DNA from: Granulicella paludicola
GTDB taxonomy: Bacteria; Acidobacteriota; Terriglobia; Terriglobales; Acidobacteriaceae
DNA: 64,000 nt
NCBI RefSeq assembly: GCF_025685545.1
Contig: NZ_JAGSYC010000023.1
Location: forward strand, 248,001-312,000
Reading direction: 5' to 3'
In this document: piece after piece, positions 1 to 64,000 of the stretch
How positions within the stretch are numbered: position 1 is the first letter of the stretch
Layout of the letters: the number at the start of each line of letters is the position of its first letter
The notes under the pieces: generated by a model
Database searches by the model: none
Told to the model about the DNA's origin: nothing
What the model saw: the letters and a program-made list of their open reading frames with translations, nothing else
Position numbers and translations under genes: made by a program

Positions 1-396
1 GACCTCTGTGGAAAGGCTGAGCCCTACGGGCAGATGCCAGCTGTCGGGCGCCCGTACCCTTGGCCGGATGTGATCGCCGACCCACTGCACTCCGTGCCCG
101 TCCTGCTCGCTCGTGAAGACATAGAAGCCGACCTCAGACCAACTGGTGATCCCTTCCGTCAGTTCAAGCGTCTCGTGCTCCTGATGGTTCGTCGGGATGA
201 CGCCATCGACATAGTTCTGCTGACCCTGAATGGTGTAGTTCGAATGGAGTTCGGTCATCAAGGTCTTCGGGGGAACGGTGTCCGCACCATAGACCTGAAT
301 TTCGTAGTTCCCCTGTGCCGCTGCGGCTTTTACAGATAAGAACACTCCCATCGCCAGAACGATCTTCATCGCGAATCTTGTGCCAACGTTACGCAT
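1..396 (-). CDS. secreted protein of unknown function (3' end cut by window edge)
   Basis: The minus strand is open from an ATG at 396 to the left edge (132 codons, no stop), so this is an N-terminal fragment. The start overlaps the multicopper oxidase stop codon (ATGCGTAA), which suggests translational coupling; an in-frame ATG at 369 is an alternative. The N-terminus (MKIVLAMGVFLSV, then AAAAQG) is a clear signal peptide. The mature part contains VYGADTVPPKTLMTELHSN, the phrase TNHQEHETLE and GFYVFTSEQ, which I associate with an uncharacterised outer-membrane-type family often found in redox or metal operons. No catalytic motif is visible, so I assign no function. It is the last visible gene of the minus-strand group that begins near 5210. 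Confidence 0.8.
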   Translation of the reverse strand, partial: MRNVGTRFAMKIVLAMGVFLSVKAAAAQGNYEIQVYGADTVPPKTLMTELHSNYTIQGQQNYVDGVIPTNHQEHETLELTEGITSWSEVGFYVFTSEQDGHGVQWVGDHIRPRVRAPDSWHLPVGLSLSTEV

Positions 397-1771
397 AGTC
401 GAACACCATCATGAAACCGCGGTCCATATGATCCTGCTGATGACAGTGGAAGAGCGTCTTGCCGGGATTGTCCGCAACAAATTCCACCTCAACCGTCTTG
501 CCGGCGTGTACCAGAACGACATCCTTTCGTAGACCGGCTATCTCTGCCCCATCCTCAAGGCGCCTCACTTCAAACGTGTGCCGATGCAGGTGCATGGGAT
601 GGTCGTCCATGCTCTTGTTTATCATCACGAGGCGATAGCGTTCGCCCGCATGCAGTAGCGGCGAGGTCTCAGGTGTTGAGTTCTGAGGGTATGAAAGACC
701 GTTAATCCTCCACAGCTCTTCATTGCCATGCCCCTGGAACTTCGAATCGAAGGTCAGTTCGATAGTTTTGGCCGTGCTGCCCGCACCTGCATCCGCTACA
801 TTCGCAAATTGCCGATAGTCCCACACCAGTTCTTTCGGTTGCGTCCACGTGGGTTTGCCTGAAGCATTTTCATATTCGATGACAATGCCCATGCCAGTCG
901 CTTGGACATGCTTGCGCACCTCTCCAAGTATCCAAACGCCCGGATTGTTCATCTCGACAATCGCCGACACGCGCTCCGCAGGAGCGAGCCGGAGCATTGG
1001 CACGGAATGCGGCCGTGGGACGGCATTACCATCCAGTGCGATCACCTGAAAGCTATGACCTGAAAGGGAGATCCAATGCACTTCGGTCGGGCTGCTGTTG
1101 AGGATGTGCATCATCACGCGCTGGCCCTGCTTTACTTTGACAGGATCGCCAGAGCCCAGCATCTTACCGTTGATGGTAGTGACATCGTAGACCGGATTCA
1201 TGTAGCCGTCGTCACTACCTAAGAACTGTCCTCGCCAGTCATGAAGTCCGAGAAACACCTCGCGATCGTACGGCGCCGGGTTATCGCGAGGCTCGATGAG
1301 CAGAAACCCGTGGAGCCCGCCGTACTGCGCCTTCGTCAGGTTCTTACCTGCAAAGGTGTGCGTGTGGTACCAGCGAAAGCCGCTCGGTTCCGGCGTCATG
1401 ATGTACTGCGTAGTCTCACCGGGCGCGATCATTGGAGTTCCCTCTTCCATCGCCCCGTCGATCTTTGGCGGGAGAAACAGGCCGTGCCAGTGAACGACTT
1501 CCGGATCGGCTGATCGATTGCGAATCTCCACTGAAAGTGGCTGGCCCTCCCGCACACGAAACAGTGGCCCTGGAACCTGGCCGTTATACGCGACGGTCTT
1601 GATATGGTGTTTTGGCGAAGCTTCAAGGAGATACGGGGCGATCTCGAGCGAAATGTCCGGCGCCGTCGCGGCATGAACTGTGCCTGGCAATGCGAGAGAG
1701 CCCGCAGCCAAACCTGCAAGTTGCGTGAATCGCCTACGAGTCAAAGCAGGTGGATACGTCTGTGTTCGCAT
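389..1771 (-). CDS. Tat-exported multicopper oxidase
   Basis: This 460-residue protein oxidises a substrate with four copper ions and reduces oxygen to water, presumably in the periplasm. The N-terminus has a twin-arginine signal (TRRRFTQLAG, residues 11-20, then a hydrophobic run). All four copper-binding motifs are present in order: HWHG (94-97), HTH (136-138), HPMHLH (about 391-396) and HCHQQDH (442-448). The position that carries the axial Met in CueO (11 residues after the first His of HCH) is Phe here, as in some high-potential laccases. It lies 98 bases downstream of the yceI-like gene. Copper detoxification, laccase activity or service to the nearby oxidoreductase are all possible; the substrate cannot be read from sequence. 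Confidence 0.95.
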   Translation of the reverse strand: MRTQTYPPALTRRRFTQLAGLAAGSLALPGTVHAATAPDISLEIAPYLLEASPKHHIKTVAYNGQVPGPLFRVREGQPLSVEIRNRSADPEVVHWHGLFLPPKIDGAMEEGTPMIAPGETTQYIMTPEPSGFRWYHTHTFAGKNLTKAQYGGLHGFLLIEPRDNPAPYDREVFLGLHDWRGQFLGSDDGYMNPVYDVTTINGKMLGSGDPVKVKQGQRVMMHILNSSPTEVHWISLSGHSFQVIALDGNAVPRPHSVPMLRLAPAERVSAIVEMNNPGVWILGEVRKHVQATGMGIVIEYENASGKPTWTQPKELVWDYRQFANVADAGAGSTAKTIELTFDSKFQGHGNEELWRINGLSYPQNSTPETSPLLHAGERYRLVMINKSMDDHPMHLHRHTFEVRRLEDGAEIAGLRKDVVLVHAGKTVEVEFVADNPGKTLFHCHQQDHMDRGFMMVFDYA

Positions 1772-1869
1772 TGTTATCAGTATCTCCCGCAGCTACATCT
1801 GTATATCGCGAGTAAAACCCCGATTGCCAGAAGAAGATTCACCGCTGCACTTCCATGAATGGGAACGCC

Positions 1870-2433
1870 TCAATTTTTCAGTGTCCCTGTCAGGCTCAGG
1901 TCGACGTTCACCGTGTTCTCAGCCTTCCAGATCAGGAAGCTAGGATTTTTGAGACCCCATTGCACGTAGGGAACGACGAACTGTCCCTTCGCAGTCGCCT
2001 TCGAGCCATCCATATGTATCTGCAGCGGAACTATCAGGTCATGAGGGCTGCCCAATAGTGTGAATACCCCGCTCACCTGGATGGTCGAATCACCTGAAGC
2101 GGCAATCGTTCCGTTGTAGGTCTTAGGCACAAACGAGACAGTGGTGAACTGATCTACCTTGAGAATGTCCTTATTCATCTTTTTGTCTCGGCTGTCATTA
2201 CCCGTCTTCCCGCTGCCCGCCGCGACGACGATCAGCCCAGATATATGGGAAGTGGAGCGATCAAACTCGATAGAGCCGGACTGTATGCGGAATATGCCAT
2301 TAACGAGCTCGTGGGTCGTGTTGAGCTTTATCTTGACCTCGCTGGCATCGGGATTGAGGGTGAAGCTCTGATGCTGAGCATAGCCAGCATGGCTAAGTAC
2401 TATCGCGACGGCTAAGACTGAGAAGGCTTTCAT
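1870..2433 (-). CDS. YceI family periplasmic protein
   Basis: This protein of 187 residues has a signal peptide (MKAFSVLAVAIVLSHAGYAQ) and the usual length of the YceI family. YceI proteins adopt a lipocalin-like barrel that binds polyisoprenoid chains. Family-type phrases include DASEVKIKLNTTHELVNG near the start and SFVPKTY with a following GVFTLLGSPHDL in the middle. A polyisoprenoid-binding protein fits with the adjacent FAD enzyme, whose relatives reduce isoprenoid chains. Spacing to that upstream gene is only about 40 bases, so co-transcription is likely. The actual ligand is not known. Confidence 0.92.
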   Translation of the reverse strand: MKAFSVLAVAIVLSHAGYAQHQSFTLNPDASEVKIKLNTTHELVNGIFRIQSGSIEFDRSTSHISGLIVVAAGSGKTGNDSRDKKMNKDILKVDQFTTVSFVPKTYNGTIAASGDSTIQVSGVFTLLGSPHDLIVPLQIHMDGSKATAKGQFVVPYVQWGLKNPSFLIWKAENTVNVDLSLTGTLKN

Positions 2434-2472
2434 AGCGTCTCTCCTGGAGAACTCTGACTGCGGAACGATGCT

Positions 2473-3603
2473 TCAGTTGATGACAGGCTGTGGCGCCATG
2501 GTGGCAGGCTGCGTCACGCGCGTGAGCCTTGCTGTCACGCGCATCACGCCGGGCCACACTCGAAGGCAGAACGGCAATACCGCTCGGGCCAGGGAGTTGT
2601 TCAGTCCATTCGCGGCAAACTCGGCAAGGCGCATCTGAGGCAACATCGCCGTGCGTAGTTTCGCCTGAAAGACCGGAGCTGATTCCCCTAAGAGATAAGC
2701 AGACGCCGCGCATCGGGCTGTGTGCAGAGCGATGGAGATGCCATCGCCGGTGAACGACGGGATGACTGCCGCCTGATCCCCAATGCAATAGAGGCCTTCC
2801 TCAGTCGTACGCCGGACAAATCCATAAGGGATATGCGTGATGGCTATTGGCTTGGCCAACAATGCCTCCGCTCCTTTGAGCCTCATGTCCAGATGCGGAC
2901 AATCCTGCTGCATCTTTTCGAGTAGCTTCTCGGGGCGATTGCCCGCACTCGCCAGGTATCGGCCTTTCACGACCCAACAGAGATTGGCAACGCCGTCTTC
3001 CACCGGCTGGATACCGCCGTACCCTCCGGGAAAGAGCATCAACTCGGAGGCATCTGCAAGGTCCGCCGATTGCGACGGTGCGAGACGGTAATACATCTTG
3101 AAGGCCACCCACTGCTCCGAGTCTTTTGGCCGCGAGTGGCCGCGGAGGTCATGCTTGCCCGTCGCGAGGAAGGCGGTTGGAGCTTGGCGAACGGTACCGT
3201 CATCGAGTGTCGCCTGCCAGAGGTTGTCTGTTGTGCGGCTGAGCGACCGCACACTGCGACCTTGTTCGATGTGAACTCCAGCGGCGGTCGCCTCGGCGAG
3301 CAAGGCGGTGTCGAGCGCCTTGCGCGTAAGGGAGGCGGCTGGAAATGGGAGCGGCGCCTGAGCGGCGCGTCTGGCTGCGGCCAGTCGAACGTAATCGATG
3401 GGGACCGCGCCCAGGGAAGCTACATCGATGCCGAGCGCATGAAGGTCTTCGAGGGCTTCGCCACTTAAAAATTCTCCGCACACCTTATGGCGTGGGGCGG
3501 TCTCTCGTTCAATCAGTCTTACGACTCGTCCCTTTCGTGCGAGAGCAATGGAGGCCGCACAACCAGCTACGCCGCCACCGAGGATCAGTATTTCGTCTTG
3601 CAA
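2473..3603 (-). CDS. FAD-dependent oxidoreductase, geranylgeranyl reductase-like
   Basis: The N-terminus holds a Rossmann dinucleotide motif (ILGGGVAGCAASIALARKG). A second FAD-contact block, GDQAAVIPSFTGDGISIAL, lies in the C-terminal third, and a CGEFLSGEAL segment follows the first fold. This architecture is that of the geranylgeranyl reductase/UbiH-like flavoproteins. The frame opens with TTG at 3618, but a GGGAG Shine-Dalgarno sits about 8 bases before a second TTG at 3603, which I prefer. In many bacteria such a flavoprotein and a methyltransferase flank a type III polyketide synthase; here the two flank a DUF2306 membrane protein and no synthase is present. Reduction or oxidation of a lipid or polyketide-like substrate is an inference. 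Confidence 0.9.
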   Translation of the reverse strand: MQDEILILGGGVAGCAASIALARKGRVVRLIERETAPRHKVCGEFLSGEALEDLHALGIDVASLGAVPIDYVRLAAARRAAQAPLPFPAASLTRKALDTALLAEATAAGVHIEQGRSVRSLSRTTDNLWQATLDDGTVRQAPTAFLATGKHDLRGHSRPKDSEQWVAFKMYYRLAPSQSADLADASELMLFPGGYGGIQPVEDGVANLCWVVKGRYLASAGNRPEKLLEKMQQDCPHLDMRLKGAEALLAKPIAITHIPYGFVRRTTEEGLYCIGDQAAVIPSFTGDGISIALHTARCAASAYLLGESAPVFQAKLRTAMLPQMRLAEFAANGLNNSLARAVLPFCLRVWPGVMRVTARLTRVTQPATMAPQPVIN

Positions 3604-3742
3604 GAGATTCGCTCCCAACGTACTGGATGTTTCTTGAATTTGTGGGCTTAGTTGTTTTAGTAGACGACCGGATGGAAGTTCGGCACGTCAATCTGTACAA
3701 ATTGTCATGTTGAAGATGTTGAGCCGCTGGTTGACGAAGGCC

Positions 3743-4381
3743 CTATGCGTCACGACGGGTAGTGAGTTCATGCCAGTTGAGGCCAAGATCAACGATCAAC
3801 AGAGACGCGAGCGTAAAGGCAATCACTCCAACCGCGGACAAGACGTCTCCCAGATGGCTCCAGTAACGCGGCCAGAGATTGAGCACCCTGCTCGAAACAA
3901 AGGTGAAAGTCACAGCATACGAACGTGCCATCCATTGACGATGCTGCACGATGTGACGGTTCCGCGCGGTGACAAAGGCTGCTGTCGTGCAGACCATCCA
4001 GGCGGCCGCCTGCATGGATGTGCCTGGAAGACCCGGCCGGCCGGCCGCGAGAGCGATTCCCGTGAAGGAACCAACAAAAACAGAGAGTACATAGACGAGG
4101 CCGAGACTGCGATGGAGAGGGAGATGCCGCTTCCGTATACGCGAAGAGAAGTTAATGGGACCGATCAAGAGAGCCAGGGTCCCTGCAACTGTATGCGGGA
4201 TCAGGAGATGTCGGTCGGCAATGACCTGCAGGCGGTAGGCGTGATACATCGGATAGTCGGTGACGAGCAATAGCTCCGAGGTAATGAAGACGAAGAGCAC
4301 AATGAGCCCCAGCGAGACCCAAAGAACGGTCTTGAATTTAGAGCTGGGCATACTGGGCGTTGGCAGAGTGGATGCTGACAT
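3743..4381 (-). CDS. DUF2306-type integral membrane protein
   Basis: I start this gene at the ATG at 4381 because AGAGGG stands 5-6 bases upstream; the longer open frame to 4534 would run into the methyltransferase gene. The 212-residue product has about six hydrophobic segments, beginning with VLWVSLGLIVLFVFITSELL, and internal phrases such as GPINFSSRIRKRHLPLHRSLG and RHIVQHRQWMARSYA. The paired His residues (LPLHRSLG, HRQWMARS) are typical of the DUF2306 family and of other small heme- or quinone-associated membrane proteins. Its function is unknown. It sits between the methyltransferase and the FAD enzyme, on the same strand, and is probably co-transcribed. Confidence 0.87.
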   Translation of the reverse strand: MSASTLPTPSMPSSKFKTVLWVSLGLIVLFVFITSELLLVTDYPMYHAYRLQVIADRHLLIPHTVAGTLALLIGPINFSSRIRKRHLPLHRSLGLVYVLSVFVGSFTGIALAAGRPGLPGTSMQAAAWMVCTTAAFVTARNRHIVQHRQWMARSYAVTFTFVSSRVLNLWPRYWSHLGDVLSAVGVIAFTLASLLIVDLGLNWHELTTRRDA

Positions 4382-4475
4382 TATTTCCCTCTTATGACTA
4401 TGCGGGAGATGCTGCGCACAGCAGCGATAACCTTGATTGCCTCGTTTACGTTTCCAGGCTGCACAAGAATTGCCC

Positions 4476-5210
4476 TCACTTCCAACGTCCGACGCATAGA
4501 CGTCCTGGCCGCCAATGTTCCAACGTGACGACATCTTGCGGGATATCAGCCGCAGCTAATAAGCGCACCCAATCGTCTCTACGAAAGGCTCGCCTGAACG
4601 AAACAGGCCCATCATGAAGGACAAACCGATGCCAGCCTACTCGACTTGCCAGCCACTTGAACATCCTGTACGCGCCCTCCGATCGCTCGAGGTCATTGAT
4701 GAACCAGCCTACCTGAGCCGTAGTTTCCATCCAACGCAGCAGGGCGATGATCTGCTCATCTTCAAGGTGATGGGCCATCAGAGAATTGACAATGATATCT
4801 ACTGGCGTATCCGGTCGATATTCGAGCGCGTTTCCTGCTATCCAACAAACAGCAAGTTCTTTCGACGTTGACTCTGCGGCGGCACGCGCAGCAAAAGGGT
4901 TCAAGTCTATCCCTGTTAGCTGCACTTCAGTGGCTCTTTTTCTTGCCCAGCCGGCAATCTGTCGCAGAAGATCGCCACCACCACAGCCTACATCGAGGAT
5001 GTGAAGAGGCTTGCTTAGACCTCGCGGCAGTTGTCGCAGCCATGCCAACGTTGGCCGATAACCCAGCAGCCAACGGTTGACAGCCTGCAGGCTGCGAAGA
5101 CAGTCACGAAAGTCTTCATAACTGCACTCGCCATCCATCAGCTCCGGCAGATCACGCGGAGAGACTCGTCTACTGAAGTCGATCTGTACACTAGGCCACA
5201 TAAAGCGCAT
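4476..5210 (-). CDS. class I SAM-dependent methyltransferase
   Basis: The SAM-binding motif I is clear (HILDVGCGGGDLL), followed by an acidic residue after the next strand (LTGIDLNPFAARAA) and a motif-IV-like stretch (DIIVNSLMAHHLEDEQI). The N-terminal ELMDGECSYEDFRDCLRSL segment resembles methyltransferases that accompany chalcone/stilbene-synthase-like genes. The frame can open with GTG at 5243; I choose the ATG at 5210 because family similarity begins shortly after it, but neither start has a strong Shine-Dalgarno. It is the first gene of the minus-strand group running to position 1. Methyl acceptor is unknown; a lipid, quinone or polyketide is plausible. Confidence 0.9.
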   Translation of the reverse strand: MRFMWPSVQIDFSRRVSPRDLPELMDGECSYEDFRDCLRSLQAVNRWLLGYRPTLAWLRQLPRGLSKPLHILDVGCGGGDLLRQIAGWARKRATEVQLTGIDLNPFAARAAAESTSKELAVCWIAGNALEYRPDTPVDIIVNSLMAHHLEDEQIIALLRWMETTAQVGWFINDLERSEGAYRMFKWLASRVGWHRFVLHDGPVSFRRAFRRDDWVRLLAAADIPQDVVTLEHWRPGRLCVGRWK

Positions 5211-5535
5211 CGTTTCTACTGTTAGCTCTGGCCTGGACGACACGACAGATCACGACGACCTGGACGGGCGGGCTTCTGTTTTGCTGCCGCTAAGCGTTCA
5301 AAAAACAAGCTTTAACCTCTCGATTTAGCCGCTAACTATTTAGACGTGTCCTTTTATCTTCTGAAGGCACATCCGGCATGACGATCTGTTCATGGACGGA
5401 GGAATCGGCCAAGGACCCGAGAGGCTTCGCTCGACGGTATGCTACTTTACATCAGTCAAGCAAGTGGACGGGCTAGAGAGCCAGCGTCGGATCAAGCACT
5501 GCGTCCTCACCAAATGACTGGAGTCGACCGCCGAA
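5211..5535. other. intergenic region between divergent gene groups
   Basis: This stretch separates the methyltransferase group (minus) from the PepSY-like gene (plus). It contains an AT-richer section around 5295-5365, where divergent promoters would be expected, but I cannot fix clear -35/-10 boxes. I see no convincing gene in it. Confidence 0.5.
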
Positions 5536-6003
5536 ATGAAGTCCGCAAGCACTCTCAAAACTGTACGCCTCACGCATCACTACATCGGCGTGTTCTTCGC
5601 ACCGACGATCCTGTTCTTCGCGATCACCGGAGGCCTTCAGATGTTCGGCCTGCACGAGACATCTCGCGGGAGTACCTATACGCCGCCCGCCATATTGGTT
5701 CATCTCGCGCAGTTGCATAAAAAGGGGACGTTATATGTATCGTCCAAAAAAGCGCCTCCCTCCCCCTCCGCCAAGATCGATGGGGCGAAGCCTGATGCTC
5801 CGAAGTCACCGCCGCCAGCTCCAGCTCCGCCCGTATCCAATCCACTGCCGATGAAGGTGTTTTTTGCCGCAACGGCTCTGGCCCTCGTGCTGTCGACCTG
5901 CACAGGGCTCTTCATGTCGTGGAAGTATGCACGTAGAAAGTCCTTGGTTGGCTACGTACTACTCGCCGGAATTGCATGTCCACTGCTCCTGCTGGCTTTA
6001 TGA
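5536..6003 (+). CDS. PepSY-associated transmembrane protein
   Basis: The 155-residue product opens with VRLTHHYIGVFFAPTILFFA, the HxHxxxG-type first helix of PepSY-TM proteins, which are found in iron- and copper-linked membrane oxidoreductases. A Pro/Ala/Lys-rich loop (about residues 70-100, PPAPAPPVSNP) is followed by a second membrane helix with CTGLFMSWKYARRK and a third hydrophobic end. It is much shorter than full PepSY-TM proteins, holding only a minimal core. It lies 126 bases ahead of a response regulator and is divergent from the multicopper oxidase group, so a role in metal or redox homeostasis is reasonable but inferred. No strong ribosome-binding site is visible before the ATG. 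Confidence 0.8.
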   Translation: MKSASTLKTVRLTHHYIGVFFAPTILFFAITGGLQMFGLHETSRGSTYTPPAILVHLAQLHKKGTLYVSSKKAPPSPSAKIDGAKPDAPKSPPPAPAPPVSNPLPMKVFFAATALALVLSTCTGLFMSWKYARRKSLVGYVLLAGIACPLLLLAL

Positions 6004-6032
6004 TGGCAGCACCTAGTCTCATTGGCGCCAGA

Positions 6033-6058
6033 TTCTCGAACCATTTACTGTTCAAGAA
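6033..6058. promoter_or_regulatory. inverted repeat upstream of response regulator
   Basis: TTCTCGAAC and GTTCAAGAA face each other across 8 bases (8 of 9 positions pair). The repeat lies about 70 bases before the response regulator start and 30 bases after the PepSY-like stop. It could be an operator for the regulator or a weak transcription-attenuating hairpin; there is no T-run after it. Confidence 0.4.
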
Positions 6059-6129
6059 CGGTGTGCTGAGGGATTTGTGGCGAAGTTTAAGTCGACACAC
6101 ACTCGTCACGGTGCAAGCGGGATGGAATT

Positions 6130-6807
6130 ATGCGACTTTTGTTGGTCGAGGATGAACTCGAGATACAGAGCTTCGTCAAGCAATCCTTGACGGATGCGGG
6201 CTACGAGGTGCACACAGCAGAGGATGGGAAAACTGCTGCCATCCTCGCAGCGAAGAACGTATACCAAGGCATGATCATCGACCTGGGGCTACCTGATCAG
6301 GATGGCATCGATCTCATTCTTCAGTTGAAGAAGTCCGGCATGATGAGCCCGGTCCTCATCCTCTCGGCGAGACGTTCGGTAGACGATCGAGTGAAGGGGC
6401 TGGAACTGGGCGGTGACGATTACCTCACCAAGCCCTTTGCGATCGCCGAATTGCTAGCCAGAATGCGGAACCTTCTCCGCCGCAACTCACCGCCGACAGA
6501 AGACGCGACCCGGTTGCGCATTCATGACCTGGATCTCGACATGATTAAGCGCAGAGCGACCAGAGGCGACCAGGTTCTGAACCTGAGTCCGCAGGAGTTC
6601 GTCTTGCTTGAGTACCTCTGCCGCCACGCCGGTCGAGTTGTTACGCGCTCCATGCTCTTGACTGAAGTTTGGGGCATGCGGATTCAACCGGACACAAATG
6701 TGGTCGACGTTCACATCTACCGTCTTCGTGGGAAGATTGACACAGAAGGCCGTGAGCCGTTGATCAAGACGTTGCGAGGTATCGGATATGTCCTCAAAGG
6801 CAGCTAA
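6130..6807 (+). CDS. OmpR/PhoB-family response regulator
   Basis: The protein has 225 residues: an N-terminal receiver (about 1-115) and a C-terminal winged-helix DNA-binding domain (about 130-223). Acidic residues at VEDE, the phospho-acceptor Asp51 (MIIDLGLPD) and the conserved Lys in DDYLTKPF are all present. The trans_reg_C domain ends with the usual LRGIGYVL. A GGGATGGA purine stretch precedes the ATG. The stop lies 20 bases inside the histidine kinase gene, so the two are translationally coupled. The partner multicopper oxidase group is divergent, which makes a copper- or redox-responsive CusRS-like system a possibility only. Confidence 0.97.
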   Translation: MRLLLVEDELEIQSFVKQSLTDAGYEVHTAEDGKTAAILAAKNVYQGMIIDLGLPDQDGIDLILQLKKSGMMSPVLILSARRSVDDRVKGLELGGDDYLTKPFAIAELLARMRNLLRRNSPPTEDATRLRIHDLDLDMIKRRATRGDQVLNLSPQEFVLLEYLCRHAGRVVTRSMLLTEVWGMRIQPDTNVVDVHIYRLRGKIDTEGREPLIKTLRGIGYVLKGS

Positions 6808-8257
6808 TCCTATCCTGCGAAGTGCAGCCTGGCGAATCTCGCTGTGGGCAAGTCTGGCGTTTGCGATTGGAACCATGCTGGTATTCGGCATGCTGCACCG
6901 ATTCGTAGCAAGCGACATACAGCGGCGAAGCGACGCATGGCTCTCCGGCGAAGTCGGGGTGTTGAGCGACGTCGCTACACGCACTCCTAAGGATCGCTTG
7001 TATAGGCGCGTCGTGGGTGAAGTGGCAGAACTTGCCAGCCGCGAGGTGCCGAATCACCAGCAGTCCAGCAGCAATGAGAACGACGCTGTTTTCTTTCTTC
7101 AGGCGGGAGATAACGGACCGGCTAAGTTGTGGGTGGGTGCTGGAGATGGCGCATCGAATCTCGCGGCAATCCGTTCTACTCGCATGGCGCCCGACGTACC
7201 TTTTGACTTGCGGGTTAAGGGCTTCCGCATTCCGTTTCGTGTTGCGGCCGTCCGAATCGACGACGGCAGCTCTATCTATCTGGGATTGTCTGAACGTGAT
7301 GAAATTCACGTATTAAAGAACCTGCGCGTGCGGTTCTTCACTCTCTGGGTTGCGATGGTACTACTCGGCTTTGCAATCGTCTTCTACGCAACGCGAAAGA
7401 TGTTAGGACGCGTGAGCGAGATCACAGAAGCAGCATCGCGCATAGGCCAGTCCGACCTGAGCAGCCGAGTTCCCGACACAAAGGGAGACGACGAAATCGG
7501 CCATCTGGCTCGAACGCTGAATCACATGCTCGACCGAATCGAGAACACTGTTCATCAGTTGCACACCATCACGGACTCTCTGGCCCACGATTTGCGAAGT
7601 CCCCTCACGGCAATCCGCGGCAAGCTGGAGACGACGTTGGCTACGGATCTCAGACCGGATCATACGGAGGCTATTGTCACCTCCATCGATGAACTCGACC
7701 GTCTGACTGAGTTCCTCAACACATCGCTCGATGTGGCAGAGGCAAAAGCGGATGCACTGCGGCTGAACCGGACAGAGGTAGACCTCGACGAGCTGGTACG
7801 CAGCATGAGCGACCTTTATGAGCCTTCCATGAGCGACAGAGAACTCCAGCTCGAAGTCCACAGCGAGGGTCCGGTGAGAGTTCTTGCAGACGCGGCGCTT
7901 CTTCATCGCGTCATCGCCAACCTGCTCGATAACGAACTCAAACACCTGCCTGCTTCATGCCTGATCTGCATATCCCTTCGAAGCGATGAGCACATGGCGA
8001 CACTTATTGTGGAGGACAACGGTCCCGGTTTCGATGCGGAGGTTGGTCATCACCTCTTTGAGCAGAGAGTAAAAGGCCGCGCATCACGGGGGCACGGCCT
8101 TGGACTGGCTTTTGTAGAAGCTGTGGTTCGTGTGCACGGAGGCCAGGTGGCAGCAACGAACCGCAACGAAGGAGGAGCTAGAATCACGGCTAAGCTACCG
8201 CTATGTCGGATTCAAGAAAGAGAGCAGCCTGAAGCTCTTGCGCTGGTAAGCACTTAG
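6788..8257 (+). CDS. HAMP-domain sensor histidine kinase
   Basis: The 489-residue kinase has a first membrane helix (about 15-35), a periplasmic sensor region of roughly 140 residues, a second helix (about 183-203), a HAMP segment, then the HisKA box with phospho-acceptor His267 (LAHDLRSPLTAIRG). The catalytic ATPase domain shows an N-box (NLLDNELKHLP), a G1 box (VEDNGPGFD) and a G2 box (RGHGLGLAFVEAV). The start ATG overlaps the regulator stop by 20 bases. The sensor domain has no motif that I can assign to a ligand. Context next to a PepSY protein and a multicopper oxidase suggests metal or envelope stress. Confidence 0.96.
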   Translation: MSSKAANPILRSAAWRISLWASLAFAIGTMLVFGMLHRFVASDIQRRSDAWLSGEVGVLSDVATRTPKDRLYRRVVGEVAELASREVPNHQQSSSNENDAVFFLQAGDNGPAKLWVGAGDGASNLAAIRSTRMAPDVPFDLRVKGFRIPFRVAAVRIDDGSSIYLGLSERDEIHVLKNLRVRFFTLWVAMVLLGFAIVFYATRKMLGRVSEITEAASRIGQSDLSSRVPDTKGDDEIGHLARTLNHMLDRIENTVHQLHTITDSLAHDLRSPLTAIRGKLETTLATDLRPDHTEAIVTSIDELDRLTEFLNTSLDVAEAKADALRLNRTEVDLDELVRSMSDLYEPSMSDRELQLEVHSEGPVRVLADAALLHRVIANLLDNELKHLPASCLICISLRSDEHMATLIVEDNGPGFDAEVGHHLFEQRVKGRASRGHGLGLAFVEAVVRVHGGQVAATNRNEGGARITAKLPLCRIQEREQPEALALVST

Positions 8258-8427
8258 CCTTCTGTTGCGAGGCATCAGGCGTGAACACTCACTGCGCCTC
8301 ATATGGCTTCTGCTACCAGTCAGCGCTTCCGGCTCTCGTTCCAATGGAACCCCTCTCGATTCCGAACTCATTTCAACCCGCATCCTGAAAAAGTGATCGA
8401 CGACGTTCATCGCCCAATGAAACTCGA

Positions 8428-11400
8428 TCAATGAGCCGGACACATCATGGCACCCGCAGTCACCTTCGCAAAGGGCGCCGATATCTGTGCGACACTCCAA
8501 AGTTGGCCGTTCTTCATCACACACTGAACACGTATGGTGTCGTCGATATTTCTGAGCGGGTCTCCTGCCGTAATGATGAGGTCGGCGAGGTGGCCGGGTT
8601 CCAGTGTGCCGAGGTCTTTTTCAAGACCGAAAGCGCGGGCCGGAAGAATGGTTGCCGTCTCCAGCGACTGCCAAGGTGCCATGCCGAACTTCACCTGCGC
8701 GCGAAGATTCAAGTGCAGACTGGTCGCCGGAATATCCAGCGGAGAGTCGGTGCCCGCGAGGATGTATCCCCCTTTGCGGTAGTCATCGGCGACTATCTTT
8801 TCCTCTTCCTTCAGGTGTTCGAGCGCAGGGGTCTGATCGGTATGCTGTGCTGTTTGTACGGCCGTGACGAGACGCTTGTTCTCCCATGGAGGAGCGATGC
8901 CTTGCCGCGGATCGGTGGCCATGCCGGGGTCGTCCGCATAGGGCGCCTGAGAGAATGTCGTGGTGATCGTCCACATCTTCGAATCGACGAGCAGCTTGTG
9001 CACGTCCTCATAGCTGCGGCCCGTGAGCGAGCGCGAGTAGGCCCAACCCCAGCGTGAGGTCGCCGAAATATGCGTCATACCATCTTCGCCTAGATCGACA
9101 GCAGGCAACAGGTAGTGGCTTGCTGACTGCACGCCCATCTGTTCATGCCCAAAGGCGGCACCCTGCTTGGCCCAGGCGAAGGGCAGTCGCACGTAAAGCT
9201 TGACGAAGTCGAAGTCTAGCGCCTTCAGCCGATCGAACTCGCGATGCAGCTGGGCCTCAGAGGTCGTGGGGATCATCATGGGGTAGTAGACGCGCTCACC
9301 ATCGACGGCCTCGCCGGTATCGAAGAGTCGCGGCCCCGTGGTTAGGCCAGCAGCGTAGGACTCATGGTGCTCGACGGCACGATAGGCGTTGTCGGCGACG
9401 CCCTTCAGTTCGGTGATGCCGTAGCTCAGCCAGAGCCTGCCCATGCGATCGCCATAATAGATGCCGTTGTCTGAGTCAGGATGCGCGTGGCTTTCCCATA
9501 GGCCCGGCATCACAGTGGAGTCCTTTGCCTCAATGACGCGGGTAACACCAGCGGGTGTCTGCGCTGTATGGGGGGTGACGCTGGTGACGCGGTTGTTTGT
9601 AATGAGGATATCGACGTCGGTCATCTCGTCAGGGCCGGAGCCCTTCCAGAAACGGGCGGCGTGGATGAGGATTTTCTGCTCGGGTTTCGCAGGATGCCAT
9701 GTGAGATCGACGGGGACGGGTGTGATCTTCTTCGTCGCGCGGTCGATCAATTCCAGCTTGCCGTTGGAAAGGAAGAGCAGACGCTGCGAATCGCCGCTCC
9801 AGGTAGGCGCATCGGTCGTGACCTCGGCGAGCATCGTGGCTTTGCCACTCGGGTGACCGTCCTTATCGACGGGCATGGTGTAGAGCACATCGTCCATGAC
9901 GAAGGCCATCTCTTTGCCGTTGGGCGAGTAGATGGGGCCATCCTCGGTGCGCGTGGTAACCGACTCAAATGGAGCAGGCTCGAAGGACTGCTGTGCGCCA
10001 GTGGCAACGTCCACAGTTACGATCTGGCTGGTGCCTTCGCGATAACGCCTGGTATACGGCTTGATGGTGGCGATCGCGACGGTCTTGCCATTCGGCGAGA
10101 ACGACGGGCGACCGGGAAAGAACGTCGTCGCTGCGAGCAGTCGAATCTTACCAGTGGCGAGATCTGCGATTTGGGTCGCCATCGTCTGGTCCTGGAAGGC
10201 GATGCTCTTTCCATCGGGCGACCACGCCGGCATGATCTGGGCGGATTCGCTAGGAGCGGCGCGCTTGTCGCCGCGGCTGTCGCCGGCTGCCATGTCGTGC
10301 AGATAGATGTTTTCGATGCCGTCTCTGTCGGAGATATAAGCGAGCGTCTTTCCATCCGGCGACCACGCTGGGCCCTGCTTATAGAATCCGTCCTGCGTGA
10401 TCTCGACAGGCTTGCCGCCCACCGGCATGACGTAGAGCTGATTCAGAGCGACGAAGGCTACCTGCTTGCCATCGGGTGAGAGCGCGGGTGCATAGATGCC
10501 CTTCACCGGCTTCGCTGCGGTCGAATCAAAGTCATACTTCTTGTGCGTGTACTGTGGTCTCCACGCGGGGATCGCTGCGCTGAACTTGAGGGGCGTCTCC
10601 GTTTTCGCTCCCACATCCGCGCGCAGGATCTGGCCTTCGCTGGTGTAGATAAGTTCGCTGTTCGATAGCCACACTGCGGGGAACGGGAAGGTATCGAGGC
10701 CTTTGCCGGTGTAGACGGGCTCGCCGCCCTGGGCCTTGATGACGACCAGGTGTGCATCATCCAGCATCATGCCTGCACCTTCAAAGAGGATGTAGGACAG
10801 CAGCTTGCCACCGGGCGAGAAGCTGGGTGCTTCCACGCGCGCCTTCGCGGGATCGACAGAGACGATGGTGTGCTGCTGTCCACTTGCCAGGTCGATGAAC
10901 TCGATCGACTTTCCCGCATTGCCGGTACCGCTGATGAAGACCAGACCTTTGCCATCGGGCGACCAGCTGGGCCCAAACTCATCGGCTGCGGACTTTGTGA
11001 TGCGCTTCAGTGTGCCAGTGGTTATATCCGCGGTCCAGATGTCGTAGGAGCCACCAAATGCTCGATCGGAGGTGAAGGCGATAGTTTTTCCGTCAGGGGA
11101 GACTCGCGGTTCGCGGTCGTCGCCGTGCCCTGTGGTGATCTGTTTCAAGCCGGAGCCATCCGGATGCATCGTCCAGATGTGGAAGGTGCCTCCGAAGTAA
11201 CTCTGCAGCGCCACGAGATCACCCTTTGCCGACCAGTCAGGATGAGATTCCTCATGCAGTGGATCGGTAAGAGGTTTTGCGTTACCGCCGCTGAACGGGA
11301 TGGAGTAGATGATGCCCTGAATGTCAGCCAAAACTGTCTTGTGGTCCGGCGAGATAGTCACTTGCATGTTGGTGCCCTGCGTAACAGTGATGCTCTTCTG

Positions 11401-11478
11401 CATCTGCGCCGTAAGGGGAAGGCTGCCAGTCAGCAGCAGAAAGGCGAAACGCTTGACCACGGGCACTGCAATCGACAT
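8428..11478 (-). CDS. secreted PD40 beta-propeller/amidohydrolase fusion
   Basis: This 1016-residue protein has a signal peptide (FAFLLLTGSLPLTAQ) and then many TolB/WD40-like PD40 blades recognisable by repeated SPDGK or WSPDGK(T/S) phrases through about residue 600. The C-terminal part is a metal-dependent amidohydrolase: metal ligands His664 and His666 in WESHAHP, and a late Asp in AGTDSPLD. Such fusions are exported hydrolases, often proposed to act on peptides or cyclic amides. The gene is 77 bases downstream of the TonB-dependent receptor and on the same strand, so the enzyme may process material taken up by that receptor. The substrate is unknown. Confidence 0.95.
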   Translation of the reverse strand: MSIAVPVVKRFAFLLLTGSLPLTAQMQKSITVTQGTNMQVTISPDHKTVLADIQGIIYSIPFSGGNAKPLTDPLHEESHPDWSAKGDLVALQSYFGGTFHIWTMHPDGSGLKQITTGHGDDREPRVSPDGKTIAFTSDRAFGGSYDIWTADITTGTLKRITKSAADEFGPSWSPDGKGLVFISGTGNAGKSIEFIDLASGQQHTIVSVDPAKARVEAPSFSPGGKLLSYILFEGAGMMLDDAHLVVIKAQGGEPVYTGKGLDTFPFPAVWLSNSELIYTSEGQILRADVGAKTETPLKFSAAIPAWRPQYTHKKYDFDSTAAKPVKGIYAPALSPDGKQVAFVALNQLYVMPVGGKPVEITQDGFYKQGPAWSPDGKTLAYISDRDGIENIYLHDMAAGDSRGDKRAAPSESAQIMPAWSPDGKSIAFQDQTMATQIADLATGKIRLLAATTFFPGRPSFSPNGKTVAIATIKPYTRRYREGTSQIVTVDVATGAQQSFEPAPFESVTTRTEDGPIYSPNGKEMAFVMDDVLYTMPVDKDGHPSGKATMLAEVTTDAPTWSGDSQRLLFLSNGKLELIDRATKKITPVPVDLTWHPAKPEQKILIHAARFWKGSGPDEMTDVDILITNNRVTSVTPHTAQTPAGVTRVIEAKDSTVMPGLWESHAHPDSDNGIYYGDRMGRLWLSYGITELKGVADNAYRAVEHHESYAAGLTTGPRLFDTGEAVDGERVYYPMMIPTTSEAQLHREFDRLKALDFDFVKLYVRLPFAWAKQGAAFGHEQMGVQSASHYLLPAVDLGEDGMTHISATSRWGWAYSRSLTGRSYEDVHKLLVDSKMWTITTTFSQAPYADDPGMATDPRQGIAPPWENKRLVTAVQTAQHTDQTPALEHLKEEEKIVADDYRKGGYILAGTDSPLDIPATSLHLNLRAQVKFGMAPWQSLETATILPARAFGLEKDLGTLEPGHLADLIITAGDPLRNIDDTIRVQCVMKNGQLWSVAQISAPFAKVTAGAMMCPAH

Positions 11479-11555
11479 ACATCATCTCCAGAAGCGGTTG
11501 AAACGAGTTTGCTATGCAGCGCGATGGTGCGCTGTGCAGCCGGTTGAGGCAATGA

Positions 11556-14500
11556 TTAGAACGACAGACGCCCGATGAATTGCAGCGAGCGCGCCTGATA
11601 CTCGAAAGGTGCGCCGGAGGAAGCGATCGGAGCGCCATAAGCGTTGGCTCCAGTTCCGGTGGTGGCGCCTACCGCAAAGTTGCCGTAGTTGGAATGATTG
11701 AAAAGGTTGAACGCCTCGACGGCGACGATGGCTTTGACGCGGCCCTTGATCTTGAAGCTCTCCTGCAAGCGAGAGTCAACACGATTGTAGGGAGTGCCAC
11801 GGAAGCCGTCGCGCTGAATAATCCAGTAGCCATAATTCGCGTCGTAGTAAGTCTTGGACAGCGGCGCATAGATCGTGGTGCAGTGCGCGATCGGGCAGGT
11901 CTGTCCGGGAGCGATCGGCTGCGACACAAGACTCTGTCCACCTGCGACAGCAAAGCCGAAGGTGCGTGTGCTGTTGGCGTAGCCGTTGACAGACGAGCCG
12001 GAGGTATCCGCGAAAGCAAGACCTGAGCCGAAGTGGTAGAGACCGGAGAGCGAGAGGCCATACTTCCACTGGTACTCGCCGTTAACGGTCAGCGTGTGAC
12101 GTTGATCGTCGGTGCCGTTGGCCCACTCCTGTTGCACGCCCTGGTAGAACGGCTTGTTCGGGTACGAGAACGCACCGCCGGTGGAGTTCTTGGTGCGTCC
12201 CCATGTGTAGGCGATCGCTCCGGTAAAGCCGTGCATCGTGGCGTGCTTCAAGCCGACCTGCAGGGCATCGGCAATCACACCCGCTCCCGGATAGGTGGTG
12301 AAGTTTCGAGTCGCGCCACCGAACAGATTGTTGCAGACCTGCTTGGCTGAGACGCCGCCCGGGCCCGCGCCGGAGAGGTTACCGGAGAGGTTGTCGAGCA
12401 GGATGCCACCGTTGCCGCAGACACGCTGGCCGTAGGTGGTCGATGAGATCGCAGCCGTCGGATTCAAGTTTTGCTGCGGATTGGCGGGATTTTCCAGCAG
12501 ATTGCCGCTGAGAGCGATGAAGTCATCATAGACACGCATGTGGACCAGGTCCGCGGTGAGCGTGGTTTTGAACGGTAGTTCACGGGCGATACCAAACGAC
12601 CCTTGAAACGCATACGGGGTCTTCGAGCCGCGACGGACCGGTTGCGGAGAGGTCACATATGCTGTTGGATTCGCGGAGGGGTTTTGACCGGCGAACGGTG
12701 TTGGCAGCGAGAGCGGAGCTGCAGGCGAGCCAGAGACAGTGGCTTGCAGAGCACGCGCGGTGCTGCTATAGAGCTCTTCGTCAATGATGGCGTTCGCGAC
12801 CTGGTCGGCGTAGTACATACCTGCACCACCACGAATGGAGGTTTTGCCGTTGCCGCCAGGATCGAAGGAGAAACCGACGCGGGGAGCAAAGTTCGCGTTG
12901 GGATTGGTGTTTGGCGTCAGCAGGCCCGGTGTCGGCACATAGCTGGTGTTGTAGGCGCCGAGATCGTTGTCATAACGGATACCGAGATTGAGTGTGAGGC
13001 GCGGCAGTATCTTCCAATCATCCTGCGCCCATGTACCGATACCGTTCCGCTTGATATCGATGTTGTAGCTACCGAAGGCCTGCGTAAAGATCTCGCTGCT
13101 GCAGTAGTTGTTGATCGCCGTGTAGTTCCAGGTGGAGGGGTCGAGCGTCCCGTTTGGGAAGAAGGTGTTGTACAGCGCCTGGGTCGCGGTGGCTCCGCCG
13201 GTGCAGGTGGTTACGCCGCCACGAAGATACTGCGGAAATGCGCCGCCGTGGAAGGTATAGAGATATTCGCCGCCTAATCGAACGCTGTGCTTACCTTTGA
13301 GCCAGAACAGATCGTCTCGATATTGCTGGCGATACTCGCTGAAGATCTCCGGCTGATTGTAGGGTTCCCCGACCGTCGAAGCAGGCAGTGTAAGCACGAT
13401 TGAGTTGTCGGTGTAGTACGGAAGATTCTCGAACTGGAAGTAGTGGAAACCTGCGTGAACATCGTTCACTAGATGGTCGTTTACATTGTGGTTCCAGTCG
13501 AAGACGTAGCCAGCCGAGGAAACTGCCGATGAATAGGATTGGCTGGGATCGTTGCCCTGCACGACAAAACTCGTAGAAGATTTATAGCCATCCCCGCGGA
13601 GGAAGAAGTGGTTCTTATCGTTGCGCTGGTAATCGAGTCGTCCGAGATATTCGTTATTCAGCACAATGACGGGATGCGTAAAGAGGCTACCCGCAGTCGT
13701 GGTCACATAAGGATTGAGCGTAGTGGTGTTCGGGCTATGCTCCCCCTCATATGAACCGAAATACCAGAGGCGATTGCGCTTGATAGCGCCGCCGAGGGTA
13801 CCACCGTACTGCTGGTCGGCAAAGTCGAGAACCTTCTTGGCAATAGGGTCCGCTGCGTTGAAGTAAGAGTTGCGGAAGTAGCCGAAGGCCCCACCGTGCA
13901 TCTGGTTCGCACCGGTCTTGGTCTGCACATTAACGTAGATGCCCGCGGAACGGCCGGAGGTAGCATCGAACCGGTTCGTGATGATCTGGAACTGAGAGAT
14001 GGCGTCCTGCGAGAAGTGCGGCTGGCCGAAGCTTGAGCCCACCGAATCCTGCGAAACCTGCAGGCCATCAAGGGTGATCTGGAACTTGCCTGTCTCTGCA
14101 TCGCCTGCGTTCGTGGACTGCCCGGAAGCTGCTGGCGTGTTGCCAAACGAATTCGCCTTGATACCCGGCACAAGCGCGGATAGTTCTACATAGTTGCGAC
14201 CGTTGATCGGCACGTCCTGTATTTCAGTCGGCGTCACATTGCCCGCCACGGCAGATGATGTCGTGTCAATTGCTAGATCGTTGCTGGCTTCAACAACTAC
14301 GGCGGTCGTGGTCGAAGCCAGTGGCAGCGAGAGATCCACCTGTGCAAGTTGGCCTACCAGCAGGAGTATCTTCTTCTGTGCGGTGGCAAAGCCTGGCGCG
14401 GTGGCCGAGATGGTGTACTCCGCAGCCGTCACGCTTGGCACTACATATACGCCCTGTGCGTTGGTCGTCGTAAAGAAGCTGGCTCCGCCGGTCTGCTTCA

Positions 14501-14639
14501 CCTCTACCTTGGCGTTTGGTAGCGCTCCACCCTGGCTGTCCGCAACGACGCCACTGAGGCCGGTCTGCTGTCCAAAGGCTGGAACCGCGAAACTAACAGA
14601 TACTGCAAGAACAAGCAGAGACAAGAGACGAACTCGCAT
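11556..14639 (-). CDS. Oar-like TonB-dependent receptor
   Basis: The product of about 1027 residues has a signal peptide, a carboxypeptidase-regulatory-like Ig domain (about 28-110; VVADSQGGALPNAKV), a plug region (EIQDVPINGRNYVELSALVPG) and a long beta-barrel ending in aromatic residues (FIGRLSF). This is the Oar-like/CarbopepD_reg_2 class common in Acidobacteriota and used for uptake of large substrates through the outer membrane. I place the start at the ATG at 14639 (GAGGA about 9 bases upstream); an adjacent TTG at 14642 is equally possible. The next gene downstream is an exported PD40-amidohydrolase. A LysR gene lies divergently 500 bases away. Confidence 0.96.
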   Translation of the reverse strand: MRVRLLSLLVLAVSVSFAVPAFGQQTGLSGVVADSQGGALPNAKVEVKQTGGASFFTTTNAQGVYVVPSVTAAEYTISATAPGFATAQKKILLLVGQLAQVDLSLPLASTTTAVVVEASNDLAIDTTSSAVAGNVTPTEIQDVPINGRNYVELSALVPGIKANSFGNTPAASGQSTNAGDAETGKFQITLDGLQVSQDSVGSSFGQPHFSQDAISQFQIITNRFDATSGRSAGIYVNVQTKTGANQMHGGAFGYFRNSYFNAADPIAKKVLDFADQQYGGTLGGAIKRNRLWYFGSYEGEHSPNTTTLNPYVTTTAGSLFTHPVIVLNNEYLGRLDYQRNDKNHFFLRGDGYKSSTSFVVQGNDPSQSYSSAVSSAGYVFDWNHNVNDHLVNDVHAGFHYFQFENLPYYTDNSIVLTLPASTVGEPYNQPEIFSEYRQQYRDDLFWLKGKHSVRLGGEYLYTFHGGAFPQYLRGGVTTCTGGATATQALYNTFFPNGTLDPSTWNYTAINNYCSSEIFTQAFGSYNIDIKRNGIGTWAQDDWKILPRLTLNLGIRYDNDLGAYNTSYVPTPGLLTPNTNPNANFAPRVGFSFDPGGNGKTSIRGGAGMYYADQVANAIIDEELYSSTARALQATVSGSPAAPLSLPTPFAGQNPSANPTAYVTSPQPVRRGSKTPYAFQGSFGIARELPFKTTLTADLVHMRVYDDFIALSGNLLENPANPQQNLNPTAAISSTTYGQRVCGNGGILLDNLSGNLSGAGPGGVSAKQVCNNLFGGATRNFTTYPGAGVIADALQVGLKHATMHGFTGAIAYTWGRTKNSTGGAFSYPNKPFYQGVQQEWANGTDDQRHTLTVNGEYQWKYGLSLSGLYHFGSGLAFADTSGSSVNGYANSTRTFGFAVAGGQSLVSQPIAPGQTCPIAHCTTIYAPLSKTYYDANYGYWIIQRDGFRGTPYNRVDSRLQESFKIKGRVKAIVAVEAFNLFNHSNYGNFAVGATTGTGANAYGAPIASSGAPFEYQARSLQFIGRLSF

Positions 14640-14642
14640 CAA

Positions 14643-15136
14643 GAAGAATCCTCACGAAAGGTACGGTTGGAACAAATCGAAGGCGGCGCACGCCGCTCAG
14701 CGGCGGAGAGCGAACCATAGGTCTTCGGCGTACAACGAGGCTTCACCGCGCGAGGGCTCAGCGTTCGCGGTGCAAAGATAGAGGGAGTTCGAGAGCAGGA
14801 GGGTGCAGGCTTCCATCGGCGGGGATGATCGCGCTTGCACTGCAGCAGGGGACCTTCTCTGGAGAAATACGACTCAAGAAAGGGCAGGCCCTTGTGACTG
14901 AATGCGTTGAGCATAGACGCACACAGAAAGGCTGTCTAATCAAAAGATTTTCGCGCGTAATAGAAATATGTTAACGTGAGGTACATCGCAGGTGGCAACG
15001 TATGGTCCGTGTCGATCAGTACTTCGCCAAGCGATATCCCCCGGCAACTTCATAGTCTGACTTCGCTGTGCAGTGACACAGTCAGGCGTTCCCTCCCTTC
15101 TGAACGCGAAGAACTCCCTTTTCCTCGAGGCGCTTT
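14643..15136. other. long divergent intergenic region
   Basis: This region of nearly 500 bases lies between the TonB-dependent receptor (minus) and the LysR regulator (plus). The part around 14935-14985 is AT-rich and is the likeliest promoter zone for both sides. A 91-codon minus-strand frame (14639-14914) overlaps the receptor start, but its codon pattern looks random. No riboswitch that I recognise is present. Confidence 0.5.
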
Positions 15137-16108
15137 TTGGACTTCAGAATCCGGCAGTTGCAATGCTTCCTTACGCTCGCTGAGCTGCTCAGCTATAACA
15201 AGACGGCGCGTGCGCTCTACATGAGTCAGCCCACCATCAGCTTCCAGATCAAGTCGCTTGAGGAGGCGTTCGGGGTAAGGCTGTTTGAGCGCGATCGTCA
15301 GCAGGTGCGTCTCACCGAGGCAGGAAGTACCTTCCGCAACTATGCGCAATCGATCATGGATACCGTCGATGCGGCCCATGAGAAACTCAACCGCATCCAC
15401 AGCCCGCTTCATCTACGTGTGGCATGCGGGCCGGTGGGCCAGTTCATTCTGCTACCGGCAATTCTACGCATGCTTGCTGAACGCCATCCGGAGTTCGATC
15501 TGGAAGTGAGCGAGCTGACCACCGAGCAACAGATCACCCGATTGCCCGAGGGCAAGGTCGACGCTTTGCTGATGGTCGGATCGCTGCCTATTCCGGGTGT
15601 ACGCTTTGACCCCTTGTATGAAGACACGCTGGTAGCGGTGATCTCCTCCCACCATGTGCTCGCGCAGCAGGCAGATATCTCGGTTGAGAGCCTGCGCAGC
15701 TATCCCATCATTGCCTCGCGACTGCGGGACTGTCGGTTTCATCAGCCGTTTCTGCGCGATCTGCTGGAGCCCTTCGGCATCACGCCGCGGATCATTGAAT
15801 CGCCTCAATCCTGCACGGTACAGTTTGCCTACGCTGCCGCAGGCGAAGGCATTGCGATTGCTACGCGCGCGATGGAGAGTGGCACGTTTTCAAACCTTGT
15901 GACCAAGCCGTTCCGCGAGACGCTGCCGACGCTGCAACTGGGGCTGGCTGCGATGACCTCGAACGAGTCGAGCGCAATGAATCTCTTTCGCAGCGTTGCG
16001 GAGGAGTGCGCTGCAGCGATCCTGCTTCCAGCACAGCAGTTTGCGCGTAAACCGAAGATCGTGCCGCGGTCGGTACCTGTATTCTCCGAGAGGATACAGG
16101 CGGGTTAG
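15137..16108 (+). CDS. LysR-family transcriptional regulator
   Basis: The 323-residue protein starts with TTG, supported by GAGG 8 bases upstream and by family alignment (DFRIRQLQCFLTLAELLSY). The winged-helix region has the standard helix-turn-helix (KTARALYMSQPTISFQIKSL) and the rest is a two-lobed periplasmic-binding-like effector domain (about 92-300). It precedes a class V aminotransferase by about 40 bases and is divergent from the TonB-receptor operon, so it may control one or both. LysR proteins usually control a divergent neighbour. The inducer is unknown. Confidence 0.95.
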   Translation: MDFRIRQLQCFLTLAELLSYNKTARALYMSQPTISFQIKSLEEAFGVRLFERDRQQVRLTEAGSTFRNYAQSIMDTVDAAHEKLNRIHSPLHLRVACGPVGQFILLPAILRMLAERHPEFDLEVSELTTEQQITRLPEGKVDALLMVGSLPIPGVRFDPLYEDTLVAVISSHHVLAQQADISVESLRSYPIIASRLRDCRFHQPFLRDLLEPFGITPRIIESPQSCTVQFAYAAAGEGIAIATRAMESGTFSNLVTKPFRETLPTLQLGLAAMTSNESSAMNLFRSVAEECAAAILLPAQQFARKPKIVPRSVPVFSERIQAG

Positions 16109-16149
16109 CTGTCGTCCTCATAGATCCACTTAGACAAGGGAGAATTACG

Positions 16150-17454
16150 ATGGCGAACCGCCGAAGCTTTTTGAAGTCGGCCTTACTCAGCGCGCCCGCA
16201 ACTGTGTTTGCCAGCTCCGGGATACTCGGCCAGGCGGGCGCACCGGTGGCGAAGAAGCTAACGCCGAACTCGATTGCCGTTGAGACGCTTCCCTTGCACT
16301 TCGATGTCGAGTCGGGCATCCACAATCTTGAAAACGGCTATTGGGGCGTGATGCCTCGGTCCGTCGCGCAGGTGTATGCGGAGCAAACTGCCTTTGTGAC
16401 AAAGACGAATTCGATATGGGCGCGCAACGTGTTGCCCGGGGGAGCATGTCTTTCCGCAGGCGGCCGCGAGGCACGCGAGTCGGTCGCTGCGATGGTGGGA
16501 GCGTTGCCTGAGGAGATCGCGATTACACGCAGCGGCTCCGACGCACTGCAACAGTTGATTACGAACTACAAACACGTCAAGGCAGGAGATGCGGTGATCT
16601 ACTGCGATCTCGACTATGACGCGATGATCGCGTCGATGGATTGGCTCGGCGATCATCGCGGGGCGCAGGTGGTAAAGTTTGCGATGCCCGAACCTGCCAC
16701 GACAGCGAACATTCTGGCCGCATATGAGGACGTGCTGAAGCGGACACCGAACGCGAAGCTACTGCTGGTGACACAGGTATCCAACCGCACTGGGCTGGTG
16801 ACGCCCGTGAAGGAGATCGTCACGATGGCGCGCGCCCGCGGCGTGGATACGATTGTGGACATCGCCCACGGTGTCGCGTGCCTCGATTTCAAGATTGACG
16901 ATCTGGGTTGCGACTTTGCCGGATGGTCAGTCCACAAGTGGACGAGCGCTCCGTTGGGTACAGGCGCGATGTACATTCGCAAGAGCCGCATTGACGACAT
17001 CGATATCGCCTACGACAATCACGATCTGCCGGCGCATGACATTACAGCACGTGTGCCCGCAGGTACCGTGAACTTCGCAGCAGTTCTTAGCATTCCATCA
17101 GCGGTGGAGTTCCACTACGCTGTGGGTGGTGCTGCTAAAGAAAAACATCTGCGTAGTCTTCGAGACCGCTGGGTGGATCGTGTGCGCGAACTGTCCAACG
17201 TCGAGATCTGTGTTCCCGACGAGCCTGCGCGCTCGTGCGCGATCACGAGCTTTCGCTTGAAGGGCATGCGGTCAAACGAAGACGCTCAGCAAGTGCAGAA
17301 GGTACTCTTCGAAAGATACCGCGTGCACACGGTGTGGCGTAAAGGTGTGGCTAAGGGGCCTGTCATCCGCGTGACTCCAGGGCTTTACAGCACGTTTGCA
17401 GACTGCGACGCCTTGGCAGCCGCGCTGCACAAAGAGCATGCGATGTTTGCGTAG
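16150..17454 (+). CDS. Tat-exported class V aminotransferase (isopenicillin N epimerase-like)
   Basis: The 434-residue enzyme belongs to the PLP-dependent class V fold. The Schiff-base lysine is Lys263 in GWSVHKWTSAPLGTGAMY; the cofactor-binding Asp appears in DTIVDIAHGV. Helix-capping GSDALQ and an N-terminal region with LENGYWGVM are typical of isopenicillin-N epimerase-like members. The N-terminus carries a twin-arginine signal (NRRSFLKSALLSAPA), so this PLP enzyme is predicted to be exported folded, with its cofactor. AGGGAG stands before the ATG. Upstream is the LysR gene. The reaction is unassigned; racemase, epimerase, cysteine desulfurase-like and lyase activities all occur in this fold. 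Confidence 0.93.
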   Translation: MANRRSFLKSALLSAPATVFASSGILGQAGAPVAKKLTPNSIAVETLPLHFDVESGIHNLENGYWGVMPRSVAQVYAEQTAFVTKTNSIWARNVLPGGACLSAGGREARESVAAMVGALPEEIAITRSGSDALQQLITNYKHVKAGDAVIYCDLDYDAMIASMDWLGDHRGAQVVKFAMPEPATTANILAAYEDVLKRTPNAKLLLVTQVSNRTGLVTPVKEIVTMARARGVDTIVDIAHGVACLDFKIDDLGCDFAGWSVHKWTSAPLGTGAMYIRKSRIDDIDIAYDNHDLPAHDITARVPAGTVNFAAVLSIPSAVEFHYAVGGAAKEKHLRSLRDRWVDRVRELSNVEICVPDEPARSCAITSFRLKGMRSNEDAQQVQKVLFERYRVHTVWRKGVAKGPVIRVTPGLYSTFADCDALAAALHKEHAMFA

Positions 17455-17478
17455 CCTTGCCGCAGGACACCTCTCAGC

Positions 17479-17838
17479 TTATTTCCAGAAAGTAATCACC
17501 AAGCCGCCGATAACGATGAACGAACCGCCCAGGAGAATGGGTGGTGTCGGCGACTGGTGAAAGCGGAGCTTGGCGACAACCTGCGCAACCACAAAGAATA
17601 AAGCCACATAGACGCCGAGGAGTTTCCCAAAATCCCACTGCGGCAGATTCACAAAGAAACCGTAGAAGGCCAGAACTCCGATACCCAGCACGAACCAGAA
17701 CGACCGCGTCGCCCCGCTGGAGCGGTACATGGCTGACTGAAAGAAGGAGTCGCCAAAAACCTCGAGAGAGGCTGCAAGCGCCAGGACGACGAAGGCACCG
17801 AGAGGCGTTGCTACCCATTGGTTCAACAGCGTCTTCAT
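17479..17838 (-). CDS. small multidrug-resistance/DMT-like membrane protein
   Basis: I start at the ATG at 17838 because AAGGA lies 8 bases upstream; the longer frame to 17904 has no such site. The 119-residue product has four hydrophobic helices, beginning with LGAFVVLALAASLEVFGDSFF. The Glu in the first helix (ALAASLEVFGD) is where small multidrug-resistance proteins carry their proton/drug-binding Glu. The length is close to that of EmrE-type proteins (about 110). I judge it an SMR-like transporter, but similarity to a described subfamily cannot be confirmed by eye. It converges with the aminotransferase gene, 24 bases away. Confidence 0.75.
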   Translation of the reverse strand: MKTLLNQWVATPLGAFVVLALAASLEVFGDSFFQSAMYRSSGATRSFWFVLGIGVLAFYGFFVNLPQWDFGKLLGVYVALFFVVAQVVAKLRFHQSPTPPILLGGSFIVIGGLVITFWK

Positions 17839-17962
17839 GCACGATCCTTTCTGTTGCCCATGATTCAATTTTTCGTTGAGTATAGCAGTGGCTCGAAGAC
17901 GCATATCCTATACACTTCGAAGACACCCTGAACTTATATCTACCTGTGCCGGGAGCCTACCT

Positions 17963-18166
17963 GTGAGAATTGTCAGCGTCGTCCTGTTGGTCTCTGGCTG
18001 GTTCATCGTCATGGCAGCGCTCGTCTTGCTGGTGAGTCCAAGCGAGCGGTTCAGCTTTATCGTTGCAGGACTTCTCGTTCAAAGTCTCGGGCTTGGACTG
18101 CTGGCGCGCAGTTTCATTCCACAGCGGACTGCCCATTTGAAAGATAGCTTCGGGAGGAGTCAATGA
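17963..18166 (+). CDS. small two-helix membrane protein, coupled to the Amt gene
   Basis: The open frame extends to 17876, but the GTG at 17963 starts a compact 67-residue protein with two hydrophobic helices (RIVSVVLLVSGWFIVMAALV and FSFIVAGLLVQSLGLGLLA) and a charged tail. The longer version would overlap the divergent SMR-like gene start region. Its stop overlaps the following ATG as ATGA, and GGAGGAG inside its 3' end serves as the next gene's ribosome-binding site, so it is translationally coupled to the ammonium-transporter gene. I do not recognise a family. A role as an accessory subunit of that transporter is conjecture. Confidence 0.65.
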   Translation: MRIVSVVLLVSGWFIVMAALVLLVSPSERFSFIVAGLLVQSLGLGLLARSFIPQRTAHLKDSFGRSQ

Positions 18167-19431
18167 ACTTTGTTGTCTCGCTCATCTGCCTTCTTCTAGT
18201 GCCTTTTTCCTTTGCGGGTCTCGCGCTAATTCAGCAGGGTCTTGGCCGCAGCCGTAGCGCTGCCCATGCCATGTTGGGCGGTATCTGCGCGTTGAGTGTG
18301 TCCGCGATCGCCTTCGTGCTGATCGGATCGGGCTGGGCAGGGTACCCAGGCGGACCCAATCATTCCTTTCTCGCGGGTGGGATCACATGGAACTGGCTGG
18401 GTGCAGCGCCTCGATGGGGCCACGCCGCAACGGACGACGGGCTGTATGCCTCGCTGGTGCTTTGCCTGCAGTTGCTTTCGGTCGCTCTCACAGCCATGAT
18501 TCCCGTCAGCACAGGCAATGATCGCTGGCGTTTACGCTCGATCTGCGCCAGCAGTGCGTTGCTTGCCTGTGGAGTCTTTCCCTTGTTCGCTCACTGGCTC
18601 TGGGGCGGCGGGTGGCTCAGCCAATTGCAGAACACGCTCGGTCTACCGCCGCTGCTTGATGTGGGAGGTGCCGGTACGATCCACGTGGTCGGAGGTTTGT
18701 CCGCACTGTGCATCGCGTGGCTGCTGGGTCCGCGTCGAGGCAAGTATGACGATGGCATGGCGGCTGCCATCCCCGGACATAACATCGTGCTGGTTCTCTT
18801 CGGCTGCGTGCTTGCGCTCGTTGGCTGGACGGGGTTGAACATGGCCGCATCGCTGCTCTTTCACGATGCGTTGCCCCAGGAACTTCTGCTGGTCTTTCTC
18901 AACGCTCTGCTTTGCGCGAGTGCCGGATGCCTTGCAGCCGTAGCCACGACACGTCTTCGCTATCGCAAGGTCGACGCCAGCCTGAGCGCTAACGGCTGGG
19001 TCGCGGGTTTAGTTGCAGGCAGCGCGGCCTGCGGCTTGATCTCACCTGGAGCCGCGATTTTTACGGGGCTGGTTGCAGGCGCACTGATGACCTTCGTGGT
19101 GGAGGCTCTGGAGTTAAAGCTATTCGTCGACGATCCAGCAGGCTCGATCGCGGTACACGCAGTGGCGGGAGTCTGGGGCCTCTTGGCCTGCGGCTTCTTC
19201 GCCAAGAGTCATGCCGCGCACCTCGCTCAACTCTCGAGCCAGATGGTGGGCGTCGCAACTCTTCTCGGCGTGATGCTGCCGCTGATCTATCTGACGAATG
19301 CTCTATTGAATAAGATCATGCCCTATCGAGTGGACGACGACGGCGATCTGCAGGGCATGGATATCCGCGAGTTGGGTGCGGGCGCCTACCCTGAGTTCGT
19401 TCTCCACGCGGATGACCTGATACCGCGATAA
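18163..19431 (+). CDS. ammonium transporter (Amt/MEP/Rh family), divergent member
   Basis: The 422-residue membrane protein has eleven or so hydrophobic segments. The conserved pore Asp and first pore His occur in LLDVGGAGTIHVVGG and the second His in DDPAGSIAVHAVAGVWG, so the twin-histidine core of Amt proteins is kept. A C-terminal tail (DLQGMDIRELGAGAYPEF) resembles the Amt regulatory tail that GlnK contacts. Other segments are unusual: the first helix reads GLALIQQGLGRSRSA rather than the common form, and no signal peptide is evident. There is no glnK next to it; the upstream partner is a small two-helix protein. Transport of ammonium or a related solute is inferred. Confidence 0.88.
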   Translation: MNFVVSLICLLLVPFSFAGLALIQQGLGRSRSAAHAMLGGICALSVSAIAFVLIGSGWAGYPGGPNHSFLAGGITWNWLGAAPRWGHAATDDGLYASLVLCLQLLSVALTAMIPVSTGNDRWRLRSICASSALLACGVFPLFAHWLWGGGWLSQLQNTLGLPPLLDVGGAGTIHVVGGLSALCIAWLLGPRRGKYDDGMAAAIPGHNIVLVLFGCVLALVGWTGLNMAASLLFHDALPQELLLVFLNALLCASAGCLAAVATTRLRYRKVDASLSANGWVAGLVAGSAACGLISPGAAIFTGLVAGALMTFVVEALELKLFVDDPAGSIAVHAVAGVWGLLACGFFAKSHAAHLAQLSSQMVGVATLLGVMLPLIYLTNALLNKIMPYRVDDDGDLQGMDIRELGAGAYPEFVLHADDLIPR

Positions 19432-19449
19432 CCGTGGGTGATACAACGA

Positions 19450-20430
19450 TCAGTGATGACGGGCGACCAGTACTAACACCAGGAAGATCGTGAGCGGTAT
19501 CAGCACAAGAGCGGCAAGCCCAAGAGTTCGCCGCAGGCCCGGAGACTTATGGGTCTCCCACGTCTCGGCTTCGGGCCTCGATACAACGCCAACCTCCTCT
19601 GGATTTGCGAGATCATGCGCCATCTCGCGGGCGCTGGCATAGCGGTTCTTCGGATCGCGTTCGAGCGCGCGATAGATAATCTCCTGTACTTGCGGAGTGA
19701 TGCTCTCTTCACGCTTTGAAGGCGGGACCGGTTGATTGAGCAGCCGATCGTTCATCACGGCGAAGGGGTTCGGCCCACTGAAGGGCACGACGCCGGTCAG
19801 CATCTCATACAGCATGACTCCCAAGGCGTAGATGTCGCTGCGAGCGTCTCCACGCTTGCCGCGGACCTGCTCCGGAGAGATATAGTCGGGCGTCCCCATG
19901 CTCTGGGAAAAATGAGCGAAAGTCAGGCGCCGCGAACCAGCGTTCGCTGCGATGCCAAAGTCAATGAGATGAATCTCATCGTTCGGTCCAACAATGATGT
20001 TCTCCGGTTTCAGGTCGCGATGCACGACACCGTTAGTGTGAAGAAAGGCCAGGGCTTCGCATACGCTTTTCGTCAGAGCCAGAGTGCGCTCAAGCGGCAC
20101 CTTCTTTTCTTCGTTTAAAACCTGACGCAGCAGTCGACCTTCAATCCATTCCATCACCATGTAAACCTGGGTGCGGTTCGGATTAGGGTAGACTTTCATC
20201 ACGCCAGGATGATCGATCCGGGTGCCGATCTCCTCCTCACGCTTGAAACGCTCATACATGGTCGGATCGCTCTCGACCTCTGGATGCGGCACTTTGATAG
20301 CGACCTGCTCTCCTGAACGGAGATCATGTGCGCGGAACACCGATGCCATGCCGCTGGTGGCAACGAGGGCATCCAGCTTGTAAGAATCAAGAGTGTCGCC
20401 GGGCCGCAGCGTAAGGTTTGGAGCGATCAT
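19450..20430 (-). CDS. membrane-anchored Ser/Thr protein kinase
   Basis: The 326-residue protein has a Hanks-type kinase domain (about 17-275) with the ATP-binding Lys in VAIKVPH, the catalytic loop HRDLKPENIIV, the DFG motif (LIDFGIA) and the APE-equivalent SPEQVRG. One transmembrane helix near the C-terminus (LAALVLIPLTIFLVLVLVA) anchors it, leaving only about four residues outside, so it has no sensor domain beyond the membrane. The glycine-rich loop is degenerate (VATSGMASVFRA). Its ATG directly follows the stop of the PP2C phosphatase gene (TAAATG), so kinase and phosphatase form a two-gene unit. Substrates are not known. Confidence 0.95.
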   Translation of the reverse strand: MIAPNLTLRPGDTLDSYKLDALVATSGMASVFRAHDLRSGEQVAIKVPHPEVESDPTMYERFKREEEIGTRIDHPGVMKVYPNPNRTQVYMVMEWIEGRLLRQVLNEEKKVPLERTLALTKSVCEALAFLHTNGVVHRDLKPENIIVGPNDEIHLIDFGIAANAGSRRLTFAHFSQSMGTPDYISPEQVRGKRGDARSDIYALGVMLYEMLTGVVPFSGPNPFAVMNDRLLNQPVPPSKREESITPQVQEIIYRALERDPKNRYASAREMAHDLANPEEVGVVSRPEAETWETHKSPGLRRTLGLAALVLIPLTIFLVLVLVARHH

Positions 20431-21237
20431 TTAGAGCAACCTGTAGGGACGTCCCCGATAGAGCCCCATACGCTCTACCGTGAGAATGTGGATCAGCTGC
20501 ACGCTCACATTATCATGACCTCCCGCTTGAAGTGCAGCATCTATCAAGGACTTGGACGCGGTTTTCAGATCGCGGCTCACCATGAGGGTGTGCTGGATCA
20601 CTGCATCGGGGACATACCCGTGCAGACCATCGCTGCAGAGTAGCAACACATCCTGAGGCAGCACGTTGACTGTAATGGTATCGGCGGCGACGAAAAGCTC
20701 GCTGCCGAGCGAGCGCGTAAGAACATGGCGGCTCTCGCCTTCATCCGCTTCCTCTTTCGTGACCAACCCCATCCGGAGCTGCTCCACAGCAAGGGTGTGA
20801 TCGTGAGTTAGACAGGTAAGATGGCCATTGCGATATTGATAGCAGCGTGAATCACCCACGTGAGAGATGACCGCCGAATCGAAGCGCAGCGCACATCCCA
20901 CAAAGGTCGTTCCCATCTGACGACCGCGCTGGCTGGTGCCGCTTGCGTGCCCGGCGTCATACACGGAGGCGTTTGCCTCCTGCACCAGGCGCGGCAGCAG
21001 CGAGACGTGCATTACACCTTTAGGTATTTTTTGAAAGCCCTCAAGCGCGGTCTTGATTGCCAGGTTGGACGCCACTTCGCCGCTGTCATGGCCGCCCATG
21101 CCATCGGCCAGCGCAAAGAACCATCCGCGAGATTGAACCTCAGCGGCGGTTACGGGCAGAACGTGGCCTAGAGCGTCTTCATTATGATCGCGGACCTTGC
21201 CGGTATCGCTCTGTTCAGCGAAATCAAGACTGAGCAT
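20431..21237 (-). CDS. PP2C-type Ser/Thr protein phosphatase
   Basis: The product resembles bacterial PP2C/Stp enzymes of about 260 residues. Metal-binding motifs are in order: RDHNEDALG near the N-terminus, ALADGMGGHDSGEVAS, SHVGDSRCYQYR, LLCSDGLHGYV and GGHDNVSVQL. I choose the ATG at 21237 because the similarity begins there (LSLDFAEQSDTGKVR); the frame is open six codons further. It removes phosphates placed by Ser/Thr kinases; the adjacent kinase is the obvious partner. The two genes abut without gap, so expression should be equimolar and coupled. Confidence 0.95.
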   Translation of the reverse strand: MLSLDFAEQSDTGKVRDHNEDALGHVLPVTAAEVQSRGWFFALADGMGGHDSGEVASNLAIKTALEGFQKIPKGVMHVSLLPRLVQEANASVYDAGHASGTSQRGRQMGTTFVGCALRFDSAVISHVGDSRCYQYRNGHLTCLTHDHTLAVEQLRMGLVTKEEADEGESRHVLTRSLGSELFVAADTITVNVLPQDVLLLCSDGLHGYVPDAVIQHTLMVSRDLKTASKSLIDAALQAGGHDNVSVQLIHILTVERMGLYRGRPYRLL

Positions 21238-21259
21238 GGATTCCTCTCCGGGCAAACTG

Positions 21260-21287
21260 CGGAGGGCGAGTATGACCTCGCCCTCCG
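21260..21287 (-). terminator. hairpin after APC permease gene
   Basis: Perfect 11-base stem CGGAGGGCGAG/CTCGCCCTCCG with a 6-base loop, located between the permease stop at 21316 and the phosphatase start. No strong T-run follows on the minus strand, so termination may be partial. Confidence 0.55.
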
Positions 21288-21315
21288 TTTAGCATCCCTC
21301 ATCATCGTATCGAAA

Positions 21316-23121
21316 CTATTCAGCAGTGACAGGTCGGCTTTCAACCAGAACAGATTTTCCTGACGACTTGCTCTTACCCACGAAGTGAAGTGCCCCATAG
21401 ATACCCCAGACCGCAGCGATCGCCAAGGCCAGCAGCGGCTCTTTACTTGTGCCGTAGCCCATCACCGGCCCGACGAGGTAAAAGCCCATGCAAGCCAGGT
21501 TTGCAATCAACCCGAAGCCCGGAATAAACAGATGCAGCAGAGCGTTGAACTTCGGATGCTTGTGATACGCCACCATGCAGAGCGTGCAGCTGAGAGCGTA
21601 GAGAATAAAGGTGCCAAAGTTCGACGCCAACGTGACCGTCAGCAGGCTGTTGGGCAAAGCTGCCATCTTGGCGTGGCTGGAATACCCAAAGCTCGACCAG
21701 ATGCCGTGCGGTATGGTCGCGATTGCCGCGTCCGTCGGAGCGCCCGCATCACCGAACACCATCAGGACAGCGACACAACCAACCACGGCAGAAATAGCTG
21801 CCAGCGTCCAGATAGCGCGGTGCGGCGTCAGCTTCTGGTCGTGCAGCAGGCCGAAGCGGTTTGTGACCTCCTGGTCTTTGCCCATCGCATAGGTCACACG
21901 AGCGCCCGTGTTCATGCAGGAGAGGGTCGTTCCAATCAACGCAAGAACGACCGTCGCCGCCTCAAACAGCATGAACGTTCGGCCATGGCCCTGCCCAAAG
22001 AGTGCGTCGCCGACGATAATCATCATGTCGCCGATCGGCGCAGCCGAGCCCGACGCGCTGACCATCGTGTATCCGCTGTTCAGGAAGAAGTTCGCGGCAA
22101 AGTATTCGAAGAAGTAGAAGAGCACGCCCTGCACGAGCAACGAAGTGATGACAGCAATTGGCACATCGCGTTTTGCGTTCTTCGCTTCGCCGCCCATCGC
22201 TGTGACGGATTCGAAACCCACCAGGATCAGAATCGCCACAGTGGCCTGAATAAACACCCAGCTGAAGTGGTGTGGGCTGACGACGGAAGCAGCGCTGCCG
22301 TGGGTGAGGAAGGCGCCGGTCGCGTCACGTTCTGGATAACTAATGTGGAAGGGTACGGGCTTTCCGTTGGCGTCGAGCTTGGGCATGGGCACTCCGCTTG
22401 AGTCGCGGACGATGGTGTCAGTGGACACCCCCTTATCGACGGTGGTGGTGGTCTTGAACTCGTACGTATACGCCTCGCCGGAGCTCGAATCGAACTGCCA
22501 TGCCACCGACCCAGCGGGGTGGCTGCTGCGGTAACCCAGCGCGAGGACCGCGAAGACCAGCAGAGCGGTGATCTGAATCACGTTGATGCCAAGGTTGATC
22601 GCGGTGGAACTGTTCACGCCGCGATAGGCGATGTAGGCCACCGCAAAGGCGAAGACGACCGCAACCACCATCATGAAGAGCATTCCCGGATTCGATGCGC
22701 TCATGAAATTGGGATAGAGCGTACCCACAAGATAGCCGCTCACAATACCCATGGTGCCGACCATGACGCCAGGATAGATCCAGTAATACAAATGCGACGC
22801 CCAACCCACGATGAACTTGGAGATGCGTGCGTACTTCCAGGCACGATCGCGGTTCAGAAATGCCTGTTCAGCAAAGTAATAACTGCTGCCTGTACCCGGG
22901 TACAGCTTTGCCATCTCGGCATAACAAACCGCGGTTGAAAGACAAAGTACGAGCGCGCCGAGAACGCCCCACCACATCGCCGGAGCGGTCTGCCCGGTCG
23001 TAGCCTGAATAAAAAAGGTGAGCCACAGGAACGCGCCAGGGGCAATCAGCGCCATCGCATTACTGGTCAATCCTGTAAGACCCAGAGTTTTTTTCATTTC
23101 GCCGGTTGGCATATCGGACAT
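21316..23121 (-). CDS. APC-family amino acid permease
   Basis: The 601-residue protein has about twelve hydrophobic helices in the APC arrangement; the first contains LTGLTSNAMALIAPGAFLWL, the family's unwound helix-1 region. A loop of about 75 residues (about 215-290, hydrophilic, with YTYEFKTTTTVDKG and FHISYPERDATG) is much longer than normal and would lie outside the membrane. The gene starts at an ATG with GAGGAG 5 bases upstream. Downstream of it are the phosphatase and kinase; upstream is a BBP2-type porin, giving an outer-membrane/inner-membrane uptake pair. Amino acid or amine substrates are expected for the family; specificity is unknown. Confidence 0.93.
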   Translation of the reverse strand: MSDMPTGEMKKTLGLTGLTSNAMALIAPGAFLWLTFFIQATTGQTAPAMWWGVLGALVLCLSTAVCYAEMAKLYPGTGSSYYFAEQAFLNRDRAWKYARISKFIVGWASHLYYWIYPGVMVGTMGIVSGYLVGTLYPNFMSASNPGMLFMMVVAVVFAFAVAYIAYRGVNSSTAINLGINVIQITALLVFAVLALGYRSSHPAGSVAWQFDSSSGEAYTYEFKTTTTVDKGVSTDTIVRDSSGVPMPKLDANGKPVPFHISYPERDATGAFLTHGSAASVVSPHHFSWVFIQATVAILILVGFESVTAMGGEAKNAKRDVPIAVITSLLVQGVLFYFFEYFAANFFLNSGYTMVSASGSAAPIGDMMIIVGDALFGQGHGRTFMLFEAATVVLALIGTTLSCMNTGARVTYAMGKDQEVTNRFGLLHDQKLTPHRAIWTLAAISAVVGCVAVLMVFGDAGAPTDAAIATIPHGIWSSFGYSSHAKMAALPNSLLTVTLASNFGTFILYALSCTLCMVAYHKHPKFNALLHLFIPGFGLIANLACMGFYLVGPVMGYGTSKEPLLALAIAAVWGIYGALHFVGKSKSSGKSVLVESRPVTAE

Positions 23122-23134
23122 GGTGGCTCCTCAT

Positions 23135-23152
23135 TTCAATAAAATATTTGAA
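23135..23152. promoter_or_regulatory. small inverted repeat upstream of APC gene
   Basis: TTCAA and TTGAA face each other across 8 A/T-only bases, just upstream of the GAGGAG ribosome-binding site. It could mask translation initiation or be an operator. It may equally be chance in AT-rich DNA. Confidence 0.25.
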
Positions 23153-23213
23153 CTGCGCAAGACTGAGCTTCTTTAACTTCCTTGGACGAGCATTCACAAC
23201 GAAAATTGCAGCA

Positions 23214-25031
23214 CTAAAAATGCCAAATGAGATCTGCGGAAACCGTCAGTGCCTGATTCTTTCCGAGACCTAGAGGATTCGTTGCCGCGCCCTGCGAGAC
23301 ACCTTCCAGATTGGAGATGGAGGCGCCGGGCTGAATGTTAAGACCAGAGACACCGTACTGAGTGAAGGCATGGGTATAGCTCACCTCGGGGCGGAAGGTG
23401 ATCGTGGTGCCCGCCCAGAAGTCGAAGCCAACCATATGCTCTTCATAGATAGCGGGCGTTCCCGTGCGCTGGCCCTTGATGTCATCTACGAACTCGTTGC
23501 GGATATTGAGCGATGCTGTGTTGTTCCAGAAGTTGTGCTCAACATAGTTGGTGAAAGCGAATTCGGGAGCGAAACAGCGGGCCTGCTGCCGAGTTACCGG
23601 AGCTCGGGGATCGGTGCAGACCGCACCGAAGTTGAGGTTCACCGGTAAAGCCGCGTTGGGATGTGCTGCAAGGTTAGGCAGGTACTGGAACGTGGTTTCA
23701 GGCCAAGGGGTCTTCGCTGTAGGTAGATACTGGCCGGTGGAGGTGCTCTGATTGGCTGCGTTGAACCAGTACATATTGGGAACCTCGCGCTCGTACTGGT
23801 ACCAGGCTTCCGAATCGGTATGCCACTGTGCGTTGATGCGGTGATACCAGGTCATGTAGTACGCCGCGAGATTGTTGTAGGCGTACTTGGAGTCGTTGAT
23901 GCTGTTGGCGCAGGTGTTGATGGCATTGCCGCCCTGCGACCAGGTATACGTGGCGCAGACGTTGCCGGTCAGCTTGGCATCCGTGGTCCACGGCATGACA
24001 TCACAGCCGGTGGAGATTCCGCCTTGAATGGTCCAGTGGTCATTCGCTTTGATCGTGGCGTTGACACCTGTCTGGGTGTAGCAGTCGTAGGTATAGAGGA
24101 TGGAGTGCGAATAGCTGTAGTTATTGGGCGCGAGTTGGGCTTCGATATCCGGTAGCGATACATATCGACCAACGCGAACGTTCATTCCGTGCCCCACCTC
24201 CGGGACATAAAGATCGAAGTACATCATGACGGGATCGAACCCATACATGGAGTTCTTCAGGAGTAGTTGCTGGCTGAGCATGCCCTTCGCCGTAGTGAAG
24301 CGATAATCCGTTCCGTAGAGCAGAGTCGCCCGATATCCCCAATCCACATGCGATGTCTGCGCGGTGTTTGGGTAGCGTTCTAGGTAAAACGCAGCCTGGT
24401 CAAGTTGTATTGTGTTTGCATAAACATCGTACGCGGAAGGAGCGTTGGAAGCGATACCTTTCGACGCGTTAGTCTTATTATTTGTGGAGCCGTTGGCTCC
24501 AACCTCAAGCCAGCCATACATTTTGAACTGTGATTTGTTTTCGTTGATGGCCTGCATCAGAGGGTAGGTTTGGCCGTCAGGCACTTCGATGGTGGGGGTT
24601 CCGCCCATGGGCCAATCGGAGGCAGGGTACGGGGGCGAGGCCAGGGGTGCCGGATAGTCACGGCGCGGTTCGGGTGTGACAGTGACGGGGGGTTTGCCAG
24701 TCCAATCGGCAAGATAGGCATGGCCCAGTCGGACAAAGAGGCTTTGATTGGCCGGAGCCGGCTCAGACGGAGCGATCTGGGAGGGAGTCGCTGTAACAGC
24801 AGGCAGGGCCACTGAAGACGTAGCGGTTTCAGAAGAAACGCATGGTGGCGGCTCCGCAGGATTAGACCGTGCGGGCAAGGGCCAAGCCACCGCGCGCAGC
24901 GTGTTGGCAGAGGAACTACAGCGCGTTGGGCTGGCCGGTTCCTGCGCAGAGCAAGCAAGCGTCAGCCCGAGAGCGAGAGTCCATCGTGAGAGTCGTACAA
25001 CCCTGGAAAGGGTTGGGAAAAGAGTTTGCAA
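23214..25031 (-). CDS. BBP2-like outer-membrane porin
   Basis: The 605-residue protein starts with TTG (GAGG 7 bases upstream). A signal peptide (WTLALGLTLACSAQ) is followed by a Pro/Ala/Ser-rich linker (about 30-110) and then a beta-barrel region beginning at YPLMQAINENKSQFKMYGW. Family-type phrases include IQLDQAAFYLERYPNTAQT and HVDWGYRATLLYGTDYRFTT, which I recognise from putative beta-barrel porin-2 proteins, and it ends in a terminal aromatic (ADLIWHF). Four Cys residues in the N-terminal linker are unusual. It lies 92 bases upstream of the APC permease and on the same strand. Solute specificity is unknown. Confidence 0.88.
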   Translation of the reverse strand: MQTLFPTLSRVVRLSRWTLALGLTLACSAQEPASPTRCSSSANTLRAVAWPLPARSNPAEPPPCVSSETATSSVALPAVTATPSQIAPSEPAPANQSLFVRLGHAYLADWTGKPPVTVTPEPRRDYPAPLASPPYPASDWPMGGTPTIEVPDGQTYPLMQAINENKSQFKMYGWLEVGANGSTNNKTNASKGIASNAPSAYDVYANTIQLDQAAFYLERYPNTAQTSHVDWGYRATLLYGTDYRFTTAKGMLSQQLLLKNSMYGFDPVMMYFDLYVPEVGHGMNVRVGRYVSLPDIEAQLAPNNYSYSHSILYTYDCYTQTGVNATIKANDHWTIQGGISTGCDVMPWTTDAKLTGNVCATYTWSQGGNAINTCANSINDSKYAYNNLAAYYMTWYHRINAQWHTDSEAWYQYEREVPNMYWFNAANQSTSTGQYLPTAKTPWPETTFQYLPNLAAHPNAALPVNLNFGAVCTDPRAPVTRQQARCFAPEFAFTNYVEHNFWNNTASLNIRNEFVDDIKGQRTGTPAIYEEHMVGFDFWAGTTITFRPEVSYTHAFTQYGVSGLNIQPGASISNLEGVSQGAATNPLGLGKNQALTVSADLIWHF

Positions 25032-25073
25032 TTCGTTGCCTCAACTGAGTCTTCAGGGAAGACTTATCAGGGA

Positions 25074-25102
25074 GCAGGACGGCTCGATCTGAGCCGCCCT
25101 GC
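25074..25102 (-). terminator. hairpin after second porin gene
   Basis: GCAGGACGGCTC and GAGCCGCCCTGC pair across a 5-base loop with a single imperfect position. It lies between the stop of the 25130-26956 porin and the start of the next porin gene. The T-run is weak, so partial read-through into the downstream porin is likely. Confidence 0.5.
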
Positions 25103-25129
25103 CCTTTACGCGAACAGACAGAAACGAGC

Positions 25130-26956
25130 TTAAAACTTCACCATGAGAGCGAAAGTCAGCTTCTGCTCATCCTTGCGAAGGTCTGGCTGCCACAGAGTGA
25201 AACCCGATGTACCGGTGGAGCTGGCGACCACAGTCGAAATCGGAATGTTCGCCGGGTTCGAGCAGTAGCCCTTCATGTAGGTCTGATCAAGGTTCGTGTT
25301 CTTCGCACCGGTGGTGCCAGCTACGCCGAGGCCGAGGCCAGAGTCGAACGAAGTTTGACCGTTCGAGCAGACATAGTCAGCCGAGTTGCCGACCGCGCTG
25401 TTCTGCGAACCGCCGGGAGGCGTCATGCCGCGGCGACCCGTCCAGTAGGGTTGATCGGCGTGGCGGTAACCATACTCCATGCGATACGTGAGGTACTGAC
25501 GCGGCATGTAGTCGTAGGTGAGGGTGAAGTCGGCGGCGCGAAACGCATCGCCAGGGGTCTGCGGAAAATAAGGCGATTCGGCAAGTGCGGTCGCTCCGTT
25601 GATAACCGGCGTCAGCACTAGATAGCGACCCGGATTGTTGATCATGCCCCCGCCGATGGTGAAGCCCTGGCGATCGTGATTGAACCAGAGGCGTGTGTAA
25701 CTCATGAAGCCAAGAAAGCTTTGTTTGACGGCGACCTGTTTTAAGCCAGCAACGATCTGCGTCTTGTTGCCGTGGCAGGCAACGGGCGTCTGGCTGAGTT
25801 GCTGAACGTAACCGGTACCGAGGTTCACGACTTGGGGATAGCCCGCACCGAACTCGCAGCCGGCGTCGAAGGTAAGAGAGGTTGCCATGCGATCCAGCTT
25901 GCTGGTGGGCCGCTCGAACCACTTGTACTCCGCGCTGTTATCGGTGTGAATGCGAGCGCGATTCGCAACACCCAGATCGTCTTCACCGTAACCGTAGTTG
26001 TTGGAGATGAAGTTCCAGTTGCCGGTGGGGTTGTACTTGATCTGTCCGCCGAGTCCGGGCTTGCTGTTGAAGCGGCCATACGCCTGCCAGCCGTTCGTGA
26101 ACCACGGCTCGATCTTGAGGTGGGGTGTCGGGAAGAACTGACCACGAACGCCGTTGAAGAACCAGGGCGTATTTGAGGAAACAAACGAGGGCTGATAGGC
26201 CCAGTTGTCGAAGTTGTAGTAACCGAAGAGTCCGACGTAGGACATGAAGATACCGGCGTCGATGTTTACGCCCTTGAGGTGGTTGATATGGTAGCCACCG
26301 TAGGCTTCTGAGAGATAGCGATAGGCGTTGGCGAGGTTCCATTGTCCGCGTCCCTGGCTGGCGTCGTTACGCGGCGTGGTAACCGAATACTCGCCAAACT
26401 GGGTCATGAAGCGCGCGTGCACGTTAGAGAGATAGAAGTCGCCACCGATGCCAAGCTGCTCGATCTGGATCTCCTGCGCGCGGAAGATCTCACTCGATCC
26501 GCTGATCGTGTCGTCGGCAGGATGATTGAAGTCGAGGTTGTAGTTGATATCGGCGCGGATTTCGGGAATGAAGTGCTTCGTTGCCAGGGGCGTGTCATGG
26601 TTGCGAGGCATACCCATCAACCAGGTCCAGTCCTGATCGGAGAACGGCGCAATCGGCTCCTTGTTGCTATTCGGGTCTTCGTCTCCCGGGGCGACGATCG
26701 AGCGCGTCTTCAGGTCTGCCTCAAGCACCTCGATGCGCTTCTTCATGGCCTTCAACTCGTCCGCGGTCGGCGCAGTCGACTGGTCGCTCGATTGCGCCTG
26801 CCCTGCTGTCGAGGAGGAGTAACCCGCAGCAGTCGGCGGTATGGCAACGGGCGTCTCTGCGGCGACCTGGGTCTGTCCGAAGACGGGGGCGCTGAAGGTC
26901 AGACCGGCGGCCAGGGTCAAGGATATTTTCTGGAGAAACGTGGCTGTATGGATCAT
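25130..26956 (-). CDS. BBP2-like outer-membrane porin with coiled-coil linker
   Basis: I start at the ATG at 26956, giving 608 residues with a signal peptide (KISLTLAAGLTFSAPVFGQ). A short coiled coil (about 57-77, DELKAMKKRIEVLEADLKT) precedes the barrel, as in porins that contact peptidoglycan. The barrel carries family phrases such as EIRADINYNLDFNHPADD and YLSEAYGGYHINHLKGVN, and ends with an aromatic (ALMVKF). This is the first gene of the porin-porin-permease group and is divergent from a KdpD-like sensor kinase across about 300 bases. Its relation to the neighbouring porin looks like an old duplication with strong divergence. Confidence 0.88.
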   Translation of the reverse strand: MIHTATFLQKISLTLAAGLTFSAPVFGQTQVAAETPVAIPPTAAGYSSSTAGQAQSSDQSTAPTADELKAMKKRIEVLEADLKTRSIVAPGDEDPNSNKEPIAPFSDQDWTWLMGMPRNHDTPLATKHFIPEIRADINYNLDFNHPADDTISGSSEIFRAQEIQIEQLGIGGDFYLSNVHARFMTQFGEYSVTTPRNDASQGRGQWNLANAYRYLSEAYGGYHINHLKGVNIDAGIFMSYVGLFGYYNFDNWAYQPSFVSSNTPWFFNGVRGQFFPTPHLKIEPWFTNGWQAYGRFNSKPGLGGQIKYNPTGNWNFISNNYGYGEDDLGVANRARIHTDNSAEYKWFERPTSKLDRMATSLTFDAGCEFGAGYPQVVNLGTGYVQQLSQTPVACHGNKTQIVAGLKQVAVKQSFLGFMSYTRLWFNHDRQGFTIGGGMINNPGRYLVLTPVINGATALAESPYFPQTPGDAFRAADFTLTYDYMPRQYLTYRMEYGYRHADQPYWTGRRGMTPPGGSQNSAVGNSADYVCSNGQTSFDSGLGLGVAGTTGAKNTNLDQTYMKGYCSNPANIPISTVVASSTGTSGFTLWQPDLRKDEQKLTFALMVKF

Positions 26957-27263
26957 GCACTCTCTTTCATCGGAGAACGTCAAAGCGCTCTACGGGAAAA
27001 TGGATTTGGCCTTTGCTGCAGAGACACGGGATCCCGGACGCCTCGAGAAAGCGAAGGCGGAGAGGATACAAGTCCTGTTTCCAAGGAATTGGAAAACGCA
27101 GCGTTTGCGATCAGTTTGTTAGTTCATCTGAATCGCATGGGCATGAAGAACACATATAGATTGCTTTTTTTTTTGATCGCTGTATAAAGGATTTACGATT
27201 CTCCACGGCTCAACTGCCCATCCACGCGACAGCGAACCCAGATGTTCGCTGCTGAAGGAATGT
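26957..27263. other. divergent intergenic region
   Basis: This region of about 300 bases separates the porin group (minus) from the KdpD-like kinase (plus). It includes a T9 tract near 27165-27173 followed by TGATCGCTGTATAAAGG, an AT-rich zone where promoters would be expected. No gene or recognised RNA is apparent. Confidence 0.45.
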
Positions 27264-28787
27264 GTGCGCCGAACGTCGCCAGGAACTGTTGCCTCCATGG
27301 TTTTAGAACCAGTTCGATCTCTTACGAAGGCGGTCTACGTCAATCGGCCGGCCAGCATACAGTGCCTGCTGGGTATTTTGATGACATTGCTAGTGGCCGC
27401 CATTGGAGTAGCGGTCCATCTAAACCTTGCGACAGCAAGCCTTCTTTACCTATTGCTGGTCGTCTCGGTGGCTGTGCATTGCGGCTTCTTTCAAGCCTCC
27501 GTAGTCTCTTTGGCGTCGATCCTTTGTCAAACCTACTTCTTTACTTCGCCTACCTTCAGCTTTCGCATCGCCGATCCCCGTAACGCCATAGCGATCGTCA
27601 TCTTTGAGCTCACTGCGCTTCTGGTGAGTCGCCTTTCAGCGCGGGAGCGTGCGTATTCTGAGGAGCTCCAGCGGCAGAGAATAAAGATCCAGAGACTCTA
27701 TGCAGTTAGCTGCGGAGCCCTGACCTTCGACCCTGCCAAGGGTCCTGAAAAAGAAATGGCACATCTCATCCGGACTGAGTTCCAGTTGGAGTCGGTGGCC
27801 ATTTATAACGCCTACTCCACCACTCTTGGTGTCGCAGGCTCATGGCAGGACTTCGAAGAAGAGTTGCTGGAGACCCTGGCATTGGGAACACTTCCAGAGA
27901 ATCGCCTCTTTCAGGGCTCCAGGTCTACGGTCTTCAGAACGCCTGGAGAGCTCTTTGGAACGTTAGTCGTTGCAGGAACCATCGGCCCAGTTGCTCTTCA
28001 ATCCCTGGCGTCGCTCACAGCGCTCATCCTGGAGAGACAGCAGGCCTTTTTGGAAAAGGGTGCCGCGGAAGCCTCCCGCCAGACAGAGCAGTTGCGAACC
28101 ACCGTCCTTGACGGATTGGCCCACGCCTTCAAAACCCCACTCACGGTCATTCGAGCTGCCAGCTCCGGTCTGCTGGAGAGTGGCAAACTGGATCCGGCAC
28201 AAAGTGAATTGATGGACATGATCGATGAACAGTCGATCTGGCTCAACGACCTCACAACTCGCCTGCTGGCCACCGCAAGAGTTGGTGAAGAGAAGCTTTG
28301 TCTGGAGTTCGAGACGATTGACATCTCAACTCTTCTGAACAGCATTGTTGCAGAGTGCCAGCGCCTGCGGTCCAGCAATCTAACTCAGACTGCACCCGCC
28401 TCTACCATTCACGTTCATGTACCCGACCACGTATCACCCATTGCGGCCGATCACGATTTACTTCGTACCACGCTGCTGGAGCTCTTGGAGAACGCGCTTA
28501 AATATACGGACAAGGGAAAGTCCATCTCTCTTTCGGCCGCGCAGTGCTCCGAAGAGACACGTATCTCCGTGCATAGCTGGAGCAAGGTCATCGATCTGCA
28601 AGAGCGCGACCTCATCTTTGATCGCTTCTATCGTTCGCTCGACCACCACGATCTGGCACCTGGCACCGGCATCGGCCTGTCCGTGGCCCAGCGCGTCGCC
28701 GAAGCCCACAAAGGGCAAATCTGGGTAACCAGCAGCCTCGAAGAGGGCACCACCTTCAATATTTCACTTCCGCGTACCTCAAGGTAG
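27264..28787 (+). CDS. KdpD-like sensor histidine kinase (DUF4118 membrane domain)
   Basis: The protein has 507 residues from a GTG at 27264 with GAAGGA 4 bases upstream; an in-frame ATG at 27297 is the alternative. Four closely spaced helices (about 35-115) match the DUF4118 membrane region of KdpD. A GAF-like domain follows (about 160-270), then the HisKA box with His287 (LAHAFKTPLTVIRA), the N-box (LLELLENALKYTDKG), and a G2 box (GTGIGLSVAQRVAEA). The N-terminal KdpD sensor and UspA domains are missing and no kdpFABC genes are in the window. A response regulator follows within 30 bases. It may regulate the divergent porin-permease group, an inference from position. Confidence 0.94.
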   Translation: MRRTSPGTVASMVLEPVRSLTKAVYVNRPASIQCLLGILMTLLVAAIGVAVHLNLATASLLYLLLVVSVAVHCGFFQASVVSLASILCQTYFFTSPTFSFRIADPRNAIAIVIFELTALLVSRLSARERAYSEELQRQRIKIQRLYAVSCGALTFDPAKGPEKEMAHLIRTEFQLESVAIYNAYSTTLGVAGSWQDFEEELLETLALGTLPENRLFQGSRSTVFRTPGELFGTLVVAGTIGPVALQSLASLTALILERQQAFLEKGAAEASRQTEQLRTTVLDGLAHAFKTPLTVIRAASSGLLESGKLDPAQSELMDMIDEQSIWLNDLTTRLLATARVGEEKLCLEFETIDISTLLNSIVAECQRLRSSNLTQTAPASTIHVHVPDHVSPIAADHDLLRTTLLELLENALKYTDKGKSISLSAAQCSEETRISVHSWSKVIDLQERDLIFDRFYRSLDHHDLAPGTGIGLSVAQRVAEAHKGQIWVTSSLEEGTTFNISLPRTSR

Positions 28788-28813
28788 AGGGCGTAAAAGA
28801 TAGGATGTGCTCC

Positions 28814-29551
<738 letters not shown>

Positions 29552-29778
29552 GTGACATCCTCCGTTGCTGCGCGGCCGCAACCGTGAAACGTAGGGAAAC
29601 CTCCCACCTGAAAAGGTGCGAGCGCGCTTTCAATTCATCCTGCGAGCGCAACGCCGTGGAGAAACATGGAGCAGCGTTTCACCACACGGCACGGCAGGCC
29701 TGCGGCGTCATTTTTCCAGCCGGGAGAGAGCTCCCCGCCCGTAGAATGAGGCCAGCGCAGGCGTACTTCTGGCAGGCT

Positions 29779-30372
29779 ATGGAACCCACGAATGGTGAAG
29801 TAACAACCCTTCTGCAGCGATGGAGGGACGGCGATGCTGAGGTGCTCGATCGCCTTGCCCCGCTGGTGTACGACCAACTGCATGTCATCGCGCAAGGCTA
29901 TATGCGCCGCGAGCGAGACGACCACACGCTCCAGCCCACCGCGCTGGTCAGTGAAGTCTTTCTGCGGCTGCTGAATCAACGCAAAGCTACTTGGAACGAC
30001 CGCGTCCACTTCTACATCTTCGCAGCCAGCATCATGCGCAACATCCTGAAGGACTATGCGCGCGCACACCTCGCGGACAGGCGCGGTGGCCTGGGGATGG
30101 TGAGGCTGCCTCTCTCCGATGAGCTTGCCTGGGTGGGGTCTACGCCCGAGGCGGTCCTCGACCTGCACCGCGCTCTGGATCGATTAGAAAAACTCGATGC
30201 CCGCAAAGCCCACATCGTGGAGCTGCGTTTTTTTCTGGCGCTGAATATGGAAGAGGCCGCCGAGGTGATGTCGCTTTCCCTGGCGACCGTGGAGCGGGAC
30301 TTGAAGTTCGCACGTAGCTGGCTCCATCGCGAGCTCCACTCGGACTTGCCAGAGGAAAGCGCGCATGCCTGA
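29779..30372 (+). CDS. ECF-type RNA polymerase sigma factor
   Basis: The 197-residue product has sigma regions 2 and 4: VYDQLHVIAQGYMRRERDD with the region-2 helix, then LQPTALVSEVFLRLLNQ, and a C-terminal helix-turn-helix (FLALNMEEAAEVMSLSLAT). This is the Acidobacteria/Planctomycetes-type ECF class tied to protein kinases. I start at the ATG at 29779 since homology begins there; the frame is open to 29584 but the extra part has no sigma features. Its stop overlaps the following kinase ATG (ATGCCTGA). The kinase probably controls it instead of a classical anti-sigma factor, an inference from known pairings. Confidence 0.93.
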   Translation: MEPTNGEVTTLLQRWRDGDAEVLDRLAPLVYDQLHVIAQGYMRRERDDHTLQPTALVSEVFLRLLNQRKATWNDRVHFYIFAASIMRNILKDYARAHLADRRGGLGMVRLPLSDELAWVGSTPEAVLDLHRALDRLEKLDARKAHIVELRFFLALNMEEAAEVMSLSLATVERDLKFARSWLHRELHSDLPEESAHA

Positions 30373-33082
30373 TACGCAACCGTTCTCCAACGGACACGAG
30401 CGCTGGCAACGCGTGGAAGAGCTCTTTCACGCTGCTTCAGCTCTACCTTCAGAAGCGCGGCGAGCCTACCTTGCGAGTCAGTGCATCGACGTGGCCATGC
30501 TCGATGAAGTCATCGACCTGCTCGGCTCAGATTCCGCCGTCAGTGACCTGATGGCCACACCGATAACGATCGGCGACCACCATCTGATGCGAGAAACGTC
30601 GAGCGATCCGTGGCTGGGACGGACCCTTGACGGTTTTGAAATACGAACTCTGCTGGGTAGGGGAGGCATGGGCGTCGTCTATCTCGGGGTGCGCACCGAT
30701 GGCCTGCTCGCACAACAGGCCGCGATCAAGGTGATGGCGCGGCATCTGCAGTCCACCCCGGCGCAGAGCCAGTTCCTCCTCGAACGCGACGCTCTCGTCA
30801 GGCTGCAACACCCGCACATCGCACGGCTGGTGGGCGGCGGTGTCACCCCAGAGCAGCTGCCCTTCCTCGTGATGGAGTACATCGAGGGACGAAGGCTCGA
30901 TGAAGCCAGCGACGATCCGTCCGTCAGCCTGAGGCAGATCGTGGTGTGGATGCTGCAACTGTGCGATGCCGTCAGCTACGTTCATCGCAACCTGATACTG
31001 CATCGCGACCTCAAGCCCGGCAACGTTCTGGTCACCAGCGATGGCGCGGTGAAGCTTCTCGACTTTGGCACGCTGAAGGCGATGGGACCGCAGACTGCGG
31101 TCGACTCTGCGATGACCCAGGCAGGTATGCGTGCCGTCACGCTGCGCTATGCAAGCCCGGAACACATCCGCGGCGGGGTCGCGTCCACGGCAATGGACGT
31201 CTTCTCACTCGGCATGACGCTTTATCGACTGATCGCCGGGCGTCTGCCTGACATGCCTGAGCAGTCAGTTCCACAATACCTGCAGCTGCTAAAAGAACGC
31301 ACCCTTCCGGCACCAGGCACGCTTATGAGCCCGGCACGCAGACAAGCCGAACCGATGCTGGCGAAAGATCTCGACATCCTCGTTGCAAAAGCGATCCACT
31401 TCGAAGCGGCCGCTCGCTACACGGACGCAGATGCGATGGCGCAGGACCTGCGGCGCGCGCTCGAATCACGACCTCTGCTCGCAACGCCTCCCACTTCGCG
31501 TGATCGTCTGCGGCGCTTTGTGTACCGCAACCGACCGCTCGTGGTCGGTGGCGCTGCAGCCTGTCTCGCCGTTGCGTTAGGGCTTGTCGGTATGAGGCAC
31601 GAGGCACGCATCGCCTATGCACAGAGCCACCGAGCCGCCGCAGGTGTGGAAGAAGAACGAAAGCTCGCGCACCTGCTGCTCTCCGATTACTTCACGCAGA
31701 TTCGCGAGGTCCCCGGGTCGACCCATGCACAGACTCTCGCTGTTGCACGAGCGGTCGACTACCTGAACCAGCTCAATCGCAGCGCGACGGACGCGGGCCT
31801 GCAGCTCGAAAGCCTCAAAGCCTACCGCACGTTGGGGTCGCTGCTCGGCAGCCCCTATGAGGCCAATCTGGGCGACGCTCCCTCCGCCCTCAAGACACTT
31901 CAACAGGGGCAACCGCTCGCTGCGAAGCTCCTCGCGCGCGATGCCCACAGCCTCGACTATCTCACCGCCTCAGCCGGGCTGGAGACGGCCTTTGGGCAGG
32001 TTTATCTCGGACAGGGAGACGGTCGGCATGCGCTTCCACATCTTCTCGCTGCAGCCGCCTTCGTGAAAAGAATTGCAGATGACCCTAACGTCACGGCGAA
32101 GATGATGATTCAGTCCGCGGCAGTGTACAAGACGCTTGCCGATACCTATGGCGAACATGGCGACGCAAGTACGCGCGATCCTGCGAAGGTAGTCGCATCG
32201 TTGCGACAGAGCGGCCTTTACTATCAGCGCGCGCTGGTCCTGCAGCCTCATTGCTGCGAGCGTGGACTCACGATCGTGCAGGCAACACTGGGCGAGCTGC
32301 TCGAAGACAGTGACGCCGCCCAGGCCCTTGCTTCCTATCAGCAAGGGCTCGCGGTCATCGCGTCTCTGCCCGCAGCGGACCAGACCAGCATAGGCTTCGT
32401 TCGTCTTACCGGTACGCTGCGAATGCACCTCGGCGCCGACTATCTGATCTTGCATCGCAAGGCACAGGGAGATGCCCTGCTACTGCCGGAGTTCGAACGC
32501 GAGCGAGCGGCTATCGCTGCAGATCCCATCGACATTCGTGCGCGGACCGACCTCATAGACCTCGATAGCACCGCACTCGATGGCTACGCCGCACTCGGTG
32601 ACGAGGCAAAGCAGGAGAGTCTGCTGCGCGAATCGCTCGATAACCTGCGCTTCCTTACCCACGCTCATCCAGACAACGCTGTTTGGCGCGCGCAGCAGAC
32701 AAGCGGAGAACTTCGGCTTGCCACGCTGCTGTTGCAACGGCACCATACCGCTGAAGCCAACGCGCTCGCCACGGCTGCTTTACCCGCGGCTGTGAGCGAC
32801 GCCGCAAGCCCTCAGGCCGATGCCGCCACTTTGCAGACCGCAGCGGATGCGATGATTCTCTTTCACAAGGATTCGACACGAGCGCTCGCCTTTGCGAAAC
32901 GGCTGGTTGCCATGGACGCGACTCCCTCGGCAAGTCACCTGCTGACGCTTGCCGCTGCACAGCGACAGAGCGGAGAGATAGGCCAGGCCTCCGTCACCTC
33001 GGCCAAAGCCCTGCAGCTCATTGAAGCTCAGCCTCACGGGCTGCGCTACGCGAGCGAGTTGGCGCAGGCACGCGCTCTGTAG
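30365..33082 (+). CDS. Ser/Thr kinase with TPR-like C-terminal region
   Basis: The 905-residue protein has an N-terminal segment shared by ECF-linked kinases (RWQRVEELFHAASALPSEAR), a kinase domain (about 88-365) with GRGGMGVVYLG, AAIKVMA, HRDLKPGNVLV and LLDFGTLK, one membrane helix (about 388-406, VVGGAAACLAVALGLVG), and roughly 490 outer residues rich in helical TPR-like repeats (for example LASYQQGLAVIASLP). The DFG motif is followed by Thr rather than the usual Ile/Leu-Ala. The gene overlaps the sigma factor stop by 8 bases. I infer a membrane sensor kinase acting on the ECF factor or its partners. Confidence 0.95.
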   Translation: MPDTQPFSNGHERWQRVEELFHAASALPSEARRAYLASQCIDVAMLDEVIDLLGSDSAVSDLMATPITIGDHHLMRETSSDPWLGRTLDGFEIRTLLGRGGMGVVYLGVRTDGLLAQQAAIKVMARHLQSTPAQSQFLLERDALVRLQHPHIARLVGGGVTPEQLPFLVMEYIEGRRLDEASDDPSVSLRQIVVWMLQLCDAVSYVHRNLILHRDLKPGNVLVTSDGAVKLLDFGTLKAMGPQTAVDSAMTQAGMRAVTLRYASPEHIRGGVASTAMDVFSLGMTLYRLIAGRLPDMPEQSVPQYLQLLKERTLPAPGTLMSPARRQAEPMLAKDLDILVAKAIHFEAAARYTDADAMAQDLRRALESRPLLATPPTSRDRLRRFVYRNRPLVVGGAAACLAVALGLVGMRHEARIAYAQSHRAAAGVEEERKLAHLLLSDYFTQIREVPGSTHAQTLAVARAVDYLNQLNRSATDAGLQLESLKAYRTLGSLLGSPYEANLGDAPSALKTLQQGQPLAAKLLARDAHSLDYLTASAGLETAFGQVYLGQGDGRHALPHLLAAAAFVKRIADDPNVTAKMMIQSAAVYKTLADTYGEHGDASTRDPAKVVASLRQSGLYYQRALVLQPHCCERGLTIVQATLGELLEDSDAAQALASYQQGLAVIASLPAADQTSIGFVRLTGTLRMHLGADYLILHRKAQGDALLLPEFERERAAIAADPIDIRARTDLIDLDSTALDGYAALGDEAKQESLLRESLDNLRFLTHAHPDNAVWRAQQTSGELRLATLLLQRHHTAEANALATAALPAAVSDAASPQADAATLQTAADAMILFHKDSTRALAFAKRLVAMDATPSASHLLTLAAAQRQSGEIGQASVTSAKALQLIEAQPHGLRYASELAQARAL

Positions 33083-33091
33083 CTTGATTGT

Positions 33092-34372
33092 TTATCTATA
33101 AAACGCGTGGCGCAGCTGCGCCACGCGCTGTAGTTCAGCGCTCACCCCAGCGTTGCGCCAGCGAGTTCGTCCCAGCAGAACGCGCGCTTTATCGAGATCG
33201 TGCTGCCCTGCAACGATACCCGGTCCACCTGGATTCTCATCGCGCTCCAATTGCGCCAACACCTCATACTGCCGGGCCATCTCGAGCGCCAGCTGTGGCT
33301 CATCTGCGACCGTGACGCTCAGATTGTCCAGCGTCTGCGTTGCCCCTTTCAGCAGCGTCGCCCTGGGCTGTCCCGCATGGGCCAGCGGCTTTGCTGAATC
33401 GTAGAGCTCGCCCGCCAGAGCTCCCGTTAGCTTCACCACATCCGCAAGCTGCGCCTGCGCACGCGTGCGTTCGCGAGTGGCTCGCATCGTTGATACCGCG
33501 ACACCGGCAACGCTGGCCGCCATTACCAGCGCGACGCCGCCAGCGATCGTCGTCATAGCCCAGTGTCTGCGCGCCCATCGTCCCAGGCGATACACATAGT
33601 GCCCCTTGCGAGCAGCGACAGGCCGGTGTTCCAGCACCGCTTGCAGATCGTCCGCAAACGCGCGCGCACTGCCATAGCGCTGCTGAGGCTCATCGCGGGT
33701 GGCCTTGTCCAGCACCGCCGTCAGTTCGCGGCCGGGCACATCGCCCAGCAGAAGCCTGCTTACCCTGCCCAGCGAGTACACATCCGTGGCCACCGTCGCA
33801 CGTTCGCCCGCCAGCTGTTCCGGTGCAGCGAACGCCGGTGTAAAAAATTTCTCGACGCCCGCTTGCGCTGAAGTTGAAGGCCCCACCAGCACCGCCACAC
33901 CGAAGTCAAGCAGCTTCAGGTGACCGCCTTCCATCACTAGAATGTTTTCGGGTTTCAGATCGGCATGAACCACGAGTCGCCGGTGTGCGTAATCCAGCGC
34001 ACGGGCAGCCTGCAGCAGCAACAGCACACGCGCTTCCTTCGCAAGGCTATGCTCGCGGCAGTACGCATCCAGCGGCAGACCCTCAACATACTCCATCACA
34101 ATGTAGCGATGGCCTTCTGACTCACCCGTGTCCAGAAGGCGCACGATCGAAGGATGGTCGAGCGAGGTCAACACCGCCTCTTCGTGTTGCAGTGATCTGC
34201 TGCCCAGCACAAGCCCCACCTGCGGATGCAGCATCTTGATCGCCACGCGTTGCGCGAACTGCTCCATGCGCTCAGCGAAATAAACCGTTCCCATTGCGCC
34301 CTGCCCCACAGGTCGCACGATGCGGAACGGTCCTATCGTTGCAGGTGCGGCGAAGCTGAGGGACATGGCCAT
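33092..34372 (-). CDS. Ser/Thr protein kinase, membrane anchored
   Basis: I start at the ATG at 34372 (MAMSLSF), leaving out 20 codons that overlap an inverted repeat. The kinase domain begins with IVRPVGQGAMGTVYFAE and carries VAIKMLHP, VVHADLKPENILV and LLDFGVAVLV. The catalytic loop reads HADLKPEN, with Ala in place of the usual Arg, so it is a non-RD kinase. A membrane helix (TTIAGGVALVMAASVAGVAV) is followed by about 110 residues outside, with an arginine-rich helical segment. It converges with the preceding TPR kinase (9 bases between stops). The 3' end of the coding frame forms part of a perfect palindrome. Substrate is unknown. Confidence 0.92.
   Translation of the reverse strand: MAMSLSFAAPATIGPFRIVRPVGQGAMGTVYFAERMEQFAQRVAIKMLHPQVGLVLGSRSLQHEEAVLTSLDHPSIVRLLDTGESEGHRYIVMEYVEGLPLDAYCREHSLAKEARVLLLLQAARALDYAHRRLVVHADLKPENILVMEGGHLKLLDFGVAVLVGPSTSAQAGVEKFFTPAFAAPEQLAGERATVATDVYSLGRVSRLLLGDVPGRELTAVLDKATRDEPQQRYGSARAFADDLQAVLEHRPVAARKGHYVYRLGRWARRHWAMTTIAGGVALVMAASVAGVAVSTMRATRERTRAQAQLADVVKLTGALAGELYDSAKPLAHAGQPRATLLKGATQTLDNLSVTVADEPQLALEMARQYEVLAQLERDENPGGPGIVAGQHDLDKARVLLGRTRWRNAGVSAELQRVAQLRHAFYR
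33104..33127 (-). terminator. 24-base perfect palindrome at converging 3' ends
   Basis: CGCGTGGCGCAG and CTGCGCCACGCG form a perfect palindrome. Read on the minus strand it is followed by TTTTAT, so it looks like an intrinsic terminator for the minus-strand kinase whose stem lies inside the last codons (RVAQLRHAFYR). On the plus strand, 20 bases after the TPR-kinase stop, it has no T-run and could act only as a block. Confidence 0.7.
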
Positions 34373-34390
34373 AAGAGTGTGCTCCCATAG

Positions 34391-34422
34391 TAAGTCGGGC
34401 CGCCCGAAGACGGCCCGACTTA
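34391..34422 (-). terminator. strong hairpin between SBBP gene and kinase gene
   Basis: TAAGTCGGGCC and GGCCCGACTTA form a perfect 11-base stem with a 10-base loop. It stands 13 bases downstream of the SBBP-gene stop (34436) on the minus strand and upstream of the kinase start. T-run is short (TACTA), so it could instead be a regulatory hairpin in the kinase leader. Confidence 0.6.
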
Positions 34423-34435
34423 TTTCCAGCATTCG

Positions 34436-37400
34436 TTACTGAACGACAACGGTCAGCGCCACCGTCTGCGACGATCCCGAAGGTCCAGTGATCGTAACCG
34501 GCACTGAATAGCTGCCCACCGGAGTTGCATTCGTGTAGTTCGACGTCGAACTGCTGCCACTGCTGCAGCCGGTGATGGCTCCCAAACCCGCTCCTAAGCT
34601 CAGAACGAAGATCCCGGCCAGCAGCATTTTAGGAAGTGCGATCTGGAGCTTCCGTCGCCGTGCGAGCCCGAGCAGGCCCAGCATGGACGCCGGCAGCCAC
34701 AGTATCTGTGCAGAGTAGGTACCGCTGCCCCCGCTTCTCTGCGGTGCAGTGAGCAGCGATGTCGTGACCGTGCCCGTCCCGATCGTCAACGTATCCGTGA
34801 CCACTGCACCTGCCAGTGTCACCGTTGACGGACTGAACGTACACGTCGCCTTCGACGGCAACGTGCCGCACGCAAGCGTGATGGCTCCGCTGTACCCGCC
34901 GACCGGCGTGAAGGTAAGTGTGGTGGCACCCGTAGCGCCACGTGCGATCGTCAGGTTCGCCTGGCTGGCCGTCACGGAGAAGCTCGGCACAACAACGGCT
35001 TCCGCTACCGATGTCGACGTGCTTCCCAGGTAATTGCTATCGCCGCCATACGTCGCCGTCAGGCTATAGGTATTCGCCGTTGCAAACGAGGTTGTCAGCG
35101 TCGCTGTCCCGTTCGTTCCGATAGCGCCGGTGCCCAGCGTAGTGCTGCCGCTGTAGAACGTGACCGTGCCGGTAGCTCCACTGGTCACGGTCGCGGTCAG
35201 CATCACGCTCGCGCCTGTACCAACCGATGCCGCCGAAGTTGCGAGCGATGTGCTGCTTGCAGCCTTCGTCACCGTCAGCGGTACACCCGCGCTTACGCTT
35301 GCCGCGTAGCCCGTCGGATTTGACGTGGCGTTGTAGGTACCCGCATAGCTCGCCACGACCGAGTAGCTGCCGACCACCGGCTTCACCACCAGCGTCGCCA
35401 CGCCCTGCGCATTCACCACCGCAGAGCCCAGGCTCACCGAGCCAGCCGCGAAGCTGACAGTGCCAGAGGTGGCAGCCGTGCTTCCAGCGGTCACCGTCGC
35501 CGTCAACGTGGATCCAGCGCCGTAGGCAGAACTCGCAGGGCTCACCGTCAGCGCCGTCGACGTCGTGTTCGCCGAAGACACCGTAAGTGCCGATGACGTG
35601 GAGGTCGAGCCGTTAAAGCCTGTATCCCCGCCATACTGCGCGGTCAGACTGTAACTTCCACCGGAAAGCAAACCAGAGTACGTCGCCACGCCGTTTGCGT
35701 TCAGTGTTCCCGTGCCAATCGTCGTCGAGCCGTTCAGGAAGGTCACCGTCCCTGTCGGCAGCACCGCCCCCGTGATCGTGGAACTCGTCGTCACCGTTGC
35801 GGTCAGCTGCACTGTCTGAGTGGGCGTCGCATTACCCGAAGGCGACACGGTCAACGCCGTCGCCGAAGGCTGCTGCTGCGTAATCATCTTCGCCACAAAG
35901 CCGTCTGCATTTCCGCCGAGCGTCTTCTGTGCTGCGTTGGCGGTCACGGGCAGGTAGGTGCCCCCATAGGGATTAGGTGCCTGTGAGCCGCTGAAGTAAG
36001 CGTTCAGATTGCTGTCGAGTGCGAGCGCATTGTTGTTCACCGTGATACCGCCACCCGACCCCAGATAGGTACCGAGCAGCAGTGACGAAGCGGTGGGCGA
36101 GAGTTCTGCGATATACGCGTCGTTGCCGCCGGGCTGGGCGATGGAGTTCTTCACTGGATAGTTTGAGCTGTTGGTGCTGGCCAGCAGGAACACATTGTTG
36201 TTTGCGTCGAGCGCCACACCGCGGCCCTGGCCCGGGGAGATATCCTGTGCCGTGGCTCCCAGATAGGTGGACCACACCAGGCTGCCAGTGGACGACAGTT
36301 TGGTCAGGAACGCTCCAAATTCGCATACGCCGGTATTGCCGTTGCCGTCGTTGAACTTGAAGCAGGAGGGCTGCAGTGTGCCGCTGGTGGTTGGATAGTC
36401 GATGGCGTTGGTATCGCCCGTGAGCACCACGTTGCCCGTGGTATCCGTCGCCATGCCAAATACATCGGACGCGGGGTAAAGCGTGGTTCCGCTGCCGCTG
36501 GTGCCTGCGCTCTGTCCGTTCATGTATGTAGTGAACAGGAGCGATGCCGGGCCGGACTTGGTGGGATCGAATGCTGCGACCCAACCCGTCATGGGGCACT
36601 GGCTGCTGGTTGCACCGGCGTTCGCGCACGTGGAGACGAGCGCGCCGGCACTGACGGGCCAGTGGGCGGAAGAAGTGTTGCCACCGATGTAGGCGATGCC
36701 GTTGGCATCTACCGCGACGGAGAGGCTGTTGGTATTGCAATCGCCGTTGCCGCAGCCGCCGATACCCGTGCCGCCGATGAGTGTGGAGTAAACGATGCCG
36801 CCGGCAGGCGTCAGCACGGTCAGAAAACCCTGTTCATCCTGTGGGCCGCCGCGCGCAACGGAGTAGCCGGGGTTATTCGTGGCATACAGCATGGACTCGG
36901 TCGTGTTGGTGTAGAAGGCAGTGTTGGTGGTGGGGAAGTTTGCCGCGCCCACATCCGCCGCGCCTGTCGAATCCGTGGGCCATGCCGGAATGTCCTGATT
37001 ATGGCTCTGGTTGCTGACGGCATACTGGGTGGAGTAGGTTACGCCCGTGACATACACGTTGCCGTTGGCGCCGATAGCGACGGCATTGGCCTGGTCATAC
37101 TGCGACCCGCCAAGGAACGTACCCGCGACTATTGACTTGCCGTCGGACGAGAGGCGGATCATGTACGCGTCATAGTTGCTGCTGCTGCTGATCTCGGTTG
37201 GGACGTTGTTCACTGAGCCACCGACCGGATTGCAGAGGGACTGCGCTCCTGTGGCAGGTACGGGAAACTCGCGTGGCGTGAAGTTGCCGATGACGTCGCC
37301 GCAACTGTTTGTATAGCCCACGACGACGGGCTGATCGCCGGTTGCGACGGCGACAGCGGTGGCGAAGTCATCGAAGGTGCCGCCGATGAAGGTGGACCAC

Positions 37401-38452
37401 AGGATGGTGGATCCGTCCGCGGAGAACTTCGTCACAAAGGCGTCGTGGCTGCCGGGAGCATTGGGGGTGGAGGACGAGTTGTATGTCTGGAACTCACCGG
37501 TGCTGGAAGGCAGAGCGGTGGAGTAACTGGTGCCGACCGCATACAGCTCATTACTGCTGTTGATTGCAGAGCCCAGGACGTTGTCTTCGCTGTTGCCACC
37601 GGTTCCACCAAAGTAGCTGGCATAGCTGATTATCGGGTCGATGACGAGTTCGCGGGTATGGTCGTAGTTGCCAATCCGGAAGCTCACGTCTCCGTTCGCC
37701 GCAATTCTGTAGTCGCCTTCGACAGGCTCACGTTGGCCGTCTCGCTCCTGGTATAGCACCGGCTTCTGAAAGCTCAGGTCGTCCGGGGATGCCTTCTGCC
37801 GGGTCTGCAACAGGAGGCGGCCGTCTGACGCCAGCACCGGCGATGCGCCCGCAATCGACAGGCGAATCTTGCCTGCATCCGCTCCTGGAGCGACGACGAA
37901 GTCATACTCCAGCTGCTTCTGGTTGCCGTAGTACACCACGTCGATACCCGGATACGCGGCGGTGACGCGCGCCTGCGCATAGGTTGGCACGCCCAGCTTC
38001 CACGTCGAGCGATCGCTACCCGTCAGGTAGTTGACATAGCTTCCCAGGGGCCGTTCCGCCGACATCGGTGCACTCGCATTCGCACCCAGCAGTTGCATCT
38101 GCAGATACCGCTCACCCTTTCCCTGCGAAGGGAGCGACTTGCCTGGCGCAGGCTTCTCCGCCGCTCGATATAACGCAAACGTCGCCCGGTCCGGTGATAG
38201 CAGAAGGTTGTAGCCAGAGCCTCGCGCAAGGAACTTTGCCTGCGGCACGGCCTGCCCCAGGTTCGGCTCAAACTGCATAGGAAGATTCTGATACGCGGCG
38301 CTGACCTTCGCTGCGTTCGGACCGGTCGGGGTGCTCTGAGCCGGCGCGACGCCAGCTATCACGGAGAAAACAGCAGCAGAAAAGACCGACGCGGCCAGCT
38401 TGCTTACGCTGAGCTTCGCATTGGCGGTAGATCGAGATGAGGAAACAGGCAT
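34436..38452 (-). CDS. giant secreted SBBP/Ig-repeat protein
   Basis: I start at the ATG at 38452 because AAAGGAG lies 5 bases upstream (the longer frame to 38554 has none), giving 1338 residues. A signal peptide is followed by a region with LPMQFEPNLGQAVPQAKFLA, the N-terminal domain that usually precedes SBBP propeller repeats. Residues about 290-880 hold SBBP blades with phrases such as ILWSTFIGGTFDDF and VYSTLIGGTG. About 890-1210 are repeated bacterial Ig-like domains (TATVTSGATGTVTFYSG, TLGTGAIGTNGTATL). The C-terminus has a hydrophobic stretch with GLLGLARRRK and AGLGAITGCSSG, then one more Ig-like segment. The role is likely surface adhesion or matrix building; the tail is discussed as a finding. 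Confidence 0.93.
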   Translation of the reverse strand: MPVSSSRSTANAKLSVSKLAASVFSAAVFSVIAGVAPAQSTPTGPNAAKVSAAYQNLPMQFEPNLGQAVPQAKFLARGSGYNLLLSPDRATFALYRAAEKPAPGKSLPSQGKGERYLQMQLLGANASAPMSAERPLGSYVNYLTGSDRSTWKLGVPTYAQARVTAAYPGIDVVYYGNQKQLEYDFVVAPGADAGKIRLSIAGASPVLASDGRLLLQTRQKASPDDLSFQKPVLYQERDGQREPVEGDYRIAANGDVSFRIGNYDHTRELVIDPIISYASYFGGTGGNSEDNVLGSAINSSNELYAVGTSYSTALPSSTGEFQTYNSSSTPNAPGSHDAFVTKFSADGSTILWSTFIGGTFDDFATAVAVATGDQPVVVGYTNSCGDVIGNFTPREFPVPATGAQSLCNPVGGSVNNVPTEISSSSNYDAYMIRLSSDGKSIVAGTFLGGSQYDQANAVAIGANGNVYVTGVTYSTQYAVSNQSHNQDIPAWPTDSTGAADVGAANFPTTNTAFYTNTTESMLYATNNPGYSVARGGPQDEQGFLTVLTPAGGIVYSTLIGGTGIGGCGNGDCNTNSLSVAVDANGIAYIGGNTSSAHWPVSAGALVSTCANAGATSSQCPMTGWVAAFDPTKSGPASLLFTTYMNGQSAGTSGSGTTLYPASDVFGMATDTTGNVVLTGDTNAIDYPTTSGTLQPSCFKFNDGNGNTGVCEFGAFLTKLSSTGSLVWSTYLGATAQDISPGQGRGVALDANNNVFLLASTNSSNYPVKNSIAQPGGNDAYIAELSPTASSLLLGTYLGSGGGITVNNNALALDSNLNAYFSGSQAPNPYGGTYLPVTANAAQKTLGGNADGFVAKMITQQQPSATALTVSPSGNATPTQTVQLTATVTTSSTITGAVLPTGTVTFLNGSTTIGTGTLNANGVATYSGLLSGGSYSLTAQYGGDTGFNGSTSTSSALTVSSANTTSTALTVSPASSAYGAGSTLTATVTAGSTAATSGTVSFAAGSVSLGSAVVNAQGVATLVVKPVVGSYSVVASYAGTYNATSNPTGYAASVSAGVPLTVTKAASSTSLATSAASVGTGASVMLTATVTSGATGTVTFYSGSTTLGTGAIGTNGTATLTTSFATANTYSLTATYGGDSNYLGSTSTSVAEAVVVPSFSVTASQANLTIARGATGATTLTFTPVGGYSGAITLACGTLPSKATCTFSPSTVTLAGAVVTDTLTIGTGTVTTSLLTAPQRSGGSGTYSAQILWLPASMLGLLGLARRRKLQIALPKMLLAGIFVLSLGAGLGAITGCSSGSSSTSNYTNATPVGSYSVPVTITGPSGSSQTVALTVVVQ

Positions 38453-38485
38453 AAGGCTCCTTTGAACGACGAATCCACGCGAGTT

Positions 38486-38502
38486 ATGGGCTCTTACCCC
38501 AT
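38486..38502 (-). promoter_or_regulatory. hairpin in leader of the SBBP gene
   Basis: Minus strand: ATGGG and CCCAT around a GTAAGAG loop, in the leader of the SBBP gene. A second imperfect pairing (GCGTGAGG with CCTACGC) lies just upstream. This may be a structured 5' leader. No riboswitch class is recognised. Confidence 0.3.
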
Positions 38503-38565
38503 ACTGCGTAGGCTGTCGGAGAAACCCCTCACGCCTGCAAACTTTTTTACTCACCTCTTTTATCG

Positions 38566-39753
38566 CTATCGGTGAACCCGAGTCTCGACGGACATGCCCG
38601 GCAGCAGCGAACGGCCTCCGACGCTCGTCGTCTCCAACCGGATGCGCACTGGGATACGCTGCACGACCTTCACATAGTTGCCCGTCGCATTGTCCGGCGC
38701 GATCAGCGCGTACTTCGATCCCGTAGCCCCCCCAATGCTCTCAACACGTCCTTGCAGGTCGCTGCCGAAGGTGTCGATATGTACCGTGACCGCAGCCCCC
38801 GGCTCTACATGGCGCAGCTGCGTCTCCTTGTAGTTCGCCGTCACCCAGAGGTCGTCGGTAGGTACGATGTTCAGCAGGAGCTGTCCAGGTGCAATACGCT
38901 GGCCCGTCTCGAGGCTGCGCCGACCGATGATGCCGCTCACAGGAGCCACGATATCCGCATAGCTGAGGTTCAACTGCGCATCCCGAAGCACAGCCTTGGA
39001 CTTCTTCAGCTCACCGAAGACACGATCCACGCTGCTCTGCGCAGTAGCCACCTGGTCAGGTGCAGTCGCTGCAGCAGCTATATCCTGCCTGCGCTCGGCG
39101 ATGTGCTGCTCGGCAACCTGCACCTTCTGCTCGGCAGACAGCAGATTCGCCTCCGCAGCCGAGAGCTGCGCCACCGCAACGTTCGCCTCTGTCATCCGCG
39201 AGTCATACTCGGAACGCGAGATCTCATGCGAGTTCACCAGCTGCTCATAACGCGCACGGTCAGCCTCCGCGCGACGCGAACTCGCCTCGGCCTGCTTCAC
39301 CTGCGCGGCCGAGGCCTGCACACCCGCCTTCGCGCTCGCCAGTTCAGCTTCGGCTTCCACCGAAGCCGCGCGTGCGGAGGTCAATTTGCTTGCGCTTGTA
39401 GTCTGTGTAATCGGCACCGCCAGCTGCGCCGCCTGCAACTGCGCCTGCTGCGCCTGCACATCGCCTTCGAGTCTGTCCACCGCGGGCTGAAAGTCGTTCG
39501 TATCCAACCGCGCCAGCACAGTGCCCGCCTTCACGAACTTGGTGTCATCGATGTCCGGGTTCACCCACACCACGGTGCCCCCCACACGAGCGTTGATAGG
39601 ATGCACATGCCCGTCCACCTGGGCATCGTCAGTCGTGATCGAACCGAACGAACGGCTCAGCAGCACATAGCCGCCAACTAATAAAACGATAAGAGCGGCG
39701 ATAGCGAGCACCGCGGCCGCGCGCGTATGAGATTTCATTTGAGTGTCGGACAT
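38566..39753 (-). CDS. HlyD/EmrA-type membrane fusion protein
   Basis: The 395-residue protein has an N-terminal membrane helix (AVLAIAALIVLLVGGYVLLS), a barrel-sandwich hybrid region beginning with QVDGHVHPINARVGGTV, a long alpha-helical coiled coil (about 90-240; repeated AEA/KQAEASSRRAEADRA-like heptads), and a C-terminal beta-barrel ending with LLPGMSVETRVH. It links an inner-membrane exporter with an outer-membrane channel. It lies 2 bases downstream of the TolC-like gene and is the third gene of the efflux operon. Function as a drug or toxic-lipid export adaptor is inferred from its partners. Confidence 0.95.
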   Translation of the reverse strand: MSDTQMKSHTRAAAVLAIAALIVLLVGGYVLLSRSFGSITTDDAQVDGHVHPINARVGGTVVWVNPDIDDTKFVKAGTVLARLDTNDFQPAVDRLEGDVQAQQAQLQAAQLAVPITQTTSASKLTSARAASVEAEAELASAKAGVQASAAQVKQAEASSRRAEADRARYEQLVNSHEISRSEYDSRMTEANVAVAQLSAAEANLLSAEQKVQVAEQHIAERRQDIAAAATAPDQVATAQSSVDRVFGELKKSKAVLRDAQLNLSYADIVAPVSGIIGRRSLETGQRIAPGQLLLNIVPTDDLWVTANYKETQLRHVEPGAAVTVHIDTFGSDLQGRVESIGGATGSKYALIAPDNATGNYVKVVQRIPVRIRLETTSVGGRSLLPGMSVETRVHR

Positions 39754-39755
39754 GG

Positions 39756-41240
39756 CTATCGAACTCCGAGATAGGTTTTGTAATCGCGCTCGGCTGTGCC
39801 AAGCGATCGCACAAGCATGAGCTTGGCAAGATTGTGGCCGTAAACACTGGCGATATCGTTGTCTGCTGCGGCAGCTACGGCCTGCTGCGCCTGGATTAAC
39901 TCGAGACTGTTGGAGACGCCTGCATCGAAGCGGTCCCTCGCCTGCCGCAGGCCCTCCTGCGCCAGAGATGAATTTGTGCGCGCCACCTCGACGCTCTTGT
40001 CCGCCGCGCGCAGGTCCAGCAGCGCCGAGCGTACGTCATATTTCGTCCGTTGTTGAAGGTCTTCGAACTCTGCCTGTCGGCGATGCAACGTCGCGTCGGC
40101 CGACTGCACATCGGCCTGAATGCGACGCCCCGTAAAAATGGGAACGCTCAACTTTCCCTCCACTTCATACGTACCGTAGGCATGACCGAAGTTCACCCCG
40201 ACCTCGCCGCCGTTGGCTTGAATATCCACAGTCGGCAGTTTCTGCGCGCTCTCCGCCTTCACATGCTGGCGAGCGAACTCCACTCGCGCTGCGGCCGCCT
40301 TCAGGTCCTGCCTGGAGACCACAGCCTGCTGCACCAGTGAGTCCACATCCTGCGTTGGTGCCTCCTCAAATCCGAGGTCCGTCGTCAGCGTGAACTCCTG
40401 TTCCACCGGCAAGCCGATGATGCGGGTCAATCCAAGCTTGTCCTTCTCCAGCCGTACCTGCGCCAGAGAGAGACGCTGCTCCGCGTTCTCACGCGCCACC
40501 GTCGCTCGAATCGCGTCAATCTCCGGAGATACCTCACGCTTCACCCGATCTTGCAGCAACGCTTCCAGCGCCTGCGCCGAAGCCTGCTCCGCCTCCGCTG
40601 CCTTTACGCGTGACTGGCTCGCCAGTACCTGCAAATAAGCGCTCGTCGCTGCCAGCACCACAATGTTCTTCGCATCTGCAAGCGACGCCTCGCTCACCGC
40701 CTCCTCTGAACTCGCCGCCTTCACCTGATGCCACGCGGCTACGTCCACCACGTTCTGCCGATACGACACCGAGGCCAGTTGATAGTTGTAATTCGGAATG
40801 ATGTTCGGCAGGTCCAGCTTCTGCCCGCCGATGGTGTTGACGGGAAAGTTCCGAAAGTCTTCCGTCAGTTGCGCGGACAGCTGCGGCAACAACGTAGACA
40901 GCGCTCGCATGCGCGCAGCCCGCGACTGCGCATGGTCCTGCTCACTATCGATCAGGCCGAGGTTGGCACGCAGACCTCGGCTCACCACGTCCGCCAGCGA
41001 AAGATCCAGGTTCCCCGGGACCAGCGGGCTCGAAGGTACGCTGCCCAGGTAAGGATTCTGCGCCTGAACGGCCAGCGCACTGGGGTTCGTCGTGTTGGTG
41101 CCAGGATCGAACGGACGCGGCGTGGCAATACTGTTCGAAAGCGGACTGAAGCTGCTGGAGCTTTGACCGAATGCTGGTAGCGTCAGCATCAACCCCGCAA
41201 CGGCGACTGCGACTTCGTAGATGTGTTTAGAAGATTTCAT
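39756..41240 (-). CDS. TolC-family outer-membrane efflux protein
   Basis: The 494-residue product has a signal peptide (VAVAVAGLMLTLPAFGQ) and two OEP repeats of long helices and strands, with family-type segments such as ASVSYRQNVVDVAAWH and KLGLTRIIGLPVEQEFTLT. TolC-type proteins form trimeric channels through the outer membrane. The start overlaps the MFS stop by 4 bases (ATGA) and the HlyD gene follows within 2 bases, so the three are one operon. Confidence 0.95.
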   Translation of the reverse strand: MKSSKHIYEVAVAVAGLMLTLPAFGQSSSSFSPLSNSIATPRPFDPGTNTTNPSALAVQAQNPYLGSVPSSPLVPGNLDLSLADVVSRGLRANLGLIDSEQDHAQSRAARMRALSTLLPQLSAQLTEDFRNFPVNTIGGQKLDLPNIIPNYNYQLASVSYRQNVVDVAAWHQVKAASSEEAVSEASLADAKNIVVLAATSAYLQVLASQSRVKAAEAEQASAQALEALLQDRVKREVSPEIDAIRATVARENAEQRLSLAQVRLEKDKLGLTRIIGLPVEQEFTLTTDLGFEEAPTQDVDSLVQQAVVSRQDLKAAAARVEFARQHVKAESAQKLPTVDIQANGGEVGVNFGHAYGTYEVEGKLSVPIFTGRRIQADVQSADATLHRRQAEFEDLQQRTKYDVRSALLDLRAADKSVEVARTNSSLAQEGLRQARDRFDAGVSNSLELIQAQQAVAAAADNDIASVYGHNLAKLMLVRSLGTAERDYKTYLGVR

Positions 41241-42838
41241 ACGTTGGACTCGATGGGAGACAGCGTCATCTGCGGACGTGTCTCAGTTGACGCGCTCTCT
41301 GCTGGCACAACGGCCATCGGAGCGCTCGGAAGAAGTGGGAGAAACAGGAGCATCACCGCCGCTACAGCGGCCATGACGTAGAAGACATCGGCGAAAGTAA
41401 GCACCAGGCTCTGCTTGCTGACGAGTGCTGCGACGCGTCCAGCATTGCTCGAATCGATCGTGACACCGAGCGTAGAGAGATTGCGGCTGAACAATGACTC
41501 GATCAGGCGCGAGGAATGCAGCGTGGCGCGACGGTCAATAAGTGCCACCACAAACGTCACGCCCAGGGAGGCCCCGAGTTGACGAGCGCCATAGTAGATC
41601 GCGCGCGCACTGGAGGCTTGCGCATCCTCCATCCGGATGAACGCAGCCAACGCCAGCGTCGGGACCGATATGCCTACGAACATCCCGTTCAGCAGCAGTG
41701 GCAGCCATAGCTGCCTGTCCGGCGTATCCCCTGTAATGATGTAGCCGAGCCATCCCATCGAGAGCATCTGCACAAACAGGGCAAACGCCATTACCGTCTT
41801 GCCGCCGAGTCGCCCGATCAGCCGCGCCATATGCGGCACGACCGCCAGCATCGCAATTCCGCTGATACCGCTGATCGACATCAATACACCCGTCTGGAGA
41901 GCCGAGTGCGACTCCACACGCCGCAGATACTGCGGCAACACATACAGGCTTCCCGCCAGTTGCATTCCGAGCACCGTTCCCAGCACCGTCGCCGCCATCA
42001 GTCCTCGGTCGTGCAGAAAACGTAAATTCAGCAGCGGCTTCCGATTCGCCGGCACCAGCTGCCACGCTGGAAAGAGAAGATTGCAGGCGATACCCACCAC
42101 CGCAAGCACAACAATCCGATTTGAACCGAACCAGTCGTCGATCTCACCACGACTCAGCACAGCCTGAAACGCAGCCACACCCGTGAGCAGCAGACCGATT
42201 CCCAAAAGATCCGGCTTATGCTCTTCTACATCCTCGCTCCAGTGTTTCGCTGCATAACGATCGAAGACTGCCCCGGCGATCAACATGCCTGGGACCGCCC
42301 CGACAAACAGAAGCCGCCAGCTCACGAAATCAGCAAGCCAGCCCGCCGCAATCGGCGCGGCAAAGCGTCCCAGGATAAAGAAGCCGACCGCATAGATCCT
42401 GAGTCCAAGGGCACGCTCGCTTCTTGGATACTGATGGGTGATAAACACCAGCGTACGCGCCAGAAACACGCCGCCCGCAAACCCCTGAATCACACGAAAG
42501 ACCAGAAACGGCCCCAGTGTCGTGCTGCCCGCACAACCCAGTGAGGCGATGGCATACAGCAGACATGCGAAGCTCAGCAGGCGACGGTTGCCCAGCAGGC
42601 TTGCCATACGGTGCGTCAGCGCCACCGATGTCGCAAATCCAGTGCTGTACAACGTCACCGCCCAGCTCGCCTCGTCCGCCGAAGAGCCAAGCGCGCCCGT
42701 GATGTCGGTCAAAATTACACTCAGGCCATTGCCAGTCCACTGCTCCATACCCGTCGCGAGTGTGAACGCAAACAACGTCGCAGCTCCAGCTATCTTCGAC
42801 TGGTGACGCGGTTTCGACAGTGTCGCAAGGATGTTCAC
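41237..42838 (-). CDS. EmrB-type MFS drug efflux transporter (DHA2)
   Basis: The 533-residue protein has about 14 hydrophobic helices, the number typical of DHA2 MFS transporters. The start (LATLSKPRHQSKIAG) is followed by the first helix and a helix-1 loop phrase GALGSSADEASWAVTLYSTG that is diagnostic for EmrB-type members. GFAGGVFLARTLVFI and PRSERALGLRI correspond to the MFS motif region. It is the first gene of the efflux operon, and a LysR gene stands divergent 155 bases away. It likely exports hydrophobic drugs or toxic metabolites together with the following TolC and HlyD partners. Confidence 0.95.
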   Translation of the reverse strand: MNILATLSKPRHQSKIAGAATLFAFTLATGMEQWTGNGLSVILTDITGALGSSADEASWAVTLYSTGFATSVALTHRMASLLGNRRLLSFACLLYAIASLGCAGSTTLGPFLVFRVIQGFAGGVFLARTLVFITHQYPRSERALGLRIYAVGFFILGRFAAPIAAGWLADFVSWRLLFVGAVPGMLIAGAVFDRYAAKHWSEDVEEHKPDLLGIGLLLTGVAAFQAVLSRGEIDDWFGSNRIVVLAVVGIACNLLFPAWQLVPANRKPLLNLRFLHDRGLMAATVLGTVLGMQLAGSLYVLPQYLRRVESHSALQTGVLMSISGISGIAMLAVVPHMARLIGRLGGKTVMAFALFVQMLSMGWLGYIITGDTPDRQLWLPLLLNGMFVGISVPTLALAAFIRMEDAQASSARAIYYGARQLGASLGVTFVVALIDRRATLHSSRLIESLFSRNLSTLGVTIDSSNAGRVAALVSKQSLVLTFADVFYVMAAVAAVMLLFLPLLPSAPMAVVPAESASTETRPQMTLSPIESNV

Positions 42839-42863
42839 ATCCCTTTAGACCATTGTTCTACTC

Positions 42864-42885
42864 ATTGGATCCAATACTATTTGGA
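42864..42885. promoter_or_regulatory. candidate LysR operator between efflux operon and lysR
   Basis: ATTGGATCCAAT is a perfect 12-base palindrome and overlaps TCCAA-N6-TTGGA, an inverted repeat that fits the T-N11-A pattern of LysR boxes. It lies 26-47 bases upstream of the MFS start. A second inverted pair (ATCATCA/TGATG, about 42893-42911) lies next to it. The gap between the divergent genes is otherwise AT-rich. Confidence 0.5.
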
Positions 42886-42992
42886 GTTACTTATCATCAA
42901 TAAAAATGATGTTATGAGGATTTTTACACTTAATCCGTAATCTTATGTGAAGCTTCAAGCCAAAATACGCTGTTTTTGATTATGCTTGAACC

Positions 42993-43862
42993 ATGATCGA
43001 AAACCGCCATCTGCGGTATTTTCTGGAAGTCGCAAAGACCCTCCACATTACCCGCGCCGCTGAAAACCTTCACATCGCCCAACCCGCGCTCACGCAGAAC
43101 ATCCAGCACCTGGAGCAGGAGCTCGGTGTACAGCTCTTGGAGCGTCAGGGGCGCCGCATCGCGCTCACCGAAGCAGGCAACGTCTTCGTGGAAGAAGCCG
43201 AGAGGAGCCTGAACGTCTTTGAAGGAGCCCAACTCGCCGCCAAACGCGCCGCGCGTGGCGAGGCAGGCGAGATCGTCATCGGCTTCCAGAGCACCGCGGG
43301 CCTTTCCGTCGTGCCAAGGATGCTGCGTCAACTCGGACAGCGTTACCCCGAAATCAAGGTACTTCTAAATGAGATGGGCTGCACCGCACAACGCAACGCC
43401 CTGCGGAAAGGCGAGATCGATGTGGCCATTCTGTATACACTGCCAGACCGCGAATTCGTGCATCACGAACTCGTGCCGGAGTCTCTGGTGATGGTCCTTC
43501 CGGAAGACCATCCGCTCGCCAGCCGCGAGTCGATCGCCCTGAAGGAGATCTCGGACGAGATCATCATCCTCCCTGCGATTGAAGTCGCCGAAGTCCTCTA
43601 CCGTTCCGTACTGGCTGAATGTGCCGAGGCAGGCTTTCAGCCACGACGCATTCAGGAGGTATCAAACGCACAAACGGCACTCGGTCTGGTCTCCGCTGGC
43701 TTTGGAATCTCGATTCTTCCGGCTGCGGTCCGCTACATCTTGCGCGAAGGCGTTGTCATTCGCCCCATTCGCAACAGCCGTCTTCAGGCGCAGCTCACGC
43801 TGATGTGGTCGCCACGCAATCCTTCTCCGATCATCCCGAAGCTGCAGGATTGCCTCGGCTAA
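42993..43862 (+). CDS. LysR-family transcriptional regulator
   Basis: The 289-residue protein begins with a standard LysR winged helix: HLRYFLEVAKTLHITRAAEN and HIAQPALTQNIQHLEQELGV. The effector domain occupies about 90-285 and includes GFGISILPAAVRYI. It is divergent from the EmrB-TolC-EmrA operon and probably responds to an exported or toxic substrate, as is common for such arrangements. Its ATG lies 155 bases from the efflux start, with palindromes in between. Confidence 0.95.
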   Translation: MIENRHLRYFLEVAKTLHITRAAENLHIAQPALTQNIQHLEQELGVQLLERQGRRIALTEAGNVFVEEAERSLNVFEGAQLAAKRAARGEAGEIVIGFQSTAGLSVVPRMLRQLGQRYPEIKVLLNEMGCTAQRNALRKGEIDVAILYTLPDREFVHHELVPESLVMVLPEDHPLASRESIALKEISDEIIILPAIEVAEVLYRSVLAECAEAGFQPRRIQEVSNAQTALGLVSAGFGISILPAAVRYILREGVVIRPIRNSRLQAQLTLMWSPRNPSPIIPKLQDCLG

Positions 43863-43986
43863 CGTACAACCACTACGGCTACTTCGAGCTCGTCTGCAAG
43901 TTCCGGAAGAAGTTGTAACCGCGAGTCACTCCTCCGCACCAGACAACGATAGCCTTCCTTCAAAGAGGCCATCGCCATTGATGCCG

Positions 43987-45801
43987 TCACCTCGCGCCGT
44001 TGCGAACGATGTGCGGAGTAATCGTGATCAGCAGCTCATTGCGAGTCCCATCGGTATTTCGGTTGGTACTCTGAAATCCCGGGATGTCATTCAGATCAGG
44101 CACGCCATCCAATAGCTTGGTCTCATTCGAACTGACCAGCGTCGCCAGCATCGAGGTCTCCCCCGCAGCAACCGTCACCGTAGACGTGAGAGCCCGATTA
44201 CTTAGGATCGGAATGCCGTCTACACCCGTCCCGGCAAGGCTCTCCAGTTTAAACTCCATGGCCATCCGCACACGGCCTTCGCTCAACACCCGTGGCGTTA
44301 TCTTCAGCGTGATCCCGATATCTTCAAACTGAATCTGCGGCACCGTCGTCGTGCTGCTCGTGCCGCCTGCCGCTGCGATGGCCGCGCTGCTCACGCCGGC
44401 AGCGGCCAGCTCTGCCGCCAGCGCGCTACTGGTGGAAGCCGTCGTCAGCGCCGTAAGAATGGGATAGCGCGAACCCACACGGAACGTCGCCTCCTCCACA
44501 TCGCTCGTGCGCAGCTGCAACGCCTCCAGCGTGCGAACATCCGTGGAACTCAGCAGCAGGTTCACCGTCGCTGACCCCACCGAGACTCCACCCAGCGGAA
44601 CCCCACCATACGTTCCAATCGTGCCCAGCATTCCCGTGAACACGCTGCTGCCGGAGACACCCGCAGCCACCAGATACGCCACCTCCTCCAACTCATTCGT
44701 ATAGGTGCTGCCGGTCAGCTTCAACGTTCCGGCAGAGATGGCCTCATTCAACAGTGTCTGGTTCGCCGTGATCAGACTCTGCGCAGTCGAAGCGACATCG
44801 ACAGCGCTCGCCGTCGTCGGCGGAGCAAAACCAATGTCCCGTGCCTTCATCGTATCGATCTCATACACCGTAAGGTCCAGCAGCACATCACTGCGATCAT
44901 TGATCAGATCGGCATAGGTCTGGTCGAAGAGCCGCACCGCTTTCTCTCTCCCGCGTATCACCAGCGAACCTGTATTCGAAGAAACGGACACCTGGTTCAG
45001 TTCAAACAGACTGCGCCCCAGCTCTGCGATCTCTCTCAACTCATCCGGCGTGGCACCAGGCACCGTGACGGTCTCCTCCACTAACGGCATCAGGCTCTCA
45101 CGAAGCTCCTTCGTATCTTTCGCAATCAGCACACTCCTCTCTTGCACCGGCACCGCGAAGGTACCCATCAGCTTATCCAGCACACGCGTCGCCCGAACAA
45201 AGTCGACGTTGTCCACATCAAAGCTCTGCTCCGCGCCCGAACCCACGGACGGATCGAAGTCCACCTTGATACCAAAGCCGCCATAGACCGCACTCGCTAG
45301 AGACCGCGCATCGCCACGCAGACGGAAGCTCTGCAACCCCGCTATCGGCTGCAGCGACAGTGGCCCTTCCAGGCTCGGCGCCACATGCAGTGGCCTCTGC
45401 TGATCGAAGTGCTGCGCCACCATCGGATTCGCCGGGTCCAGCGCCCGTGCCTGCTCCAGCAACGCTGCCGCCCCCGCACCATCACCACTCCCCTTCGCCA
45501 CTGCAGCACCAGCTATCAACCTGCGAATCCGCGTCTCACGCGCCAGCAGCAACGCTTCCTTGTACTCAACGTGCCCCGGATCAAGCCGATACGCTCGCTC
45601 GAAACGCCTTTGCGACGCCTCAAACTTCTTCTCCGAAAACAACCTCGTCCCATCGAGGTAGATGTCCTCTGCCTTCCGACTCGTTCGCGAAGAGACCGGC
45701 ACAGCAACACTACTCTGAACCTGCGCACGAAGCATAAGGCACCCACACCCAGCCCACATGCAACCCGCAACGAGCATCCCGCCAAACCTACGGCTGAACA
45801 C
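43987..45801 (-). CDS. secretin-family outer-membrane protein, TPR type
   Basis: The 604-residue product has a signal peptide (GCLMLRAQ), a TPR-like part (about 40-130, EASQRRFERAYRLDPGHVEY), an N0/N1-like beta region (about 155-270), and the C-terminal secretin domain with QIQFEDIGITLKITPRV and the end LLITITPHIVR. Secretins form gated pores for type II secretion or type IV pili. It has no N-terminal pilotin signature. Its start lies 14 bases inside the preceding gene, another secretin, and no ATPase, pseudopilin or inner-membrane assembly gene is adjacent. Confidence 0.92.
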   Translation of the reverse strand: MFSRRFGGMLVAGCMWAGCGCLMLRAQVQSSVAVPVSSRTSRKAEDIYLDGTRLFSEKKFEASQRRFERAYRLDPGHVEYKEALLLARETRIRRLIAGAAVAKGSGDGAGAAALLEQARALDPANPMVAQHFDQQRPLHVAPSLEGPLSLQPIAGLQSFRLRGDARSLASAVYGGFGIKVDFDPSVGSGAEQSFDVDNVDFVRATRVLDKLMGTFAVPVQERSVLIAKDTKELRESLMPLVEETVTVPGATPDELREIAELGRSLFELNQVSVSSNTGSLVIRGREKAVRLFDQTYADLINDRSDVLLDLTVYEIDTMKARDIGFAPPTTASAVDVASTAQSLITANQTLLNEAISAGTLKLTGSTYTNELEEVAYLVAAGVSGSSVFTGMLGTIGTYGGVPLGGVSVGSATVNLLLSSTDVRTLEALQLRTSDVEEATFRVGSRYPILTALTTASTSSALAAELAAAGVSSAAIAAAGGTSSTTTVPQIQFEDIGITLKITPRVLSEGRVRMAMEFKLESLAGTGVDGIPILSNRALTSTVTVAAGETSMLATLVSSNETKLLDGVPDLNDIPGFQSTNRNTDGTRNELLITITPHIVRNGAR

Positions 45802-48112
45802 GCACCACCGCCGCGCCTTCCACAGCCTCCACGCTCGTCTGTTTGCTATCGACAGGTAGTGCTTTCACCAGCGTCACCGGCGACGATCCCGCCGCAACAG
45901 CCTTGAACGTCAACACGCAGATCGCTCCATCGCCGCTTACACCATTGGCATGGGGCGGCCGCGTCACCGAAACCGTCACCAACCCCTGTCCCTCATCGCG
46001 CTGCACCAGCGCAGCCGCCTGCCCATCCCGACTCAGCAGATCACCAGCCCCAACATCCACAAGCGACAGCACCTTCGGATCGAACTGAATCTGCAACGGC
46101 ACACCATACAGATCGCGAGCATTCGCCGCATTCACCGCCACCGCAAAAGTCGACCCCACGCGCTGCTCCGCAGCCGAAGCCACAACCCCCAGCCGCAGCG
46201 GCCCCGCTGCTTCCTTCCTCATCGGCGTCTCCGCCCGCGCCTGCGATGCTAGCTGCGCCAACATCGCCGACGCCGCATTCGCTGCCGAAGTCGTCTGCAC
46301 TGCAGGAACGCTCCGCACCTTCTCCTCGACCGCATCGTCATCCACACTCTTGCGGTTCGGATCGCCGCGCCTCAACTCGATCTGCTGACTCGTTCCTGTA
46401 TCGACGATCCGCGTATTCGCATCTTCAATAATCGACTCGCGCACAATATGCGGAATCAACAGAAACACAATCTCATCCGTCTGCTGCACCTTGTCCTGGC
46501 TGCTGAAGAAGTATTTCAAAAACGGCAGCTCGCCCAAGCCAGGCGTGCCGCTGACACTCTTCGTATCCTGCTGCGTCAACAGTCCCGCCAGAATCGACGG
46601 CTCGCCATCCTTCAACTGAATCACTTGCTGCACCACCCGCTGCGAGATGATCGGCTCGGCTACATCGTCAATCGTGCTCGTGCCCGTCTGCGATGAAATC
46701 TCGATCTTCATCTTCAGCGACACCTGCCCATCGGCATGAACCGTCGGCGTCATATCGATATTCACGCCCACATCCACATACGTGAACTGCGTCGTCGAGG
46801 TCGCCGTCGAGGTCAACGTCGAAGTCGTCGATCCCGTCGCAACCGGAATCTTCGATCCGATCTTCAGCGTCGCCTGCTGCCCATCCGTCGCTCGCACCCG
46901 CGGATTCTGCAGCACCCGCGTATCCGAATCCGACAGCAGCGCATTCACCGTCCCGCCGCCAACCGTCACCGCGAAGTTCGTCGCATTCATATTCGCAAGT
47001 GTGTTCAGCGTAATCCCGGACGTCGTCGTAGATGTAGTTGTCGTCGTAGAACTGCTCGACACGTTCGCGTTACTCGCCTGCGGTGTCAACCCAAAGCTCG
47101 TCGGCAACGTGATGCCAAGGTTGCGCTCCAGATCGCGACTCACCTCCAACACCGCTACATCCACCACCACCTCAGACCGCGTGCGATCAAGGTCGTCGAT
47201 CAGCTTCTCCGCAAGAATCAGCTCCGCTGGTGTCGCCCGCACAACAATGGCATTCTGACTCGCAACCAGATAAAGCTTCGTGCTCGGATCGAACAGATTG
47301 CGCAACGCGACCAGCACCTCGTTCGCATCATTCTGTTGCGTCACGTTCGTCAGATAAAACGTCTCAATCGCAAGATCATCCAGGTCCGTATGCTTCGCTC
47401 GACTGTTCTGCGCCACAAAGATTGTGTTCTCAGTCACCGGGCTCCAGAAGGTTCCGGACAGTTTGCCCACGATCCGCAGCGCATCGAACAGAGACACCTT
47501 CGTCAGGTCGACAGGCATGCGCTTTGAGCTGTAGTCCGCATCGAAAAGCACATTCAAACCAGCAGCCTTGCCGATGGCCTGATACACCGTCTTCGAATCC
47601 TCCACCATGTGCAGCGTGATCGGATCATTCGACATCGGCTTCAGCTCCACCGGAGCTTCCAGCGAATCCACATCGCGCCGCACGCGCCTCTGATGCGGTG
47701 TTTGTAGTGCTTTCCGCGCTACCTCTGAGGATGCGCCCACCGACGACGGCATCTGCGTTGCCAGCAACTCCTGTGCTGCAGACTGATTGCTGTTATCGAT
47801 CTTCAACGCACGTGAAAACTCCGTCAGCGCGCCGCCCAGATCACCGGACTGCCGCAGTACGCGCCCGCGATCCAGATGCGTATTCGAATCCTGAAAACGC
47901 ATCCGCTCATAGTGAGTCTGATAGCGGAGGTCCTTCGGCTTCAACGTATGCGCCTGCCGAAACGCCTCGAACGCAGCATCGTAATCTGCACGTGACTCCG
48001 CATCCTGGCCACGCTTGTCCCACTTGGCAGCGGTTTGCGCCCGTCCGTCGGCGGCAAATAGCAGAACAACAAACAGAGCAGAGAAAGAGATTGACAGTCG
48101 TGCGAGATACAT
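45788..48112 (-). CDS. secretin with TPR and C-terminal cohesin-like domain
   Basis: I start at the ATG at 48112, which is followed by a signal peptide (SISFSALFVVLLFAADGRA); the frame open to 48250 has no such feature. The 774-residue protein has TPR-like repeats (about 25-135), an STN/N0-like region (LNVLFDADYSSKRMPVDL), an N1-type region (QNAIVVRATPAELILAEKLI), the secretin pore domain (about 385-570) with FLLIPHIVRE, and a C-terminal cohesin-type domain (about 640-774; LYGVPLQIQFDPKVLSLVDV). Cohesin domains bind dockerin-like partners or add a cap. It overlaps the next secretin gene by 14 bases. Confidence 0.93.
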   Translation of the reverse strand: MYLARLSISFSALFVVLLFAADGRAQTAAKWDKRGQDAESRADYDAAFEAFRQAHTLKPKDLRYQTHYERMRFQDSNTHLDRGRVLRQSGDLGGALTEFSRALKIDNSNQSAAQELLATQMPSSVGASSEVARKALQTPHQRRVRRDVDSLEAPVELKPMSNDPITLHMVEDSKTVYQAIGKAAGLNVLFDADYSSKRMPVDLTKVSLFDALRIVGKLSGTFWSPVTENTIFVAQNSRAKHTDLDDLAIETFYLTNVTQQNDANEVLVALRNLFDPSTKLYLVASQNAIVVRATPAELILAEKLIDDLDRTRSEVVVDVAVLEVSRDLERNLGITLPTSFGLTPQASNANVSSSSTTTTTSTTTSGITLNTLANMNATNFAVTVGGGTVNALLSDSDTRVLQNPRVRATDGQQATLKIGSKIPVATGSTTSTLTSTATSTTQFTYVDVGVNIDMTPTVHADGQVSLKMKIEISSQTGTSTIDDVAEPIISQRVVQQVIQLKDGEPSILAGLLTQQDTKSVSGTPGLGELPFLKYFFSSQDKVQQTDEIVFLLIPHIVRESIIEDANTRIVDTGTSQQIELRRGDPNRKSVDDDAVEEKVRSVPAVQTTSAANAASAMLAQLASQARAETPMRKEAAGPLRLGVVASAAEQRVGSTFAVAVNAANARDLYGVPLQIQFDPKVLSLVDVGAGDLLSRDGQAAALVQRDEGQGLVTVSVTRPPHANGVSGDGAICVLTFKAVAAGSSPVTLVKALPVDSKQTSVEAVEGAAVVRVQP

Positions 48113-48364
48113 AAAGGTTATCCACTTCAGCGCGCTCTTACCTGCAAGCACTGCTTCGATAGACGCGCAGATTTTTCTTTCGGGGCACGTCTCTATGTAA
48201 CGAATTGTCACGAAGATTTCATCGCTTAATCCACCCGCAGCGAACGCCATAAAAATGCATGTTCACTTTTGCTCACTGTAACCATGACACCCGTTCATCA
48301 CCGTCGTTCCGCAAGTACACTCTAGTTAGCTACTCGTTTGCATGAACGCCGCAGCTTCCCCTCC

Positions 48365-49417
48365 ATGAGTCTTTCTCTACGCACTCTCTTCGACGATGCA
48401 CCGCACGATACTCGCCGCAAGGTTGTTGCGATCTACACCTTCCTCATCGCCGCGAACATCGGTGCCTGGGTCTGGGCCGTCGTTGCCTTCCGCCACTTCC
48501 CCGTTCTTCTCGGCACTGCGTTTCTCGCGTACAGCTTCGGTCTTCGCCACGCCGTCGACGCCGACCACATCGCTGCCATCGACAACGTCACCCGCAAGCT
48601 CATGCAGGAGGGCAAACGCCCCGTCTCCGTCGGCCTCATGTTCTCGCTTGGTCACTCGACGATCGTTGTCATCGGCTCCATCGCCATCGCCGCCACCGCG
48701 CTCTCCTTGCAGCATCGCATCGACTCCGTGCGGCACATCGGCGGCATCGTCGGCACGCTCGTGTCCACACTCTTCCTCTTCGCCATCGCCTTCGTCAATC
48801 TCGTTGTGTTGCGCTCGGTCTATAACGCCTTCAAGCGCGTACGCAATGGCGAACGCTATGTCGAAGAAGACTTCGATCTCCTGCTCGGCAGCCGCGGCTT
48901 TCTCTCGCGACTCTTCCGCCCGCTCTTCAACCTCATCCGTCGCAGCTGGCACATGTATCCACTCGGCGTGCTCTTCGGTCTCGGCTTCGACACCGCCACC
49001 GAGATCGGCCTGCTCGGCATCTCCGCGGCCGAAGCCTCCAAGGGACTCTCGCTCTCAGCCGTGCTCGTCTTCCCCGTGCTCTTCGCAGCAGGCATGTCTC
49101 TCGTCGATACCACCGACAACATCTTGATGCTCGGCGCCTACGGCTGGGCCTTCGTCAAACCCATCCGCAAGCTCTACTACAACCTCACCATCACCTCGAT
49201 CTCAGTCCTCGTCGCCATCCTCGTCGGTGGCATCGAGGCCCTCGGTCTGCTCGGCAGTCAGTTCCAGTTACAGGGCCTCTTCTGGACACTGATCTCCCAC
49301 CTCAACGAGCACTTCGGCGTCCTCGGCTACGCCATCATCGCCATCTTCGCTCTAAGCTGGGCCGCCTCTATCTGGTTCTACAAATGGATGCGCTTTGACG
49401 ACCTCCAGATCGACTAA
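48365..49417 (+). CDS. NiCoT-family nickel/cobalt permease
   Basis: The frame opens with TTG at 48338 but similarity begins at the ATG at 48365, giving about 350 residues. The metal-sensing signature HxxxxDH is present in the second helix (RHAVDADHIAAIDN), with LGHSTIVVIGS and FGLGFDTATEIGLLG in later helices; eight hydrophobic helices are apparent. These proteins import Ni(II) or Co(II) with high affinity for hydrogenase, urease or cobalamin enzymes. No metalloenzyme is encoded nearby, so the metal cannot be chosen. It converges with a DUF3863-like gene. Confidence 0.95.
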   Translation: MSLSLRTLFDDAPHDTRRKVVAIYTFLIAANIGAWVWAVVAFRHFPVLLGTAFLAYSFGLRHAVDADHIAAIDNVTRKLMQEGKRPVSVGLMFSLGHSTIVVIGSIAIAATALSLQHRIDSVRHIGGIVGTLVSTLFLFAIAFVNLVVLRSVYNAFKRVRNGERYVEEDFDLLLGSRGFLSRLFRPLFNLIRRSWHMYPLGVLFGLGFDTATEIGLLGISAAEASKGLSLSAVLVFPVLFAAGMSLVDTTDNILMLGAYGWAFVKPIRKLYYNLTITSISVLVAILVGGIEALGLLGSQFQLQGLFWTLISHLNEHFGVLGYAIIAIFALSWAASIWFYKWMRFDDLQID

Positions 49418-49445
49418 GCCATCACGATCCGCATCGCCCCCTTTT

Positions 49446-49534
49446 GTCATTCCGTAGCGCATCCGCATCGCCCCCTCTTTTGTCATTCCGTAGCGCAGCG
49501 GAGGAATCTGCATTTGCTTTTGCATTTGCTTTTG
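49446..49534. repeat. GTCATTCC...GGAATCTGC repeat, variant form
   Basis: A full unit runs 49482-49511 (GTCATTCC, GTAGCGCAGCGGA, GGAATCTGC) with ATTCC and GGAAT as inverted arms. A partial copy starts at 49446, 36 bases away. It is followed by two tandem copies of CATTTGCTTTTG (about 49511-49534). The same end sequence GGAATCTGC and a T-rich flank recur in the repeat block at 54251-54406. Confidence 0.8.
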
Positions 49535-49576
49535 CACTCGCACTCATCACAAATTCTTCTCGATGACCCCTCGCTC

Positions 49577-50938
49577 TCACCCCACCTGCCTCAACTCCGG
49601 ATACCTCCGAAAGATGATCCGCTGATCCTCCATCGGAAGCTCGCTCAATCGCTTCGGCTGGTCCTGCGGGCGCGTCTCTTTCTCATTCAACACATTCATC
49701 AGGTCCCACTGCCGCTGCAGCCCCTGCGGCTCCTCCGCCTTCAGGTCATACCGTGTGAAGTCAATCGCCATTGGCTGCGTCTTCTTCTCCCAGTCATGCA
49801 GCAGCGCCAGCCGGAACTCCTTGTTCATGAACCATTGAATCTCCAGGTTCTTCTCGGACCCCGGCGCGCCCGTTCCCTTCGCATCGAAGCGATAGTTCAG
49901 TTTGTCGTTGTTCGGCGTCTGCCGCCGCCACTCCAGCCCAAACTCTCCTTCGGTCATCACCTTCGTATCCGGCCAACGCTCGCGCACCGCCTGCAGCCAG
50001 TACGTCAGGTCTTCGTCATGCCCTAAAGATGTCTCCCATATCCCGGTCACAAATCCGAACTGGTTCAGCGCATAGCCACTATCGAAGTGCATCGCGGTCG
50101 TATCCATCATCTCTTTGCGACCGGCCGTCGTCCCCAGGTTCTGCACCGTCTCGATCGGCCCCACCCCCATGCGACTGTTGAAGCCGCCCTTGAAACCATC
50201 GCGACGCGCCGAAAGAAAGTCGCACGTCCATCCGTCCAGGCACACGCAATCGATGAAGTCCGCCTTGCCCTGCGCCGGCTTCAGATAATGCTCGCGGCTC
50301 GGATAGTACGGATAGCAGATACCACCATCCCCATCGCCGTTATCAATATCTTTCTGGCTCCAGATCTGCCCCTGGCACACATGGATGCCCTCATCCTGCG
50401 CCAGATGCCGCTGGTTCTCCGCATCCATAAACCCAGCCACCAGACTTTGCGGCCGATACCCTCCACCCACTATCGTCGACACCTGCCCCAGCGCATCATG
50501 GATCGTCTGCCGCACATGGTCGCGCGTCTCATACATCGGCGCAAAGTAGCCGCCCGGGATAAATGTCACCTCGTCGCCATACTTGTCGTGGAAGGACGCC
50601 AGCAGCCGCCGCGCCTCTTTGTACTCCTTGCGATCATCCTTCAACGCCAGCCAGCTGATCGCCCACGTCATTTTCCCGCCGGGACATCCTTCAGCAAATG
50701 CATTCCGCCTCGACACAATCCGCTCCGGCCGGTTGTCCACCGACTCATCCAGCCCGATGTTCTTCGTCGGTGTCACCTCAATCTGGTTTACCCGCACAAT
50801 CGAAACATGCGTCAGATACCGACCCCGCATCCCCACTGGTGTGGCCGCATGTATCGCCCCTGAAGCACTCATCGCCGCAGCCGCCATTGCTGCATCACTC
50901 AAAAACTGTCGCCGCGTCCACTCTCTTCGCACTCGCAT
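49577..50938 (-). CDS. Tat-exported DUF3863-like protein
   Basis: I choose the ATG at 50938 (GGAGG just upstream); a GTG at 50959 is possible. The product of about 453 residues has a twin-arginine signal (EWTRRQFLSDAAMAAAAMS). The mature part holds VDNRPERIVSRRNAFAEGCP, a region with HDKYGDEVTFIPGGYF, GGGYRPQSLVAGFMDAENQ and MHFDSGYALNQFGFVTG. I associate these with the DUF3863/DUF3864 family, proposed to be carbohydrate-active on fold grounds only. Glu, Asp and His residues are abundant, but I cannot name a catalytic set. It is divergent from the CHAT gene with about 190 bases between. Confidence 0.78.
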   Translation of the reverse strand: MRVRREWTRRQFLSDAAMAAAAMSASGAIHAATPVGMRGRYLTHVSIVRVNQIEVTPTKNIGLDESVDNRPERIVSRRNAFAEGCPGGKMTWAISWLALKDDRKEYKEARRLLASFHDKYGDEVTFIPGGYFAPMYETRDHVRQTIHDALGQVSTIVGGGYRPQSLVAGFMDAENQRHLAQDEGIHVCQGQIWSQKDIDNGDGDGGICYPYYPSREHYLKPAQGKADFIDCVCLDGWTCDFLSARRDGFKGGFNSRMGVGPIETVQNLGTTAGRKEMMDTTAMHFDSGYALNQFGFVTGIWETSLGHDEDLTYWLQAVRERWPDTKVMTEGEFGLEWRRQTPNNDKLNYRFDAKGTGAPGSEKNLEIQWFMNKEFRLALLHDWEKKTQPMAIDFTRYDLKAEEPQGLQRQWDLMNVLNEKETRPQDQPKRLSELPMEDQRIIFRRYPELRQVG

Positions 50939-51129
50939 TGCCTCCGCATCTCTTCGCACTCCACACTACCCCCTCTCACGCCTCGTTGAAAACCGGGTTC
51001 CCCATCTTCGCGACGGCTTCATAGTCGCTAGGGTGGGCATCGCGCATCGCGCGACCGCGGCGGTTCCTCATAGATTTTCCCGTAAATCTTCGATCACCTA
51101 TGCGATAGTTACCGGGAGAACCCATCCCT

Positions 51130-54100
51130 ATGCCCCCCTGCGCTCAGGCCCGCGCCACGTCTCCGTACGCATTCCTCCGCGCAATCCTCTGCGCCTCTGT
51201 TGCCCTCACCACCCACGCGCAAACACCCAAAGTCACTCCTGCGCAACTCGCCGCCGCTGAGCAGAGCTTCACCTACGGCGACCCCACCGCGCTGCCCACC
51301 CTGCTGCAAGCCGCCGACCAGGGCAATGCCGCCGCCAAATATGATCTCGGCCTCGCCTTCCTGAGCGGCCTCTATCCTCAACCGCCCGATCGCGTCCTCG
51401 CGCTCCAGTGGTTCGAAGCCGCCTCACACGCTGGCGAGCCCCGCGCCGCCTCCTACATCGGAGACTTCTACCTCGACCCTCGCAACGGCAAGCCCGACGC
51501 CCCCAACGCCCTCTTCTGGTACGAGAAAGCCGAGCGCGCCCACGACCTCCGCGGCACCCTCGTCCTCGCCGATCTCTATCGCACCGGCGGCCCCATCCCA
51601 CGCAACCTCCCGCGCAGCGCAAACCTTCTCACCCTCGCCGCCAGCTACCCGCAGCCCTCCAGCGACACCCCCGCCGGGCGCCAGCTACTCCTCCACATGA
51701 TGAGCAGCGAAACCACCCTCGGCTCCCTCTACGAGCACGGCGACGGCGTCCCCCGCAGCCTCACCCTCGCCAATCGCTGGTACGCCAGGGCAGCCACCCT
51801 CGGCTCCTCCGCAGCCGTCCTCGCGCAGACCCACCTCTATCTCCTTAAAGGCGGCACCCGGAACCTCGCCCTCGCCACCAAAACCCTCGACAAGTTCGTC
51901 GACGACCAGAACCACAACCGCATTCTCGACTCCACAGACCAGATCGGCCCCACCTACATCGCCATCGGCCAGCAATACGAAACCCGCGGCCCCACCGGCA
52001 TCGACGCCGCACAGGCGCTCTTTCTCAAGGCCGCCCACTTGGCCGACACCGAAGGCGTCTTCGAACTCGCACAACGCTTCATCACCGGCCACGGCACCCC
52101 CGTCGATCTCGACCGCGCCTACACCCTCATCCATCCCTATCTCTCCGACACCTCCCCACAAGCTCGCTCGACCATCGCCGCACTCCACAACGCTTACCTC
52201 AAAGCCTCGCCACCCAATCCTCTCCGCGCACGGCAGCTGGTGCCCCACTTTCTTCCCCCGCCGCCCCGGGAAGCGGCCGAAGGAACCACCGCCGTCGTCG
52301 TCACTCCCGCCACACCCGCTCCCACCATCCTCGAGCGCTACCCCAACCTCCAGGCACCCGACTCCGTCCCCGCCCTCCAGGACTTCGCCGTCCAGGTCTC
52401 ACTCAACGCCTTCCAGTTCGACACCTCCACCCAGATCCTCAACGGCGATCAGGACAGCGGCAAGCTCAAAATCGCCCTCCCCGCCGGTCTTACCTCCCTG
52501 CCCATCGACGTCGCCCTCATCGCCCCCGGCATGACCTTCACCGACGGCTCCAACACCTCCACCCTCACCCTCGACGCTTCCAACCCCAACTCCACACCCG
52601 CCGTCTTCCATGTCCGAGCCCCCGCCGCTCCCATCGCCACCCAGCTCATCGCGACCCTCACCTACCACCAGACCTTCCTCGCACAACTCGCTCGCAGCAT
52701 CACCATCACCGCCGTCTCCACAGACATCGCCAGTCCCGCCCCGCAGCCTCCTATCGTCAGCCTCACACCACCCGTTCCTCCCAACGACACCTCCGCGCTC
52801 ACCCGCTCCGACACCTCCCCCATCGGCCCGCACATCCAGTCGAGAACCACAACGCAGCCCGCAGCCCCCAAACCGCCCATCGTCACCCTGCTGCCCCCGC
52901 GTCCCATCGCCCCACCCACGCCTCAACCCATCGTTCCCAACCCCACCGACAAGCAATCCGATCTCACCATCATCGAAACCCTCGTCGGCGACAGCATGAT
53001 GTACCAGATCATCGGCCCCGGCATCGACCCCGCCTCCCCCGTCGCTGTCCCCAACGCCGCAGCCACCGCCGCCAAGGTGCAAGCCGACTACGCCCAGCTA
53101 CAGTCGCAAGCTCTCCTTCTCGCCGCAGGCACCGGAGCCGCCTGCGCCGCCGACCGTGCCTCCCACGTCGCCAGGCCAGCCGACAACGGCTCCGACACCG
53201 ACGCCAGCTGCTCCGACAGTGTCTTCGCCCGCGGCCTCATCGAAGGCATCGGCACCGACCTCTACACCCACGACGCGCCCGAATCCTTCCGCACCATCTA
53301 CCAGCAGATGCTCGCCGCCCACACCCGCCTGCACAGCATCACCATCGTCACCAACAACCCGCTGCTCCCCTGGGAGCTGATGTGCGTCCCCTCACCCACT
53401 GGTAAGGGTTGTAATCTGCTTGGCCTCACCACCGCCATCGTCCGCGAAAACTCCGCAGCCCCGCAACTCGCGCAACCCGCAGACATCTCCATCTCCGCCA
53501 TCGACGTAGTCGCCCCCAACTACACCGGCACCCTCTCGCTCGCCGGAGCAGCCACCGAACTCAAAGCCATCAAGGCTGCGTTCCCCGCCATGCATCAGGT
53601 CGATGGCGACGCGAACTCCGTAGCCCTCATGGTCAAATCCGCCCCCCAGGGCATCATCCACTTCACCGGCCACGGCAAGCGCGTCGACGCCTCCACACCA
53701 GCCCCCATCCCCACAGCCGCAGCTAGCACGACTCCTGCGGCAACTCCAGCGTCCATGCCACCGGCTCCTGCCGTCGCATCGCCAGTCCCTCCGCCCACGC
53801 TTCTCGCCCCCAGCGTAGCCATCGCGCTCGAAGACTACGACATGACCCCCGACACCTTCATCGCCTTCCGTTCCGAAGGCAACGACTCCGCGCACCCCTT
53901 CTACTTCTTCAACGCCTGCGACCTCGGCCAGTCCGACAAGGAACTTACCTACGTCGCCGGCTGGGCACCCGACCTCATGCGCTCCGGCGCAGCAGGTTAT
54001 CTCGGAGCCCTCTACGAAGTAGGCGACACCAGCGCCTCCAGCTTCGCCGCCCACTTCTACGACGGCCTCAAAGCCAACCTCGCCAGCAACACCCCCTGGA

Positions 54101-54222
54101 CCATGGCCGATCTCGTCACCCAGGCCCGCCAGCAGACCTACGCCGAATCCAACGACCCCACCGCCCTCGCCTACGTCCTCTACGCCAAACCCTTCATGAA
54201 GCTCGTCCCCGCCGCTAAATAA
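51130..54222 (+). CDS. secreted Sel1-repeat/CHAT caspase-like protease
   Basis: The 1030-residue protein has a probable signal peptide (FLRAILCASVALTTHAQ), Sel1-like repeats in about 40-385 (NAAAKYDLGLAFLSG, LALQWFEAASHAGEPRAAS), a Pro/Thr/Ser-rich linker (about 385-640, including TPQPIVPNPTDK) and a CHAT domain near the C-terminus. The catalytic His848 (IIHFTGHGKR) and Cys930 (FFNACDLGQ) are both present, as in caspase-like peptidases. A run of Ala, Pro and Thr of about 45 residues sits between the His loop and the next strand (855-900), unusual within this fold. The gene is followed by repeats and then a CHASE2 gene. Substrate and activation signal are unknown. Confidence 0.9.
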   Translation: MPPCAQARATSPYAFLRAILCASVALTTHAQTPKVTPAQLAAAEQSFTYGDPTALPTLLQAADQGNAAAKYDLGLAFLSGLYPQPPDRVLALQWFEAASHAGEPRAASYIGDFYLDPRNGKPDAPNALFWYEKAERAHDLRGTLVLADLYRTGGPIPRNLPRSANLLTLAASYPQPSSDTPAGRQLLLHMMSSETTLGSLYEHGDGVPRSLTLANRWYARAATLGSSAAVLAQTHLYLLKGGTRNLALATKTLDKFVDDQNHNRILDSTDQIGPTYIAIGQQYETRGPTGIDAAQALFLKAAHLADTEGVFELAQRFITGHGTPVDLDRAYTLIHPYLSDTSPQARSTIAALHNAYLKASPPNPLRARQLVPHFLPPPPREAAEGTTAVVVTPATPAPTILERYPNLQAPDSVPALQDFAVQVSLNAFQFDTSTQILNGDQDSGKLKIALPAGLTSLPIDVALIAPGMTFTDGSNTSTLTLDASNPNSTPAVFHVRAPAAPIATQLIATLTYHQTFLAQLARSITITAVSTDIASPAPQPPIVSLTPPVPPNDTSALTRSDTSPIGPHIQSRTTTQPAAPKPPIVTLLPPRPIAPPTPQPIVPNPTDKQSDLTIIETLVGDSMMYQIIGPGIDPASPVAVPNAAATAAKVQADYAQLQSQALLLAAGTGAACAADRASHVARPADNGSDTDASCSDSVFARGLIEGIGTDLYTHDAPESFRTIYQQMLAAHTRLHSITIVTNNPLLPWELMCVPSPTGKGCNLLGLTTAIVRENSAAPQLAQPADISISAIDVVAPNYTGTLSLAGAATELKAIKAAFPAMHQVDGDANSVALMVKSAPQGIIHFTGHGKRVDASTPAPIPTAAASTTPAATPASMPPAPAVASPVPPPTLLAPSVAIALEDYDMTPDTFIAFRSEGNDSAHPFYFFNACDLGQSDKELTYVAGWAPDLMRSGAAGYLGALYEVGDTSASSFAAHFYDGLKANLASNTPWTMADLVTQARQQTYAESNDPTALAYVLYAKPFMKLVPAAK

Positions 54223-54682
54223 CCTCGACGGCGATCTTTCTTTCTTGTTCGTCATTCCCTCAGGGAATCTGCTTTTGCCTTTGCTTTTTTTCCTTGTCAT
54301 TCCCTCAGGGAATCTGCCTTCGCCTTTGCTTTTTTCTTTGTCATTCCCGCAGGGAATCTGCTTTTGCCTTTGCTTTTTTCGTTTGTCATTCCCGCAGGGA
54401 ATCTGCTTCTTCCCGCTGCCGTGTGCCCCCATTTCTACGCAGCCTCCTCGCGGATGAGCGGGCCACCACAACTCCGCACCCCCGTTTTTTGCTCTCGCTC
54501 TTGGATAGGTCTGGGCTTCAGCCGCCGGGATATACTTTCTGTCCTCAAGCGGCAACCCAAAAGCAACGCCCCTATCGATCCGTCAGGCATCTCTCTGAAT
54601 CTGCCGCTTCCTCCTAAAACACGCCCCCACGACTCACCAACATGCTCTACTCTCTATACAAACCACTCACCTCCCGAGGCCC
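54223..54682. other. intergenic region with tandem palindromes
   Basis: This gap of 460 bases between the CHAT and CHASE2 genes carries the four-unit repeat at 54251-54406. The rest (54431-54682) is unremarkable; a GAGG site 4-5 bases before the CHASE2 ATG is the only signal seen. No gene is apparent, although a frame on the opposite strand crosses the repeats. Confidence 0.6.
54251..54406. repeat. four tandem palindromic units (44-45 base period)
   Basis: Copies begin at 54251, 54296, 54340 and 54385. Each is 22 bases, GTCATTCCC(T/G)CAGGGAATC-TGC, with ATTCCC and GGGAAT pairing around a 3-base loop (TCA in the first two, GCA in the last two). The units are separated by T-rich spacers of 22-23 bases (TTTTGCCTTTGCTTTTTT). 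This resembles REP-like elements and not a CRISPR array. Confidence 0.85.
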
Positions 54683-56002
54683 ATGTCCTTCCCGCAGCGA
54701 GCCGCCGCCCTCTTCCGCAAAGCCACGCATCCCATCGTGCGCAAAGGCTGGATGCACTGGGCGCGCTTCGCCGTCCTCCTGCTCATCGGCTCCTACATCG
54801 GCCACATCCTCTCCGAAAGCGACCGCTTCGCCGACTGGCGTCTCTGGCTGTATCAAAAGCAGATGCGTTGGCAGCGCCGCGGCGCCGTCTATCCCAAGTA
54901 CACCGCTCTCGTACTTCTGAGCGACGAGGACTACTGGAGTGAGCAATACCAGGCTCGTTCCAAACTCAAGCGCGACAAGCTCGCCGCTCTCCTGGACCGC
55001 CTCAACGCCGCAGGCGTCAACACCGTGGCCTTCGACGTCTTTATGGACTCCCCACACCAGGAGTCTCCGGACTATGACTTCCCTGACTATCGCGCAGAAG
55101 ACCAGGTCTTCTTCCAGTCCCTGGGTCGCATGTGCGCCGCGGGACGTCATGTCGTTCTCGCTACCGAGTTCTTTTGGGAAGGTGACGATCGAGTCGAGGC
55201 ACACTCCATCTACGACAGTCATCTTCCGTCCCTGCCTTGCGTCACCAACGGACACGTCGATCTTCCCGACGACATGCGTAAGGTGCCGGGACAGGTAGAC
55301 ATCAAGGGTGGCCGTACTCTTGACTCGCTCTCGCTCGCCATCACGCGCGTCACCGATCCCATCGCGTACAACAACCTCATCCAGAACGAGGACAAAGGCT
55401 ACCGCTTCGCCCAGTTCCTCACTATGGAAGACTTCAGCACGCGCGACGGCCGCCAGTTTGTCTTCAGCGATGCCGATCTACAGCGCATGTCGCCCCTTCA
55501 ACTCCATCAGGCGTTGGCCGACCGTATTGTCATCGTTGGCGGTCACTTTCACATAGCCGCTTTGAATGAAGGCCCCTGGGTGGACGTGGAAGACTCCCCC
55601 GGTGGCAAGGAGCCCGGCGCCATGTTGCACGCTGGCTACGTCGAAGCCATGCGTGACCCCGTCAGTACGTTTACCCCCATCTCCGACCACACGGCCGAGG
55701 TGCTTGAGTGGATGCTCGCACTCGCTCTGGCTCTGCTCGGATCTCTCGAAATCCATGTCGGCTGGAAGTGGGGAGGCTTCGTCGCCAGCTTTCTCGCCAG
55801 CGTCGTCATGACCTATGCGCTCATGCAGAATCTCGGCATCTTCCTGGACTTTTTCATTCCCATCCTGATGATCTTGCTCCATACTGTGACGGAAGCCATC
55901 CTTGACATGCGACATGAAGTGCGTCACCTGAAGCACCAGTTACACCTGCACCATAAGAACGTCCGGGAGGACCACCATGAAACTACGAGCTCTGCTTCAT
56001 AG
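54683..56002 (+). CDS. CHASE2-domain membrane protein without output domain
   Basis: The 439-residue protein begins with a membrane helix (about 28-45, FAVLLLIGSYIGHIL), then a CHASE2 domain of about 285 residues (KYTALVLLSDEDYWSE, NTVAFDVFMDSP, LADRIVIVGGHFH), then three helices near 340-405 (WMLALALALLGSLEI). The C-terminal 30 residues are His-rich and coiled (ILDMRHEVRHLKHQLHLHHK). CHASE2 usually sits in front of a kinase or cyclase; here there is no output domain, so a separate partner is required. The following gene starts 26 bases before its stop. CHASE2 and CHAT partners occur together in other bacteria. Confidence 0.9.
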   Translation: MSFPQRAAALFRKATHPIVRKGWMHWARFAVLLLIGSYIGHILSESDRFADWRLWLYQKQMRWQRRGAVYPKYTALVLLSDEDYWSEQYQARSKLKRDKLAALLDRLNAAGVNTVAFDVFMDSPHQESPDYDFPDYRAEDQVFFQSLGRMCAAGRHVVLATEFFWEGDDRVEAHSIYDSHLPSLPCVTNGHVDLPDDMRKVPGQVDIKGGRTLDSLSLAITRVTDPIAYNNLIQNEDKGYRFAQFLTMEDFSTRDGRQFVFSDADLQRMSPLQLHQALADRIVIVGGHFHIAALNEGPWVDVEDSPGGKEPGAMLHAGYVEAMRDPVSTFTPISDHTAEVLEWMLALALALLGSLEIHVGWKWGGFVASFLASVVMTYALMQNLGIFLDFFIPILMILLHTVTEAILDMRHEVRHLKHQLHLHHKNVREDHHETTSSAS

Positions 56003-56369
56003 GTCGGCGGCTGTACTGGCGCTTACCCTTCTCACCCTGAACCTCTGCGGCAGCGCCCTCGCGGCTCCCCCTCAGAAGGGCACCAACACCGGCGGCGTAG
56101 GCCGTGGCGATAACGGACAACTTCTCCGCGTCACCGTCACCCTCAACGGCAAGCTCCAGCCCGGCGTCCGCGTCAAGGTGGCCGTCAGCGATGGCTCCGT
56201 CGTCGTCTCCGGCCTCACCGCCAAGAATGGCACCTACATCGCCCCGCTCGACGCCGGCGACTACACCGTCTCCGCAACCACCCCGAAGGGCACCGCAACC
56301 AGCCCGGTCACCATCGTCAAATCCACTGACCCGGCCCTGATCTCCCTGGCCCTGGCTCCCACCCACTAA
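55977..56369 (+). CDS. small secreted Ig-fold-like protein
   Basis: The 130-residue product has a signal peptide (LALTLLTLNLCGSALAAP). The mature part includes LRVTVTLNGKLQPGVRVKV, GLTAKNGTYIAPLDAGDYTV and ATTPKGTATSPVTIV, a pattern of beta strands like the carboxypeptidase-regulatory or transthyretin-like Ig fold. GGGAGG lies 6 bases before the ATG, inside the CHASE2 gene, so translation is coupled. It may be a ligand, a chaperone or a substrate of the CHAT protein; this is inference only. A terminator hairpin follows. Confidence 0.85.
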   Translation: MKLRALLHRSAAVLALTLLTLNLCGSALAAPPQKGTNTGGVGRGDNGQLLRVTVTLNGKLQPGVRVKVAVSDGSVVVSGLTAKNGTYIAPLDAGDYTVSATTPKGTATSPVTIVKSTDPALISLALAPTH

Positions 56370-56400
56370 GTCACTTTCCTGACCACGCAACAAGCAAAGG

Positions 56401-56419
56401 CCCGGCTCCCCCAGCCGGG
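56401..56419 (+). terminator. intrinsic terminator of the CHASE2 operon
   Basis: CCCGGCT and AGCCGGG pair perfectly around five C bases, starting 31 bases after the small gene's stop, followed by TCTTCGCTTTC. It would stop transcription of the CHASE2-small-protein unit. Confidence 0.7.
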
Positions 56420-56487
56420 TCTTCGCTTTCGTCCTCGTCGTTTCCTGTCAAGCCCAAAATCGCGCAAACCATTCATAAGAAAGGAAA

Positions 56488-56650
56488 TGCAATTGCATGT
56501 TCACCCCTCTCAATCCTCTATAATTGAATTAGAAGGTAAAAAAAGAAGATCAGGTCGGCGAGGTCGGCAAGTTTGAACTTCCAGCCACCCAAGTCCAGAC
56601 CTAACCGCCTCCTTTTGAATACTTTGACCTCTAAGTAGGGGGGAGGGGGT
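56488..56650. promoter_or_regulatory. AT-rich palindrome and G-tract between converging genes
   Basis: ATGCAATTGCAT is a perfect 12-base palindrome (56488-56499), followed by a short AT-rich segment (TATAATTGAATTA) and later by GGGGGGAGGGGG (56638-56649), which ends 3 bases before the aldo/keto reductase stop. No gene is seen in 56370-56652 apart from the terminator. The G-tract is asymmetric, with all G on the plus strand. Confidence 0.45.
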
Positions 56651-56652
56651 AC

Positions 56653-57591
56653 CTACCCTCGATTCTCCGCCAGGCCCGAATCCCAGATCTGGTTATGAAC
56701 CGGCGCAACAAGCCGCTGAATCTCCACCAGCAACTCAGGATCAATCGAAAACTCCAGCGCCTTCAGGTTCGCCCGCACCAGCTCGCGCGAAGCCATTCCA
56801 ACCAGCGTGCTCGACACATACGAATGATCCAGACAATACCGCAACGCAACAAGCGGCGCGCTCACGCCGCGAGCCTTGCAAAGCTCCACAACCTGCCTTC
56901 CAACCGCCCGAATCTCCAGCGACGAAGGATGCCATTCAGGAACTCCGTCTTCCGTCAGCACGCCCATATGAAGCGGCGAAGCATTGATCACGCCAATTCC
57001 CCGCTCCTCAGCCACAGGCAACAACACATCGTCCATGTCGGAGATCATCAGGTTGTAGCGGCAATACGTGATCATGCAGTCCACATGAGCCCGCCGCGCA
57101 ATCGCCGCCAGGTTCTTCAGCGACAACCCCGTAATTCCGATCACCCGAACCTTGCCCTGCTCCTGCAGCCTGCGCAGCGCCGGAATCGTCTCATTCACCA
57201 CCTGATCCGCATCGCCGAACTCGACATCATGCGCCTGCAAGATATCAAGCCGATCGGTCTTCAACCGCTGCAGTGAATCTTCACAGCTCTTCGTCACGCT
57301 CGCCGCCGAGAAGTCGAACTCGCTCGCTCCGTAGCGACCGCACTTGGTCGCCAGCACCACCTTGTCGCGATAGCCAACAAGAGCTTCGCCCAGGCGGCTC
57401 TCGGCCAGCGTCAACCCGTAATACGGAGACACATCGAACAGCGTGATCCCGCTGTCGATCGCCTCGTGCACCGCGGCTGTCGTCTCCGCTACATCGACCT
57501 TGCCATACACGTCGCCGAGCGGGGCCGCGCCAAAGCCGATCGTCGAAACCTGTAGCTCTGTTGCCCCAAGCTGCCTGTACTCCATACTCAT
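56653..57591 (-). CDS. aldo/keto reductase, L-galactose/L-fucose dehydrogenase-like
   Basis: The 312-residue enzyme shows the AKR barrel and its catalytic tetrad: Asp and Tyr in FDVSPYYGLTLAESRLG, Lys in VVLATKCG and His in LQAHDVEF. NADP-binding segments occur near the C-terminus. The closest families, by these phrases, oxidise L-galactose, L-fucose or similar aldoses at C1. AGGAG lies 5-6 bases before its ATG. It is the last gene of the sugar operon, 26 bases after the fucP-like gene. The substrate is inferred from operon context and not proven. Confidence 0.92.
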   Translation of the reverse strand: MSMEYRQLGATELQVSTIGFGAAPLGDVYGKVDVAETTAAVHEAIDSGITLFDVSPYYGLTLAESRLGEALVGYRDKVVLATKCGRYGASEFDFSAASVTKSCEDSLQRLKTDRLDILQAHDVEFGDADQVVNETIPALRRLQEQGKVRVIGITGLSLKNLAAIARRAHVDCMITYCRYNLMISDMDDVLLPVAEERGIGVINASPLHMGVLTEDGVPEWHPSSLEIRAVGRQVVELCKARGVSAPLVALRYCLDHSYVSSTLVGMASRELVRANLKALEFSIDPELLVEIQRLVAPVHNQIWDSGLAENRG

Positions 57592-57617
57592 GCCACTCCT
57601 GCAAAGTTCAGGTTCAA

Positions 57618-58979
57618 TTACAGCGTCTGCGGCGCAATCTCTACCGAATGACGACTCACCGTGAGGTCGGTCAACTTCGGCATCAGGAATGCGAACAGCG
57701 CAACCACCACAAAACTAACTGCTGGCAACGCGTAACCGGAAGCCACACTTCCGGTCGAACGAGAGACGAATCCCATTGCCACCGGAAAGATCGCTCCACC
57801 CAGAATCGCCACGACCAGCAGGCTGCCCGCCAACTTTGTATCGTCGCCCAGGCCCTTTACGCCGAGCGCAAAGATCGTCGGATACATCACGGACATGAAC
57901 AGGCTCACCACAAGGATCGCCACCGCTCCGCTCATTCCCGGCTTCGTGACGACGAAGCCAAGCAGCGCCACGTTGATCAGCGCATAGATGCCGATCATCT
58001 TCGCCGGGCTGATAAATTTCATCAGAGGCGTTGAGATGATTCTGCCCAGCGCGAATGCCACCAGCGTCGCGGTAAGGAAGTAGCCAGCAGGGCGATCGCC
58101 GATTGTCGTGTACGCCTTGAGGTACGGAATCAGCGTGCTCCAGATGCCCACCTGCGCGCCCACATAGAAGAACTGCGCAACAACGGCGAACATCAGTCGG
58201 CCGTTGCGGAAGAGCCGACCATACGCTCCGCTCTGCGGCAGCGAAGCTGGGCCATGATCGTCCGTGGAATCGAGGCTCTGCGGAAACTTCGCCCGGCTCA
58301 GCAGCAGCGCCAGCAACAGGACAATCACGCCCAACACAACATATGTTGGGACCACGCGCAAAATCTCGCTGTGAAGATAGGCCTCGTACGTCCCCGCAAC
58401 CTTCATCGCCGTGACCTGCGTCGCACTCTTCTCCACGCCAGAGAAGATGAACAGCGTTCCCACGACAACCCCCGCAATCGTTCCCGGCGGATTGAACGCC
58501 TGCGCGAAGTTTAGTCTCCGCTCTGAGGTCTCGGAGGTGCCGAACTGCGCGACCAGCGGGTTCGCCGCCGTCTCCAGGATCGAGGACCCGCTGCCCACCA
58601 CGAAAAGCGCTATCAAAAACGGCAGATACTTGCCGATCACCGCAGCAGGCCAGAACATCAGCGTGCCGACGCCGAAGGTAATCAGTCCCGCAACCAGACC
58701 AGCCTTATAGCCAAAGCGACGCATCAAGAGCGCTGCCGGAGTCGCCATGATGCCATAGGCGAGGAACACCGACGTCTGCACCAACTGGGCTTGCAGAAGG
58801 CTCAGTTCGAACGACTTCCGGAACTGCTGTACCAGAATGTCGGTGAGGTTATTCGACATGCCCCACACGAAGAAGATCGTCGTTGTGAGGAAGAACGCAA
58901 GCATGTACCCGCGAGGGAAGATCGATCCGCCCTCATGCTGTTGCGAGGGGTCCTTTGAGCCGGTGCTGACCAGTTGCAT
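57618..58979 (-). CDS. FucP-type sugar/H+ symporter (MFS)
   Basis: The 453-residue MFS protein has twelve hydrophobic helices. The first carries FFVWGMSNNLTDILVQQFR and a later one SSILETAANPLVAQFG, both diagnostic for FucP-type sugar transporters. These import L-fucose, L-galactose, D-arabinose or glucose/galactose with protons. It has a good Shine-Dalgarno (GGAGATGGA before ATG) and sits between the dehydrogenase and the aldo/keto reductase, so it supplies their substrate. Confidence 0.95.
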   Translation of the reverse strand: MQLVSTGSKDPSQQHEGGSIFPRGYMLAFFLTTTIFFVWGMSNNLTDILVQQFRKSFELSLLQAQLVQTSVFLAYGIMATPAALLMRRFGYKAGLVAGLITFGVGTLMFWPAAVIGKYLPFLIALFVVGSGSSILETAANPLVAQFGTSETSERRLNFAQAFNPPGTIAGVVVGTLFIFSGVEKSATQVTAMKVAGTYEAYLHSEILRVVPTYVVLGVIVLLLALLLSRAKFPQSLDSTDDHGPASLPQSGAYGRLFRNGRLMFAVVAQFFYVGAQVGIWSTLIPYLKAYTTIGDRPAGYFLTATLVAFALGRIISTPLMKFISPAKMIGIYALINVALLGFVVTKPGMSGAVAILVVSLFMSVMYPTIFALGVKGLGDDTKLAGSLLVVAILGGAIFPVAMGFVSRSTGSVASGYALPAVSFVVVALFAFLMPKLTDLTVSRHSVEIAPQTL

Positions 58980-59020
58980 TCCATCTCCGTCGTTTGTCTG
59001 GCGAGGTATAGCTGTTTGAG

Positions 59021-60022
59021 CTAAGCGAATTGGACCATGATCTTGGTGAACTTGTGCGGGTTCGCGCTCCAGTCGGCGAGCGTCTCAGCGGCCTGCTCGG
59101 GCGTAACAATGAGACTGACCGCATCCTCCACAGGAAAGCGCCCGGCCTCCAGCATTCGGATAACCTCGAGGAAGTCCTCAGGAAGCGCGTTGCGGCTGCC
59201 GAGGATGTCCAGTTCCTTCTGCACGAACAGCCGCGTCTCGTAGGTGACCGGCTCCTTCGCGTAGCCGATGTAGACGACGCGACCCGTGAAGGCGACCTCT
59301 TCCACCGCCGCGCGAAAGGTCGCGGGAAGGCCGATCGCCTCGATCATCACATCGGGGCCGCTGCCGGTGATCTCGACCAGCCTTGTGTGCAGGTCTTCAT
59401 TCTTGCTGTGGATCAGGTCGGTCGCACCAGCCTTGCGGGCAATCTCGAGCTTGGCATCGTCCATGTCGATGGCGATAGTCCGCGCGCCGCGAAAGGCTGC
59501 AGCCGCGATTGCGCCTAAACCAATGCCGCCGCAGCCGAAGACCGCGACGGTATCGTTAGCCGTGACTCGACCGCGCGCGACGGCATGCGTGCCAACGGTC
59601 AGCGGCTCGACCAATGCCAGTTCCTTGAGTGTCAGGTTTGCGGTGTAGAGCTTTTCGCGCGGCACGCGGATGTACTCCGTCATCGCGCCATCGCGCTGCA
59701 CACCCATCGTCTCGTTGAACTGACAGGCGTTGACACGACCGCGCTTGCAGCTGGGACATTGGCCGCAGCTGGTGTAGGGCGAAAGCGTCACCGCGGTGCC
59801 TGGCCGCAGATCGCCACCTTCCACCACCGTGGCAGCGACTTCATGCCCTGGCACGCGCGGAAACTGCACCATCGCGTTGCCGCCTCGAAAGGTCGTAAGG
59901 TCTGTCCCGCACATGCCCACCAGCGATACGCGCAGAAGCACGTCAGGCTGCGACTGCTGCGCCGGAGCAGGCTGGTCGATCAGCGTCGCAGCGCCGGGCG
60001 CCTGTATCTGGAAGGTCTTCAT
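59021..60022 (-). CDS. zinc-dependent medium-chain dehydrogenase
   Basis: The 333-residue enzyme is an MDR alcohol/polyol dehydrogenase. Catalytic-zinc ligands are in [19 protein letters not shown] and the Glu of EPLTVG; a structural zinc is bound by four Cys in [17 protein letters not shown]. The NAD-binding motif is [15 protein letters not shown]. Relatives oxidise polyols or sugar acids, for example sorbitol, L-arabinitol or L-galactonate. Placed after araB and araD, it may make the ketose that AraB phosphorylates. The exact substrate is unresolved. Confidence 0.93.
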
Positions 60023-60146
60023 GTCTCTTAGCTCCGAGCGGATGAGGGAACGCAGAAGTTTACGCGCCGATTTCGCGGTCTTATGAACCGTAACGGCTGC
60101 TGATTGCGACTGTCAACGCAGTCCCTTGCATCGCATAGCGGCCGCG

Positions 60147-60848
60147 TCAGGCCTGGCCGTAGGTCGCATTCTGGCCGTGCTTGCGCAGGTAATGGCGATC
60201 AAGCAGCGCCTGCGATACGCCCGCACACTCCGCACGCAGCGTCAGAGTACGAAACGCCATCCGTGCCACTGCCTCCAGCACCACCGCGTTGTGTGCGGCA
60301 TCATGTGCGTCCTTGCCCCACACGAACGGCGCGTGACCGGCAACCAGACACGCCGGAACAGCCATCGGGTCGACGGGATCCTTGCCTTTGAAGCGGGCCA
60401 CTATGGCGAGTCCAGTCTCGTATACATAACGGCCTTCAATGGCCGCATCGGTCAACGGCTCGCTCACCGGAACTGGCCCATGAAAGTAATCCGCGTGTGT
60501 GGTTCCAAGCGCAGGGATCGCCATGCCCGCCTGCGCGAAGCTCGTCGCAAACTCGGAGTGCGTATGTACCACAGCGCCGATCTCCGCGAACTCGCGATAT
60601 AGCAGCGTATGCGTGTCGAGGTCAGACGAGGGCCGCAGAGAGCCTTCGACGATCTTTCCCTGCAGATCGGTCACGACCATGTGCTCCGGCCTGAGGTCGT
60701 CATAGTCCACACCAGAAGGTTTGATCACGACCAGCCCCTCCTCGCGGTCCACGCCGGAGGCGTTGCCGAAGGTGTACAGCACCAGTCCTCTGCGAACCAG
60801 CTCCAGGTTGGCTTCGAGCACCTCTTCCCGCAGTGTTTTCAGTAGCAT
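60147..60848 (-). CDS. araD: L-ribulose-5-phosphate 4-epimerase
   Basis: I start at the ATG at 60848 (GGAGACAGA just upstream); the longer frame to 60923 overlaps the ribulokinase. The 233-residue enzyme is a class II aldolase-fold epimerase: GNASGVD phosphate-binding segment, metal-binding HTHSEFATS, and another ligand in VAGHAPFVWG. It interconverts L-ribulose 5-phosphate and D-xylulose 5-phosphate and links pentose use to the pentose phosphate pathway. It follows the ribulokinase gene by 22 bases. Confidence 0.95.
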   Translation of the reverse strand: MLLKTLREEVLEANLELVRRGLVLYTFGNASGVDREEGLVVIKPSGVDYDDLRPEHMVVTDLQGKIVEGSLRPSSDLDTHTLLYREFAEIGAVVHTHSEFATSFAQAGMAIPALGTTHADYFHGPVPVSEPLTDAAIEGRYVYETGLAIVARFKGKDPVDPMAVPACLVAGHAPFVWGKDAHDAAHNAVVLEAVARMAFRTLTLRAECAGVSQALLDRHYLRKHGQNATYGQA

Positions 60849-60870
60849 TCTGTCTCCATATCTGTTGTAG

Positions 60871-62454
60871 CTAATGGGTAGCGCGGACGCCGGCGGCGAT
60901 GGTGCGCAGCTTAGGCAGCACATCGCCCAGCGCCACCGCCTCGCTCGTCTTCAAACCGAAGGCAAAGTAGACCTTCCTGTAGAGCGCGAAGAGTTCGTTA
61001 TAAACCGCCACGGCCTCAGGGCGTGGTTCCACTGTGCGGAAAGGCAGACATAACTTCTCCTGCGCTTCTTCCACGCTCTTGAATACGCCTGCAGCGATTA
61101 ATGCGAAGATGCCCGAACCAAGACTCGTCGGCACGCCATCAGGAACCAGCACCGGCTTATTGAACACATCAGCATAAACCTGATTAAGCGTCTCATTCTG
61201 CTGCGGAATGCCGCCAGCGTTAATAACGCGCTCCACCGGAACGCCGTGCTCTTCCATGCGCTCAAGAATGATGCGCGTGTGCATCGCGGTTCCTTCGATG
61301 GCCGCGAACAGCTCATCCTTTGCGGTGTGCACAAGGTTCCAGCCGAACGTCACGCCCCCCAGCTCAGGGTTTACCAACACAGTCCGATCACCGTTGTCCC
61401 AGCTCAAACGAAGGAGCGCGGTCTGTCCTGCCTTATAGTCGCCGAGGCCTTCCGATAGTTCGCGGACGGTCGTTCCCGCTCGTTTGGCGATGGCGTCGAA
61501 GATGTCGCCTACAGCGGAGAGCCCGGCTTCAATTCCTGTGCGTTCGGGATGCACGCTTCCCGGTACGACACCGCAGACGCCCGGGATCAGCTCAGTCTTC
61601 CTGCTCATCGCGATAATGCAGGTGGAGGTGCCGACGACGTTTACAACATCGCCCTCCTTGCAGCCTGCGCCGATCGCATCCCAATGGGCGTCGAAGGCAC
61701 CAACGGGAATTGGAATTCCTGCATTGAGGCCAAGCTCGGTTGCCCAATGCTCGTTAAGTTTGCCTGCAACCACCTCGGAGGTGCTGTACTTGCCGATAAG
61801 CTTTGCGCGGATACCGTCGAATAGAGGATCAAGCTTGGACAGGAACTCCTGCGAGGGCAGGCCGTCCCAGCGAGGATTCCACATCCATTTATGGCCCATA
61901 GCGCAGATGCTGCGCGGAACCTGTTGCGGATCGGTGATGCCGATCAAGGTGGCAGCCACCATGTCGCAGTGCTCGAGAGCGGTGGCGAACTGGTCGCGCT
62001 TATCGGGGTTGTTGCGCAGCCAATACAACAGCTTCGCAAAGCCCCATTCATGCGAATAAACGCCGCCACACCACTCGATCGCCTCGAGACCTTCGGCGTG
62101 CGCAAGCTCCGTTATCTGCTGTGCTTCCTTGTGGGCACGATGATCGCACCACAGCATGTATTCATCGAGCGGCTGCAGCTGCGCATCGACAGGGATCACG
62201 CTCGAACCAGTTGTATCGAGCGCGAGCGCGACGACATCGCTGCCAGGAACCCCGGTCTGTGCAAGAGCCTCGCGGGTGGCCTTCGCCAGCGCCTGCATCT
62301 GATCCTGATGCGACTGCGTTGCGAAGTCAGGGTCGTGTGCCTTGCGATGCAGCGGATAGCTTGCCGAAGCCGTGCCAAGCCGACCTTTTTCACTATCCAG
62401 CAATGTGACACGAACGCTCAGCGTTCCAAAATCCACTCCGGCAACGATCGACAT
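60871..62454 (-). CDS. araB: ribulokinase
   Basis: The enzyme of about 527 residues belongs to the FGGY kinases: N-terminal VAGVDFGTLSVRVTLLD (ATP phosphate loop), an internal GAFDAHWDAIGAG and, near the C-terminus, INAGGIPQQNETLNQ and SLGSGIFALIA. It phosphorylates L-ribulose (or related ketopentoses). I place the start at the ATG at 62454 (AGAGGG 5-6 bases upstream); a TTG at 62457 precedes it. It is the first gene of the sugar operon. Confidence 0.95.
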   Translation of the reverse strand: MSIVAGVDFGTLSVRVTLLDSEKGRLGTASASYPLHRKAHDPDFATQSHQDQMQALAKATREALAQTGVPGSDVVALALDTTGSSVIPVDAQLQPLDEYMLWCDHRAHKEAQQITELAHAEGLEAIEWCGGVYSHEWGFAKLLYWLRNNPDKRDQFATALEHCDMVAATLIGITDPQQVPRSICAMGHKWMWNPRWDGLPSQEFLSKLDPLFDGIRAKLIGKYSTSEVVAGKLNEHWATELGLNAGIPIPVGAFDAHWDAIGAGCKEGDVVNVVGTSTCIIAMSRKTELIPGVCGVVPGSVHPERTGIEAGLSAVGDIFDAIAKRAGTTVRELSEGLGDYKAGQTALLRLSWDNGDRTVLVNPELGGVTFGWNLVHTAKDELFAAIEGTAMHTRIILERMEEHGVPVERVINAGGIPQQNETLNQVYADVFNKPVLVPDGVPTSLGSGIFALIAAGVFKSVEEAQEKLCLPFRTVEPRPEAVAVYNELFALYRKVYFAFGLKTSEAVALGDVLPKLRTIAAGVRATH

Positions 62455-62504
62455 CAAGACCCTCTTGGCAGCGACGCGGCTGCATAAACTGAGACACTCT
62501 TACG

Positions 62505-62534
62505 ACACTAGCTTGCAGTCCAGCAGAGCGTCAA
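62505..62534 (-). promoter_or_regulatory. candidate promoter of the sugar operon
   Basis: On the minus strand TTGACG (62534-62529) and TAGTGT (62510-62505) stand 18 bases apart, about 50 bases before the araB ATG. The -10 box is weak. The LacI-type operator lies directly upstream. Confidence 0.5.
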
Positions 62535-62542
62535 TCGGAATA

Positions 62543-62556
62543 AGAAACCGCTTTCA
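62543..62556 (-). promoter_or_regulatory. LacI/GalR-type operator of the sugar operon
   Basis: TGAAAGCGGTTTCT on the minus strand matches the LacI-family pattern TGAAANCGNTTTCA at all defined positions except the last one. It lies just before the candidate -35 box of the araB operon and after the terminator of the upstream gene. No LacI-type regulator gene is in the window. Confidence 0.6.
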
Positions 62557-62573
62557 AAAGGTTTTAACAAGAA

Positions 62574-62591
62574 ACTCGCCTAAAGGCGAGT
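62574..62591 (-). terminator. intrinsic terminator after efflux outer-membrane gene
   Basis: ACTCGCC and GGCGAGT form a perfect 7-base stem with a TAAA loop; on the minus strand a TTTCTTGTT stretch follows. It ends the transcript of the NodT-like gene (stop at 62600) and separates it from the sugar operon. Confidence 0.75.
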
Positions 62592-62599
62592 CCTTGGAA

Positions 62600-64000
62600 T
62601 TAGTTGACCTTTTCGACTTCTTTTTTGCCGAGCTTCTTCGACACATCCTTCGGCCCTGGCAGTTGCGATGCATCCCAACCACCACCCAGCGCCTCTATTA
62701 GCGCCACCGAGGTCGTCATGCGGCTGGTGCGCAGAGTGACCTGCGCCTGCTGGCTGCTCAGTAGCGTGAGCTGCGCCAGCATCACATCGACATAGGGATC
62801 GACGCCAGTCTCATAGCGGCCCTTCTCAAGACTGAGATACTGTTGCGCCGACTTCACCGCCTCATCCTGCTGACCGAGCTGCGTGGTCAGAATGCGCTCG
62901 CCAGCGAGGTTGTCCTCGACGTTCTGTACAGCGGTCAGCACCGTCTGGCGATAGGTCGCAACGTCCGAGTTGTAGGTCGCCGTATACTGCTGCACGGTAG
63001 CGCGACGCAGACCGGCATCGAAGATGGTCTCGTCGATCGACGGACCTACCGACCAGAAGCGGCTACCCCAGTCGAGCAACTGAGAGATGGCAGAACTTTC
63101 GAAGCCACCTTCCGCGCTGAGCGTAAGCGTGGGGAAGTACGCAGCATAGGCCACTCCGATTTCGGCGTTTGCCGCGGCCATCGTGCGCTCCGCAGCCGCA
63201 ACATCGGGACGCCGCTCCAGCAGCTGCGAAGGCAGGCCAATCGGGATGACAGGCACCTTCGTATCGAAGGTCTTTGCGTCGAGGGAGAACGTGGATGGAC
63301 TCGTACCGATCAGCATCGCAATCGCGTGCAAATATTGCGCGCGCGCTACGCCGAGGTTGGTCGCCGCCGCCTGCGCGGTCTGCAGCGTGTTCTTCGCTTC
63401 TACAACGGAGATGTAGTCGCCAACGCCTGCGTCATAGCTGGCCTGCGTCAAATCTAACGACTTCTGGTCGGCCTCCACAGTCTGCTTGTAAAGGTCACTC
63501 AACGCATCCTGCCCACGCAATTCAAAGTAATATGTCGCAAGGCTCGCCTGCTCCAAGAGTCGCTCGTTTTCGAGGTCGGCGGCGCTGACCTGTGCGTTGT
63601 ATTGAGCATTACGAATTTCGTTGCGAACCTTGCCCCAGAGATCAGGCGCCCAGGATGCGGTTAACGGCAGCGTGAACAGCTGGCTCTGCGTGTTTCCGGT
63701 TGTGGAGGTTGTGGTTGTGGTTCCCGTTCCGCTGGTGGTGCCGACCGAGCTCCCCGAGGAGTTCCGCACGTTGGCCGAGGTAGAGGTACGCGTGTACGCG
63801 GGCGTCGTGCCGACTGTCGGATACAGACCGGCGCGGGCCTGGGCGATCAGGGTACGCGCAGCCATGTAATTCTCGAAATAGACTTTGATGTTCTGATTAT
63901 CGATATTCAGTTTGTCTTCGAGCGTGTTGAGGTCGGGGTCGTTGTAGATCTCCCACCATTTGCCGCGCAGCATGGCATCCTGCGGTTGGGCGATCTTCCA
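62600..64000 (-). CDS. NodT/OprM-type efflux outer-membrane lipoprotein (5' end cut)
   Basis: The frame is open to the right edge, with WKIAQPQDAMLRGKWWEIYNDP at the N-terminal side, so the beginning lies outside the window (466 codons here). The two OEP repeats typical of TolC-type channels are visible (AEIGVAYAAYFPTLTLSAEG, NVEDNLAGERILTTQLG), and GLPSQLLERRPDVAAAERT is diagnostic for the NodT/OprM subfamily. A Ser/Thr/Gly-rich loop lies near residue 80-100. These proteins form the outer channel of RND efflux pumps; partner genes would be expected just beyond the right edge. Confidence 0.94.
   Translation of the reverse strand, partial: WKIAQPQDAMLRGKWWEIYNDPDLNTLEDKLNIDNQNIKVYFENYMAARTLIAQARAGLYPTVGTTPAYTRTSTSANVRNSSGSSVGTTSGTGTTTTTSTTGNTQSQLFTLPLTASWAPDLWGKVRNEIRNAQYNAQVSAADLENERLLEQASLATYYFELRGQDALSDLYKQTVEADQKSLDLTQASYDAGVGDYISVVEAKNTLQTAQAAATNLGVARAQYLHAIAMLIGTSPSTFSLDAKTFDTKVPVIPIGLPSQLLERRPDVAAAERTMAAANAEIGVAYAAYFPTLTLSAEGGFESSAISQLLDWGSRFWSVGPSIDETIFDAGLRRATVQQYTATYNSDVATYRQTVLTAVQNVEDNLAGERILTTQLGQQDEAVKSAQQYLSLEKGRYETGVDPYVDVMLAQLTLLSSQQAQVTLRTSRMTTSVALIEALGGGWDASQLPGPKDVSKKLGKKEVEKVN

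Follow-up and report, generated by a model that had tools for sequence, protein, structure and literature searches.

A predicted exported CHAT peptidase encoded beside a CHASE2 membrane protein without an output domain and a small, predicted-secreted protein in Granulicella paludicola

Analysis of the window, a 64,000-nucleotide stretch of the Granulicella paludicola genome, revealed a cassette of three + strand open reading frames within 51130-56369 (1030, 439 and 130 aa), whose coordinates, lengths and strand agreed with the initial annotation. In the model that we favored, with a probability of about 45%, the CHASE2 protein would tether and gate a periplasmic CHAT protease, forming a minimal module of envelope proteolysis. 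The features of the cassette were as follows.

51130-54222, + strand: gene of the predicted exported Sel1-CHAT peptidase, 1030 aa (ORF, Pfam, orthologues)
51130-51219, + strand: predicted signal peptide, residues 1-30, THA/QT by eye (hydrophobicity)
51280-52224, + strand: Sel1-repeat solenoid, about residues 51-365 (Pfam Sel1, PDB Sel1 matches, helical repeats in the model)
53323-54156, + strand: CHAT peptidase domain, residues 732-1009 (Pfam CHAT; alignment with 14 other CHAT domains)
53671-53673, + strand: codon of the predicted catalytic His848 (invariant in 15/15 aligned CHAT domains)
53917-53919, + strand: codon of the predicted catalytic Cys930 (invariant in 15/15 aligned CHAT domains)
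54251-54406, + strand: four tandem copies of the palindromic repeat GTCATTCCCKCAGGGAATCTGC between the CHAT and CHASE2 genes (sequence)
54683-56002, + strand: gene of the output-less CHASE2 membrane protein, 439 aa (Pfam, hydrophobicity, orthologues)
54818-55732, + strand: CHASE2 domain, residues 46-350, with Cys151/Cys186 (Pfam; cysteines in 4/4 orthologues)
55977-56369, + strand: gene of a small predicted-secreted protein of 130 aa with a CnaB/transthyretin-like beta-sandwich; its first 26 nt are shared with the CHASE2 gene (ORF, Pfam, model)

Pfam analysis of the 1030-aa protein revealed Sel1 (2.6e-20), CHAT (PF12770; 1.5e-9, 38.2 bits against a cut-off of 24) and Peptidase_C25 (6.9e-7), consistent with the domains assigned initially, and His848 and Cys930 were found where they had been placed. 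Both residues were also present in the two full-length orthologues and in G074. A profile of the 15 CHAT rows matched PDB chains of the Craspase TPR-CHAT and of separase across the region of the active-site Cys, the Craspase match being weak (0.0044-0.0075) and located around that residue; a narrower profile, built from the closest four sequences of the CHAT region, matched no PDB chain. The Sel1 region was modelled as helical repeats, with ten-residue mean pLDDT values mostly of about 50-78 and lower past residue 320. The mean pLDDT of the CHAT protein model, which was built from a two-sequence alignment, was 37.9, and nearly all of the CHAT part was below 50; a caspase-haemoglobinase fold is putative for this domain.

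The predicted envelope location of this protein, as proposed initially, was supported by the N-terminal hydrophobic segments together with cysteines that were retained or lost jointly. The N-terminus of the window copy showed a 13-residue hydrophobicity peak of 2.10; a 19-residue scan detected N-terminal hydrophobic segments in both orthologues and left the window copy unflagged. Residues C672/C694 were present in all three CHAT orthologues, C752/C761 were confined to the window copy, and C185/C197 with C224 (G122 numbering) were confined to the two relatives. The suggestion that an exported CHAT protein would be unusual in itself had to be abandoned, as 13 of the 20 CHAT proteins sampled from Acidobacteriota carried signal-like N-termini, and a published study has already described bacterial metacaspases with probable signal peptides (PMC3501461).

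The 439-aa protein consisted of an N-terminal hydrophobic segment, the CHASE2 domain (PF05226; 6.8e-16, 59 bits against a cut-off of 26.3), three C-terminal hydrophobic segments and a short basic tail. Hydrophobic segments flanked CHASE2 on both sides, the N-terminal one being below the scan cut-off, and from this topology CHASE2 is predicted to be a large sensory domain outside the cytoplasm. Above the Pfam cut-off, this protein had neither a kinase or cyclase domain, as noted initially, nor an output domain of any other kind. After the CHASE2-TM profile match, 20 residues remained in the window copy, and several tail residues were invariant in 4/4 orthologues. The 130-aa protein had been described as a coupled, secreted Ig-fold protein. 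Its coupling and secretion were supported by a 26-nt overlap with the CHASE2 gene in the window and a signal-type N-terminus, whereas its fold appeared not to be a classical Ig fold: the model was a strand-only sandwich nearest to CnaB2/transthyretin-like domains (pLDDT 67.7, modest confidence). Pfam matches of the small protein were beta-sandwich families only, all below the cut-off (best, CarboxypepD_reg, 2.5e-6, 28.2 bits against 32.3), and DUF928 (PF06051) was absent among its matches with E up to 1.

A search for homologous three-gene loci, as the initial annotation had advised, showed the order CHAT-CHASE2-small in 3 of the 4 genomes with a full-length CHASE2 orthologue (window counted). 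Two genomes of another genus shared the order of the window, and G002 of that same genus carried the CHASE2 and small genes without CHAT. The overlapping CHASE2-small pair was present in all four genomes. The three full cassettes, which were located in three different, unrelated genomic settings with a patchy distribution, had nothing in common beyond the three genes in the stretches compared. These results supported the earlier proposal that the CHAT, CHASE2 and small genes may act as one unit. The CHAT and CHASE2 genes were separated by 460 nt in the window, against 106 and 94 nt in the two full-cassette relatives. Co-transcription of all three genes is less certain in the window than in the orthologues because of this longer gap with its repeats, of which 32 exact copies of GTCATTCCCKCAGGGAATCTGC were found genome-wide.

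The sequence basis of the tether-and-gate model is the export-type signal of the CHAT protein, its Sel1 solenoid and its intact His/Cys caspase-type site. The solenoid, which is of a protein-binding type, would dock the protease in the periplasm, whether on the ectodomain of CHASE2, on the small beta-sandwich protein or on both, and the protease would stand in for the missing cytoplasmic output of CHASE2. An envelope signal read by CHASE2 would then turn CHAT cleavage of an envelope target on or off, with the small protein serving as a co-sensor, adaptor or inhibitor. The model was supported by the shared gene order across the three settings, the invariant His/Cys pair in the 15 CHAT domains, the co-retained cysteines of the CHAT orthologues and C151/C186 of the CHASE2 proteins. 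G354, G465 and G268, in which comparable sets contain different peptidases and partners, also argued for it, as did a Caballeronia plasmid with an output-less CHASE2, a secreted neighbor and a CHAT gene (by Pfam) 4.3 kb away. It was weakened by the CHAT-free pair of G002 and by G064, in which an output-less CHASE2 and a small secreted partner had no peptidase nearby.

The CHASE2/CHAT association claimed for other bacteria was found in three phyla: exported CHAT or C14 caspase genes adjoined CHASE2 and a secreted partner, in looser versions, in other Acidobacteriota, Cyanobacteriota and Alphaproteobacteria. In stretches L100 and L101, CHASE2 lay beside CHAT, and the secreted partners of G055 and G075 passed the DUF928 cut-off. 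The "FecR-like" label on some proteins of the related loci was a by-eye resemblance to which Pfam gave no name. Against the plasmids, the window CHASE2 query found no match, and the G268 CHASE2 query found one, the Caballeronia locus, which came from this CHASE2 search and was kept outside the proximity count below. CHAT relatives did not always adjoin CHASE2: the CHASE2 profile found none around the CHAT genes of G074, G434, G419, G426 (two), G467, G249 and G250 or around the second CHAT gene of the window's own genome, and some of the CHASE2-free stretches carried DUF7379 or TCAD7. In the literature searched, no paper combined 'CHASE2' with 'CHAT domain'.

Among the matches listed for Acidobacteriota, a caspase-fold peptidase was located within 9 kb of 5/7 output-less CHASE2 genes versus 2/60 output-bearing ones (Fisher 4.3e-5), or 4/5 versus 2/60 (1.1e-4) without the window and a contig-edge case; related genomes are non-independent, and all Fisher values are descriptive. 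The 60 controls were chosen by eye, mostly with room on both sides; several of their stretches ended at contig ends, and the CHASE2 profile failed to re-find the gene in 4 of the 60. The controls were widened to 73 output-bearing rows (a hand count among the matches listed) by ten read later, none with CHAT or C14 and with CHASE2 re-found in 8, and by three CHASE2-cyclase genes near CHAT (at least three such genes, G055:C67, G075:C1 and G109:C12, were found afterwards). At least 6/73 were then near a peptidase, including the C14 gene of G523 at about 9 kb, and the contrast with 5/7 stayed (Fisher 3.5e-4). Short-frame CHASE2 rows at contig edges or partial (G377, G426, G300, G509, G407, G548:C58 and G539:C316) were excluded before the count of 5/7; G291:C231 and G535:C39, read later, were cut or half-length, and G531:C5 entered from a separate search. 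L159-L161 were rejected as output-less owing to N-terminal kinases in Pfam and reassigned to the output-bearing rows. Divergent peptidases near the controls may have been overlooked, since the peptidase profiles were partly seeded with the test loci and plasmid-only-seeded ones missed the window CHAT. The contrast of 5/7 with 2/60 fits a peptidase replacing the cytoplasmic output. Secreted neighbors, in turn, were common for CHASE2 genes generally (26/56 controls), which weakened the tether-and-gate model.

The main alternative, which we considered rather unlikely, places the exported CHAT protease upstream: it would cleave the small protein or else the ectodomain of CHASE2, and the receptor would relay the event inward, to a cyclase in relatives and to an unlinked partner through the short cytoplasmic tail in the window. 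CHASE2 genes near CHAT still bore a cyclase in G055, G075, G109 (confirmed by Pfam), Sphingobium and Niveispirillum, meaning that the output is not necessarily CHAT, and the invariant tail residues also argue for this alternative. Such loci allow the reverse of the initial proposal, in which sensing by CHASE2 would activate the protease and the small protein would be a ligand or substrate. However, the window CHASE2 has no output domain, and peptidase neighbors were most frequent for the output-less forms in the Acidobacteriota sample. Least probable among the readings is that two independent neighbors were observed, a common CHASE2-secreted pair and, next to it, an exported CHAT protease whose function is unrelated. 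The frequency of such pairs among the controls, the lone pair of G002, the 460-nt gap and the commonness of exported CHAT genes in the phylum agree with it, but the identical trio in three unrelated settings, the short gaps in the relatives and the recurrence in three phyla do not.

It is also improbable that the cassette is an envelope conflict or cell-death device with a logic like that of the caspase conflict systems of bacteria. In this reading, CHASE2 would respond to damage or to a competitor, and killing or remodelling of the cell would fall to the protease. This was suggested by EAD5-CHASE2 and EAD5-trypsin in the related locus of G482 (whose CHAT frame, cut at the stretch edge, may or may not encode an exported protein), by an array of C14 peptidases in one related set, by caspase and trypsin genes adjoining CHAT on a plasmid without CHASE2, by the patchy cassette in unrelated settings, and by reported EACC2-caspase-CHASE2 fusions (PMC8195603). 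Against it, PADLOC matched none of the three window proteins, so that a known defence system was rejected, and Pfam found no NTPase core, nuclease or effector-associated domain in them.

Bacterial caspase-like enzymes have been discussed mostly as cytoplasmic cell-death or CRISPR effectors. The trio and its looser versions suggest an overlooked use of caspase-type enzymes beyond the cell membrane; if a conserved trio does place one of them in the envelope, controlled by a membrane sensor, both the compartment and the mode of control would be new for such enzymes, and CHASE2 would gain a concrete candidate partner. A wider proposal, which we regard as doubtful, is that envelope signalling includes a widespread class, so far undescribed, in which an exported CHAT/C14 peptidase partners a CHASE2 receptor, acting as its output in the output-less forms, and in which the ligand or adaptor is a small secreted protein, be it a beta-sandwich, a DUF928 protein or another, with the window as the smallest stand-alone form. 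If true, decisions by caspase-type proteolysis would be made outside the bacterial cytoplasm. The recurrence in three phyla would make the module accessible in culturable cyanobacteria or alphaproteobacteria.

The TPR-CHAT protein of Craspase is cytoplasmic. This protein (Csx29) of type III-E CRISPR is a CRISPR-guided partner of Cas7-11, and, like it, the window protein is a helical-repeat protein ending in a C-terminal CHAT peptidase domain. Unlike it, the window protein has an export-type signal and CHASE2 as a linked gene, with Sel1 repeats and an N-terminal signal where the type III-E protein is defined by a TPR region and a cytoplasmic location. Known CHASE2 receptors are CHASE2-cyclases and CHASE2-kinases, including the LysM-FecR/CHASE2-HK operon of Burkholderia, which shares with the cassette an extracytoplasmic CHASE2 and a linked secreted partner gene; the factors recognized by CHASE2 were called unknown in that report in 2016 (PMC5192318). 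The window CHASE2 differs from these receptors by having no cytoplasmic output domain and by its linkage to a predicted exported CHAT protease. The WD40-CHASE2-DUF928 cluster of Nostoc punctiforme, a one-species case with inferred signalling, also links a CHASE2 gene to a DUF928 gene, but no CHAT gene is named in the available text (PMC5587647). CHASE2 is tied to a caspase-fold peptidase by fusion in a Trichodesmium metacaspase (PMC2853523) and in the EACC2-caspase-CHASE2 proteins, and in another paper the peptidase of such a fusion is drawn on the cytosolic side (PMC7475262). The cassette resembles these fusions in the pairing, whereas its peptidase is a separate protein and is predicted to be exported.

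The cassette comprised three genes on the same strand of the window:

51130-54222, + strand, Sel1-CHAT gene, 1030 aa; open reading frame with Pfam matches to Sel1 repeats, CHAT, and the related Peptidase_C25
54683-56002, + strand, CHASE2 gene, 439 aa; open reading frame with a Pfam match to CHASE2
55977-56369, + strand, small protein gene, 130 aa; open reading frame with sub-threshold Pfam matches to beta-sandwich families only

The CHASE2 and small genes overlapped by 26 nt, and the CHAT gene was followed by 460 nt holding four copies of a palindromic repeat. This 22-mer, with its tandem copies about 45 nt apart at 54251-54406, looked like an intergenic REP-type element; 32 exact copies were found genome-wide, and the reversed pattern, used as a control, gave 0. 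The G+C content was about 66-67% in the CHAT gene (51000-54000) and about 58-60% in its surroundings. Pfam searches revealed one CHASE2 gene in the genome and one other CHAT gene (L043:3376-5808, 810 aa), which was barely above the cut-off and had no CHASE2 in its 12-kb stretch.

In a sample of 200 genomes from 79 genera of the family, the CHASE2 protein had three full-length orthologues (64-67%), all from one other genus (G122, G081, and G002), and a weak partial match in G029; the genus to which the window belongs was represented by six further genomes, and none of these had an orthologue. Among the matches listed for the CHAT protein, those in G122 (51%) and G081 (46%) were near full length, that in G074 (33%) was partial, and the rest fell in the Sel1 part. 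The three-gene locus, which the initial annotation had proposed to seek in relatives, was found in G122 and G081 in the order CHAT-CHASE2-small, with CHAT lying 106 and 94 nt ahead of CHASE2 and the other two genes overlapping by 4 nt, while G002 kept CHASE2 and the small gene as a pair with CHAT missing. In pairwise comparisons of 18 kb of the window, the G122 stretch, and the G081 stretch, the trio genes were the only matches at the cut-offs used, which indicates that gene order is retained across three unrelated genomic settings. Since G081 and G002 had flanks in common, CHAT was probably lost in G002, a genome 84% complete in which no CHAT relative scored below E 0.01 in a profile search.

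The CHAT residues His848 and Cys930, singled out in the initial annotation, were located in HFTGHG and FFNAC motifs and proved invariant in all 15 aligned CHAT domains, chosen from Acidobacteriota, Cyanobacteriota, and Alphaproteobacteria. The profile of this 15-row alignment matched the PDB chains of 8rot, named CHAT domain-containing protein (5.8e-11), Craspase-type CHAT domain proteins (0.0044-0.0075), and separase (0.024-0.033). The AlphaFold model built on two sequences had a mean pLDDT of 37.9, with only the Sel1 part moderate and the CHAT part unusable; peptidase activity is therefore inferred. In the N-terminal region predicted to be a signal peptide, a basic residue preceded a hydrophobic stretch and THA|QT, with a 13-residue hydrophobicity peak of 2.10, but a 19-residue scan (cut-off 1.5) left the window copy unflagged and flagged both orthologues. 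C672/C694 were present in all three CHAT orthologues, C752/C761 only in the window copy, and the trio C185, C197, and C224 (numbered as in G122) only in the two relatives; the non-catalytic cysteines were retained or lost jointly, a pattern that fits, but does not prove, disulphides in an oxidising compartment.

The CHASE2 protein, described earlier as lacking a kinase or cyclase, indeed showed neither in Pfam. Its domain cysteines C151 and C186 were conserved in 4/4 proteins, and hydrophobic segments flanked the domain on both sides: an N-terminal one below the scan cut-off, and C-terminal ones at 340-358, 363-381, and 384-402, followed by a short basic tail. The small protein had an N-terminal hydrophobic segment in three of four copies by the 19-residue scan and in all four by a simpler signal-peptide rule. 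No Pfam family was found for it at the curated cut-off. In place of the classical Ig fold proposed at first, the two-sequence model (mean pLDDT 67.7; 82-88 at residues 51-110) pointed to a CnaB2 domain (8bdw, 4.8e-5) as the best match, with carboxypeptidase transthyretin-like domains lower in the list.

CHASE2 was found in 122 genomes of a 396-genome phylum sample; the genes among the matches listed were mostly long frames, and the output-bearing controls that were read either extended far at the C-terminus or carried a kinase at the N-terminus. Seven output-less loci, with no such output domain, were read (the window, G064, G268, G354, G465, G482, and G531). A CHAT or C14 gene lay within 9 kb of CHASE2 in five of them (the window, G268, G354, G465, and G482); G064 had neither within this distance, and G531 was at a contig edge. 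Among 60 output-bearing controls, which were picked by eye, CHAT was found in two and C14 in none (Fisher 4.3e-5, a descriptive value because related genomes are not independent). In G268 (C51:72236-114501, partly L079), seven Pfam C14 matches lay in about 42 kb around CHASE2, and at least two neighbouring proteins also carried WD40 repeats. At L082:6575-9467, an EAD5-CHASE2 protein adjoined an EAD5-trypsin protein; this pairing suggests that an adaptor links CHASE2 sensor and protease.

By eye, a secreted-type gene stood beside CHASE2 in 7/7 output-less loci. The partner was the small protein in the window and a fasciclin-domain protein overlapping CHASE2 in G531 (L075:334-2791); other partners were not named by Pfam and were FecR-like by eye, and in G268 about 240 nt separated the gene from CHASE2. 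When the search for such genes was automated and G122, G081, and G002 were added to the seven, it scored 8/10 output-less loci against 26/56 controls, although it missed G268 and G465 and matched a different upstream frame in G354. With 26 of 56 controls positive, CHASE2 genes in general often have a secreted neighbour. Exported CHAT proteins likewise appear ordinary in this phylum, since signal-like N-termini were seen by hydrophobicity in 13 of 20 such genes, selected by eye among the Pfam CHAT matches listed and with no listed CHASE2 within 20 kb. The unusual feature is the tight unit of exported CHAT with output-less CHASE2.

The association of CHASE2 with CHAT in other bacteria, noted initially, was confirmed on plasmids. 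Seventeen CHAT loci were opened, chosen by eye among 118 records with matches and five of another search; CHASE2 was present in six, three of which had seeded the search profile, and was not found in 11 (L086, L087, L089, L091, L092, L095-L099, and L102). Sphingobium showed the window's order, with exported-type CHAT, CHASE2-cyclase, and an overlapping small secreted gene, followed by ShlB; Niveispirillum had CHAT, a small secreted gene, and CHASE2-cyclase. In Rhizobium sp. BG4 (L101:4028-10143), CHASE2, apparently split over two frames, came first; a secreted-type gene lay next, and its end shared 4 nt with a CHAT gene of exported type. Leptolyngbya, Aulosira, and Tolypothrix had exported-type CHAT genes, the first two also exported-type C14 genes. 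Their CHASE2 proteins (L090:3119-5365, L093:860-3394, and L094:3004-5448) carried a CHAT domain ahead of CHASE2, on its N-terminal side, and lacked a kinase or cyclase; secreted-type genes at the Leptolyngbya and Tolypothrix loci weakly matched DUF928, below cut-off. A separate match in Caballeronia was output-less, with a secreted neighbour and a CHAT-domain gene 4.3 kb off.

The best reading of these sequence comparisons is that CHASE2 would hold or gate the periplasmic protease via the Sel1 solenoid, the small protein, or both, and that the CHAT protease would be the output; this is supported by the enrichment of peptidases near CHASE2 genes of the output-less kind. A looser or reverse link between the two proteins is favored by the G002 locus without CHAT and by CHASE2-cyclase versions near CHAT: in G055 and G075 a TPR-CHAT gene of exported type faced a DUF928 gene and CHASE2-cyclase, and in G109 CHAT was about 2.5 kb from CHASE2-cyclase.

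Among open-licence full texts, no paper combined "CHASE2" with "CHAT domain", "CHAT domain" with "filamentous hemagglutinin" or "Acidobacteri", or "DUF928" with "CHAT". The closest published reports, as judged from passages of each, describe a Nostoc WD40-CHASE2-DUF928 cluster (PMC5587647), a Trichodesmium metacaspase containing CHASE2 (PMC2853523), bacterial metacaspases with CHASE2 and probable signal peptides among them (PMC3501461), a scheme that places caspase domains in the cytosol beneath CHASE2 (PMC7475262), EACC2-caspase-CHASE2 (PMC8195603), effector-associated domains (PMC7159879), a CHAT-TIR target predicted to be cytoplasmic (PMC10907252), and a LysM-FecR/CHASE2-kinase operon (PMC5192318).
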